Origin: Haliclona indistincta
Taxonomy: Eukaryota; Porifera; Demospongiae; Haplosclerida; Chalinidae
Assembly (NCBI GenBank): GCA_964017065.1
Contig: OZ024784.1
Span: 14,985,152 to 15,049,151 of the forward strand
DNA length: 64,000 nt
Direction of reading: 5' to 3'
Below, in pieces: positions 1-64,000 of the stretch (the stretch's first letter is position 1; each line of letters begins with the position of its first letter). Under the pieces are notes generated by a model. The model saw only the letters and a program-made list of their open reading frames with translations. It did not search any database and had not been told where the DNA came from. The position numbers and the translations under genes are program-made.

Positions 1-2884
1 GAGTGAGTATCTACCTTTCCTGCATTCCTCTCACTCTTCTGTTACTGGGACAGTGTTCAGGAGATAAGTTGCTCTAGTAAGGAGCTACTACAAACGGAGG
101 GAACAGTACTGCATCACATCAGCCATGCTATCAAGCACAATCATGTGAGAACTCTCTAATTTTTCATTCTCTTACTCTCTTTCACTGAATCAGGAGCTCA
201 CCAAGGAATATCTGAAGGGGCTGAAGGTACTCTTGTTGCTCACTGCTATTATTAATCACTAGCATTGATGACCAGGTCACTCAATCTCAACTCAAGAAAT
301 CTACACTGACTCCATTCACTATGGCCCTGGCTCTCTCACTGATACGAGTTCACAAATTTGAAGATTCTGTATGTTAAAAAATTATATGCTCTTTAGATTG
401 TTCTGCTTTATATCAGGTGATGGATTTTGTGAAAAATGTTGCTCTGAAGTGCTTCAAGGATGAAGCTAGAAGAAAGAGCTCAACTATCATGCAAGGTTTG
501 AATTTACACGGTTACACTGACACACATACTATGTCATTGTGTTTTTTTTTCCAAGGATTGGCTGAGTTAAGGTCAACTCCTAACATTGAGCAAGTGATGT
601 TTGACACTGTAGAACACAGGTGAGTTAACGGAGTGGTGAAAGGGAGGTGTTAGTTCGTCTATATTTCTCTAGTACTCATGGATGGGATAGTGTTGTTAGT
701 GGGTTAGTGATGGTTGGGTTCCATCTGTTGGACACCTTCTCTCCCAAGACAACCGGTAAGAACTGTTCCTTACGTGCATGCATTGCTCTCTTTCTCATTA
801 CATGTTCCTGTTTGATGTATTCTGTTCTAATACGTGTAGCAACACTAGGGTCGACACCACAGCTGAAGGCTTGCTTGCTCGGTGGAAGAGTGCTGTACAA
901 GTGTGTTAAAGTATGAATCATTATGTTTATGCTTGTTGAATTTATTCACTTTCCACAGTCCCATCAGAGTATACGTCAGGGGGTGCTGTATGAGCTGGTC
1001 AATAGGATCCTCACTAGTGCCTCAGTTTGTGCCTACCACTATATTGGTATGTACCATCTGCATTTGTATGCTCTTAAATATTGTCTACAGGTCTGCTCAG
1101 TGACATTACATCAGCATTTCCTCACGAGTCTGTCCCAAAGGTAAGAAAGAGCATGTGCTGTGCACAAAGAGAACGTTTTCATTTGTTGTAGCTAAGCGAG
1201 ACGTTTGGTTTCCTTAACTCTCTTCCGTCTGCTCCTGCTGTTGCATTCTTAAAGGCAGTTCTAGTAAGCAATTTCTCCAAACATGACTTTAATGAACATG
1301 GTATTCGTCTTTAGCCTCTGTTGACAGCCAGTGCTGCCTTGAGAGACTCTCTGCTTATTGTACTGAGAAAACTGCTATTCTCCAAGTACGAACAAAAAAT
1401 ACTTGTAATATTGTTACTAGTAGAATCGTAAGTGTAGTTGTGGTAAAAGGGAGGTGTCTTTATAACTGATGTGATCCTCGGATCGAAACGTTTTATCAAA
1501 TATTATTGTTTCTGTGCTACGCCATGATTTTACTAGTAACATTATAATATGGAGGTAGCAAACAATCTTTACACTAAAAATACTTGTGTTCGTTCATCTC
1601 TCAATGTCCATTCTCTACTTATTATGAAGGCATCTAGAGTGCAGGAAGACTGCAGTGGGTGGTTACCTCTTGCTGCTGAGAAAGTTCAAGGTATTTCATG
1701 CTTTCGTACCTTCACATCCGAGTCACATACAAGTTCTTCAGGTACTACAGCCCAGAGCAGGAGGAACAGAAGATGACAGTCAGAGTAGCCAGTACAGTCA
1801 GTCACAGTCACCTCGAGTGCTACAGGTGGGTTCGTGTGTTGATGGCGCTTGATATATCTCTCACATAGACACAAGCTGAGCTGCATGTGTTTGGGGGCCG
1901 GTCCAGCAGATTTGGGAACGAAGCACTTTGTCTGGAGATAGTTGGTGAGCACTATTGAGTGGATTTGTTTTTAGTCTACGTCTCTTTTGTAGGTGCTCTC
2001 AGGAGGTGTCTCAGTCAGCAGGATGAAGTGAGGATGACCCTCTATGAGGTAGGAACAACGATCACTCTTGTGCAAACGTTATCTTCTATTTCTCTCAGGG
2101 ATTGTATAGTGTGTTTTGCAGCAACACTAAGATGGCCGAACATATTCTCAGTCTCCTGATAAGCCAGTTTGATCTATATTATGAGACAGAATCCTATGTC
2201 ACTCCTCCCATTAAACTTGCCTCCTGTATGTTGACCAGCGGAGGAGTCACCACGAGGAAGGAGCCTCTTGCTAATCTGACCAACTGCCTTCAGCTGTGCC
2301 TAGTCAGGCAACGGTTGTTAGAGGAGGGCGGAGCTGAGCCCCTCCCACAGATACAGCAGACCAGTGACACACTGAAAGCACTAGCTGATAGAATGTCTAA
2401 TTGTGAAATGGATGATTTTGAACTGGTGAGGATGAACCACTGTATTCTCTACATCTCTCTCTCTCTTCCTAGGACAAGTCTAGTGACTACTCATCTGGAA
2501 CTAGTGTGGGCAGCAAGAACCACATCACTGCAAGAACCATCATGGGTCTCTATGAGGTAATCACATGATTCTCACGTGACCACCACACAACACTCATGTG
2601 ACTAATATTGATAGGCTCTCATGGATTATGTGTTCACTACCGGAGAGCACAGGTAACCACAGTATTGTTGCAACAAGTATGCTACATAAATCAATGTGTT
2701 CAGTCTGGAGTCATGCCAGTTGGTGCTCAAGCTATTCCACTGTTATAAAACATTGCACGAGCTCTTGCAAGATAAAGGAAGTGGTCCAGGAAGGCGTGGT
2801 TCCACATCAAAATATTCTTCAAGGAAGAATAGTTGTGTGATGTGTCTACCATCAGTAGTAAATCTACTGCATGCTGTGTTCAGG

Positions 2885-2917
<33 letters not shown>

Positions 2918-5696
2918 TTCTCTCTCTCCCGCTCTCTCTTTCTCTCTCTCTCTCCTTTATGATACTTTATTTCTCCAGTGATAATAAACCGTCTCACCAA
3001 CAATCATTAGCTGTATTCAGAGAATCAGTATCATTCGTGAAGTATGTACTCACATGTGTTCATGCTAAGATTCAGCTGGTGAGCAGTGGTGTGCATGTAC
3101 TGCTGTGAGTGTGTGATCGTCGTGTGTAGCTGAGTGATGGTGACGTTGATGGAGGGGGCTGGCTATACCAATGGACCGACAGTGCTAATCTGTCTAGAAA
3201 AAGTGAGAAAACCTTCAAGGAGTGTTGCTCAATAGGAAAGTAAGTCACTGCGTACACACAGTATGCATTATAATATCAAGGCACATTAGGAGAATACAGT
3301 TCTGATAAGATTATAACATAGTGTTTCTACAGGATCTTATACTCTCTTATAAGCACTGAAGGACATAACAGAGAAACAGGGAAGAAAGACAAGGCAATCA
3401 TGATACCTGTACAAGTTACATGAGCTATTCCTTTGGGTTTTTTGTTTACAGGGCAAATCGGTTCATTTAATGTGTTTGGATAGTTTCCATCAGCTTGTTG
3501 TGAAGGTGGTTCTGGTACACCACGGCTCACAGCTCAGTGAGTTTCTAGCAGCCATTGTTGCTGGAGGGGACCGGCGGGATGATGAAGAGGAGGTAGGAAG
3601 CAGCACGTGTGATGAGAGACTCATGCTCGTCATCCAACACTTCCAAGTCAGTCATTCTCTCTCCATTGTTGAATAGTCAAATGCTCATACTATTCAGAAA
3701 CTAGCTCTGAGTGTGTTCAATGGTACTTCTAATGACTATTCAATGAAGGACATGCAGACCATAATTGCTCTCCTATCAGCGCTGTCAAACCATCTAGAAA
3801 CAGAGTCTGAACAAGTTAGACACAACTGTTTCAAACTATGTAAGTCTCAATTCTCATTCTTCTAGGTCAAAGAAGTGTTCGAATGGACTACATCGCAGTG
3901 CCGTGAATTTAATATTTGTGAGACTTCGATGCATCACCACCAGCACTTTATACATCAGCATCTCTCTCTCTTTAGCTGATGTTCCAGTGTGCAAGTCTAT
4001 GTTGTCTCTATTGTTCCAGCTCGGTGGAAGGCAGACCACCAACCTGAAAACTGTGAGTCAGTCTAGTGTTCGAGAGTATTTCACTGTCTATGTGTAATTT
4101 AGATACGCAAGATCTCTCAAGCTATTCACTATCATGTTGGAGATATTGATGAGGTATTCTAAACCTCATGTCAGTTTTATTCTTCACTTAATCTCTGCTT
4201 CAGACATTAGAGTTTGATGATCATGAGATGTTCTATGCTATCGTTAACCCACATACAGCCAATGGTCTTCTAGTGAGTTGTTCTTCTGTGTCGCCATTCT
4301 TGTGTTGATGGTTCTTGTTCTTTTTTAGCCTCCGCTGTACTCACAGATAGAGCAGATATTGGAAAATTGTGGTATCATTGTCAGTTACCTCACAACTGAG
4401 CTTGCTAGCCATGACCACAGTTCTGGTAATAACATGTCTCATACTACCGTACTGGTTCGTTATCAGGCGCAGCTCGCATTATAGGCGCATACTCTCACTT
4501 GATAAGCACATGTTTGCTGCAGCGCTCAATATACTTGCATTGAAAAGAAACGTTGCACATTTCGCTTATAAGCGAATATTTCTTTGCTGTGGATATATAA
4601 TAACATGCCAGTACGGTAACTTACTAATAATATATTTTGTGATTCTGAATAATATTTTACTACCTAACATGTACTAGATACAAATTTTTTAAATTTATGT
4701 CGTGCTCTCATGCCTATACTCATGTCTGTCACACTCATTCTTCTGATGTTGTCAATCTCTCAGATGATAGTGATGATGATGACTCATCTGGTGAGAGGTT
4801 GTTCACGTTGGTAGCTGACTGCCTAATGTCCATTGTGCTCAGTTGCCATGAGCTAGTCCAGACCAAACCTACCAATACTATTGATGGTATACTGAAGGTG
4901 ACTACCGTACCACGCACTCATACTGCTTGCTACTACTGCTGTTGCTGCAGGTTTTGATAAAACTTTATGAGATCCTCGGTGAATTTGCTAAATACGTGAG
5001 TGTCATGTATCACTGTAGTTAGCTCAATGATGTTGTTTTGCAGAGCCTCTCGTTGTATACACACCAGGCTACAGTGCACACAAGCTTCAGAAAATTGTGT
5101 GAAAAAGTTGGAAAGTACCTCTGCCAACAGATCTACTGTTGCATTCAGGTTCTATTGATACTTGATAGAGTACAGTAATTTTTATTTATTTGTGGGATTG
5201 TCTTTCAGAGTAGCCAGTCGATGTCTGATACTGGAGGAAGAGCTGGAGCTAAGGGGAAAGGAAAGGGAAAGGGGAAAGCTCCATCAGCTGGCAAGGTCTG
5301 TGGTGTGTTCTCAAGAACATTGTCACTGTGCTGTGTAGGTTATAGTACGCAAAGAGACCAAATTGATTCCTAAACTCATTTACGGACTGGAACAGTTTGA
5401 AAAGTATATTCTTCAGTTGTCAAAGAAATCAAAGGTTTGTGGACTACTTTTTTCACATAGATCTCATCTCTACACATTATTGCAGATCAATCTCTTGGAG
5501 AACTTTTCGCGAACCACTTCTCGAGACTTTCGCATTTATAGTAGTAAGCTGGAGGACATTATGAATGAAGAACATGAGGAAGATGAAGATGATGAGAAAA
5601 TGGATGTAGGAGAGGAGGAGGAAGATGGTAGTGTGCAATCTGATCATTCATCTTCCACTTCTGCACCACCAAAAACTAAGCGGCTCAAACGCCAAT
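1..5696 (+). CDS. FANCI: Fanconi anemia group I protein (FANCI), 3' part, spliced
   Basis: Partner of FANCD2 in the nuclear ID complex that clamps DNA at interstrand crosslinks. The 5' end lies outside the window; many short exons run to the stop at 5694-5696. Recognisable blocks in order: VGGYLLLLRKFKV (from 1655), GALRRCLSQQDEVR (about 1993-2035), DRMSNCEMDDFELDKSSDYS (split by an intron near 2426-2472), and the C-terminal IPKLIYGLEQFEKYI plus SRDFRIYSSKLED (5367-5557), followed by an acidic stretch and a KTKRLKRQ basic end resembling the vertebrate C-terminal nuclear signal. The lysine matching the vertebrate monoubiquitination site (human K523, in LRK) is encoded at 1369-1371, and an SQ cluster matching the ATR-phosphorylated one is at 1778-1807. 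Introns are mostly 50-120 nt. Family assignment is firm; exact exon joins are inferred. Confidence 0.93.
2884..2956. repeat. TC-rich microsatellite in FANCI intron
   Basis: An almost pure (TC)n/(TTTC)n pyrimidine tract of about 70 bases inside a FANCI intron. It gives the long low-complexity RERERE reading on the other strand, which is not coding. Confidence 0.85.
4445..4618. mobile_element. Candidate small MITE with 11-bp inverted ends, in FANCI intron
   Basis: TACCGTACTGG at 4445-4455 is matched exactly by its reverse complement at 4608-4618, and GTTAT recurs a few bases further in on both arms. The ends fit TA target sites around CCGTACTGG. The inside holds a perfect 16-bp palindrome (4561-4576, TTCGCTTATAAGCGAA). 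It sits in one of the longer introns of the gene. No ORF; class unknown. Confidence 0.45.
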
Positions 5697-5841
5697 GACA
5701 TGGAATACCGTATTATGTTATTATCCGTATTATTATACCCACATTAAAAATTGAAACAGTCCCGTGACGTATGCGTAATAAGTTACAACCATCCTTAGCT
5801 TCAGGAAGAAGACACACGCCCGTCGCCACTTGCTGTACGAG

Positions 5842-8800
5842 ATGGGGAAGGGTTTAGCGATAGTAGTAGCTACTCTAGTGTGTTTCTGTACACTTGTGAC
5901 TGTGATCAGAGCCGATACGGTTAGAACAAGGTGAGTAAACAAACCGCTCTTGTCATAGTCAGATTTACATCATGTTCGTCCCAGGCTGACCGAACGGACC
6001 GGTGTGATAGCTGAGCCTGCCAGTGGCTCAGGAAAGTATGCTGACAGTAGGAGCAGCCTGTGGTTTATAGAGGGAAACAGGTAACTATTCTGTGGGGATA
6101 GTCGTAGTATATTATTACTATTATACTCGTTTCTCTACCCAACAGCACATTGGGATACGTGAAGCTCAAGTTCAACTATTTGGATCTCGAGTGTTCTTGG
6201 GACTACCTTCACATATTTGGCAGTGACTCTGTTCATGATGATAAATTGGCTGCTTACTCGTAAGTTCTGTACAAGGAGAATGAGAGAGCTTAATGACCCC
6301 ACCCACAGTGGAGATGTCCTTCCACCTACCAATGAGCCTCAGCAAGGTCGTCCAACAGCTACCCCTCTAGATGGTCATTTGTCTTCACTAACTGACAACA
6401 ATGGTGGCAGCATTACCAGTGGCAGTGGCTCTGGAGACATGTCGGATTTATTGCCAACTCGAGAAATCTTCCTCTCCTCATCTACCCCTCGTCTCCTTCT
6501 TCACTTTTACTCTGATGCCAGCGCTAATGCAAGAGGGTTCAACATATCATACTGGTATACTGCTTACCACTAATTTAGCTTGACCTTATTTTTTTTCTCA
6601 AGGGTGAGCTCGTGCATTGCCAACTGTTCTGACAATGGTGACTGTGATGAAGAAACTGGTGTGTGTGACTGTTACACTGGTTGGACAGGAGATTACTGCC
6701 AGCACGTGGGGTGCCCGTCTGCTTGCTCTGCTCATGGTGTGTGTGACAACCAACAAAAGCTTTGTGTCTGTGACAACGGATTCACTGGTGAGTGAGTGTG
6801 TGTGTGCGTGTGGTGCATGGTGAGGCTGTTGTTGAAGTGAACTGTTGTTGTTGTTGTTCATGAAACTTGTACCTTTGTTCTAGATCCCATTATGATAATA
6901 ACAGTGTTGTATGTACTGTATTGTGGTCAGCATACTGTATGTGTACTTATCTTTTCTCAATACTTTCTGTATCATGTGTGTTAGTAAAGTATGGTCATCG
7001 GCTGTTTTCTTTTCTCAACAGGCGAAGATTGTTCCATTCCTAGAAATACCGATCACTGGCAAAGAGTCAATGTCTCATCATCACTTGGTAAGCTTCATCT
7101 AGTGTTAGATTAGATTGCTTCAGTGCAGCAAGAATGCCCGTGATTATGGGCATTATTACAATTTTAGGCTTGTTAGTTCCAATAAGGTAGTCAGTATTAA
7201 CACTGATTAGCTATTACCATTGAAGTCATTACTGTCTTATCCTGTTGCACACAAGGTATTGAAGATATGGAGAGAGCAGGTCATTCTGCTGTAGTGTGGG
7301 ATGAGTGGATGTGGGTGTATGGAGGATACCAGTTCCCTACTGTCAGCTCCTCATCACAGGATGGGTCAGTAGACGACAGCACTCTAACTCAGATGATCAG
7401 GTACAGCTGCCGCTCATCATTCTTTGAGCAATGTTTACGAAAACTACAACCATTGACAATGCAAAAAATATGTTGTTGCTTTTCAATGCTGACTATCATT
7501 GTGCATCCAATGGTGTACGTCTTCATAATGTGTCATGGAAAAAACCCTCTGATACAAGAAGCACTTATTGTAGTTGATTAACAGTTGTCGGTGTAACTAG
7601 ACCAGCACATTAGTTGTTACTGTAACTTGACAGTGTGTTTATGCTCCAGATATCATTTTGAGTCAGAGACCTGGGAAGCCGTACCATCTGATGATTCTGT
7701 TCAGCCGAGCCCACGATATGGTCACTCTGCTGTAGTGTACAATGTGAGTGTGTGTCGTGTCTGTGTGCTGTTACTGCTATCTGATTGTTCAGGACACCAT
7801 GGTTGTGTTTGGAGGTTCACTGCTACTATCTGAGAAGGTCACGAATGAGTTGTGGGTGTTCAATTTCTCTAATATGTCCTGGACTCAAATACCAACTGAA
7901 GCAAACCTGAATGAGGTCAGTAAAACAGAATGTGTTGTAGCATGCACTCTCTGCCCATCTATTCCCACTTTAAATCTGTTTTATACTACTACCATGAGTT
8001 TACTAGTGAGGGAATTTATTTCTTTGCCCACAAAAAGGCTCCCTTTTGATGAGGTTGATCAACCGAAGATGACCCTGTTACTAACCCACCCACATTAGAT
8101 TAAAATTCCACATTCCAGTCCCTGGCACATGACTTCCTATTGTTTACCTCACCACAGAATTCCACTACCAACAGCAGCAGTTTCTTACCTATTGGTGTAC
8201 GAGACCATACTGCTAATATCGTGGGAGACAAGATGATAGTATTGTTTGGTTACTCACAGTTGAGGGACATCATCTTGACATACGTACAGGAGTACAACTT
8301 CGGTAATGCATGCTAACTACATCTTAAAATTTACAAATATGTGTGATCAGGAGCGTATATGGGGGAGGAGCGTTTAACTACCGTATTCGCTATAGTAATA
8401 TCGAAGTCTAAAGTCCGCTGACATGCGCTGTTGCTTCTTGGAACTTGGGCCTTTCTTTGCGCATTGTGACTCGCTATTTCCATCCACGCTTCGTCCTGCC
8501 CATTTCCTGCTAAAACAAGCGAGCGTGAGCGCAAGTGGCGGACTTTAGATTTTGTTATCCACAGTTGAACGCTCCTTCCCCTTATACACTCCTGGTGTGA
8601 TTGCTATGCTTGTTGGTGTATACTTACTGGAGTTTATGTACCTCTCCCTCCCTCTCTCATCTACAGTTGACGAGACCTGGTCAGCTCCGTTGTCATCTTT
8701 CAATTCCTTCATCGACTTTCCTACCGGTAGAATGGGTCACACTAGTAGCTACATTGCTGAAACTGGTCTCATCTATGTGCACGGCGGCTACAATGCTGGA

Positions 8801-11800
8801 GGCTTCGTTCGCGCACTCTTAACATACCATCCTAGCAGTCGTGTGTGGAGTGAATGGACTCGTAGTCCCTTACCTCAGACATTCCATTCTACAACAATTC
8901 TAGGGAGTTTGTTAGTGAGCTTTGGAGGGAAAACTAATGGTAGCTGCATTGGGAACAATACAGTTATCTATAACATTGGTGCGTGTGTACTAATAGCTTA
9001 TACTAGGGAGGATTATAATCTGATTTTGTACAGTATGTAATAGTTGGCAAATTGTGGATTTTCCTGGACTGTCGCTCAATAGTAGTCGTATTGGTCACAC
9101 TACTGTTGGTGCACCCACTGGAGGTGGTCTGATCATGTTCGGAGGATTCCTGGGGCAACTACATCACGATACTGTGCATCTTGTTCCTGGTATGTGCCTG
9201 CTACTGTGTGAATTTGCATGTCACTTTTCTCTCTGTTCGACGTCAGGTAACTGCAGCAGATTGTCTGCAGCACAATGTACTGGAAATGCATCACCGTTTT
9301 GTGGGTGGTCCAACAGCTCATCACAGTGTGTTCCACTTCACAGTCAATACCATCTTGACAATTCAATCTGTCCTATTCCAGGTACGTTATAATTTTTCAC
9401 TAGTCATGTATTTTGCAAAGTGTATTTTGTGGAAATTGCAAATCCAGCAGCTTCTTGCATGGAGCTTCATGATGTTTTCATTGTTTACTAGCAATAGATT
9501 GCTGTATTATTCTTTCGGCAATCTTATAGACCCTCTCTCTCCCTCTCTCTTTAGATCACTGCAGGATGCTCTTCACTTGTGCGTCATGCCTCAGTAGCAC
9601 TCTGAACTGTGTATGGAATATCTCCACTAGTCACTGTCTGTCTTCGTCTCTTGCTGGTCCTCTCACTAACTCCACTCACATCACTTCCAACTCAAGCGTC
9701 TGTGCTACTACTCTGCACAACCAGACCTGTTCGTCATATCATAGCTGTAACAGCTGTGCTGTACATAATGAGTGTTTGTGGAACAATGTCTTAGTAGCAT
9801 GTGTAGAAGCTGACAAATTGCAAACCAATAGTGAGTGCTACCTGAATTTCACACATAAAAATTTCTCTTTTTTGTCTAGACACAGCTCCAGTATCTCCGC
9901 CCGGGATATGTCCAGTATCTGGTTGTTTTCAGCACACATCGTGTGGTTCATGCACTACAATCAACAGCTGTCTGTGGTGTTCTTCTCTCAGTGTGTGTGT
10001 ACCCAATAGTTCACTCTATCCCTATGTCTTTCCATTTGGGCAATGCTTGGGATGGTCTTCTCGGTCCTGTCCAGGTGAGAATACTAGAAGTTGATCGTTA
10101 GCAGTTTACTCTCTCTCTCTCTTTATTTCTCAGCTGATGACTGTTCAGGCTACAAGTCTTGTGATAGCTGTGAGGTTGATGTGAGGTGTGGATGGTGCCA
10201 GGGACCTGCTAATACAGGTCTGGGTGTGTGCAGAGAAGGAGGCTTTCTAGCATCACAAAACACATCTGCTTGCCCTGCCTCACGTTGGTTTTTTGATGAA
10301 TGTCCAGGTACACTTAGCACTCACAGAACTAGGACCATAATAAATCTTTTGCTTCCTCAGCTTGCCAGTGTAATGGACACAGTGTTTGTGTCAATGAAAG
10401 CATTTGTGTTGACTGTCAGAACAACACCAAAGGTATTGTCTCTCACTAAACAACATGACTTACTCTTTTTTCATCAGGTACAAATTGTGAGCAGTGTGTG
10501 GATACATTCTATGGGGATCCCAGAAATGGACAGTTCTGTTCAGGTACACTGTTGTTGTAGAACTAGCTCATTAGCTTATCCTTTCTCTCTCGTGCTCCAT
10601 TCAGTCTGTGACTGCAATGGCTACAATACAACGTGCAACAGCACCAATGGAAACTGTGTGTGCAGCAATGTTGGAGTATCTGGACCAAGATGTGGACAGT
10701 GAGCGTTCACGCAGTCAATGCCTAGTTGCGGAAATTTTCCGGGAAGTAGCTTGTTGCGTTCTCAAACGACTTATATAAAAAGTTACCGAAAAAGAGCCAG
10801 AAACGCGGACGCGCGCTGGCCAGATCGGGGCATCTTGCTGCTGACTTCCAAAGCCCACAAACTCGCAACTACCGTTCTTCGGCGCCCGAGTCGATTGCCA
10901 CGTGTTGCGCAAATTTAGACGCCGCTGTCAGTCTAGATGCCAGAAGAAGCGATCGTGCTACTGACCGTCGTTGTCGACTTTGAACAACCATGGGTATACG
11001 CACAGGCTCGGCATGGCACGTACGCGTGGCAACGGGACGTCGCGTCATCGGCGTTCCAATACTCGCAGCTAAAAAAATTATTATCTCGTAGTGTTCACCA
11101 TTATGTTGTCTTTACAGCAAGCGCTCCATTCCATAATGATACCATCTCTCTCTGTTTTCAGATGTCTCACTCAACCAAGTTTTGGCGGAGATGCCTCCAA
11201 TATCTGTTACTGTGAGTCATTCACAGATAATAATAATACAAGTGTCATCATCGCCTTGTATTTTCCAGACACACTCCAAGTTGGCTACATATACTCACAA
11301 CTCACCACTGGAAACGGTCAAGAGGCGTTCTACCTAACCAGACCATCAGGAGTGAGCCTTTACTTCAGAGTGACTGGATATTATAACTCTTTTATTCTTA
11401 GGATGCCGGTCTTACTTTCAAGTTTGAGATAACGTTCAATCCAGAGCTCAATCCGATATGGGTTCAACTATACTTGGGCAGAGGTGACCCTTGCTTGATT
11501 ATGATGCACTGTACTTTAATTATATTACCCATAGCATCGGAACGCTATCAAGTGCTGGTCAATCTGACTGAACCGCGAATGGTCGAGAGGACTAACTCAT
11601 TCGACATGCTCATTGGCAGCTTTTCATCTCCCAATGATACCGAGCTATTCACGTTTGCTCACGAAGACATCATGAACACATCCAACTTCACCGAACTGTT
11701 CTACAATGCTGTAGCTGATGATTACACCACTAATCTATGGGATGGTGATGTTGCGTTGATTATAAGAGTGTTCAATGTCTCATCTCATGTTGTGTACAAG

Positions 11801-12419
11801 GTCAGCATGAAGGCTATACCTGTATCTTGTGTCATCTTCTCTTTGTCTCTAGATCACAGTCGATCAGAGTAACTTAATGTTCCTTCTCTACTTCTTTGTC
11901 ACATTTGTGAGGTGAGTGAATAACTTGTCAGCAGCTACTATTATCCTCTTCTCTTTACAGCTGTTTCACATTTTTGCTCTCAGCATTTCTAATAGGATGG
12001 TATATCAAGAGGAAGCTCGAAATCAGAGCTTTCATTAGAGTGAGTGTGTGTCCCTCTCTACACTAACACTGGTTGAACCATACCCACAGGCACAACATAT
12101 TGAAATGCAGAGAAGAGTCAGACGACCGTTTGCACGGATCAAGACTATTGTAGGAAAGAGACTTGAGCCGAGAATGCGCCAACAAGCATCATACGTTGCT
12201 GTAGAAACATGCAAGGACACGAAAGCAGCTGTGTTGACATTGTTGGTACGATTACCAGGTAACCAAGAGACGGGTCACCCGTCTTCTGGGCGGACAGGAG
12301 TATGTTTTGGCAGCACTATTGTTAAAATGAACGCTTCAAAAATAAAGAACAAGAAAAATAAAGAGTCCTCCTCAGCCACTCGAAGAAGAAATCACACCGA
12401 AGTTCATATTGATACATGA
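5842..12419 (+). CDS. ATRN: Attractin-like transmembrane protein (CUB-EGF-Kelch-PSI-laminin EGF), spliced
   Basis: Type I membrane glycoprotein. Starts with a hydrophobic signal sequence (MGKGLAIVVATLVCFCTLVT). In order: CUB-type exons (5985-6560), two EGF-like units (6601-6795, CDNGDCDEETGVCDC style), six Kelch blades (7020-9190, with WVYGGY, VFGGS, VHGGY, SFGGK and MFGGF strands), several PSI cysteine modules (9240-10310), two laminin-type EGF units (10360-11210), a beta-rich stalk, one membrane span (about 11878-12010) and a cytoplasmic tail. The tail carries RRPFARIKT and KAAVLTLLVRLPG, matching the MASRPF and KAAVLSVFVRLP motifs of vertebrate attractins, which separates it from MEGF8. 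The C-type lectin domain of vertebrate attractin between PSI modules is not seen. Stop at 12417-12419, with AATAAA at 12439-12444. In vertebrates attractin works with MGRN1-type ligases; that role is only inferred here. Confidence 0.9.
8348..8594. mobile_element. MITE with imperfect ~33-bp inverted ends and 7-bp direct repeat, in attractin intron
   Basis: The left arm starts CAGGAGCGTATATGGGGG and the right arm, reverse complemented, starts CAGGAGTGTATAAGGGGA; similarity continues through GGAGCGTTnAACT. A second inverted pair, TCTAAAGTCCGC/GCGGACTTTAGA, lies deeper. GTGTGAT flanks both sides (8341-8347 and 8595-8601) and looks like a target-site duplication. It fills most of a roughly 360-nt intron between Kelch exons. 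No coding capacity. Confidence 0.7.
10700..11095. other. CpG-rich insert in attractin intron
   Basis: This intron interrupts the second laminin-EGF unit and is about 460 nt, far longer than its neighbours. It is unusually rich in CpG (for example GGACGCGCGCTGGCC and GGGACGTCGCGTCATCGGCG) and holds a TATATAAAA at about 10772-10780. Flanking exons join cleanly across it (CGQ to CLTQPSFGG). It could be an old mobile insertion or an internal promoter. No inverted ends were found. Confidence 0.4.
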
Positions 12420-12684
12420 TGAGGCTGTTTTTGCCGACAATAAATTATTATTACTAATTTTTCCATTTTGTTAGTCAGTCACTTGTATCATAAAAATTAT
12501 AATGTTGAGCTGTATCACTATCAATGTGTGTATTCATTTCTCTGTTCTTGTGTATTTTCTTTGATCTCAATTATTGTGAATTCTGTTCATTTTACTGCAG
12601 TTATAAAATTGATTTTCTAATAATAATTTTTTTGCAATTATGAGCAAATCTCCCTCACAAAACTCATGATAAGCACATGAAAAA

Positions 12685-15498
12685 TCAGTGTTTGTGAGTG
12701 GAATGCCGTCTGTGATGATGGGAAGGAGAGGGTGAGTGAGAATAAGAGGAGGAGGCTGTGTCAGTAGATTCAGAAGAGTAATGGTGTCGACTACTGTGCG
12801 CATGCTTGCGATGCTTCTTGGAGGATTTCTTTTTGCTCTTTTTCCTGAAACAAAAATGAAAAATATTATTTTGATTGATGATAATCCTTCACCTCTTTTT
12901 CTCCAACTTTGGGCCCATTTGTTCTTTTCTCTTTTCTTTTTCAATTATTCTCTGCAACTTACGTAAAGTGGCTTTCTCCTCCTCCTTCCTGCGTAGCTTC
13001 TCCTCTTCCTCAGCAGCCTCCACAAAAGAGAAACAGAATAATGTAACAGATAATGAATGACCATAGTTAGGCAAAGAGAATTATTATGAATGAAGCATAA
13101 CCCATTAATTTTGATGGAAATCAGCATCACATGACAGGAAGTAATTCATACCGTCCCCAAGTAGCGGCAACAGTGTTCCATACAGAAGACAAGTGATGAC
13201 CAGCGTGGACAATAATAGAGAGAGGGGATAAAATGAGAGATTAACAACACCACAAACTAAAAAATTCAATGTATTTCTGTTACTGACAAAATATTGAAGA
13301 AAGGGCAAACAGATAAAAAAACAGACCTGCTTTTGCAGTACAGCTTTCAACAGCTCCACTTTAGTCTTAGCAGAGTCTGATTCAGGATCATCAGCTAGTG
13401 CTTCCTGATAGCAACGAAGAGCTGGCTTAATCTGTCCTTCCCTCTCTAGCCTGAGACAAGGAGTGAGCACACTACAGTGTTACTCTACAGGGTCATACCG
13501 CTGGCCTAGAGCAATCTGTGTCTCCACAAGGTATTTCTTAGCATTGCGATGAGAATGATTTATACACAAAGCGGCTTCAAAGTCTGCAATAGCTTCTCTC
13601 AGTTTATTCTTATTAGCATATCTGTCAAAAATACTGTAGCTTGACAAAGTACAGTATGGTTGACATACAGTGCTCCTCTGGCTACAAGACCCTCCACATT
13701 CTGCCCATCAATTTCCAGTGCATGATTGAAATATTTCATAGCATCAGACAGTTCACCAGATTTAAATAGCTTTACACCAGATGCAACACTAAGAAGAAAA
13801 TCAAAATCAAATAGTTATAACCCTGAAAGTAAGAACAAAATACCTTTCCATAGACCACTTTGCTCTTTGTTTTTTACGCAACACATCGAAATAATCTCCA
13901 TCAGAGTATTCAGCCCTTGAACAGAACAAAAATATTAGTGAGTGTAGTGTCGTATACTGGGTACTGACATGAGAATTGGCCTGAGAAGAGAGGAACAGGC
14001 ACCAGTCTGGAGCCCTAGGACAGCCTTGAGATTTTCGACACAGTGTGGATTTGAAAATCCAGGGTCCTGTTCCAGAGCATCCAGATACTCATTTGATCTA
14101 GGTCTACAGTAGTAAGAGAGCTAAAATGTCTGACTACAATGAGCTATATTTACCCTTGGCAGGGCGGGATAGGTCTTCTTCCTTCCAGATATCCCTGAGA
14201 GTTAGTATGCATAAAATATATAATATGACAGCTGGGAGACAATCAAACCAGTTGTGGTGGAGGAGACAGGTCCTCTCGGAGGTGTTTCTGTCTGAAAGAT
14301 AGCTCTAAGTTGCCACTCTCTTTGTTGACAGACACTACAGCACCTTGGAGAAAGAGAAAAATAATAATTTACAGACTGGCTCATTGCACACTAACATTGC
14401 ACTGCATCTTGTTCACGCAGTTCCTCAAATATATCCAACCTCTTCTCTGTATCATCTGCCATTTTCTCACAAGAAACCACACCCTGTGACAGAAAAGGCA
14501 TTAATGTATAATTCATTAACAAATCAAAGGCATTATTGGCCATTCCTTCACTGAGAGGAATGACAAAGTAGCACAACCCTTGCGCCATAAACAACCAAGT
14601 GAATAATTGGGTGAAGCACCTTGATGTTGATATCACTGAGTTCTCTTATTATACGCCTGTCTTGAGATGAGGTCAATCGTACTATCACTCCATAGCTCCT
14701 CTTTGAGACAACATGACCTCTCATGACATCACCAGGTGAAACAAGCTACAGGTACGTGAAAGAAAATCTCTCTGGGCACAATCACCAGTGTATGTACCTC
14801 CAATACTCTCTGCCTTCTGAGCTCAATATTCACTCCCATATGATACTCAAGTGGTTCAGGTATTGCATACTCATCTGCAGACCAAAACACATCATGATGC
14901 TGTACAACACACAATACAACAACACTGACTTAGCTATAATTATTGATGCTAAGGTATAGTATAACTCACAACGCATAGCTCCATATTGCTGCTCCCTCCC
15001 TCCATCGCTTGATGACTTGCACAAATGCCCAAACAATTCCTTATGCTGACTGGTAAACCTGTCTACCTTCAATTGAAACACACTGATTGGTGGAGATAGA
15101 GATTTTGTGTCTTTATCAGAAGACGGGGATTTTGATAATTTCTCGTTTTTATCACTAGCTGGAACACTCTTCATCTCATGTGGAGCAAACGGCTGTGGAG
15201 CAGGCTGGGCCAGCTTTTCTCTCAGTAACTCTACTGAAGAGACCGGCTCCAAAACTGGCCATGGCCCAGGTGGTGGCAGAGGAACACTTGGGTTAGGTGG
15301 TGGATAGTGGTAATATGGTGATTGACTATAATACACTTGTTCAGGATCCTGGGAGGGAGGAGGTGGATATCCAGTGAAGTTTGGATGGCTAGGAAGCATG
15401 TTAGGTGGTGGTTGCCAGTAACATTCTTGGTACCCGTACTGGTAATAGAGATTGTCCTGATTAGATTGTCCAGACTGTCCAGTTCCTGACGGATACAT
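12685..15498 (-). CDS. TTC14: TTC14 (S1 RNA-binding and TPR protein), spliced
   Basis: Likely RNA-associated nuclear protein. Starts at the first ATG (15498-15496, MYPSGTGQSG) after an in-frame stop. The N-terminus is rich in Tyr, Gln and Pro (about residues 1-100). Then come a conserved block with DEYAIPEPLEYHMG, an S1-like domain (SPGDVMRGHVVSKRSYGVIV, 14640-14740) and TPR repeats (SDAMKYFNHALEIDGQN, REAIADFEAALCIN, PALRCYQEALADDPESD; 13340-13800). A Lys/Glu coiled segment (12900-13020) and a basic SR/His-rich tail (KKSKKKSSKKHRKHAHSSRH) ending at 12685 follow. Domain order matches vertebrate TTC14. It converges with attractin, leaving 265 bp. Confidence 0.9.
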
Positions 15499-16231
15499 GA
15501 CAACTGCATGCACTGACTAGTCGAGGCGCATGTGTCGCGACTCGCACTACTCGTACTCGCGAGTGCTCCTGACCACGCCCAGTCGCCCTGCCTTGCAGTT
15601 GCTTGGCCTGCGCCTTTATAGACCCATTGCATGCACGTCACAGTCGTGCACATCCGTGTATCTTCGTACTCGTTGGAGGACAGCAAACAGTTATAGCGAT
15701 GCTATGTACACGCGGCGAAGCGACAGTGTAGATACAATCATAGGTAAACTCTGTATGCAAGTTTCTTAGAGTTTACTACTTCCGTCGCTGTACCAGAGGT
15801 ATGAGAAGGGCTACCTGTCCTCCAATATGGCGTCCAGTCACGTGACTGTGACGTCACGCGCATGGCGCAATGGGTCTAGTTGACTAGTTCATAACTTCAT
15901 AATAGCACAGCTGCGCATGCATGTACGAGCATTATTCTTTATGCCACAAAAGTAGCTAAAAGATCCCGAACATGACTCGCTATTCTAATACAAGTAGAGC
16001 ATTAGATTTACACTCAGCATGTTTATAATACTACCTGAAATGAGGTTGTGAACACTAACTAAAGAGTGAAGATACAATAATGATGAGCATTAATGTTGAC
16101 TCAAATAGGTGGCAACAATTGCCCATTGTAGTGATCACTGATGTCACAACACATGAGTAGTTGCCAACGCATGCTGGAAGTCGGGGAGTAAGTACCGCGA
16201 TAACCACGCCCATATTGTGCAGCTATCATCA
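15499..16231. promoter_or_regulatory. Intergenic region between divergent TTC14 and SLC49A3-like genes
   Basis: No gene is seen in these 733 bases. It must hold both promoters. Around 15822-15856 is a compact group of classic-looking sites: CCAATATGGCG, an E-box palindrome TCACGTGA (15838-15845) and a full CRE palindrome TGACGTCA (15849-15856). Site function is inferred from sequence only. Confidence 0.45.
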
Positions 16232-18323
16232 ATGGCGAAAACTAGCAGTGCAGAGACTGAGAGCAGTAGTAATCTAAATGACAAAGGATCTTCGAATTCA
16301 AGTCCCGATAAGTATCGTGCATACCACTGGCGATGGTTGCTGCTGCTCGTGCTGTGTATATTGAGTGTCAGTAACGGAATGGTGAGCAGTATAAACTACT
16401 GCAAAGTGCTGTGTCTTTATGTCAGTCCACAGTTATGGTTGACCTTCTCTCCAATACCCAACGATTGCGCTTCTTTTTATCGCATCTCAATGGACAATGT
16501 TGATTGGTTCTCCAACAGTTACTTCACTGCATCTTTGATCATGGGATTTTTTAGTATCTGGGTGCTGGACACTTATCAATTGAGAGTGGCGGTTAGTGTA
16601 GTAACTTTACAGTTACAATGTGTGTGCAAAATCGCATTGCTTGGTTTGTATCTGCATCACTTCCTCTACCATTGCACTTCCAGCCATTGTCATTTTGTCA
16701 CCATACAGATATTTATTGGAGCAGTACTCAACTTCGCAGGAGCCGTCATCCGTTACGCTAGCACCTTTCCTATCATTATCTGCTCCTCTCAGTTTCCTCA
16801 AGCTGGGTTTGGAATTGCTATGCTGGGTCAGGTGCTGACAGCCTTTGCTCAACCATTCTTCCTCTATGCACCCACCAAACTAGCCAACACTTGGTTTAAA
16901 CCTAGTGAACGAAGCATATGCACGGGAATTTCTACCTTGGGTAATAAAACTACTATAAATAGTTCACTACCTTTAATAAGTGTTTTTTACTCATTAGCTA
17001 ATACATTAGGGGTTGCAGCTGTACAAGTCATTTCACCAGAAGTAGTGAAAAATTCTACTGACCTCCCTACATTGGTTGGTGACTCAGCTATGCATCATCT
17101 TAATGTTCAGCACACCATAATTATACAGCTATGGATTCTCATCATACCAGCTGGCATAGGTGGTTTACTGTCATTAACTTACATACACAGCAAGCCACCA
17201 ATACCGCCAGCACCCAGTGGAAACGTGTGGCAAGAACCATTCTTTAAAGGACTCAAACTGGTTTGTAGTAAGTAAAAACCTGACACACAAAGTTCTGTTT
17301 CTCTCGATAGGCTATGACAAACATGAACTTTATTGTTCTTATGATGGTGTGGGGAGTAGTAGCTGGAGGGTTTTGCACACTTCTAATCATTTTCCCACAA
17401 TATCTGTGTCCCAGTGGATATACTGATGTAAGAAGTATCAAGTATACCTATTCTGTAAATATCACACTTGCAAGCAATGCCAGCAGCAGTGCCAACTTCC
17501 TAGTGTACTTACAATCTTACATATTAATTTTTTTATGTTGTACTTCAATTTTCTAGCTAGAGGTTGGCATGTGGGTAGCACTACTGACTGTATGTGGCAT
17601 GATAGGAGCTACAGTATTTGGACTAATTGCTGACAGGACAAAACTTTTCAAAGAAGTTGGAGTGGTTGTTTACACTTTTGCTTCTCTGGTCATGAGCATA
17701 TTTGTAATTGTATGTCACAGAATGTGATCACAAACCAGACAAAAATTGAGTTTCTTCCTATCTCTCAGATTGCTAGCTACCCAAACCTGCATATTCCCAT
17801 GGCTATTACACTATGCCTGTTTGGAGTCTTCACTTTAGGACTGCTACCTATTTGTTTGGAACTAGGAGTGGAAGTGACCTATCCTGTAGCAGAAGCAACA
17901 AGCACAGGCCTGCTCTGGAGTTTTGCGTGAGTATTATAATTATTTGTAATAATATTATTGAAACAATTTTTTTCTTTCGTTCTTCATTGTAGCCAATTCA
18001 TAGGAATGATAATGTTGCTAGTTGGCAGCTTATTGCTGGCTAGAAATAAGCCTCCAGTAAATGAATACAATCGCTGTGGACTGGAACGTTTTACTGCTAA
18101 CACTACTATTGTTCCAATCTGCGAAGGTCAAGATATCTTTCAAGTACCCAAGTCTTTGGATGATCCTCTGGATTGGACATATGGAGGGATCTTTATTGTG
18201 TTACTCATGCTAATAGGCTACATCGTGTTTGTGGCGCTGTTCAAGGCGGATTACAAGAGAACTAACTTTGAGGAAAAAATGAAATTAAAAATAAAACATG
18301 ATGGTGATTGTACTGATGATTGA
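16232..18323 (+). CDS. SLC49A3/MFSD7-like major facilitator, paralog 1, spliced
   Basis: Twelve-helix major-facilitator transporter of the SLC49 (FLVCR/MFSD7) family. Shared blocks with SLC49A3 are YHWRWLLLLVLCILSVSNGM-LWLTFSPI, PTKLANTWFKPSERS, ANTLGVAAVQVISP, PICLELGVEVTYPVAEATSTG and the late DPLDWTYGG. It starts at ATG 16232 with a short polar N-terminus. Comparison with paralog 2 shows introns at 16382-16432, 16592-16708, 16941-16997 and 17075-17128; all four are multiples of three and lack in-frame stops, so genomic DNA reads open from 16232 to 17275. Further introns follow at about 17263-17312 and 17428-17556. Substrate unknown; other SLC49 members are linked to heme, choline or related cargo. 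Confidence 0.88.
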
Positions 18324-18343
18324 TGCTAATAATAATAATGAAT

Positions 18344-18372
18344 CAATGACGTCTACGTCACGTCGTCACGAT
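18344..18372. promoter_or_regulatory. CRE-like cluster before SLC49 paralog 2
   Basis: The 212-bp gap between the tandem transporters contains overlapping TGACGT/ACGTCA half-sites (AATGACGTCTACGTCACGTC region). This would suit bZIP factors. A distinct promoter here would let the second copy be transcribed independently. Inference from motif only. Confidence 0.35.
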
Positions 18373-18535
18373 CACTACTATACTATACTGATTACTGCCC
18401 GCCCATTTTAATCAGTAAAAATCACGCGAGGTTTGCACAACGGCGGACGACGACTGCCCCTCACCTTCGGCGCAGCTATTAGCTCCCGAGCCGCTGACAG
18501 CTGACTGCGACGATCCTGACTGCCCAACTATAGCC

Positions 18536-20896
18536 ATGGAGAACATCAACGCCGAAAAAACGCGTGATGTAAGGGGAGATACCCAGAGCCTGAGCCCGCA
18601 ACCTATAGTTGTCACTCCTGTTCATCAAGTGTACTATTGGAGATGGTTGCTGTTGGCGGCATTGTGCGTGATGAGCATCAGTAATGGCACAGTGAGTGTC
18701 TGGCCCCATTGACTCCGGCTTAGTTAGTTACTCCCATTTCTCTAGATGTGGTTGACGTTTTCACCCATACCCTCTCTCTCCGCCTCTTTTTACCACATTT
18801 CTGTAACCGACGTTGACTGGTTCTCCAACAGCTACTTTGCAACATCACTGATTATCGGGTTCTTTGGTATATGGGTGCTGGACACCTTTCAACTGAGAGT
18901 GGCGGTTAGTTTTTGTTGCGTTGTCACAGACACTAGATGCTTGCGCACATTGTCACTGACTATTGAGCTTCAGTTATGTACAGGATAAGTATACATGTAC
19001 TCATGTAGTGCACAATGTAATACTGGATGCCAGTTAGGAGATTGTTATTTCATGTATGCATCTCTGACAATAGAGAGGTTGTGCAATTTACCATTCACGC
19101 GAAACGGCACACTAGCACTCAACTTTCTCTACGGAGGAGATAGAACTTGATGTATTAGAGGAAGCTGAATTGCTAATGCGGGATTAGGAAAATAAAACCT
19201 GCCCAGACTCCCGTGTTCACTAGTCCCGCCTCCCTTAGTTTCTGTACATTAGGATTGCTATGTCACATGAGTAAACTATACATCCTCTCTAATTTGGCTC
19301 TATTTTCTTCTTCTATGTTAGATTTTTATTGGAGCAGTACTCAACCTCACTGGAGCTATTATCCGCTACATTAGCACAATTTCTCCCATCATTTGCTCCT
19401 CTCAGTTTCCTCAAGCTGGGTTCGGGGTTGCTATGCTGGGTCAGGTGTTGACAGCGTGTGCCCAACCTTTCTTCCTCTATGCACCCACCAAACTAGCCAA
19501 CACTTGGTTCAAACCTGATGAACGCAGCATATGCACTGGAATTACAACACTGGGTGAGTAATTGTAATTGATTATGCATGCAGGTGTTATACAAAATGCA
19601 ATTACCTCATGAGGATCTAGCATTGGTGGTTTTGGGAAAAAAATGTATTAGTTATACTGTTGTAATAACAATCCAATTGTTCCCATGGAAAATGTAGCCA
19701 ACCCACTGGGTATTGCAGTCACGCAAGTTCTAGCTCCTCAGTTGGTGAAATCCACTGCTGACCTCCCCACACTGGTTAGTAGTTTGATGCAGCTACTAAG
19801 TGTAATCGTGATTGATGTCTGCAGTTATGGATCCTCATCATACCAGCTGGTTTAGGCGGATTGCTCTCGTTGAGCTACATTCACAGCAAACCTGCTAAAC
19901 CACCAGCTTCCAGTGGTGACATGGAACAAGAACCATTCTTCAAAGGAATATGGAAGGTAATGAGATAAGTGTGCAATCTGCTTATTGTTATGCTGTTTTG
20001 CAGACATTGAGAAATGTCAATTTTCTTTTCTTACTTGTTGTGTGGGGTACAGCTGCTGGTTCTGTCAATGCTCTTCTCATTATTGTACCTCAGTACCTGT
20101 GTCCCTATGGCTACTCCAATGTGAGTCATGCATGACTTGTTCAACACGGTGTCACATGAGACTCATACCTGTAGGAAGATGTTGGCATATGGACTGCTCT
20201 GTTGATAGTTTTTGGTCTCGTGGGAGCTGTCCTAGCAGGCTTGATTATCGACAAGACTAAGATGTTCAAGGAGGTTGGAGTGGTTGCCTACTCTCTGGCA
20301 ATTATGTGCATCATCGTGTTTCTCAATGTGCGTAGTTTCACAAAATAATTTCACTAACTTTTTGATTCTCTCTTTAGATTGCTAGCTACACTGGTCTATC
20401 TATTCCTATTGCTATTTGTTTATGTCTGTTTGGATTCTTTGGATTCTCTATGCTACCTATTTGTTTGGAGCTAGGTGTAGAAGTGACTTATCCTGTGGCA
20501 GAAGCAACTAGTTCAGGTTTACTCTGGAGTTTTGCGTAAGTGCAATAAAATTACAATGGTATTACTACCTATCTCTCTCTTAGTCAGGTGATGGGTATGG
20601 TAATACTATTAGTCAGTAGCTCACTGTTAGCCATGGACATGCCACCAATAAATGGCATTAATCAGTGTGGAATAGGACATCTTTCTGTTAACTCAACTAC
20701 TTGCCGAGGGGAAATCCTCCCACATAATTTTGATTCAGAGAATGGACCCCAAGATTGGACTTACAGTGGAATTTTCTTGCTGGCCATGACATTGACAGGC
20801 TTTTTAACATTCACTTTGTTGTTCAGAGCTAACTGTAAAAGAGTTGAGCTTGAAAAGAAAAAAGCAGAAGAAGCATTGTATCAAAACAATAGCTAG
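18536..20896 (+). CDS. SLC49A3/MFSD7-like major facilitator, paralog 2, spliced
   Basis: Tandem copy of the preceding transporter with the same exon order and the same diagnostic blocks (YYWRWLLLAALCVMSISNGT-MWLTFSPI, SSQFPQAGFGVAMLGQVL, PICLELGVEVTYPVAEATSSG, QDWTYSG). Starts at ATG 18536. The second intron (about 18904-19320) has expanded to some 417 nt, against 117 nt in paralog 1, and introns here do contain in-frame stops. The charged C-terminus (VELEKKKAEEALYQNNS) differs from paralog 1, as does the N-terminal tail, so the copies have probably specialised. AATAAA at 20985-20990 ends the unit. Confidence 0.88.
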
Positions 20897-21033
20897 CTAG
20901 TACTGTCATTATGTTGTCAATTGTTGTTGCGTGATATTCTCATTATGAAATTTATAATTAATTCTGATTTTTTGCTTGTGGGTCAATAAATAAAGTTAAG
21001 TATGTACTCCATGTGCTTGTTGGATCTGGTTAC

Positions 21034-23467
21034 TTAGTGCTGCTCTGCATAGCACTCAAAGCCTTCTCAAAAGGGACCAGAAACCTGAGAGGCGACGAGA
21101 AAGAGAGGTGTTATGAGACATTCTGTCATGCACTCACTCATGATAATGTTCTTTAATAGTGTCAGGCGAACAGAGGATTCCATAGCCCAGTATTTTATGT
21201 ACCATGTCCCACTGACATCTTGAAGTTACCTTTTAACACACAGCATGTATAGTTACAAGTAAGAAGTACACATACCTCATCATAGCCACCAAGACTTGCT
21301 GTAACTTTATAAAGTTCGTACAAACTCACTGTGTGATGAAAAGTCATGTACATAATGACATCGTACAGACATACTTTCTTTTGAGCCAAGCTTAGGGAGT
21401 TGTTTCAGTGGGGTCTTCATCATCCGCATAAAGCACAGAAGGAGCTCCATGAATGCTTTTTCGCTGACTAAATACTTTTCCAAGTTTGGCAGAGAAGACT
21501 GGGAGGCATTAGATGTGGCAGCACTGTTATCGTGTGATGTATCATCACTGAGCTTTTTGCTTGATGTTTCATTAGTTTGGGGCTTACGTGATGATACCTT
21601 ATCATTATTAGTGTGGGTCTTACGCGATGATGTGTCACCAGTGTGTGCCTTTGGTGCTGCTGTATCATTAGTATGTATTTTGTGTGCTGCTGCTGCTGTA
21701 TCTGAAGGTGGTGGAGAAAATTTCTTTGGTGAAGTTTGTTCCGGTGATGAGAGAGGAGGAGTAGGCGATTTGTGATTTTGGCTGTTTGACTGGTTCTGAG
21801 TAGAGTTTGAAGGAGCTTTAGCTGCTGGCTGTTGTGTAGTTGACGACTTTTTCTTCCTTTCCATGTGCTTGCTCTGCATTTTAGCATAAGCAATTGCATC
21901 TTCCAGTGCAAAAAAGGAGTCTCTGAAGTAAACTGGACGCTGGATGGCAGATCTGTTTCTCAAATGATGGTCACCTCGTTTAGTAATAGTATGTGGCAGA
22001 GGATTCCCCTCATGTTGTGAAGACGAGTACCTTCTTGAAGGCATCATCAGCTTTAGCCTCTTTTTAGATGACATTGTCGAGGAGGAAGGAGCAAGTGAAT
22101 TGAGTCGATGTTTACATGGTCTACCACGCTGTCGCTTGGTAGGAGGAGGTCTCATGCCATCAGAGGTTGAGCCATGTTGACTATTATGCTAGAAAATAAA
22201 CACAAGGTTATAATAGTATATTAATACAATCTGTACTCACAGAATTGGCCTTGGTAGATGTTCTTTTAGCTAGAACGGACAGTGTGTTTTCATTGACTGA
22301 TAGCTCAAGTTTTCTCTCCAGTGTCATATCACGAAAGGTTTTACGTGTGAATACAAGCAGAGTATAATATTGACCACTTAATCCACCCATAGCTTGTACT
22401 AATGGTTCATCCATCAATCTATAGGCAGCTGGTCCAAGCCGCTTCAACACAGCACGGTAGCGACAGTACTTTGAGTAGCTCACTGCCAACAGTTGAAACC
22501 TTGGAGAATCGCTTTCTGAGGGAGAATTCCTAGATGATTGAGAACTGCTATAATCTTCAGCCTCCATGTCTTCATTGCAGTAAAGTGCTACAGTGCTGCT
22601 GCTGTGACTATTACTACTGGCTGTGGGAGATGGAGGAGAAGGAGGAGGAGGACCAAGGGGTAGTCCAACATCCCACTCTGTGCTACTAGGTTGTTCTATT
22701 TTGAACAGTTGAGCACATGTGAAAGTTACTGGCTTGTAAAATACAAGAAGCTCGTGCTGAAGAAGAAATTAAAGAGTTATAATGAGTGACACTTTACCAT
22801 AACAAGGACTAGTTAAAAGATGGTAAACCCAATCAGGTGTTGACACCAGTCCTCCACTAGTCATTGAACAGGCCATGCACAAGATAAACTCACAATCAAG
22901 TCTGTTTACACTATAATACTTGTGGGCTCATTCTAAAATGAAAACCATAAGTAATCATCATCTAGTTAACCACGCCTAGTTTACACACAGGGGTTTACCT
23001 AACCCAGCCTACCAGAGATTATTAGTCTGGGAGGGTGGTAACTCATCATGAAAATTTGAAATCAAGAATGAAAAATGCTTTCATATTATTTTTCTCACTC
23101 ACGTAATAATAGAACCAACCTCTCCATGATAGTGCTGGCGCTTGTGAGGTGTGTCATCAGGTCGAGCATACACCAAACCTCTCACTTTCCCATTGACGCC
23201 ATCTTTTAACACACATTGTACACTGAACACCATCAGTGGGACTCGTCTATCAACCTTGATCAGTACATAATCTCCCTTGCGGTACTCCCTGACTTGTTGA
23301 GTGTTACGGTAGGTCACTACCTGCTGGCTATATGCAGTATCCGCATTGCAATCAAGCTAAAGAAAAATGAGCTAATAATAGGGACAGACATTATCATTTT
23401 GCACAATTTACACAAGACTGGGTGTTGACCACTTGTTACGCAGCTGTACTGTAGTTTGCAAATCCAT
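21034..23467 (-). CDS. ARID5-like DNA-binding protein with BAH-like N-terminus, spliced
   Basis: Nuclear chromatin/DNA-binding protein. Start ATG at 23467 (MDLQTTVQLRNKWS). The next exon has a BAH-like stretch (YRKGDYVLIKVDRR to YARPDDTPHKRQHYHGE), as in ARID5 N-termini. The 22208-22760 exon holds VSYSKYCRYRAVLKRL, matching LSYPQYCRYRSMLKRI of ARID5B. An AT-hook (KRQRGRPCKHR, about 22120) follows, then a Ser/Thr/Lys-rich linker with HTNDT/HTGDT repeats. The ARID itself (AFMELLLCFMRMMKTPLKQ, LYELYKVTASLGGYDE, CQWDMVHKILGYG, FLVPFEKALS) is split over four exons. The protein ends just after the ARID (SAMQSSTK, stop 21034-21036), without the long tail of vertebrate ARID5B. Assigned to the ARID5A/B group; one-to-one orthology unclear. 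Confidence 0.85.
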
Positions 23468-25169
23468 TGTCTCAAGCTAGCTCACAACCATAGCACGCTA
23501 CACATGCGCATTTGACTGTACAAATCCATTTACATTTCATCAATGCACATGTGTCTTGATGGAAAAACTATGAAAAAGTTGACAACTGACTCGGCTGAAC
23601 TGACTTGCAAATTACGGTACTGAACAGGGGTTTGAACTAAGAGTTCTCCTAAACACCTACCATGTGGTCGCTGCTGCAGCACCGAGCAGATGGCCTCATT
23701 CCTAGCTATCGTAATTAGTATTAATTTCTAAACAGCAATGTGAAAGAATGCCATAGCATGTAACAAAAAATCATCTAACTTCACAAACATCTCTTGAAGT
23801 TAATTAAAAATTAATATTGCTATTTTCACAGCAATATTATTACTATTCTTGGTCAAAATGTAGCGTGCTGTTGCATTGTACCACGTGCTTATCAACCTTG
23901 CTGCACCCAGGCTCGTCGTCCTGGCACCTCAACAAGATTTACCTGACTCGGTTGTGAAATAGGAATGTCATCCTCTGAACTTGTGCTGAGGACAGAAGTT
24001 GGCGCGGTTGAGCTTTCACGAGAAAGAGTATCCTCGTTCATTTCAATGTGCTCGGATTCGCTTCCCTCTTCCTGACGCCGCCGTTTATTTCGTATTGCCC
24101 TCTTTATCTTGTAATTCTTTCGAAAAGTAAGTCTTGGTTTCTTCCCCATTTCTGCAATAAAACGTTGATCAAAGAATTCAGTCGCACCTACACGTTCATT
24201 CACATCATATTCGCGTTTCCAGCGTTTAGTTGCACTCTAGTTACTCATGCTTTGGGACACTGGCACATAGCGACGCTCTTGACGTGTACCTTTCAACAGA
24301 GAAAGGCGAACTAAGTGATCTCGACATGCCAAGTCAATACAATCAAAAAGAAAATTCGCTCAAGCTAGCGGCTTCCACCATGAATCGTAAGAACATGAAT
24401 GCTAGCCTTACATGTACTTACCGTGAATTCCTGTCGATCAGTGAGTATAGCTGTACGTTTGCCTGGGACGACAGTCGACAACTCTAGTCTTGCCGACCAA
24501 ACCAAACGCACTCGATGACGACACATTGCGTGTTGAAAAACACGCGCGCAAGGTAATAATTGTTGAGTGATGACATGATTACAGCTCACGTGGTCAAACT
24601 CGTCAAGACGAAGTAGTCAACTTTAGTTTAGGAAGTCTACGATCTGTAAGTGACTAGTGTGCAAGCTCACACGAGTACAAGTATTAAATTTTAATTGGAT
24701 ATTCATAGCCGCTCGTGTTTGATCCGTGGTGTATGAACCAGTTTGAAGTTAGCAGATAGGGGTACACAGTAACGTCAACACAGAACTGCGACTTTTAAAA
24801 AAGTCACGCTACAAATTGTAATTTAACAGAAGCAAACAACACCAAACAGTCTGAATCTGACATAATAAGTAGGCACTTAAAATAATAATCGAGTAAAAGT
24901 ATTAACTGCATTCCTTACCGGCGTCTTTGGAAGATCCATGGCCTTAGGTCACTTTTGATTTTTTAATGGACTTCTTGGAGAATTTTTAGAAACTAGAGCG
25001 AAGCTATTTGAGACAGAAAAGCTAGACAAACTCGACATGCGTTAGGTTTGCGATCGCAAGCAAAAACCTTCTTAGTAACGAAATGAATATCGTTACAGTT
25101 GTGCGGGCGTGGTACTCTATCTATCAGGCAACCAATCAGATTCGGTTGAAGATTCGCGGGCGTGCCAAA
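23468..25169. other. Gene-poor interval
   Basis: About 1.7 kb between the divergent ARID5-like and SPATA24 genes, the widest gap in the window. Apart from the doubtful minus-strand ORF below, I see no conserved coding sequence. The part around 23780-23850 is very A+T-rich; 24240-24620 is richer in CpG. Confidence 0.5.
23892..24203 (-). CDS. Hypothetical small basic/acidic protein or 3' exon
   Basis: Open frame of about 100 residues after an in-frame stop near 24238. It contains REYDVNERVGATEFFDQRF, then a basic run (FRKNYKIKRAIRNKRRRQEE) and a Ser/Thr/Glu-rich tail ending GRRAWVQQG. An internal ATG gives MGKKPRLTFRKNYKIKR. An AG just upstream (near 24234) could be a splice acceptor, making this the last exon of a larger gene or transposon relic. 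I do not recognise the family. The basic-then-acidic composition looks protein-like rather than random. Confidence 0.3.
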   Translation of the reverse strand: MNERVGATEFFDQRFIAEMGKKPRLTFRKNYKIKRAIRNKRRRQEEGSESEHIEMNEDTLSRESSTAPTSVLSTSSEDDIPISQPSQVNLVEVPGRRAWVQQG

Positions 25170-25932
25170 ATGGACGACGTTTCCACGACTCACACCGTTT
25201 TGAATCAGTGCAACGATCTTTTGGCTATATACGATGGAATTTGTAACACATTTCACCATCAGGTATCTTGCATTCTAGTGACTAATGATGATCTGAGAGA
25301 ATCTACTCTTTTAGCTACAAAAGAAAGAGCAAGAACAACATGTTTCATGGGAAGAGTATCAGGCTGTCTGTAGAGAATTAGAGGTATAAGTTTCTTCTTA
25401 TATAGGATTATAATGTATTAATTTTTCCAGCTTGAAAGAATGGATCATGCACAAACACGTGCTCTTCTGATAACCGAGCGAGAGAGAGCTCAATGTGCCG
25501 AAGCTGAGGCAGAAGTAACAACAAAACAACTGAAGAAAGAAAAGTCAACATTTGACAAGGCGTGAGACATCATTAGTACACTACTAAGTATTACATGTTA
25601 CATAGGTTTGGACTTCTCAAATCTAAATCTGTAATTGATACATCAAAATCTGAAGAACTGCTTGCAAGAGTCACTGGTTAGTGTAAGAACAGCCATTCCT
25701 TCTGATTTACACCAGCACAGGTCTAGAAGCACTTTGTAAACAGAAGGAGGAAGAAATTCTGGCTAAAGAAAGGTCTATTAAGAATTTACACAGCAAATTG
25801 TTATCTCTTCAAGAACGTCACAAAATTGAATTGCAACAACAAAAGATTGAAATGCAGCAGGAACTGTACATGGCAAGAAATGGTGTGGTCACTGGCACAC
25901 AAAAGAACAGTGGGAGGAGGAAGAAGGCATAG
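25170..25932 (+). CDS. SPATA24: SPATA24-like coiled-coil protein, spliced
   Basis: Short coiled-coil protein, about 200 residues. Exon 1 (from ATG 25170) gives MDDVSTTHTVLNQCNDLL. Later exons give WEEYQAVCRELELERMDHA, VTTKQLKKEKSTFDKAFGLL, KSEELLARV and KIELQQQKIEMQQELYMAR. These align block for block with vertebrate SPATA24 (KEEFQAVEKKL, LSKQLEKEKLAFEKAL, QKQQESYMAQ). The tail is basic (GRRKKA). Five short exons; stop at 25930-25932. The vertebrate protein is testis-enriched and proposed to bind DNA or TBP-like factors; here the role is unknown. It converges with DENND10, with 96 bp between stops. Confidence 0.85.
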
Positions 25933-26028
25933 CTATGTCAACATCTTTACTACAAGTATTGATATCAACATTATTTACACACCACATTCAATATAGTGAC
26001 TCTACATCAGAGTATTATAACACATTGC

Positions 26029-27570
26029 TCAAAGTTGAGCCATTCCTTCTACTGAAGCTAATGTGAACAAAAAGTTTTCTGTTGCAGGAGTGAGCTTTCG
26101 ACCGTGCAGTTTCTCGATTGAAAGCTTGTTTCCATCTCCTGCGAGTTTCTTTAGGTTATTCAATAGTTCTTTGGTCTTGGTAGCTAGTTCCTGTGTAGAG
26201 ATCATGTCACATGTGTATTTGTAAGAGGTAACAGTATACTTTGACTACTTGCTGCTCAGAATACTCCTCATCATTGACTACCTCCATTAGCCTCATGGCT
26301 ATGTCTTTGTGGATCTTGGTCATGCTAAACGACTCTGTGGTTTAGTGAACAAGCCAAATAATGGAAACTGAATTTATACCTTTTGATTCAGGATTGACAT
26401 CGACAGATCCACCAGCAACTAAACATACAGAATAAAGGATATTCACAGAGTAAGTTGCTTGAATAGAGGGGTGTGACTGTTTCCTTAATCTATGTCTCCT
26501 CCCTCCCAAGTGCTAACCATTAACAAAAAGGTCATAGAGGTCTGTTCTAGCTTCTACAGCAGGATCTGTGAATCCAGCTACATACGTGCCATGACCTTGC
26601 AATCCCTCCAGTTCAAACTCATCTATGGACATGTTTGGATAAACAATATTCCAGTTCTGCCTATGCCAGACAAATTGAGGAAGAACTCTAAATAGAACAC
26701 AGACATAACCAACAGTAAAACAGTGAATCTCTATTCCATCATACCTGCAAAAGTCCAGCAAAGTATCTAATCTTGGAGCATATACCACCACTTTCTTCTT
26801 CAACAAAAGTGCATTATAAATAATGATACTTTCAATGCCGTAGATCTGAGCAACACCTGACAATGAAATAGTATAAGTAACCAAAGCACTACAGTAGCAT
26901 ACTCAACTGACTTCTTAAAGGTTTTCCAACATATGCTTTACGTTTGTCATAGTTTTTGTCAGAGAATGGCTTACAGGATTCCGGCACCTCTGTCACTTCT
27001 CCTTTGGTGTAAGCCTTTAGGAAAACACTTACAATTGAGACAGGATTGCCAGTATTGAGGTAAGATTGAGCAAATATTCCCAACAGATGATGGTACTTTT
27101 CTGGATTGAACTCCTGAACAAAGGAATTTTTATTGCATTTATAAACCAATAACTCACCTTGGTCACTAATGTTATGCAGAAAGATACAACCTGAAGAGAA
27201 TAGCATGAATGCATTATTGATTATGGCTCAAGCAATTATAGCACGTACCTTGTCTAATTTCGAGGCGGCTCCCTCAACTGACACATTGAGCAGATAGTAC
27301 CATGCCTCAGCATAGTGACCATAGGAATACTCTAACCCCGAGGAAGTGTCCTTCTCGTCTTCTTCCTCCTTTCCATGCTCAGTCAGGGTGCACTTGCGCA
27401 TTAGAAGCTCCCTGAAGGCGGGGTCTATCGAGGGGTACGCCCACACCCACAGCACGTCTCCATTGGAGTCTTTCTCTGTTGAACAGCAACCAAAGATATG
27501 ATTATTTCAACACTAACGAGCTATAGCTTCACTTACCGATCAAGCCAACAGATTGCAGAGGAGAGGCCAT
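26029..27570 (-). CDS. DENND10: DENND10 (FAM45) DENN-domain protein, spliced
   Basis: DENN-domain protein; vertebrate DENND10 acts on Rab27-type late endosomal traffic. Start ATG 27570 (MASPLQSVGLI, continued by EKDSNGDVLWVWAYPSIDPA in exon 2), matching human GLIEKDTNGEVLWVWCYPS. Further matches are FNPEKYHHLLGIFAQSYL, ALLLKKKVVVYAPRLDTLLD, VWHRQNWNIVYP, TYVAGFTDPAVEARTDLYDL and the C-terminal LTPATENFLFTLASVEGM. Length is close to the vertebrate protein. It carries an insert rich in Glu/Asp after TEHGKEEEDEKDTSSG. Divergent from ADISSP with 83 bp between start codons. Confidence 0.92.
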
Positions 27571-27653
27571 TTTTGTGGTCAGCAAAATTACAAGCCCCGC
27601 CCTTCAACACGCCCTAGTATAAAGCAACCCGTTGCAGAATACAACAAGCAATC
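27571..27653. promoter_or_regulatory. 83-bp bidirectional promoter, DENND10/ADISSP
   Basis: The whole space between two opposed start codons is 83 bp. It contains CCCCGCCC (near 27594-27601) and a TATAAA at 27618-27623 facing ADISSP. Both 5' UTRs must be very short. Promoter function is inferred from position. Confidence 0.55.
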
Positions 27654-28249
27654 ATGGCAGAAAACAGTAAGTTTAGTTCATAGCATGTATTATAGTAGTA
27701 AGATCTTTTTATCTTGCTGCAGATCACGTCACTTTTGCGGCAGGTACGCATCTTGATGCTGAACGTGTCCACGCTGTTAGCGATGGAACTGCGTACCACC
27801 TGCCCGAAGCTCACGTAGGAATCTTGCGCAACCATCATACCTACCATGCCGACGTGCTAGTATCGCATGACCTGGGATCTGACGTTGTCTTGGATCAGCC
27901 TAACTACAACCAGTACGTGCGGTTCTTGGAGGTGGGCGAGACGGTGAGAGTGAGCGAGAGCGGTCGTGGGCAGTACACCACCAACGTGAAGGTAGAGCTG
28001 AAGACTGTGAAAGAGGGAAGGATCAGAGAGAAGATATTCGTGACAGCTGGTGCAAACGAAAAGGACAAGATAGAGGTGAGTGAGTTCATCTTAAAGACAC
28101 ATATAGCACATTTTAACCATCCGCAGGTGCTTGTGACAGCTCAAGTACTGGAGTCAACACAGGGGAACCCTCTGCTGAAGACTGGAGTGAAGATGGTTTC
28201 CCATGAAGTGGAAGATGAGAGTGACTGGCCCGGACACTCTTCACATTAA
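27654..28249 (+). CDS. ADISSP: ADISSP (C20orf27, UPF0687) homolog, spliced
   Basis: Small conserved protein of about 155 residues. Exon 1 is only MAEN plus one base; exon 2 carries HVTFAAGTHLDAERVHAVSD and a beta-rich core; exon 3 gives LVTAQVLESTQGNPLLKTGV and ends VEDESDWPGHSSH. The ends match C20orf27 (RFAAGHDAEG; VTVQARVMDRHHGTPMLLDG; SEHSDWHG). Mammalian ADISSP is reported as a secreted adipose signal, yet no signal peptide is visible here. The AATAAA signal (28248-28253) overlaps the stop codon (28247-28249). Confidence 0.88.
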
Positions 28250-28429
28250 TAAACCAACCTTTTATAAACTAAATAAGTTCGTTTATCACGTCAATATTCA
28301 ACAGATACGATAGGAAATGTACCAGTGTCAATAAATATCAGCACAGTTTGGTTCACTACCCACTAGCACAGTAGTAACTACACAATTATGTTTATACAGC
28401 AATTGTCAGTTTAGTTGATGTGGAAACTG

Positions 28430-31977
<3,548 letters not shown>

Positions 31978-32128
31978 TCTCAACAGACAAGCAGCAGCCA
32001 GTTTCAACCGTGACACAAACACGTTCTGAGACTGGTTCACGCATGCGCATTCTATCTATGACACAAAGACCACGTGCTTGTGCACGTGCTGCTTGCTCAA
32101 TCTCTCATTGGTAGTGCCACGGATAGTC
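31978..32128. promoter_or_regulatory. 151-bp bidirectional promoter, DHX15/GTPBP4
   Basis: Space between two opposed start codons. It has CACGTG/GTGCACGTGC motifs near 32071-32088 and an inverted CCAAT box (ATTGG, near 32106). No TATA box is evident. Role inferred from position. Confidence 0.5.
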
Positions 32129-33919
32129 ATGTCGCACTACAATTTCAAGAAGATCACTGTGGTCCCTGCGTCAAAGGACTTTGTGGATATAGTCCTCTCA
32201 AAGACTCAACGCAAAACACCAACCGTCGTCCACCGCCACTTCAAGATATCAAGAATACGACAGTTCTACACTAGGAAGGTCAAGTACACTCAACAGAATT
32301 TCCATGACAAGCTCGCGTGTATCCTAACCGAGTTTCCAAAATTGGACGACATCCACCCGTTTTACGCTGATCTTATGAATGTCCTGTATGACAAAGATCA
32401 CTATAAGCTTGCTTTGGGTCAGATAAACACATCCAAGCACCTCATCGACAATGTCTCAAAGGACTACGTTAGACTCCTCAAGTTTGCCGATTCTCTTTAC
32501 CGCTGTAAACAACTGAAGCGAGCTGCCCTAGGACGCATGTGTACCATCATGAAGCACCAGAAGCAGAGTCTTGAATACCTGGAGCAGGTCCGTCAGCATT
32601 TGTCTCGTCTCCCTACCATCGACCCTAACACTCGCACCATCATTGTGTGTGGGTTTCCTAATGTCGGCAAGTCTAGCTTCATGAATCGAGTGACCCGAGC
32701 TGACGTTGACGTTCAACCGTATGCTTTTACCACCAAGTCACTCTTTGTAGGTCACATGGATTACAAGTATCTCCGCTGGCAGGTGATAGACACACCTGGG
32801 ATCCTCGATCATCCTCTCGAGGAGAGGAACACCATTGAGATGCAAGCCATTACTGCTCTTGCTCATCTACGAGCTGCTGTTTTGTACGTGATGGATATCT
32901 CAGAGCAATGTGGGCGCAGTATTGATGAACAGTTGCAGCTGTTTGAAAATATCAAGCCACTTTTTGCCAACAAGCCTTTGATTGTTGCCTTGAATAAGAC
33001 AGACATCATCTCTGTTGCTGACTTGAGAGATGAAGTCAAACAAGAACTGACCAAGCTTGAAGAAGATGACCTTATAGTTATTCCAATGAGCACTGTGACA
33101 GATGATGGAGTGATGGAAGTAAAGACAAGAGCTTGTGACGAGCTGCTTACTCAACGAGTAGAGGTGAAGCTGAAGAGCAAGAAGATGCCCGACATTCTCA
33201 ATAGGCTCCATTTGGCTACACCTGTTCCTCGAGACTCGAAGGAGAGACCACCCTTTATTCCACCAGGAGCTAGAGTCAAGAAGGTAATCACTGCACCAAT
33301 TGTTGAGTTTGTGGCCGAAATCAGTGACAAACCTGTGATCCCAGAAATAGTGGATGGCAAGAACATAGCTGATTTCATTGATCCTGATATCATGCAACGT
33401 TTGGAGGAGTTGGAGAGAGAAGAGGAAATGCGTGAAGCTGCTGGTCAGTATGAATCCGAGTCAGAAGATGAAGAGATTGTCCGCACTAGGCATCTGGCTG
33501 AAAAGATCAGAAAAAAGAGGCACTTTTTGCAGATTAGAAATCGTGAGAAGCACACAAGAAACCATCCTGTTATGCCTCGCACAAACACACGAGCTAGTCG
33601 ACCATTGAAGCGTGATCAAGATGAAGCCATGGAAATGGAATCAGATAGTGTGATTCAAACAAGAAAAAAGCGCAAACGCGAAGCAAGCAGATCTGTAACG
33701 AATCGTTCAGTGTCTCGGTCAAAGTCCAGACCACCTCGAGATCAATCTGGTGTAAGAGATGTTGCTCAAATGGCCGTAGCTCGCAAGAAGATGAAGAAAT
33801 CACAACGTCCGTTTATTCAGTCTGCCAAGAAGGGTGAAGCTGATCGCAAGATTCCAGCTAAGATGCCAAAACATCTGTTTGCTGGCAAGAGAAAAATGGG
33901 AAAAACTAGAAGTAGATAA
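32129..33919 (+). CDS. GTPBP4: GTPBP4/NOG1 nucleolar GTPase, intronless
   Basis: GTPase of 60S ribosomal subunit assembly, acting in the nucleolus and nucleus. A single uninterrupted frame of 596 residues from [16 protein letters not shown]1 N-terminal helical domain, then G1 [10 protein letters not shown] (about residue 178), switch [15 protein letters not shown]4 NKTD and a C-terminal basic region ([20 protein letters not shown], ending [11 protein letters not shown]). Length is close to the family's (about 630). An upstream GTG-initiated extension (from 32078) is open but lacks family similarity, so the ATG at 32129 was chosen. It is the only clearly intronless housekeeping gene here. Confidence 0.96.
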
Positions 33920-33989
33920 AACTAATCATTGGTTTGTATCATTCTATTCAAATCAGCATATTTTTTAATGTTAATCATTGACGTGCGTG

Positions 33990-34898
33990 TTACAGATAGT
34001 TCAGTTCTCTGATAATTTCTAGCCACCGTGGGAGTATTGGTAGGTGTAGGTTCGCTGGGACTCTTGTTGGAGTGAATCCATAGGCTTCCAGTATCAATTT
34101 GTATTGCACTTGAAGTCTTCTGTAAGGAATGGCACCGACATCTTTGTATTTCTGATCTAGAATCTGCTGCTTGGTCATAAATTTCGACAGCAGATTCAGC
34201 TTGCTTGTCCTGGGCCTTACAGTAACCTGTGAAAGTATAATAATACATTGTTTCTGACACTAATCCAGCATACCTTATCCTGAGGCTTTACGTTTGGATT
34301 ATCAAATTTTAGTGCTGGTAGTGATACTGGCTTTACTTTTTTCTTGGTTTGCTGAAATGACTTTTCGGTGCTCTGGTCACTATGACTAAAGTAATTGAAT
34401 TCACCAAATGAAATGTCCTGCTGTTCAGCAAAATTTTTGTCAAAGTTGAGTCTTGTTTTTCTGATATTCGAAACAGGAATGACATAGGTAACGGGCTGAG
34501 AGTAAGGTGATTCAAATTTCAGGCCTTCTGCAGTATTTAGTGCTGCCAAGTGTTTTGCTAACTGTTTCTCGGTCAGACCAATCAAACGTGCCCCTGCTGT
34601 ATAGTGGTCTACTACATGTGGCTTCGAATTCTTCTTGGATTTACCACTAGAGCACCTGCCATGGTACACCAGAAAACTGTGTACTATTTACATCAAAAAA
34701 ATTCGTTACCTTTCAGTTTCACTGACAGTAAGAGATGGCAGCCGTGTATTGGTTTTCATCATGGTGGCATCTTCTGGGGCTCCTGCAGGATACAGAAAAC
34801 ATTTACATTGTAATAACGTGAGCTTATTCAGCAATACCTTCATCATGCAGTAACTGCATAGTAATGGGCTCCTTGCACTGCGGTGATACTGATTGCAT
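33990..34898 (-). CDS. Uncharacterised protein with basic C-terminal block, spliced
   Basis: Four exons. MQSVSPQCKEPITMQLLHDE, then APEDATMMKTNTRLPSLTVSETE, then a long exon with LIGLTEKQLAKHLAALNTAE and QPVTYVIPVSNIRKTRLNFD, then a final exon with VTVRPRTSKLNLLSKFMTKQ and KDVGAIPYRRLQVQYKLILEAYG, ending IIRELNYL. About 260 residues, with no signal peptide or membrane span. The C-terminal exon reads like a conserved compact domain, but I cannot name the family. Convergent with GTPBP4 (70 bp between stops) and head-to-head with NMNAT (155 bp). Splice joins are GT-AG and frame-consistent, so the gene model is more secure than its function. Confidence 0.65.
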
Positions 34899-35053
34899 AG
34901 CTACTACTTTTTAGTACCTATCTGCAAGCTTGCTAGCTGCGCGCGTCGCGTCTTTAGTGCGCGCATGCGTGCGCGTAACAGCAATGAAAATTTATGCAAT
35001 GTACCGAATAAATTTTTGGACTATTGCTATAGCCACCCGCACATGCTGTATAA
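34899..35053. promoter_or_regulatory. 155-bp bidirectional promoter, unknown gene/NMNAT
   Basis: Space between opposed starts. Contains a CpG-dense core with alternating purine-pyrimidine (GCGCGCGTCGCG, GCGCGCATGCGTGCGCG at about 34936-34977), resembling NRF1-type GCGCATGCGC sites. Confidence 0.5.
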
Positions 35054-38000
35054 ATGTCGAGTGAATCTCCTACCAAAAAGCGTCCCAGGCTTGATGACGG
35101 CGACGTCGTGGAGAAATCAGAATCTGACAGAAAGGAGAAAATGAATACAGTTTTGTGTTTGTGCGGTGCCATGAGTCCAATCACCTTCATGCACCTGAGA
35201 ATGCTTGGTCAGTTGAATTAATTTTATAATACATGTACACGTGCTGTGCTCCTATCTTAACTATCCCCTCAGAAAGAGCAAGAGACTGCTTGAGCCAGTC
35301 CGGTAAACACAGTGTAATAGGAGGCATCATATCACCAGTGCATGTAGCATATGGAAAGAAAGTTGGTAGTGTTGACTTCCTGTACCAGGATGTACATGTA
35401 ATTCTCACCACTTGGCTGTTGCTGTAGGGACTATTGTCTAATGCTCATAGACTAGAGATGTGCAGACTAGCAACAAAAGACTCAGACTGGGTCAGGTTTG
35501 TAATCTTCTTGTCTCTGTACACTCAGCCTCTGTTTTACTTGCAGAGTAAATGACTGGGAGTGTAGACAAGAGGGATGGACAACTACTGCTATTGCCCTCA
35601 AGAACTTACAGACTGAAGTCACTAAACAGTTTGGAGGTACTACTAGTACTTATTCGCTCCTTTGCATTATTGTGGAAGGGTCTGGCGTCAGCAGTATCAA
35701 AAAGTTGTACCAGAGGAATTTAAATTACTTCAAATTTCCACGTAACAAAATGGCGGCAGTCAGTGTGCTGTTTGCTTTATCGATTGGCGCTTGAATTGTT
35801 TAATTAAAAATTAAACTATGACATTTTATTGTAGTAGGCTACTCCACTAGTAGGAGTTTGTCATTCGACTGTTAATTTGTCGAGAAGTTTCTATAATAAT
35901 AGTCTAATTCAAGCGTCAATGGAAAGCAGGCAAAGCATAGACACTTTCTGTACCGTTTTTACAACATCAGTTACAGCGTACAAGCCAGCTCTAGCATTCT
36001 TACTCACAACCATTACGTTCAGTAGCTCGTTCATGACATTTGCATGGTCAAAACAGGTGTACAGCGCGTCTACTGCAGCCAATACTGCGTGATTTCTAGG
36101 CGAACGCTTGTAGCTTATGAATATTCATAATTAATTGATTCTGCCGTGCATTTCTGCAATCTGATTGGATCGCAGAAATCTCTGCGACTGGTACAACTGT
36201 TTGATACTGCTGACGTCAGACCCTTCCACAATATTTCAAAGGGGCGGGGCTGCCAGACTAGGTACTACTAGTTGATTGGTACTCTAATCTGATATATGTT
36301 TCACCAAGCCGATGCCAAACTGAGGTTTCTATGTGGTGGCGACCTCCTGGAGTCATTTGCTACCCCTGGTCTGTGGGATGAACAAGATGTGAGTACTTAT
36401 GTATTGCCAGGAAAACACCATTTATAATCATCACTCACGATGCAGATATTAGACATTGTGCAGGATTTTGGTATAGTGGTAATATCCCGCTATGGATCAA
36501 ACCCTGAGAAGTTTGTCTATGAGTCCGACATTTTGAATAGATTGAAGGTAAGCAATGGTCTTGGCACTCCGTTAGGCAATTTTAAAGGGTGCAGATCTGA
36601 AGTCAATTTTTATGTATTAAACCACAATTCTCGATGTAACGAGCGTTGACGAGGGCTATAAATCACGTGCAGCCTGCACGCGTTTCAATATGGCCACTGC
36701 ATTCGAGAATCCACAAAGAAACGGCGCTCGGGCTGCTGGTCTTCCTGCGACGCAAGGTAGCCAGCTAGACGTCAGGTAAGCAGCGCACTATGGTTTAAAG
36801 TAGTTATATACCAATCAGTCGGTATATAACTACTATTTACTTAATGTAGGTAAATAAAATTTATAGTAGTGCTCTGTGATTTATGGCATGAGGGGTGTGG
36901 TCGAATGGCTGATACAGCACAAGGCAAAGCTGATTGCTGTATCAGACATGGGACCACAGCCCGAGTGCCATATATTACGTAGAGCACAACTTACCTACAT
37001 TAAGGGTGCAGACCCTAACAACCATTAACTTATTCAGGAATGTACAAGTTGGACATTATTACACACCACAAATGATATTCACTGTTTATACAAGCACGTT
37101 AACAATACTAATAAGTGACAGTAGCCAGGCAAGATCGCGAACAATACATTCCTCAATAAAACTCTGTCTGTGGCCTTCAGAATAGACCCAAACTTGGATA
37201 TATGACTATTAGCGACCAGATGAAGACCTTAACGTAGAGTTTTTTTTTTTAAACACCCTCTGAGTAGGAAAACCACGAGGTAAGCAGTTCATAATCGCAC
37301 TTTCAAGCACAATACACGAAAAAGCTCTACGTTACTGCCTTCGCCTTGTTGAAGTACGTATATATCCCAAATCTGAAGTTCTACTGCCTGAGTGAACAAA
37401 AGTTTTATTAGCCTAAGCGTTGTATCTAGCCGCGCCCGTCACGTTTCCGTCTGGCACTTTCAGCGCTCATAGTTTGCATTGTGTCAGTGGCGTAGCAATA
37501 AAGGGGCTGGGGGGGCTTGTGCCCCCCTAAGATTTATAGAGGGGGGCAGAGCCCCCCTGCATTACCTGGTTAACAAGAGTCTAGAAGCCTCCAGAACAGC
37601 TGGTAATTTACATATGGGCAAGGCCAAGTTGTATACCACACGTACTAGCAACAGTCATCAACATAGCATTATGGCGGCGGACCAAAGAAACGCGTATCGA
37701 TGGCCACGAGGATGGCTTATTGCTTTAATGACCGAAAACACGCCCCTCATGAATATTAATTAGCAAAATTTTTGGGGTCGCTTCGCTCGCCAATTTTTAA
37801 GCCCCCCCAATCCAAAACATCTTCCTACGCTACTGTGTGTACAGCCTTCGCCAGTCTTGTAGCATAGGTCTTTGGTTTCTTGGAATATCAGCAGTAGTTT
37901 CTGAGATACAGTCCCCTAGCAACCAGCCAAAAATACATGCGTGGGCGTGACACTGCACCCTTAAGTGGTTTAAAGTATATGCACGCTGCTCTGTAGCGCC

Positions 38001-38387
38001 ACTGTCGTGGCTACAATGGAGAGTACATCGTGCGCACCCGATTGTTATTGTCCGTTCAGTATGAACTTAATGTATGGTGGGCAGGTCTCACAAAATACGT
38101 GATGTACAGGCAGCGCGGTAGCTTTGATTTCGCTCACGCATAGGCATTACTATTTCTTCTTGATAGGATAATATTGACATTGTAACTGAATGGATTCCGA
38201 ATGATGTTAGCTCAACCAAAATCAGGTACGTGAACTTGATAAGTCTTTCAATCCTACTATCCTCTCTCTCTTTCTCCCTCTCCCTCCTTGTAGACGTAGT
38301 TTGTATCGAGGGGAATCTGTTCGTTATCTCGTTCCTGATGGAGTACTGGAGTACATTCAAAAGCACAAGTTATACAAACAAAGTTAA
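35054..38387 (+). CDS. NMNAT: Nicotinamide/nicotinate mononucleotide adenylyltransferase (NMNAT), spliced
   Basis: Makes NAD from NMN and ATP. Start ATG 35054 ([16 protein letters not shown]; the basic KKRPR suggests nuclear targeting). Nucleotidyltransferase motif reads [16 protein letters not shown]. Then [95 protein letters not shown] and [19 protein letters not shown]. The SSTKIR motif is intact. Two introns are abnormally long (35637-36308 and 36548-38166) because they hold transposon-like insertions; the flanking exons join in frame. Which vertebrate paralog it matches is undecided. AATAAA overlaps the stop codon. Confidence 0.93.
35670..36231. mobile_element. Non-autonomous DNA transposon, 44-bp TIRs, TA flanks
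   Basis: Left end TTGTGGAAGGGTCTGGCGTC and right end (reverse complement) TTGTGGAAGGGTCTGACGTC. Over the first 44 bases 42 are identical, through AGTTGTACCAG. TA lies on both sides (35668-35669, 36232-36233). The element is 562 bp and fills most of an NMNAT intron. A weak open frame inside (35877-36092) shows no transposase motifs. TA target and long TIRs suggest a Tc1/mariner-type or related mobiliser. Confidence 0.85.
36690..36775 (+). other. Possible captured first exon inside NMNAT intron
   Basis: An ATG in good context starts [20 protein letters not shown], open for 28 codons to a consensus donor (CAG then GTAAGC at 36776). It is preceded by a CpG-rich stretch with CTATAAAT near 36656-36663. 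No partner exon is recognised downstream. It could be a promoter-plus-exon fragment carried by a mobile element, or a chance frame. Confidence 0.3.
36799..36834. repeat. Perfect 14-bp stem-loop
   Basis: AGTAGTTATATACC and its exact reverse complement are separated by an 8-base loop (AATCAGTC). Lies between the possible captured exon and the long hairpin. Confidence 0.8.
36840..37005. mobile_element. Long imperfect foldback hairpin (MITE-like)
   Basis: About 166 bases fold on themselves. The outer pair is TTAATGTAGGTAA/TTACCTACATTAA. Then GTGCTCT/AGAGCAC, ATGGCA/TGCCAT, GTGGTC/GACCAC and an inner CTGATACAGCA/TGCTGTATCAG around a 16-base loop. Spacing between the paired blocks is alike on both arms. 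Foldback MITE is the likeliest reading; a microRNA-like precursor is also possible because the NMNAT gene would transcribe it. Confidence 0.65.
37004..37960. mobile_element. TTAA-bounded element (piggyBac/Kolobok-like, non-autonomous)
   Basis: Left end GGGTGCAGACCCTAACAACC and right end CTGCACCC, each abutting TTAA (37000-37003 and 37961-37964). An extra related motif TTAAAGGGTGCAG occurs at 36582. No transposase is visible. The element contains the hAT-like insertion at 37485-37835. TTAA choice is typical of piggyBac and Kolobok families; which one is unresolved. Short matching ends make this less certain than the other elements. Confidence 0.55.
37485..37835. mobile_element. hAT-like MITE with CAGTGGCGTAG ends, nested
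   Basis: Starts CAGTGGCGTAGCAA, followed by a G-run, and ends with a C-run then CTACGCTACTG (reverse complement CAGTAGCGTAG). CAGTGGCGTAG followed by poly-G is a frequent hAT-type terminus. TGTGT flanks both sides, but a full 8-bp duplication is not clear. Contains CGCTTCGCTCGC near the right end. 351 bp, inserted inside the TTAA-bounded element and therefore younger. Confidence 0.7.
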
Positions 38388-38519
38388 ATAAATCAAATCA
38401 ACAGACAAAACTTTGAACACAGCTCATTTTTAGTTAACATGCTGTAAAAAAATATACCCCCAATTCATTTTTTTTGCTACAAACATAACTACATTATCAC
38501 ACGGAGAGAGAAGCAATGT

Positions 38520-40901
38520 TTACAGCCTCTTCTGTATGTCACTGCGTACATTGGGCGAGTTTGCAAAGACAAATAGTCTAGTAGAAAGATCTGTTGTCAT
38601 GTGAATGCCGGATAGTTGGACAGCAGTGCCGAGCACACTTTCTCCATAAAGGTCCTTTCCCAGAACAACTTGCTCAAACTCTGCATGAACGTCGAGTATT
38701 TTGCCGTTTTGGACCTCAAACTTGTCAACAACACTCCCAAAATCACTCGGTATTGTGACAGTAATTGTGTCAACTGTGTGCGGGTTCAGCTTCCAGTGGA
38801 GGTTCTGTCCTATACCGCATTCAACATCAGATATACCGCCGTCATTCTTGATGTTTATCACAGGTACAATGATGGCTGTTTGTGAGCGGATAGTCTGTGT
38901 AATTGACTCAGTATGGAATCCAGTTCCATCGCTGGTACTGAACATGTCAGTGCAATCTCCTTCTCTCAAGTACTCTCTGACGGCACCGATATCTTTGTTG
39001 AAGTTGGCTATTTCCTTCCATGTGTCTCCATAGTGGTCCTTTTCTGCTATCTGTTAGAAGGCACATAAAAATTGTAGAATAAGCATTATGCTTTTCTCAC
39101 ATCACTCTGGAAATACATGAGGCCTTTAGCACAACCTGCAATCACTGACATTGCTTGTATTCTAGCTTCATACTTGTTTGGTTGACGGTATGCAATAACA
39201 CGACTTCCAATCTGTGTACACGTGTGACTGTTATGTAGTGAAAGTGCACTTCTCTCCCTTACCTTAGCATCCCATCCATCATCAAGTAGTTGAGAGTAAG
39301 TCCATGTTGGCAGTGGCATATGATTGTTTCTGGTCAGTCGTAGGTAGTCATACGATCCTCTAAGTGGAGGAGGATGACCAAATAGTTGAATATGAGGAGC
39401 ACATGCGGCCACATACCTAGAGAGTCAAAAGACAAGTGGTTGTGCATAATCGATTATGGAGTCCTGTTAACTTACATGTCCATTCCCTGTATGTCAGCAA
39501 CGCCAGCAAATATTCCATTCCTTCGATTCCGAGATCCTCCACAGTATGTGGACATTGTGCCATCTTGACTCCATGTCAATTCTGTGGTTGTCATCATCTT
39601 TCGTAAACCATCATCTAACTGCAAACAAGTGAAGCTATAATAATTTTGTAGTTTTACTTGGGTTGCTTGCCTTGCTATCACCCTCGTCTGATATTAGTTG
39701 AGCCAGAACATGACTATTGTTCTCCAGCTTGACCAGTGGTACATCAGTTTGAACGAGACAGTAGAAATCATACTGAATTGCCAACTTTCCTGCGATGTCA
39801 TGGCCTGCTGTATCCTTTCCACAAGACTTGGCAGATTTTTCTCCAAAGAACAATGTATCTATGCCATGGTCCCTATGGAACTAAAATGTGAGTATGTAAG
39901 CTATGGTGTCGAAGTCACTGCTACAAATTAACCTTATAGTTGTCATCATTGACAGTTGGAAAAGGACATTCCTTTGACTTTGGCCAAGCTTCAATGGGGA
40001 AGTGTGTTCTCAACAATCGTCCACCAGCCACGCTCTCAGGAGCTCCTGCCTCAGCAAATTGCAGTACCACAGTGAACAGGTTACCGGGAATTTGTGGCCT
40101 CTGCAATGGGATTACTAGTAGAGTAGAAGAGCCAGGAGTAACTGCCAGACTCTGCTTGTTGCTGACACTGCTTGTCATGTCAGTTCCATTGATAAGCACC
40201 TATGAAGTACAATGTCACTCTCATTTTTGGAATGATCACGTGTTCGTGGCTACTCACTGTTTTGATGGTCCGTGTGTCATGATCACCATTGTGCACATGA
40301 ATCAATAGCCTGAGATTGAATGAGTCAGTAGTTACATAGGTTATGTTACACATGGCTAGCTGTATTGGAAAGTTTCCACTAATTGCTGTCTGGCTTGATT
40401 TAGTATTGATCTTGAGCGAACCAGTTGATTTTTTATCAAAAGACGAGTCTCTAGAATAATTAATACAACAAATCATTACAAAAAGCATAGCATGTATTAT
40501 AATACCTAGTGTGAAATGAGATCCATACAGGCTCTCCAGTTGTCATGGTCAGTGGATAAACGTGCATCCAATCCACAAACCATTTATCAGGATCCTGACC
40601 ACTGTCAAATGTCACTGTCTGACCATTGAGAGTTATTTCTTCAGCGCTACCGTTCGCAGCAGCTATTGTAACTAGGTGGAAGCGTCCACCGTGAACAGGA
40701 TCTGGAAGATTAGCCTCGGGATATTGATCATATGGTAGGAAGAAGTCTTTCCTGCAAAAAAACGAGAGAAAAGTACTGATATCATTGTTTCGTTAAGCGT
40801 GTTACAGACCTGTAGCTAGAATGAATAGTAGAGTCACACTTAAAAACCGGCAAAAGACCGAAGCACAGCACTGCTAGAAGTATCCTGCAGAGACACGCCA
40901 T
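38520..40901 (-). CDS. Secreted glycosidase-like protein of unknown function, spliced
   Basis: Start ATG 40901 gives a clear signal peptide (MACLCRILLAVLCFGLLPVF). The first part is beta-rich (EEITLNGQTVTFDSG; WFVDWMHVYPL). The middle resembles a glycoside-hydrolase TIM barrel: HRDHGIDTLFFGEK, LAQLISDEGDSK, FAGVADIQGMDMYVAACAPH, and WTYSQLLDDGWDAK followed by RVIAYRQPNKYEARIQAMSV and AGCAKGLMYFQSD. A C-terminal domain ends NVRSDIQKRL. About 690 residues, N-glycosylation sites present. The DEGD and DIQGMD acidic residues could be catalytic, but I cannot assign a known family. Seven or eight exons. Head-to-head with NOC3L (83 bp). Confidence 0.75.
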
Positions 40902-40984
40902 GGCGGGGAGTGGCTCGTTGAAGAAGAGTTAATGAAAGGGACATCCTCTTTCTACCCTCGTGGCGACTGTTCATCATATCCATC

Positions 40985-43900
40985 ATGGGAGGTCGTAAGA
41001 GAAAATTGCAAACGGATGATCGTGGCAGTGTTACTAGTATTGAAGAAACGACATTAGACAAGGTCGAATCAAGTGAGGACGAGGAGGAGTTTGTGAGGGA
41101 ACAGGCAGAAGCTGGTAGACTACAGTTCTTGCTAGACCTGGATCATTCGTAAGATAACCCACGGCATTGTAATTACATGCTTCATTTGCATCTCAGTTCG
41201 AAGCTTACTGGTAGTTCAAAAAATAAAGGCAAAGCTGCTCCGATACCTCCAAGCAGTCTTGTGGGTGTGACAAAGAAACCATGGAAAGGTGTGAAGAGGC
41301 CTCGACTGGCACAGGGCAGCGAGAGTGAGGAGGAGGAAGGAGAAGGTTACGAGACACAGCCCCGTTTACCAGAGTGGACAAGCGAGAAGGAAAAAGAAGA
41401 AGATGGAAAGAAACTTCATTTCCGTCTTCCGTTGAAGGATAGAAAAGGGTTAATACAACAGAGACCAGTGGTCTTAGAAGGTCAGTTTGAAACGTTGTTC
41501 ACATTAATTCTTATGTTTTTTGGGCTTTCAGACGTCTTAGGGACTCAACAGGAAGAGAGTGAGTTAATTGACAGTTTGTGTAATTTTGTAGTTAATGCAA
41601 GGTTGTTTCAGTGCTTGAAGTAAATGAAGAAGAACAAGAAGTTGATAAAGAGGGAGAAGACGGTGACTCATCGGAACTGCCTGCTGTACTCAGTGCTGCT
41701 CAGCTGCTTATTGTGAAAGAGAGGAAACTGAGACAACGCAAAGAGTTGATTGCTGATCTTGCCTCACGCCTTGTGGAGGACCCTGAGGAAAATGTACAAA
41801 ATTGTACTCTTTAATGCATTTTATCATTTTCTCTTGCTAATAGATTGATCTATTAAAGAGACTCAGACTATTATGCTCTGAGAGGGACCCACATGTTGCT
41901 CTTACTGTGAGAAAGTTAGCCATGGCTTCACTGATGACCGTCTTTAAGGACATTGTTCCAAGGTGTGTGTTATCTACATGTAGTAGCCTCTAATGTATGT
42001 TGTTCACTGAACTGTTGTAGTTACTCAATACGAGAACTAACAGATATTGAGAAAGGTGCGAAGGTAATAATGCACATGATGTTGTGGTAGATGTGTGTAT
42101 TTGTGCTTGTAGGTCTCAAAAGATGTTCGGAAGTTGAGAGATTTTGAACAGACTCTGCTCACCAACTACCAGCATTTTCTGACATTATTAGACGACACCA
42201 TTCGAGGTTTGATAACAAAAGCCTCTTTTACTCATTCCCGTCTTCTCAGTTGGGCTAGCTGAGGCAATGACTAACAAGAAGGTGAAGGGAATTACTTGGT
42301 TGCAGAACAAGCACTCTATTGGTGATAAAGGAATGCAGGTTATAACTGGTCTAGGTTCAGCTTGGTCATTAAAATAATGTGTTTGTGTATGTTCTTTGCT
42401 AGAGACTAGCCGAGGTTGCTCTACAATGCCAGAGCGAACTAGCACAAGCACTCGCACACTTTAATTTTCGGAAGAATATTTTTACTGTGCTTGTGCAGCG
42501 TATGAACTCACATTCGCTGGATGGAAAGGTAATGCACACACACACACACACACACACACACTGTACTGAGTCTTGTGGGAGTAGATTGTTGATAAATTTA
42601 ATAAGTGATGTGAGGACTGAATCAATATTCATAACTGTTGTTATACACAATACAGAATAATCTCCTATGCAAAATAAATTATATTAGTAGTATAATGATC
42701 AGCAGTGTTGATGTAACAAAGAGACTAGCTTTTTCCATTTGACTGCCTCCTCCAAGGTCGATACCGGTCGGTACTGGTGACTTGACTATGTCTTGTATGG
42801 CGCAGGTGTTGGTGTGTTGGTAAGGTAGGTTGCTGCAGTTCATATGCTGGGGCCATTTCAGATCAAGCTGTTGAAGCATTGCAATGCAATCATCTCTCAC
42901 TAACTCACACAGGTCTCTGCAGAGAGGCACTCTAGTAGTAGTGGCATTGCATGGTGGTAGGTAGTAGAGACACAGAAACTGTTCCATTTGAGCAGAACAT
43001 TGTAGTTTTAGAAAGAATGTGAATCGTGTTAGTTCCTCCTCTGCTTGTTGCTGGTCAGTGTGTCCTCTTGAGTTAGGCAAGCTGATCAGTGAGTAGCCAA
43101 ACTGACGGCAGTGACTGGTTTTGTCCAGGTGGGTGCAGTGTGGTGTAGGAGAGGGTAGCTGTGTGTGACTATTGGCTGATGGATGTGTATTAGCAGCATC
43201 AACAGCAGTGTGGAACGATATTGGTGACGGATGAGGTGATGCAGACAGCATTGGAGTATGTAGAAAGGAGAATGATGTTGCGATATCATCACTTGGTGTG
43301 TAGCTTGTATCAAACAGGTAAGTGAAGCTGATTGTGATGCTACTCTGTGCATTTGATGTGCTTTGAACAGTTGATAGTACGTTAGATTGTTGTGAAGGCT
43401 GGTCTGTCTGTGTAACAGATGGTTGAATAGCGCTAGAAATCACTTGTTGGATCTCGATAGTTTGAGCACTAAATGTTGCTGCTGGCACAGTTTGTAGCTG
43501 GCTGTTATCAGAGAACAGATTATGAGAGGTCATGAATTGACTGGGGGCCTCGTTTGTGAGTGGATTAGGTGTCTCGTACAAGCTGGGGTTCTCCTCAATA
43601 GTGAACAGGCTGAGGCTCTCTTCAGTAGTGAATGAGCTGGTGTCATCCTCGATACTAAGTGTACTGGGGTTCTCTTCAGTAGTAAATGGACTAGGGTTCT
43701 CAAATGATCTGAGGTTCTCCTCGATAGTGAACAGACTGGGGCTCTCATCAATAGAGAGCAAGCTGGGACTCTCTTCGATATCATCAATGGTGAACGAGCC
43801 TGAGCTCTCCTCAATATTTGCTTCAATAGTGATGCTTGCTTCAGGTGTTGCAGTAGCCAATGAACTGTCTTCAGATGTAGTGGTAGCAGGGGCTGTTTGG

Positions 43901-46632
43901 AGGTTATTCAGCACACTTGTAGCCAGCTTGCTCGAGGGGTCTCTTGCGGTACTCGATATTTCGAGCGCAGTTGGGGTGGGGCTGATAGCGCTGGAGCCGG
44001 AGCGTTCGTCTGGTCCGAAGCACCATGGCTCGTCATCCTTCGTTGGGAATCGATCACAAGTCAAATGAGCAGGCCACTGAGCCCCGTACCTTGTAAAGAT
44101 TGGCAGGCAACCGTCTTGCACGTGTATACACAGCTCTCGGCACGGTTTAACATCGATATCTAGGGGCATTGCACTCTTGCAGAAAGGAATATAGTAGGCA
44201 CAGAGAAAATGAAGGAGGTACGGCGAGCAATTTATGTCCAGTAATGGGTGGAAGTCATCCAGTTCTCCGTTTGCTTCGTCTTGCGTGCGATGGCCAGAGG
44301 GATTGGGGAACGAAGTATTTTCATAGCCGAGTGAAGCGCAGATCGAAGTACTGGAGATAGCCACACAGCGTCGAGACGGCAAACATGTTCCATGGTGAAT
44401 CAGCGTACAGCAACACACAGAGACCATCCACAGCTGAAATGCAACCGTTCGATTGCGCCTGGTCTTGTGCTCAACCATTTTCTTTCTCTGGATTTGCCTG
44501 TCACTAAACTTAAAGTGCGAGCAAGGGCGCCCTTGGTGCGAGAATGTTTTCCCAATGGGACATTGTGTTTACTCTTTGCCACAAGACTAAACATGCATGC
44601 TTGCATTCACATTTTGGACAAGCAAGTATACATTATTTCACATTTCAGGTGACTCGGCTGTGCTGTGATGCTGTCTCAAGAGTATTCCAGAATGATATTG
44701 TTGGCGAAGTATCTCTGGAGGTTAGACCCATTCATGCATGCTGTTTGATCCCTAATAATGCTCATAATAGTTGCTGCAACTCATCACTAAGATGCTTAAA
44801 TCTAGAGGGTTCAATACTACACCAGAGGTATTACATTGGGTCTATATACTGACTATACTATAATGCTATTCCTCTCCTGTAGGTACTAAGAACATTCTTG
44901 CACTTACAGCTGCAGAGTGCCGAAGGACCAACCACGCAAACTAAGAAAGATAAGAAAGAATCAAAGATGACCAATAAGCAGAGAAAGAAATTGGAGAAAC
45001 AGAGAATGAGCAAGAAGGAGAGAAAGGTAGGGAGTGTGTGAGACTGTGAAGAGACTGTTTCATAAAGATACAGCAAGGAAAGCTGAGGGCCCAGGTTGAC
45101 AAGGAGCTACGTGAGACTGAAGCTGAAGAGAGCAAACAAAAGAAGAGTCGACTGGTATGTGAATAATCAGTTTGTTAGCAATAACATGGTTTTCTATGAA
45201 CACACTGCAGCAAACAGAATGTATCAAACTGGTCTTCTATGTCTACTTTCGTATCCTTAAGACAGCAAAACACTCACCACTACTGGGAGTGGTGCTGGAA
45301 GGATTGGCTAAGTTAGACCTAAATAATTTATATCGTTGTATTAACCTCCTGTCATAGGTATGCTCATCTTATAAACGTGGATTATTTTGGTGACTTGATG
45401 AGTGTCCTACACTCGCTCATGTCAACCAATGTAAGTGTTTTGTTTCACCTCCTATCATCTCTCCTGCCCACTATCCAGAGTTTGTCACACACGGACAGTA
45501 TGCAGTGTATAATAACCGCATTTGAGATTCTCTCTGGTCAAGGTGTGTGTGTGTGTGCTTGCATGGTCGCCCAACTATCACACAACTATACTCACTACAG
45601 GAGAAAGTTTGAACATTGACCCGAGACAGTTTTTCTGTAGACTATACTGCAATCTTCTACAGTTGGATTTCTGTATGTTATGCTATGTTGTGTTTACCAT
45701 CATTCATTGGTTTGTGACTTTGTACAGCTGCAGCTTCTGATGACGTAAAACTCACTCTCCAGAGTTTGGACAAGATGATACGAAAGAGAAGAGAGGTATG
45801 TGTATAGTAGGTGTATGTGTTCATTGTATGGAAGTGTTCATTGTTTGCATGTGATGAGTGTGGGTCCTCTGGTGTTGTTGCAGGTGTCTTGTCAGCGTGT
45901 GTTGGCCTTTGTCAAAAGGCTGTCAACAATGAGCCTGCAGCTTCCTCCTGGTACAGCTCTAGCCATAATGGCTGCACTGAGACACTTCATGCAGGTACAC
46001 AAACCTTGCCGGTCATTAAGGTGCATATCCGGCGTCCACCCATAGGGCTATCCTCTACAGTGTGACCAGCTATTAGACACCAGTGAGGCAACACACAGTG
46101 CACCATTCCAGCCGGATGTTCCTGATCCTGAACTGAGTGGTGTTCAATCTACCATGCTCTGGGAACTGTCTACATTAAGTGTGAGTTTGATAATGAACAT
46201 ACAATAATTTTGCTCTAACTCTAGCAACATTTTGACCCATGTGTGTCTGGCTATGCTAAACATCTTCTTGTTGGGGCACCATCACAAGGCAAAGGGTCCC
46301 TTCATCCTGACTACAGCCGCAGGTTACCACCACATACTATTATTATCCTGGACAATGTACTTTCTCTCAGATCTCCTGAACAATTGTTGGATTCATTTTC
46401 CTGGCCAGCAGTAGATGTATTCATGAAAGTCCCATCATCTCTGCCCAGTAAAGTTAGTTTAGTAGTCACATGTTCTGTTGCTCTCATTCAAATCCACACT
46501 TAGGTCAAAACAAAAACACTTGCAAATACTACCTCTGACCCATTGTGGGTAAACAGGAAATTCTCAGATTATGTGTTGAGAATTGAAAGAGATTGTGTAC
46601 CAGAGACTGATAACATACTATTGGCAGTATAA
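40985..46632 (+). CDS. NOC3L: NOC3L nucleolar complex protein 3, spliced, with nested gene
   Basis: Nucleolar factor for 60S pre-ribosome export and replication licensing. Start ATG 40985 (MGGRKRKLQTDDRG), acidic N-terminal half, then AQLLIVKERKLRQRKELIADLA, DPHVALTVRKLAMASLMTVFKDI, PSYSIRELT, LRDFEQTLLTNYQHFL, KMTNKQRKKLEKQRMSKKER, VYFRILKTAKHSPLLGVVLEGLAK, LINVDYFGDLMSVLHSLM, AFEILSGQGESLNIDPRQF, CQRVLAFVKRLSTMSLQLPP and YAKHLLVGAPSQGKGSLHPD. The last exon ends at 46632. One intron (42529-44648, 2120 nt) is about twenty times the usual size and encloses an antisense gene. Other introns are short. The family match is firm. Confidence 0.93.
42537..42561. repeat. (CA)n microsatellite at NOC3L long-intron donor
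   Basis: About 12 CA units immediately after the GTAATG donor of the intron that houses the nested gene. CA runs near donors can enhance splicing through hnRNP L in vertebrates; whether that applies here is unknown. Confidence 0.8.
42679..44478 (-). CDS. Double Frizzled-CRD protein, probably GPI-anchored, intronless and nested
   Basis: Single 599-residue frame on the opposite strand within the NOC3L intron. Hydrophobic signal at residues 12-30. CRD1 (residues 38 to about 155) has the ten-cysteine Frizzled pattern with NCSPYLLHFLCAYYIPFC and PCRELCIHVQDGC. CRD2 (448-559) repeats it: QCSAQMEQFLCLYYLPPC, LCRDLCELVRDDC, NCSNL. The linker is Ser/Thr-rich, probably mucin-like, with repeats of the type ENPSxFTTEE and ESLSLFTIEENPS (residues 217-317). 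The C-terminus is small/polar (GGGSQ) followed by a hydrophobic end FVTSTLLIIILLI with no cytoplasmic residues, as in GPI-anchored proteins. Likely binds Wnt or another lipidated or protein ligand at the cell surface. There is no seven-helix or netrin domain. Confidence 0.85.
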   Translation of the reverse strand: MVEHKTRRNRTVAFQLWMVSVCCCTLIHHGTCLPSRRCVAISSTSICASLGYENTSFPNPSGHRTQDEANGELDDFHPLLDINCSPYLLHFLCAYYIPFCKSAMPLDIDVKPCRELCIHVQDGCLPIFTRYGAQWPAHLTCDRFPTKDDEPWCFGPDERSGSSAISPTPTALEISSTARDPSSKLATSVLNNLQTAPATTTSEDSSLATATPEASITIEANIEESSGSFTIDDIEESPSLLSIDESPSLFTIEENLRSFENPSPFTTEENPSTLSIEDDTSSFTTEESLSLFTIEENPSLYETPNPLTNEAPSQFMTSHNLFSDNSQLQTVPAATFSAQTIEIQQVISSAIQPSVTQTDQPSQQSNVLSTVQSTSNAQSSITISFTYLFDTSYTPSDDIATSFSFLHTPMLSASPHPSPISFHTAVDAANTHPSANSHTQLPSPTPHCTHLDKTSHCRQFGYSLISLPNSRGHTDQQQAEEELTRFTFFLKLQCSAQMEQFLCLYYLPPCNATTTRVPLCRDLCELVRDDCIAMLQQLDLKWPQHMNCSNLPYQHTNTCAIQDIVKSPVPTGIDLGGGSQMEKASLFVTSTLLIIILLI

Positions 46633-47037
46633 AATGTGTTATAATCACAGCTATGTTAGCAGCTTTACTGTGACATCAGTATACACAATGCTGCAGACTG
46701 AAAGACTATCACGCTGCCCACTCACACAATCGCCACAGACAAGGAAATAGTATTCTAGTTGTAATCAGACAATATTCAGATACTAATAAACGTACTGCCT
46801 GACGCATCTACATATCAGCTGAGCATACAAATTCCCTAGTGTTGGTATGTGTACCACATGCACCATTAGTTAGGAGAATGAATACTCAGTGAACAACAAC
46901 ACAAGCTTTATGCTTTGCGATAATTTTTTTGTAAACATTCACATACATATCTCAGCTATAAAGAATAATAAAAACAACACAATAAATAAGAGTGGACACA
47001 GTACAAAAAACGATCATATTAAAGTTAGCTATATAGT
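46633..47037. other. Convergent 3' intergenic region
   Basis: About 400 A+T-rich bases between the NOC3L and GAB-like stops. I see only likely 3' UTR and polyadenylation sequence (several AATAAA-like hexamers near 46787, 46967 and 46981) and no gene. Confidence 0.6.
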
Positions 47038-49532
47038 TCATATAGGATTACTCACATACATGTTAGGTACTGCTTTATTAGGTAGAGTAGAAGTAAATCG
47101 TGGTGGTGGTACAGGAGGAACCTGAACAAGACAAGTATGATGATAGTGACAGTAAGTGTGTGCCGACAATACCTCTTTGGTACAATAATTTCCTCTTCTG
47201 GGAACAACTGGTGAACGGTTTTCTTCCACATGTTGCTTATAAGGAGGTGGCATAGGTGGTGGTGGTGATCTTTCTCTACGCTGTATTACAAAGCATTGAG
47301 GGTGAAAGATGAACTGTGTCAGTTACTCACCCTCTCTGGTGATCGAGGTGGCGCCAGCGGAGCCATGGGTTCAAACTCTTCTTCGTCATCAACGGGAGGG
47401 GGAGGAAGAGAGCGACGTTGAAGGCTGTCATATTCAGTAGGTGGAGGAGGAAGTGACCGCTGTTGGAGGCTGTCGTATTCAGTAGGTGGAGGAGGAAGCT
47501 GACGAAATTGAGGCTACAGAGACAATTGTTAGGTAACAATTCGTCAGATCACAAGGTAACATTCGGTTAGCTTATACAAGGTTTAGTGCTAAACAGCTGA
47601 GGCTAATGCTACAAACATACTTCAGATCTCTATCATCACACGGAATTGTTGACATGGGAAGTACGGTACTAAAATACACGAATCAGTGATCACAAGACTA
47701 CTGGGTCATAAACTAGCTGTATTCTTTAATTCAAGCTGTAAACAGAATACCATTCCTATACAGTAATGTATATCACACAAGCAAACATGCTCCACAGATA
47801 ACAACACACACTTCACACATACGTCACAACATTGCATAGTCAAACATACGTGACTTGAGCTGTAGTTAGATGTACTTGACAAGGAGGAAGATGCAGGTAG
47901 AGTGTTTGCTCTTGTTTCAGTGAAAGGAGTAGAGAGAGAATAGACAGAGTAGGTCTAAGAAAGAAGGAAAATGAATGACATCATATGTTCCCAACAGGCA
48001 GTGGGGCATATCTTGAAACAGGGAAATGCTTCTTCTCTATAAACTGATGGCTTCAAACAATAATTCACTTTATGCCCATGAATCAACAAACACCATAGTG
48101 ATGCCAGTTTGTGCTACAGCAGTGATCACTGTTGTCATTACAGACTGGCTGCATAAGGTCCCAGTTAGTATAGGACATACCAAATGCTCCGCCATAACTG
48201 AAGACTTAATTGTTCAAAGCTAGCACAAAGCAATATTGTAGTCTGCTCACACAATTACGCATCATTCAATACCAAATTTAGTCTACTCTGCAACAGCTGT
48301 TCTTCTCACACTAACACTTTTTGATTTCACTCAGGCACAATGTCAATGTCGTGTGACAACATTGAACCAATCCATTAGTGTAACTCACACTATCAATAGT
48401 GGTTATGGGTACTTGCTGAGGAGCGGTGTGGTGTAATAGTGGAGAACCCTGCATGGACATTGTGTTCGTAGGTTGTACTCCTATTGATGGCTGATTCTGA
48501 GCTTTCTGCTCCAGTTTTAAGTAAGTACAGATAGCTTCAGACCACTCGGTCATCTCATAGCTACAAAAAAGCATCATCACTCAGCCATAAAAATAGCTGG
48601 TCTGTACTTACTGAGAAGTTGATGAAAAGTAATATATGCGCTCAGGTAAGTGAATGGCAAATACATTTCTATAGCTACTGTGTTGCAAGTCTACGTCTAC
48701 TTTGCTGCACGTTTTGAGTGGTACTGTGCTCTTAGGAGCACTGTTGCCTCGAGCACTCTCTTCATCGTCGTAATACTGCAAGAATAGGTCATTCCCACTG
48801 ACATACAGAATGCACCATCGTCTCTTCCATCCCTGCACAAGACAAGCAAGAAAAATGACAGGATGGAAGACTGTGTACATAGATAAAATACAAACATACT
48901 CTGGAGCTAGGTATCTTAAGAAGTGTGTGTATAAAATACATAGTATACCCGGTGTTTTAATAGAAATTAAACCGTTTTACCTAACATAAACTTGTCCTAT
49001 TTGGGCAGTACTACTAGGTGATACTGTAGGTGTGATTCCTACTTTTGTGTAATTATTTCCCTAGTGAAACACATTTCTGGTCATCATTATGCATTCCTGG
49101 AGTACAGGAAATTCCTTGTAGTCTCTCCCTATGATCCAGTCAAGCACATTTATTACAAAGTAAGTGCATACAGAAGATATGGATGGAAGAATCCATGCAT
49201 GGGCAAACATAGCAATGCACTTTCCCTGCATGATTTACGAGTACATTAAAATCGCTCAACCGTTTTCACCAGTTAAATTGTCTACAGAGTCTAAAATAGA
49301 ATTTAGAGTACAATCTGTATATCTATATGTGATACACAATGTGAAAAAGGTTGAAAAAAAAATCTGGAAAGGTGCATTGGTTGGAACGTTCAGCATCGAT
49401 ACGAGCTAGCTGGATTATGCAGATCCTCTCTCTCACCTTGAAAGCTGTAGTCCAGGTTCCTTTATTTAGAGGAGGGGCTTTTGTGAGGTATCCTTGCTTG
49501 ATCGTTCCGGGAATGAGCCATCTGGTGTTCAT
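47038..49532 (-). CDS. GAB/DOS-like PH-domain docking adaptor, spliced
   Basis: Signalling adaptor. Exon 1 (ATG 49532) gives MNTRWLIPGTIKQGYLTKAP, joined to GWKRRWCILYVSGNDLFLQYY and NVFAIHLPERIYYFSSTSQ, then MTEWSEAICTYLKLEQ, a complete PH domain (about residues 10-125). The rest is disordered. A Ser/Thr stretch (TRANTLPASSSLSSTSNYS) is followed by repeated RSLPPPPTEYDSLQ units and EFEPMAPLAPPRSPER, then PPPPMPPPYKQ and VPPVPPPRF. Tyrosines in YDSL and YKQ settings plus proline-rich SH3-type ligands are the plan of GAB/DOS/IRS-like scaffolds. An in-frame upstream ATG (49643) adds 37 unsupported residues. Orthology to GAB is inferred from layout, not strong identity. Confidence 0.75.
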
Positions 49533-49707
49533 CACTAAGAGACAGCACTTACAGCAGAGGTCAGCTCGCAGCTTTTGGCAATGGTTGGCGGAAATGGATT
49601 CTTTTCTGTCTAGCCCCGCCCCTAGTTTACATTTTGATGCCACGCCCGTTTAGGCCGAGCCTCCTGATCCCCAGCCCTCCCAGGATCTAGGATCTAGACA
49701 GTAGACT
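49533..49707. promoter_or_regulatory. Bidirectional promoter, GAB-like/OAT
   Basis: 175 bp between opposed starts, including GGGGCGGGGC (minus sense of GCCCCGCCCC, about 49613-49622) and an inverted-like AGGATCTAGGATCTAGA direct repeat at 49682-49698. Function inferred from position. Confidence 0.45.
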
Positions 49708-52700
49708 ATGGCGACAATCCAGAAATACTTGCTGTCCAGCTGTGTTCGCCAGCTACGGCGGACACACATCACCAGGTGCTCAAGCACTAGCTATGGCGCA
49801 CCTAAAACCGACAGCTCTGATGAAACTTCATCTTCTTCGCTGAATATGGTAATGGAAAGAGAAAACCGATTTGGTGCTCACAACTACAAGCCGATTCCTG
49901 TCGCTCTGGCTCGTGGGGAAGGTGTTTACGTGTGGGATACAGACGGGAAGCGCTACCTGGACTTCCTCAGCGCTTATTCTGCTCTAAACCAAGGACACAG
50001 GCATCCCAAAATAATGGCTGCTATGACTAGCCAACTGGAGAGGTTAACCCTCACCTCTAGAGCCTTCTATAACGATGCTCTAGGAGAATTCGAGGAATTT
50101 GCAACCAATCTATTTGGTTACGACAAGCTACTGCCCATGAACACGGGTGTTGAGGCTGCCGAGACAGCAGTGAAACTAGCACGTCGCTGGGCATATGATG
50201 TGAAGGGAGTTCCACGATACAAAGCTAAGATTGTGTTTGCACAGGGCAACTTCTGGGGACGATCCATAGCAGCTGTCACAGCTTCTACTGATGAAGACAG
50301 CTATGGAGGTTTTGGACCTTATGTTCCTGGATTTGAGACTATCCCTTATGATGACATTGCTGCATTAGAGGTGAGTAGATAAAATACATGTCTAGCTTTT
50401 ACTGCTTTCATGTATAGAAAGCGGTGTCTGATCCTTGCACAGCAGCGTTCATGGTAGAGCCTATTCAAGGAGAGGCTGGTGTGGTGGTACCCAAGGATGG
50501 CTACCTTCGCCAGGTCAAGGAAGTTTGTGAAAAGAACAATGTAAGTCCCTACTTGTACAAATGTATACATGTTTGACAAGACAGTGGTAACTTATTGTTG
50601 ACAGGTTTTGTTCATTGCTGATGAAATTCAATCAGGTCTTGGCAGAACTGGAAAGTAAGTGCACAAACAACATGAGCACTCTGTAAAAATTACCGTAAAT
50701 TGTTTTCATCTGTTTAATTTTTGTCACAAGGATGGAAAACAAAATACGCAATTTCCAAATCTACGGTAGTAATGTCATAGCATCAGAAAATACTCGTTGT
50801 GCAAAAATTTTGTAAAAATGTTATAGTTAGCACTTTGGAGCACCTCTTCGCACTAGTCTCGTGTGCCTGACGACGTCATGGTGTTGTTTGCTTGTTGTGT
50901 AGGAGGCTGGCTTGTGATCATGAGCAGGTTCGTCCTGACATTGTTGTTCTGGGGAAAGCGCTGTCAGGTGGAATGCTACCAGTGAGTAGTACTACATTGG
51001 TGATTCCTCTTCACTCACCACTCTTTCTTGTTCTCCAGGTATCTGCTGTGCTGGCTGATGATGAAATCATGTTAACCATTAAGCCAGGACAGGTAAGAAC
51101 TAAACTAATGTAAGATTATGGTATCACAAATTAATTTGTGATTTATCTGTCAGCTAGATTGTACGCATGCAATATTACATCTTGAAATTCATAGAGTCTT
51201 GATGCTGATGAATTATTGTTATTAATAATTTTTCTCAGCATGGATCAACATATGGTGGAAGCCCTCTTGCTAGCAAGGTTGCAACTGCTAGTCTAAAGGT
51301 CTGTATGTATGCTCGCTACTTTATTCTCAAGCAAATACTTTTCATCAGGTTATCGAGGAAGAAGGTTTGGCTGAGAATTCTGCTCGTCTTGGCGCCATCT
51401 TGTTGGAGGAGTTGAAACAGCTGGATAGTTCGATAGTAACTAGTGTGAGAGGAAGGGGATTGTTCAATGCTATTGTTATCACTCCTCAACAAACTGGTAA
51501 GTGAAGCAGATACACAACTACATGTATTGCATATTCTGTGCTTGCACAGTCAAGTGATATCAATGTGCAATATGCGATTTGTGTTACAATGTGAAATCAT
51601 TCATTGTGCTACTCACTTCTGCTAAGCTTCAGGCCTCACTCTGATACCTGTGATTTAGCTCCAAAATTTTGTGGTCTCTAAATTTAGTGATTGACCCATT
51701 TCATGAAAGATTGATGTGTGTCAATTGTGTGGGTTTTAGCACTGAATTTGTGTTCTTGTTTGCGAGAGGAAAGTAGGACTATTATTGACGATAAATCAGC
51801 ATGTTGAAAATACAAATAGAGAGCTGTTCTTGTCACCACATGCTGATTTTCGTAATGGAGTAGCCTCGTACCCAGGCCTGCTCTATTGAGCTTAAGGCCT
51901 GGTACACACTGTTCGCGCATGCGTGTAATTAAAAAACACGTGCGTGTCTCACTTGCTCTGAATTCAGCGTGATGCTTACTATTTCAGCTCACAACGTCGC
52001 GTGCTAGACACAAATCAGCTAAACTTACCTTACAAATAAGCGTCAGCCGCGCGGAAGTTCGCTCTACACTATCTACGTTGTGTTCATCACGTGGCTAGCC
52101 AAGTAACACGGAGAAATGTACGGTAAGTATCTGCGTTTTAACCGGATGTTGGATAAATTAAACGCATGCGCGAACAGTGTGTACCAGGCCGGCCGTCCGC
52201 TCAATAGAGCAGGCCTGGGTACGAGGCTAGTAATGGAGCTGCATTGTTGCTAGGGACTGACAGCGTGTGATAATCATGAGTATAGCATGCTTAGAGATGG
52301 TTTGCAACAGATGTGTTAGTAATGAGATCAGCGGCACATGACAGCCACTGCATGTTGATAGCAATGTCATGAGCTGTAAATTTGACTATTGTGCAGTTTG
52401 TGGGAGGCAATGCCATTTCTAGGTTATAATCTCTAGTACCACATTGTACGATGTAACGTCCTTCACTGCATTCATTGTTCGCTCCTTGTTTGGGACATCT
52501 GTTTGAACTCTATCACACTTGGTATTTTCTATGTTAGCAGTTTAGTGATTGCAACCCTTCAGGTGTTACTGCATTGGACGTCTGTTTGATGCTACGTGAC
52601 CGCGGCCTACTGGCTAAGCCGACTCATGATGACATCATTCGACTAGCTCCACCCCTTATACTAACTGAGCAACAACTGCATGATGCTATTGGAATCATTA

Positions 52701-52723
52701 AAGACACAATTGCATCAATATGA
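49708..52723 (+). CDS. OAT: Ornithine aminotransferase, mitochondrial, spliced
   Basis: PLP enzyme converting ornithine and 2-oxoglutarate to glutamate semialdehyde and glutamate in the mitochondrial matrix. Start ATG 49708; the first about 35 residues ([19 protein letters not shown]) are Arg/Ser-rich without acids, a typical import signal. Core: [92 protein letters not shown], the PLP lysine in [20 protein letters not shown], and [14 protein letters not shown], ending at DTIASI. Exon 1 is long (675 nt). The last intron (51497-52562) is expanded by a MITE. All active-site motifs look intact. Confidence 0.96.
51861..52229. mobile_element. Mutator-like MITE with 9-bp target duplication, in OAT intron
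   Basis: The first 31 bases (TAGCCTCGTACCCAGGCCTG...) are repeated perfectly as the inverse at the right end. After a 4- to 8-base unmatched spacer, a further 29 bases (GGCCTGGTACACACTGTTCG...) pair perfectly. GTAATGGAG flanks both sides (51852-51860, 52230-52238), a 9-bp duplication typical of Mutator-type transposition. 369 bp, no ORF. Near-perfect arms imply a recent insertion. Confidence 0.9.
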
Positions 52724-53083
52724 GTATCCATAATTATTTATTTCTACCTCCAGTAAATTCAGCAGTTCATTTTGTATAAAAAGTACTGTCACTTAGTTTT
52801 GATATAGCAAAATATAATAATACACTTACAGTTCGGACAGTGAAAAAGGAGAGCTTTTGATTTTTACAGTGAAACAGAAAATAGAAAGAGAGAAGGGTGG
52901 AGGAAGGTTAAACTTAAATTGTGTGTCATTTTGATTGTACAGAAAGCATAAATATATCATACACAATAAGTGTTTATTTAGACATTCACTGTTCTTTGAA
53001 CTATTATTATTATTAATATGTACTTTTGCCGATGAAGACAATCCACAAACAAGACATGAACATGGTGGGGTTTGGAATATTTT
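52724..53083. other. Convergent OAT/LDB 3' intergenic region
   Basis: 360 A+T-rich bases between two stops. No gene seen; presumably two 3' UTRs. Confidence 0.6.
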
Positions 53084-56000
53084 TCATACTTTTGACATCT
53101 CCACATTACAGTTGTAGTTCCGTTCCATCAAATTCATCCATAGAACAGGAGGATTGGTATTCTGACCACTCGATGATGCAGTGTGACAAAGAGAAGGTGG
53201 AGTCGATGGGAGTGAAGATGCAGGTGTAGGGGAACTCGATGTTTGGTTGTCTATTCTTGTGATGCAGCGTTCATCTTCACCATGAACCATATCCTCTGCA
53301 GAAAAATCGGCAAACAGCACGAATGACAAACACACACTCAATCATGGACTACTTACCTGTAAAAGGAGTTGGTTCATCAGCAACCATCACAACCTGACTC
53401 TTGATGGTTACACTCTTGGCTGGCTTTAGAACGACAACTGGAGGAGAGGAAGAAGACGAAGAAGAGGAGGAGGACAAGACAGTGATTGGAGTGGCTGTTG
53501 ATATTTTGGGTTTTCTGCTGCTGCTACTACTCTGAGTGCATTCACAGCTGTCTCCATGGTTGCAAGTAGAGGAAAGAGAGGTAGTACTGATGGTGTTAGA
53601 AGAGGTTGGTAGCGGTGGCGGAATACTGCCTGGTCTGGGAAACGATGGAGAAGGTGCCAATGATGGAGTAGAAGGAGTGGAGGAAGGTCCATTATTGAGA
53701 GGAGGAAGAGAGATGGGAAGATGAGTTGGAATGGGTAGTGGTGGAGGGAGGACTGACCCATCTACTGGAATGGGATGGAATGACAAGGTAATGTACACCA
53801 GACTACATCCTTGCACTCTTATTATATAACACAACTGATCTCAAGACTCAATGACTTGCTCTGTAGACTACACAGAAGCAGTACTGTTGTATGACAGAGT
53901 GTTTTGTGTTAAGTCATAACTGACCTGATGGTGATACTTGCATCATCAACCTGTGGTCTTGTAGTATTTGTTGCTGTTGTTGATGCTGCATCCATTGAGC
54001 ATTATGAGATATCACTTCAGACTGTTGGGACTCTGTGAGAGTCAACACACAAAGTGTCATCATTACTGTCGTACCGAGTATAGACATACCTACAGTGCTG
54101 TTATTACCAATGTCTAATAAGGCTCCTTTACTGATACTAACATGGCCTTGTTGCTGCACAGAGTAGGTGATATCATTCACCAGTAACAAAAGGCAGCAAA
54201 CTCACTAGTAATAAACTTTGTGTGGATGCAGGAAGACCACTGCACATGAGGTTATTAGATATTGAGACATCCTACGTAAGGAAATGGAGAGGAAAGTCAT
54301 AATTATTATTATCTTTCTAAAGTTTGTGCAGGTGGACTTGGTGAGCATTCAGTGGACTGATTTGTGCAGGTGGACTGAGGAAATGAATGATTAGAGAAGG
54401 AGATCTGACTAACATGTGAGGCCAAGAATGCCCTGGGTATGAGCTCTTGATGACCTTGGATAGTAAAATGCCACAGGAATATTCTTGGTTTCTCCTCTAT
54501 AGTGAAATCAAGTACTAGCCGTCCTTTGCTACATACCTAAAGAGAAAGCCAGTGTATGATGTGGTAATGAAAAGGTTCTTTCACTTAATGCTAATGGAGC
54601 GCTTTAAGATAACACAAAATAGAGGTGATGCTTACAGCTCATTGACAAGGGTAGTACCACACATTAACAATTGTTTACTAGGCTTACACATGATACGCAC
54701 GTTGCTACAACCTAGAACAACCCTAAACCAATCCCCTCGTGCACACACATACACACCGCTCCAAAGGGTAACTATGGCGGCAAGGGGGAGCCCCTCTTGT
54801 GCCCTCATATCAACCACAGCAGGAAGCAAGTGAGTAAGCTGCTGTACGCCACTAATTCAATATAGGAGACACTTCACAGTTATCACCAGGGAGCTGGTCA
54901 GAGTGGTCTCTCCTACACACACACACACTAACCACCTGTCATTGTCTTACCCCGCCTCAAAGCAAGGAGCCCCTATCTCAGAAAGGATAGGCTACAGACA
55001 CTGTAATACGAGAATTTCTCTGTATTCTGAATGACAAAGGCTGTGCTAATACAGTGATACAACATAAATAATGTTGATGTGTACACAGCCACACCACACG
55101 CACACATACAATTGTAAATACATGGATATTCCGTTACACCATCCCAGCATCTCAAACACACTACAGAAGGTGTGTTTAAGGTGCTGGACATAACAAATCA
55201 CAAACAGTCAATTATATTACACATCATATGTTACTAAAACAATCTGTATAGCGACAGGCAGTTGCTATAATTATGCTAACCTTTGCTTCATGAGGTATAG
55301 CTACTTCAAGTTCTTGCACCGCATCACGTATTTCGAATCGTTGAAGATTTTGCACGTATTGATGTGAGATGTGTCGGAAATGTAGACAAACATGGACGAC
55401 CCCACTGTTGTCAAACAAGCTGCTGTAGTACCAGGGCAGTAGGTGTCTTTGGAGAGCTGGAAGAGAATTGCACAAAGATTTACTCACAACTACTACTAAT
55501 ACACTCTACAAGCGAGTGTGTCTTCATACAAGATTAATGTTATTTTTAAACCATACACCTCAGAAAACATACAATTTCTCTCCCAGGAGTAAAGACAAAC
55601 TTACAATATTTTCTCATTCCGTCACCAAAATCCACCTCCACCACAAGAGTAGCAGCATCATGAAAGAATTCTGCTCCAAACTGTTCCCACCATATTTTGC
55701 TCTCACTCTTGTTCATCTGCGCACACAAAAATAAAGATTGTTCAGCTATATTATAAGGAAATCATCACGGATGTTGAATTTCACAGTTAGTGTTGTGTCT
55801 CCTGTTAAAATAATTGCCGGCATTATTTTATACACTTCCTTAACAAGGAAGCTACTAGAATATTCGTTCCTCTCTTTCTTTTTGCTGGTAATTTTTTCAT
55901 TATTGTTGTCATAACAATACGGTATTATAGTATATACCATATTTTTACTTTTCGTCTTAATTACTGATTTCTTCTGCATATATTTTTATCTCTTGCTGTA

Positions 56001-57596
56001 TTTTCTTCTTACTAGGTAAACACTAGCTTGCAGGAAAAATAGGGAGCTGTATGATACGGTAAAAATATCACCACCGTTCCCAGCAACCATTCCACACGAT
56101 TATCAAGGATCACATGTACAACTTCCACTTGGGGTTCAATGCATTTTTGGATACCTACACGAGCAATTTACCGCTATGGTAATCAGCAGTCTTCAATTGC
56201 CGGCGTTCAAATTAAACATAGTGTTAACACTACTGCAATAATTGTATATAGAGAGAATCGTACCTGAGAATATCTTTGCAGCTGGTCACACAGTTCATAG
56301 AGGCGGTATTCTGGTGGAGGGAATGGATGCGATAAGGTAGGTACTGAACTGTGGAAGAAAAACAAAAATTATGGAAGACCAGGCTAAGAAAACAGGTTTG
56401 TATTAAATAAACAGAGATTATATTCTGCACAATTGACAATAGCAGCCTACTTGTATAGTCTAGGGCAGCTCACTAACGCAGTAACGTGTTCTTAGTGCGC
56501 GCAGCATGCACGCAAATATTGCAGCCTGTGGTATGTAACATCTACAATGCGCAGGGTAAATGGGAAGTCGTTAGAAGAGTGCTGGGCAGGTACTCCCGCC
56601 CTGCAGTACATATCAAGCACTTAAGCTACTTACAAGGTAGCAGCCCTCCCGCATACCAAACTAAGGAAGGGGAGAACTTCCCGTGGGGTCAGATCACATC
56701 TCCAGATAGAAAAGAAATGAATTTCTTTGCCACACCTAGAGTCAGACCTTTATCACCCCGGGCATCTTGGACCTTCCTCCATTATGAATAGCACGCAGTA
56801 AACAGGCTAGCTGCAGCATCCTCTAGCTAGAAGAGAGCTGCAGCGGCATCCTATAGCTAGCTAGGTCTGCCAGCAGCTGCAGCTGACAATCCCATGGTTT
56901 ATTTAGCACAGCCTGCATTACTCAGATGTCAAACAGAGCTTCCTTGCCAATACAAGCAACCATGTGTGATAGCAAAGGGGCAGTTTATCAGTGATAACTC
57001 ACTTGTCTACTGGTAAGGTACTCTGAGGTAACTGGGCAGTGGTGGTGGGATTGAACTGTGCTGACATTGGATAAACTGGAGGGGGGTGAGGAGTGATCGG
57101 TGTCATCGGAGTCGCCGGAGGTGATGTTAATGATAGCACTGGCTGGCCATGGAATGGAACAGGCTCTGACAGTTCGTGGAGACGATGCCAGAGTTGAGAG
57201 GGTGGTCTAACTGGGAATGGCGGATCCCTATGATATAAAACACTATAATACTACATCTCAGCAAAGCAAACTAATGTTATGGATGGTTGTGTCTGTAGCA
57301 AGTGCATTCACTGAAATCAGTGCTAACAAAGGTTGGCATGACACTGAATGCGATCACATGCACCATGCACACAGTGAGCAACACAGGCAGCAGCAGCAAC
57401 AGCATCGTATCGTGCCAACAGAGACTCACATTGTGACCAGCATCAAAGATCCGTACCAGAAAATATCTGAGTCGTCGTGAAGAATGTGTCTGTACGCAGA
57501 GTAGAATAGTTACAGCACATTATTATACCAACTCGAGTATTCTAGAACCAGTACTGCAAGAGGCACTCGGCACTCACCTTGTCTACTTCTGCACAT
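53084..57596 (-). CDS. LDB: LIM domain-binding protein (LDB1/2, NLI/CLIM/Chip), spliced
   Basis: Nuclear adaptor that dimerises and bridges LIM-homeodomain and LMO factors. The best start is a tiny exon (ATG 57596, MCRSRQ) spliced to VRPPSQLWHRLHELSEPVP, with TPITPHPPPVYPMSAQ. Then PPPEYRLYELCDQLQRY, KIWWEQFGAEFFHDAATLVV, RHLLPWYYSSLFDNSG, CSKGRLVLDFTIEE-KPRIFLWHFTIQGHQELIPRAF and a QHQQQQQIL stretch follow. A Ser/Pro-rich linker leads to the LIM-interaction domain VVMVADEPTPFTG plus HGEDERCITRIDNQ, close to VMVVGEPTLMGG and DEDERLITRLEN. The linker is longer and richer in Ser/Pro than in vertebrates. The first exon is the least certain part. Confidence 0.88.
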
Positions 57597-58051
57597 CCAC
57601 CTCGAGCCAGCTCGCTCGAGTCCAGTGCGCACACACGCAGCAGTGGTGTCCGACTCTTCGCTCGACTGCAACCTTTCGTCGAATCAGTAATTGACTCTAT
57701 TCATAGCCAGCTACTCGCGGTGATTATTCGCGACCAAGGCTGACGATTGTGGGCGCGAGAGAGCCTTTGATCTGGACGGACATATGCTACAGCACGCATC
57801 CACCGACCAACATAATTGTATAACTTCTAGTTAATGCAAAAAGACACTTCCGCAAATCGAAGATGCAACTCGAAAATGAAACAAAAATAATTCGCCTGAA
57901 TCGTTTGCATTGTGCTGAGACAACAGGAGCACACTTACCTGTTATAACAACACCTACTGAGCTTTACAACTGCTTTCTTATAGATAATAATAAAATTTAT
58001 TCTTGAACTCTCGGTTTAAAAAAATCTATGTGAAATAATTGCAATGTTTCT
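57597..58051. other. Intergenic region between POLL 3' end and LDB start
   Basis: 455 bases. The side near 57600-57730 is CpG-rich (likely LDB promoter); the rest is A+T-rich, with AATAAAATTTATTCTTG near 57987-58003 on the POLL 3' side. TTTATT read on the minus strand is an AATAAA signal for POLL. No gene seen. Confidence 0.5.
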
Positions 58052-61000
58052 CTAGCTAGGCCAATCTCTGTCGTGCGGCTCCAAATATTTCATGTCAAGA
58101 TAGCGGAAAACGTCCTCTTCTGAAAATACAGGTAATGGAGTCCCCTCAAAAATTTTAACTCCATTCTGCACAATCAAAATGAACAATGTATTGGTGATTA
58201 ATTTGTCACCTTTCGTATCACACCGGCATTGAGTGAGTGTTCTGACAGTGACATTCCCTGCACAATAGAGGAGGAACATAATGATGTCATCGCTAAGGAA
58301 CATACCATCTTATCTGCCTTGGACCTCATTGAGCGATTGAAATGTCCAGAGCCAGTAAAATGTAGTAGAGTAAGGTGGTATTCAGAATACGGTGCAATGT
58401 AAATGTCAATCCTTCGATGCTAATGCATGGACCAATATTATTTGTCAGTAATTTTAGCTAGCTTAGTTGTTGCCACCTTGCTTGAGTCTCCGGGGAGTTT
58501 ACATACACCAAGATATTTGCACTGACCTCCAGTGGGATCATCATGAATAGACAGGTCATCGGTTAGAAATCCTTTGTGGAAAGATGAAAGGTAGAGAAAT
58601 GAAGGAGTGATGTGCGAGTGAGAGAAAAATAAAAAAAGCAGGTACTGGGTGAAAGGTGAAGCAGTGCAGAGTGTTCGTCAGCAGGTGCGTGACAGCTACC
58701 ATAAAAGCACTCACACGTCTATACAGACACAAAGCACAGTTGTTAACAGTAAGAGGACACAGTGCCACTACAATGCCAGCTCAGTCAATACAAGGCGCTA
58801 CTACCACCTGCACCATGCTCACTGTGAAAACCTGATGACTTCCAGGATCATAATGTTTGCATGCACTCAAAGGTGTCAAAATTCCGTGAAATTGCTTTTT
58901 ATGAAAGATCACTGTGGTAAACAGTAATACCAACAAGAAAGAGACAAAAAGACACAGGTTGAGTGCGCCAGGCACACATGCGCAGGCAGCTGCACACACA
59001 TTGAAGGGGCACACACACATGTGAGTATGCATACAGCCACATACACCCACACGTCTACAAACAAAAAGCAATTATGAGTGGGTTGAACAACATGCACACT
59101 ACCAACCCATCACCACCCACCAACACCTTATGTACCAACATGGCTAACCAACAAAATAACAACCATCCATTCATTCCCAATACACACCACAGCTAAACAA
59201 ATCCACATCACAACTAAACCACTGTCGCAATCGTTCACTTAAATTCTATTTGTGCAAATGCGCCAACATGCAGGTGCACACAATAAGATTAACTTTATGG
59301 TGATTATTTTTGACCACCAATATTTCAGCATAATTTTGGTCGAGCAAAGTAAATGTTGTGGTCCTCTTGGAACAAGTGTGGTCATGCTGTTCTTGTACAT
59401 ATGTATGCTGTGGGTAGACACAATTGACAATTACGAGGCACTACAACATGTGTGAGAGTGTGTGTGTGTGGGCCCTTGTTAAAATCAGTATACCTATACT
59501 CCAGGTACTTTCCAGCAAGTTAAAAGTAATCGAAACAGAAAAAAGAAACCGGCAACAGACAGAGGGAGTGCAAAGACATAATGAACAGACTTTCGTTTTG
59601 ATATGAAAATGATGCTACCTTGTTGTTTTAATATCTGGGTTAGTCTGGAAAACACGCCCTTATGTGAGCGTCCATCAGGATGAGTCACTAGAATATCCAC
59701 ATCTCCACATGTTTCACGACCACGACGATACGAACCACACGTAACCACCATCAGAGCCGGATCAATAGATTCGCAAGCTTCTCTAACCTGGTAATAAAAT
59801 ATGAAAAGAGATAGAGTAGCAGCCAGACACACAGACCGTTTGCTCAATCTGCTGTACTTCAGAGCGAGACATTCTCTCCTTGAACTCCTCGTAGTACGCT
59901 AGGCCTATCATTTGGTGTCGATTCATCTTACCACTCTCTCTGAGGTCATCCAATGTACGATAACCCTGAAGGTCACCACAACAAAGATGTTGTTGGAAAT
60001 GTTAGGTAATGAGTACAACACAAACACGAGCTACACAAACCTGAGCATAGAACTGCTCAGCTGTATTTTGTCCTATACCATGAACACCTTTAAACAGCTC
60101 TATGACAGACTGCTTCTCTTTGTCTACCTCATCAAGTCTACGTAGTGTACCACTAGAAATTATCTCAGCAATCTTGTTGGCAAGCCGTTCACCAGTAAAA
60201 GGTATACTTCTGGCTTCCTAATAAGCAAAAAGAGAGAGTGGCGGACAAGAAGACCATTTAAGTGCTTATTGTCAGATGGTGCGTACAACTGATACATCAA
60301 AGGCTCTGAAACCATGCATTCTGACACACAGCAACAACCAGAGTGTTTTGTCTAACACACAAATGTGTGCATGTACACAAGTATGGTGCAGTATGTACAC
60401 TTGCTATGTCCTCAATAATAAAAGTATACATACACAATCTTGAACATGACACCACAGGTCAAGCAGCCCTACTTCAGTGTTGCTGATAATTGTTGTTGTG
60501 TAGCCTGCTAGGTGTTGCTATTCTTTTTGCTAAGGACCAAAAAGATCTTATCAAGTCAGCTTGACTATGATACAAGCAGCGCAAAACAACTGAGGGAGTG
60601 TATGTATGTACTACAGTTGCTACTAACAGAGTCACAATGACAACAACAGTGCTTGGGAGGAGGGGTTCAGCTATCAGTGTGTGGATAACAGGCAAGGCTG
60701 ACTTCCACTGCAGATAAAGGCTAGATACAGGGAGTCATGCTGTGTATGTATAATCTATGCTGTAAACACACAATTACACAATAATATTAATTGCAGAATG
60801 ATTAATTTTAAAAATCACCTCGTAGCTGGTAATCTCTTTTGGGTGTCTCTTTATGGTTGCCAAAACCTTAGTCAAACTCATTGCTCTCCATCGATCCTGC
60901 TCAACACCTGAAGTCTTGTAAGCAGTGAGCAACTCCTGAAATAAAAGATGAAAGTTAAAAATGCTAGTAGTGCAGAGGTCACCTCAAGTTTGTCAGTAAT

Positions 61001-61807
61001 ATGCTTGTTATGGTTCACTTGTGACTTTCTCTCAGATGAAGGAATCTCACAAACCCATCGTCCCTGCACATAGACTAGAGAATGCAATTACAGCAACTTC
61101 ACACAGATTCTCCACCTTGCGCTGTATTGGTTTAATGAGTCCCTCGGGAACACAAGCTGCACCTCTAGCTCCTCCCTCTTCCTCCTCTCCTCCAGACTCA
61201 CAATAATCACTGTCAGAGTCTCTTGATGCTGTTGCTTGGGTGAGTTTGAATGGACTGGTCTTCATGAGAGGAAAATGTAGACTGGGTACGCGTGCCAAGT
61301 GCAGGTAACTCAAACCTTGTTTGGTGAAGCAAACTTCACAGGAGACGTGGATAGTCGAGAAGTTGAACTGGTACTTTGCTGACTGTCACTTTGCTCTCCC
61401 TCTCTGGTTATGTCATCCGATGCTGTCCGTACATTTGCGACCGTCTTTCTCTTCTTTTCAGGCGGTATGTCATTGATCTCTTTCACAAGGTACGGCTCAT
61501 CCCTCACTCTCTTTCCTTCCACAAGACAGTTGCTCAACCATTCTGCTGACACCACTGAGACATTGTCGGGCACTCTTTCCACCTTGAGTAGGCGGGGCAG
61601 ACGAGAGCCTCCAGCTCCCGTACACAAGTTACCACCCACAACCACGTGTGTCACGTTCTGCTCTGTGACTGCCGAGGCGAGTTCTCCCCCTCTACTCACA
61701 AGCTGCTTGCTGAGAATACGTTGACGTGCCTTCCCCAGACCTTGCTCAACCACCACGGCACGAACACCATCAAGAAATTGGCTCCCTTCAGCTTCGTTAC
61801 CACTCAT
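58052..61807 (-). CDS. POLL: DNA polymerase lambda, spliced
   Basis: Family X polymerase for base-excision and end-joining repair. Start ATG 61807. N-terminal BRCT domain ([44 protein letters not shown]), then a Ser/Pro linker with an acidic patch. The lyase domain follows ([36 protein letters not shown] with the probable lyase lysine), then the second Hh[21 protein letters not shown]. Catalytic aspartates lie in [17 protein letters not shown] and [13 protein letters not shown]. Also present are [23 protein letters not shown] and a C-terminal [18 protein letters not shown]. The first HhH has FTG where vertebrates have GIG. One intron (about 58575-59615) is 1 kb with CA-rich low-complexity DNA. 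BRCT plus end sequence exclude POLB. Confidence 0.94.
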
Positions 61808-61915
61808 AACACTTGTAACACCCGCCCTAAAACACTTGGGGTTGACCCTTAATTACAAGCTTTGCAACGCCCTTTATAACCAGCCCGGCCCCCATTTGCT
61901 TGCTCACGAGTAGAA
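61808..61915. promoter_or_regulatory. 108-bp bidirectional promoter, POLL/FAHD1
   Basis: Whole space between opposed starts; contains TTTATAACC (61873-61881, TATA-like for FAHD1) and GCCCGGCCCCC. Function inferred from position. Confidence 0.5.
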
Positions 61916-62777
61916 ATGGCGATGGATTTGAAGCACTTTGTACGTTTCGGGAGGAAGATAGTTGCTGTCGGTCGCAATTACAAGTGAGTGTGACCGGTTT
62001 CTTTTAGCTATGCAAGCTCCTCTCAGAGCTCATGCAGCAGAGCTGGGCAATCCTATACCAGATGAGCCTCTACTGTTCATGAAACCAACCACCTCGTACT
62101 TGCAGGAAGGAGGATCAATAGAGGTAAGACTACAGCACTTTGATCATGCTCAGATATGGATATAGCACTGCTCAATTTGTAGCTATGTTTGCCCGCCTGC
62201 AGATCTTATCTCTTTGTCTAGGTGCCTCCCAGTGTTACAGAGCTACACTATGAGGTGGAACTGGGTGTGATCATAGGCAAGGAAGGCAAAGACATACCAG
62301 AAGCATCGGCTTTGTCTCATGTAGGAGGTTATGTAGTTGCTCTCGACATGACCTCTCGCAACCACCAAGCTGCTGCCAAGAAGAAAGGTCACCCATGGTA
62401 TGTCAGCAAAAGTTTTGACACATTTTGTCCGATCGGCTCATTTATTGAGAAAGAAAAGCTGGACCCAGCTGACTGCAATCTATGGTTGAAGGTTAATTTT
62501 GACTATATAGTCTGAAAACAAATTGCACAAAGTAATGATCAATTCTATTTCTTGTCAGGTTGATGGTAACCTAAAGCAGAGTGGTTCTACCACTGACATG
62601 ATCTTCACTGTTCCCTTTCTGATCAGCTACATCAGTAGTGTTAGTCGTCTAGAAGTAGGAGACCTCCTCCTCACAGGGACACCAGCTGGAGTAGGACCAG
62701 TTGTGCCCGGCCAGACCATTACTGCCGGCATTGAGGGTGTGGCTGATATTAGCTTTCCTGTAGTGAAGAGGAGCTAA
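61916..62777 (+). CDS. FAHD1: FAHD1 acylpyruvase/oxaloacetate decarboxylase, spliced
   Basis: Fumarylacetoacetate-hydrolase-fold enzyme that cleaves acylpyruvates and decarboxylates oxaloacetate, mitochondrial in mammals. Start ATG 61916 (MAMDLKHFVRFGRKIVAVGRNYK), joined to AHAAELGNPIPDEPLLFMKP. The metal-binding Glu residues are in LHYEVELGVIIGKEG; VVALDMTSRNHQ, KKKGHPWYVSKSFDTFCPIG, MIFTVPFLISYIS and LLTGTPAGVGPV follow. Length about 220, like human FAHD1. Four exons. An alternative second ATG (codon 3) exists. No clear import presequence beyond the basic FGRK. Confidence 0.95.
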
Positions 62778-62961
62778 CTATTGCAGTTTCTCTAGATGCT
62801 GTAAATAGCAATTAATTATAAAAATTAATTATAAATTAATTCTTAGCTAGTAATACTGCGCACGCGTAAGCGCACGTGTTTCAACTTACAGCAGCCCAGG
62901 CCATATCCCAGATACTAGACTATACGTATTTGTACAGTAGGGCTGTTGCCCGCAGAAGAAG

Positions 62962-64000
62962 ATGGAACGTGTGCTTTGCCATCATGGTAAGAACTGTTTA
63001 ACTTTGTTTAGATGTAGTTTACGGCGTGACGTAGGCAAGCCGTGCAACCTTATGACTAATAGTGTTGGGGACAGTTATTACGTCTGCCGAGAACTAAGAA
63101 GGAAGGACCGCTGCTCTTTTAAGGAGAAGTCTTTGTAAGTACATGTTAAGTATACAGTTGTTTTTAGCTAATTGAATACGCTCAGGATCAAGCTAGTTGA
63201 TGTAGAGGGTCAGTGTCCTGTTCACGGTGTACCCATTACTCTCCGCAATATATACAAGGATGGTGATGGAGCAGAGAAGTAATATTTGTTGTATATTGTT
63301 CTTAATGCCTCATCTTTTCTCAGAGTTAAATATGTTTGTGTCAGAGCTGATAGAGGCACGTGGTGTGGCCATTATTTTTTCCCAGTAAGACTTTTGCAGC
63401 TATCATATATTGCACTTAATGAGTTTATTACTTCAGGACACGGCTCCACAAGATGATGTGCCTAGTCCAAAATCACTGACAGACAAAGAAGAGGGTGAGA
63501 TGTAGTTGTTGTACCATTTGTGGGGAATGCACAACATTATGTGATGTGGCAATATGTACAGAACAGTACTATCTTTGAGAACCTGTAATTACAACTAACT
63601 TTCCTATGGGCGACTATTGTTGCCTGGAAAGTTTAACATCATAGGAGGGAAGGCCCTGCCTAGCAGAGTTATCACGTGAAACCTTGCACCACTGGGTCTC
63701 CTAGGCCTTCTTGACATGAAAACCAAACGTGCACTAATTTGTCTCATACATGCTGTTTTGACTCAATAAGCTTTTTTGCTCCATTGAGTGATAGTTGGTA
63801 GATCGTCAAGTGGGTGTGGCTAACTGCACTCGTGCTTAAAAACAAGACTGTGCGTTGTGCAAGTTGATTTCACACTAGGAGGGTTAATTATCAGGAACTG
63901 TAAGAAAAAAGAGCATTTAGCCCAAACTGAAACTCTGCGGTGATGACGTTTGCAGAAGAAGGCGAGTGACATAGGTAGTTTGGTACGTGTCCAGCAAGCA
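62962..64000 (+). CDS. TTF2-like protein, N-terminal GRF zinc fingers (5' part, runs off window)
   Basis: First exons only. MERVLCHHGKNCLTLFRCSL to YYVCRELRRKDRCSFKEK forms a GRF-type zinc finger (C-H-C-C with YVC and CSF). It is followed by GQCPVHGVPITLRNIYKDGD and KYVCVRADRGTWCGHYFFP, matching the two-part N-terminus of transcription termination factor 2 (MEEVRCPEHG, FYVCRADTCSF, EGKRWCGSIPW). Four small exons with GT-AG joins end at about 63497. Another possible exon begins near 63956, after TTTGCAG. The SWI2/SNF2 helicase part would lie beyond the window, so another GRF protein cannot be excluded. Confidence 0.65.

What the first reader, a model, noticed from the sequence alone, without database searches (positions are those of the whole stretch)
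42679..44478. Nested, intronless cell-surface protein with two Frizzled CRDs and a GPI-type tail
The sequence shows two complete ten-cysteine Frizzled-type CRDs, one near each end, joined by a Ser/Thr-rich linker with ENPSxFTTEE repeats. There is a signal peptide and a hydrophobic C-terminus with nothing after it. Known CRD families (Frizzled, Smoothened, SFRP, ROR, MuSK, corin) do not, to my knowledge, have this layout. A tethered two-headed CRD could act as a Wnt decoy, co-receptor or bivalent bridge. It fills 1800 of the 2120 nt of a NOC3L intron in antisense, suggesting birth by retroposition or domain duplication within the intron.
Basis: partly seen in the sequence, partly recalled or inferred. 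Interest (0 to 1): 0.75.

Follow-up and report, generated by a model that had tools for sequence, protein, structure and literature searches.

The report
Sponge two-headed Frizzled-type surface protein
This sponge gene, tucked inside an intron of another gene, makes a probable cell-surface protein with two copies of the domain that Wnt receptors use to grip Wnt signals; it belongs to an existing family (a sponge relative is already named DCRD), so it is a good example of a little-studied kind rather than a new invention.

Summary
Window 44478→42679 (minus strand) is one intact 599-codon frame: signal-peptide-like start, two complete ten-cysteine Frizzled CRDs (Pfam Fz, 172 bits, 2 stretches), a disordered Ser/Thr-rich linker with 9-residue repeats, and a hydrophobic C-terminus of GPI-signal type. 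It lies antisense in the 2120-nt intron of a 19-exon NOC3L gene whose other 17 introns are 43-162 nt. Both CRDs are modelled confidently and keep mostly hydrophobic groove positions. The layout is not new: it recurs in 32 database rows besides this genome's own, one an Amphimedon queenslandica protein named "DCRD", and in a second gene of this genome. Within the window's clade each head groups with the same head of the other members, and a duplication private to this gene is rejected (p 4e-6), so the protein was not born in this intron. The GPI-type tail is shared by 32 of 36 family rows. Most likely it is a membrane-tethered, bivalent Wnt-binding regulator; binding, anchoring and expression are inferred, not shown. 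New member of a known kind.

The parts
42679..44478 (-). complete coding frame of the two-CRD (DCRD-type) protein, 599 aa plus TAA stop, no intron
   Evidence: chance control
44398..44445 (-). hydrophobic core of the putative signal peptide (aa 12-27)
   Evidence: hydropathy; modelled as helix 8-28
44014..44367 (-). CRD1, Frizzled-type, ten Cys (aa 38-155)
43138..44013 (-). Ser/Thr-rich linker (aa 156-447), predicted disordered
   Evidence: pLDDT mostly under 50
43573..43773 (-). degenerate 9-residue repeats in the linker (aa 236-302)
   Evidence: repeat unit read by eye
42793..43137 (-). CRD2, Frizzled-type, ten Cys (aa 448-562)
   Evidence: best solved match Frizzled-7, E 8.5e-22
42727..42753 (-). 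GGGSQMEKA stretch (aa 576-584): candidate GPI attachment site and spacer
   Evidence: site inferred from recalled GPI-signal rules
42682..42726 (-). hydrophobic C-terminal 15 residues (aa 585-599), GPI-signal type, nothing after it
42529..44648 (+). host intron of NOC3L (2120 nt, GT-AG, phase 0); the other 17 introns are 43-162 nt
40985..46503 (+). NOC3L gene model, 19 exons spliced by hand (761 aa; 3' end uncertain)

Best explanation
It is a member of the DCRD family (the name is from a database row; I read it as double CRD): a secreted protein kept on the outer face of the cell membrane by a GPI anchor, holding two Frizzled-type lipid-binding heads apart on a long, probably O-glycosylated stalk. 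It most likely binds Wnt proteins through their fatty acid and so holds, buffers or withholds them at the surface of the cell that makes it, a tethered counterpart of SFRP. It has no part that could signal inside the cell. Shown: intact frame, two complete CRDs, mostly hydrophobic groove positions, family-wide tail and layout. Inferred: GPI attachment, Wnt binding, glycosylation, and that the net effect is local sequestration rather than help to Frizzled.
Against: No transcript, protein, binding or anchoring data. A one-span membrane protein without cytosolic tail would look the same. Four of 36 rows lack the tail by the threshold used (P0016 weak; P0033, P0034, P0036 with other C-termini). 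The groove is not uniformly kept: clade-A CRD1 is polar at position 92 in 11 of 17 rows (9 Ser, 2 Thr) and at 138 in 10 of 17, clade-A CRD2 has lost the groove proline in 17 of 17 and has Thr, Ser, Lys or Gly at 134 in 10 of 17, so ligands may differ. CRDs of ROR2 and MuSK show that a Frizzled-type fold need not have a lipid groove (PMC11219042, passages read).
Confidence: 0.6

Rival explanations
1. Wnt co-receptor or presenter: the two heads pick up Wnt and hand it to Frizzled on the same cell, raising signalling (as RECK or ROR help other receptors; RECK recalled, ROR2 from PMC11219042 passages).
For: Membrane tether, long flexible stalk and two heads suit hand-over; CRD1 and CRD2 form separate clades in 17 of 17 clade-A proteins tested, as if with separate roles.
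Against: No sequence evidence tells presenter from decoy; no partner-binding module found.
Confidence: 0.3
2. Ligand is not Wnt: CRD2, whose groove proline is replaced by a large hydrophobic residue, binds a sterol or another lipid, and the protein is mainly a mucin-like adhesion or lipid-handling protein.
Against: That proline is also missing in 7 of 13 Frizzled-7TM rows and 8 of 14 single-CRD rows, so its loss alone says little. Both heads are closest to Frizzled, not Smoothened, by sequence (CRD2 to Frizzled-7 E 8.5e-22, best Smoothened 8e-05).
Confidence: 0.15
3. Soluble or shed SFRP-like antagonist: the tail is inefficient or the protein is cut off the membrane, so it works at a distance.
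For: Three family rows end without the tail (P0033, P0034, P0036); Sfrp-like genes without netrin domain are described in Amphimedon (PMC2959043, passages).
Against: Tail kept in 32 of 36 rows although 29 of the 30 other rows of the family alignment are only 29-43% identical to the window protein.
Confidence: 0.2
4. Not a working gene: an unexpressed retrocopy stranded in the NOC3L intron.
For: Intronless; nested antisense; no expression data.
Against: Intact 599-codon frame; a database row on a 222,130-bp contig, presumably another assembly of the species, is identical but for one residue (P0002); all twenty cysteines are invariant in the eight-row alignment and tail and layout match other members; ATG context AAAATGG and an ATTAAA hexamer after the stop.
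Confidence: 0.05
5. One reading: the two heads arose by duplication or retroposition within this intron.
For: The gene is intronless and fills an intron that is out of line with its neighbours.
Against: Window CRD1+CRD2 as sisters rejected, p-AU 4.07e-6; the CRD1 and CRD2 clades each span 17 of 17 clade-A members tested; a two-CRD paralogue lies on another contig. A duplication at the root of clade A is not rejected (p 0.355) but would predate this gene.
Confidence: 0.03

Closest known systems
DCRD, LOC100634725 precursor, Amphimedon queenslandica (P0022)
   Same: 381 aa, two ten-Cys Frizzled CRDs, linker rich in Ser/Thr by eye, hydrophobic C-terminus with two residues after the core; same clade-A CRD1 and CRD2
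   Different: linker 79 residues against 292, no 9-residue repeats seen by eye; 33% identical to the window protein in the family alignment; whether it is nested in NOC3L is unknown
Second two-CRD gene of the same genome (L039:4380-5489, P0010/P0011; clade B)
   Same: two CRDs, hydrophobic tail, single open frame
   Different: on another contig (C10), 45-residue linker, 34% identical to the window protein in the family alignment
SFRP family
   Same: signal peptide, Frizzled CRD, no 7TM
   Different: no netrin (NTR) match, two CRDs, C-terminal anchor signal. A netrin-bearing SFRP does exist in the sponge Ephydatia (PMC6386478, passages)
Frizzled receptors
   Same: CRD sequence and fold
   Different: no seven-helix part
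Corin, and multi-CRD cnidarian proteins P0012 (five CRDs) and P0037 (LDLa, three CRDs, CUB)
   Same: more than one Frizzled CRD in one extracellular chain
   Different: other domains, or an N-terminal membrane anchor read by eye in P0012; the CRDs of P0012 and P0037 fall outside the DCRD clades (corin CRDs were not in the tree)
RECK and glypicans (GPI-anchored, CRD-like; recalled)
   Same: expected GPI tether plus CRD-type domain
   Different: Pfam FZ_RECK 15.6 bits (cut-off 27) and Glypican 10.9 bits (cut-off 26.4): below threshold

Membership tests
DCRD (double-CRD proteins) | two Frizzled-type CRDs with ten Cys each and no other Pfam domain over cut-off | tested here: met
DCRD (double-CRD proteins) | CRD1 and CRD2 fall in the same CRD1 and CRD2 clades as Amphimedon DCRD | tested here: met
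   A_CRD1 100/98, A_CRD2 100/97, both holding P0022
DCRD (double-CRD proteins) | hydrophobic C-terminal tail (GPI-signal type) | tested here: met
   actual GPI attachment not tested
SFRP | C-terminal netrin (NTR) domain | tested here: not met
   no NTR match listed up to E 1. (Whole-genome NTR search found none, but its control did not ring either.)
SFRP | soluble, unanchored secretion | not testable with these tools
   tail suggests otherwise
Frizzled receptor | seven-helix Frizzled domain PF01534 | tested here: not met
   genome hits lie elsewhere
Corin | LDLa, SRCR and trypsin domains with two Fz (recalled) | tested here: not met
   Fz only
ROR/MuSK | kringle or Ig plus kinase | tested here: not met
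GPI-anchored proteins | signal peptide, small-residue site, spacer, C-terminal hydrophobic segment | tested here: met
   by hydropathy and eye only
GPI-anchored proteins | covalent GPI, PI-PLC release | not testable with these tools
   bench work needed
Wnt-binding CRDs | hydrophobic residues at the FZD7 lipid-groove positions | tested here: met
   8 of 8 positions hydrophobic (Ala counted) in both heads of the window protein; less uniform over the family; no docking done
Wnt-binding CRDs | measured Wnt or fatty-acid binding | not testable with these tools
   none

The most novel reading that the evidence does not exclude
The two heads of one chain close on each other like the fatty-acid-bridged dimers described for FZD5 and FZD7 CRDs, CRD1 as the Frizzled-like half and CRD2 as a remodelled partner (groove proline 88 absent in 23 of 23 CRD2 rows), so that one GPI-anchored molecule clamps the Wnt fatty acid inside a single, built-in cavity. 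DCRD would then be a sponge-lineage Wnt lipid clamp, a Wnt-handling layer for which I know no counterpart in other animals.
Probability: 0.12. Interest if true: 0.7.

Novelty: new member of a known kind. Interest (0 to 1): 0.38.

Why it matters
PMC2959043 (passages read) remarks on the paucity of diffusible Wnt antagonists in early animals and on netrin-less Sfrp-like genes in Amphimedon; other sponges are credited with several SFRPs (four in Halisarca, PMC8235796; SFRP B, E and F in Ephydatia, PMC7385117; passages read). A family of two-CRD proteins with a conserved GPI-type tail suggests that sponges also handle Wnt at the cell surface by tethered CRDs, which can be tested with the tools that already exist for Frizzled CRDs. 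It also warns annotators: names such as Frizzled or SFRP can hide this architecture.

Tried and rejected
Rejected: chance frame; duplication private to this gene; the idea that the layout is unheard of; SFRP, Frizzled, corin and ROR/MuSK membership.

Led nowhere: genome contigs and viral-contig scans for relatives with their flanks (4 and 21 pattern matches, none a relative); NOC3L protein search to see whether other sponges carry both genes on one contig (107 rows at E 1e-60 or better, the only named sponge is Ephydatia muelleri, no longest-contig length shared with a DCRD row, so nesting elsewhere is undecided); naming the sponge by assembly size; the NTR search of the genome, whose control also stayed silent; bacterial promoter scan, not meaningful here; listing the frames around the C10 paralogue, which did not settle whether it too is nested. 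AU tests left the deeper order of the four CRD groups open: A1+B1 p 0.096, A1+A2 0.355, B1+B2 0.142, all four 0.083. The tree has only 117 columns for 83 rows and warns of long branches. In the VIA listing the window's CRD2 appears only against Smoothened-, MuSK- and Ror-type entries because one best row per entry is shown; that is no evidence that it is unlike Frizzled. Literature: the one search for DCRD with sponge and Wnt gave 3 papers, unrelated by title; no paper on two-CRD sponge proteins was seen in the listings. The paper I recall as the likely source of the name, Adamska et al. 2010, and Yan et al. 2014 are not held, so whether they discuss the layout or the tail is unread. A search for GPI-tethered Frizzled CRD decoys gave 2 papers, not read.

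Full report
OBSERVATION. The window's minus strand from 44478 to 42679 reads as one frame of 599 amino acids and a stop, 629 codons stop to stop. In 1000 dinucleotide-preserving shuffles of the 2120-nt intron the longest frame was 281 codons. Pfam finds two Fz stretches, 172.3 bits in all, and nothing else over its cut-off; in the six-frame genome search the two ends score 99.7 and 86.3 bits against a cut-off of 32.1. Each CRD has ten cysteines and the 292-residue linker has none; 97 of its residues are Ser or Thr. Among solved chains CRD1 is closest to Frizzled-7 (E 8.6e-26) and so is CRD2 (E 8.5e-22).

HOST GENE. I spliced the surrounding plus-strand gene by hand: 19 exons, 18 introns, all GT-AG, one protein of 761 aa. 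It is NOC3L: part of it, running through the junction in question, matches the chain called Nucleolar complex protein 3 homolog in 8fkv (E 1e-13; human by recall), and the best database match of the whole is a protein of the sponge Ephydatia muelleri (49% identity over 80%). Seventeen introns are 43-162 nt; the one that holds the CRD gene is 2120 nt. That supports the nesting and suggests, as an inference, that the gene was inserted into a short intron. The 3' end of the NOC3L model is uncertain.

RELATIVES. A search with the window protein gave eight rows, one of them the same protein with a single residue changed (K453N). A search with an eight-row alignment gave 86 rows at E 1e-10 or better. 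By a CRD profile built here I counted 36 proteins that have two CRDs or are family members cut at one end (P0001-P0011, P0013-P0036, P0038; P0002 and P0011 repeat P0001 and P0010), so 32 database rows besides this genome's own; P0003 and P0038 are cut short at the N-terminus and P0034 and P0036 have a broken second CRD. One is named: P0022, Amphimedon queenslandica LOC100634725 precursor, UniRef name DCRD. The others bear no organism, so calling the whole a sponge family is an inference. Linkers run from 25 to 385 residues.

TAIL. The last 15 residues are SLFVTSTLLIIILLI, directly before the stop, after GGGSQMEKA. A hydrophobic 15-mer (mean Kyte-Doolittle at least 1.7) ending within nine residues of the C-terminus occurs in 32 of 36 family rows (30 of 34 without the two repeats); the misses are P0016 (1.18), P0033, P0034 and P0036. 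The same test is met by 0 of 107 NOC3L rows, 1 of 25 single-CRD rows over 500 aa (that one is P0003, an N-truncated family member), and 12 of 24 short single-CRD rows, so such tails are not private to the two-CRD proteins and tethering may be common among these CRD proteins. GPI attachment itself is inferred.

ORIGIN OF THE TWO HEADS. A tree of 83 CRDs holds 23 of the 36 family proteins (13 left out by me as repeats, near-copies or cut short), plus single-CRD, Frizzled, cnidarian and two vertebrate CRDs. It puts the 17 clade-A CRD1s on one branch (100/98), the 17 CRD2s on another (100/97), and clade-A CRD2 with clade-B CRD2 (98/90); clade-B CRD1 does not join clade-A CRD1 in the best tree, though their union is not rejected (p 0.096). 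Forcing the window's own two heads together costs 84 log units (p-AU 4.07e-6). So the two-headed form is older than this gene and its intron; how it first arose is open. A second two-CRD gene lies on contig C10 as one open frame, collinear with the window protein. Of the six Frizzled-7TM places at least two hold CRD and seven helices in one frame (643 and 544 codons), while two on C1 have them in separate frames, so lack of introns is common among CRD genes here but not universal.

MECHANISM. No intracellular part and no 7TM means no signalling of its own. A tether, a long stalk and two groove-bearing heads fit a protein that catches Wnt at the membrane. I lean to buffering or sequestration (tethered SFRP analogue) over hand-over to Frizzled, because nothing in the sequence points to a partner; this is judgement. 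Wnt matches exist at three places and Frizzled-7TM matches at six in the genome (lower bounds).

KNOWN OR NEW. Sfrp-like genes without netrin domain are in print for Amphimedon (PMC2959043, passages); PMC6386478 (passages) notes that Amphimedon SFRPs group with Frizzleds and describes a netrin-bearing SFRP in Ephydatia; PMC8235796 (passages) lists four SFRP paralogues in Halisarca. The double-CRD member of Amphimedon was deposited and named. I saw no held paper on the tail, the two CRD clades or the nesting, but the likely primary paper is not held. Verdict: new member of a known kind, interest 0.38.

Noticed in passing
L043:3976-4896 (C4) and L044:4679-5485 (C5), against L041:3417-5348 (C10): Two CRD-only frames elsewhere in the genome are 90-93% identical over 650-671 bp to the CRD end of a 643-aa single-frame Frizzled but lack the seven-helix part: recent CRD spin-offs that may act as decoys.
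   Followed up: partly
L046:2194-4101 (C2:7.506-7.508 Mb) with Fz hit L012: Kringle and tyrosine kinase in one frame (membrane helix by eye) beside a Fz domain: a ROR/MuSK-like receptor in this sponge.
   Followed up: partly
G000 C2:13.94-13.96 Mb, C7:7.68-7.71 Mb, C1:11.67-11.79 Mb: Clusters of weak Fz hits, possibly arrays of divergent CRD genes.
   Followed up: no
L039 and L040, C10:1.61-1.63 Mb: The two-CRD paralogue and two single-CRD genes lie near Frizzled matches of C10 (1.546-1.694 Mb): a CRD gene neighbourhood.
   Followed up: partly
P0012 and P0037 (database proteins): Proteins named Frizzled-7 of Porites harrisoni and Frizzled-5 of Exaiptasia diaphana have five CRDs, or LDLa, three CRDs and CUB, and no seven-helix domain in their Pfam lists: likely misnamed.
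   Followed up: partly
window 42535-42561: (CA)13.5 microsatellite just inside the 5' end of the NOC3L host intron.
   Followed up: no
window 42529-42678, minus strand: ATTAAA polyadenylation-like hexamer after the stop, still inside the intron; no AATAAA in the stretch printed.
   Followed up: no
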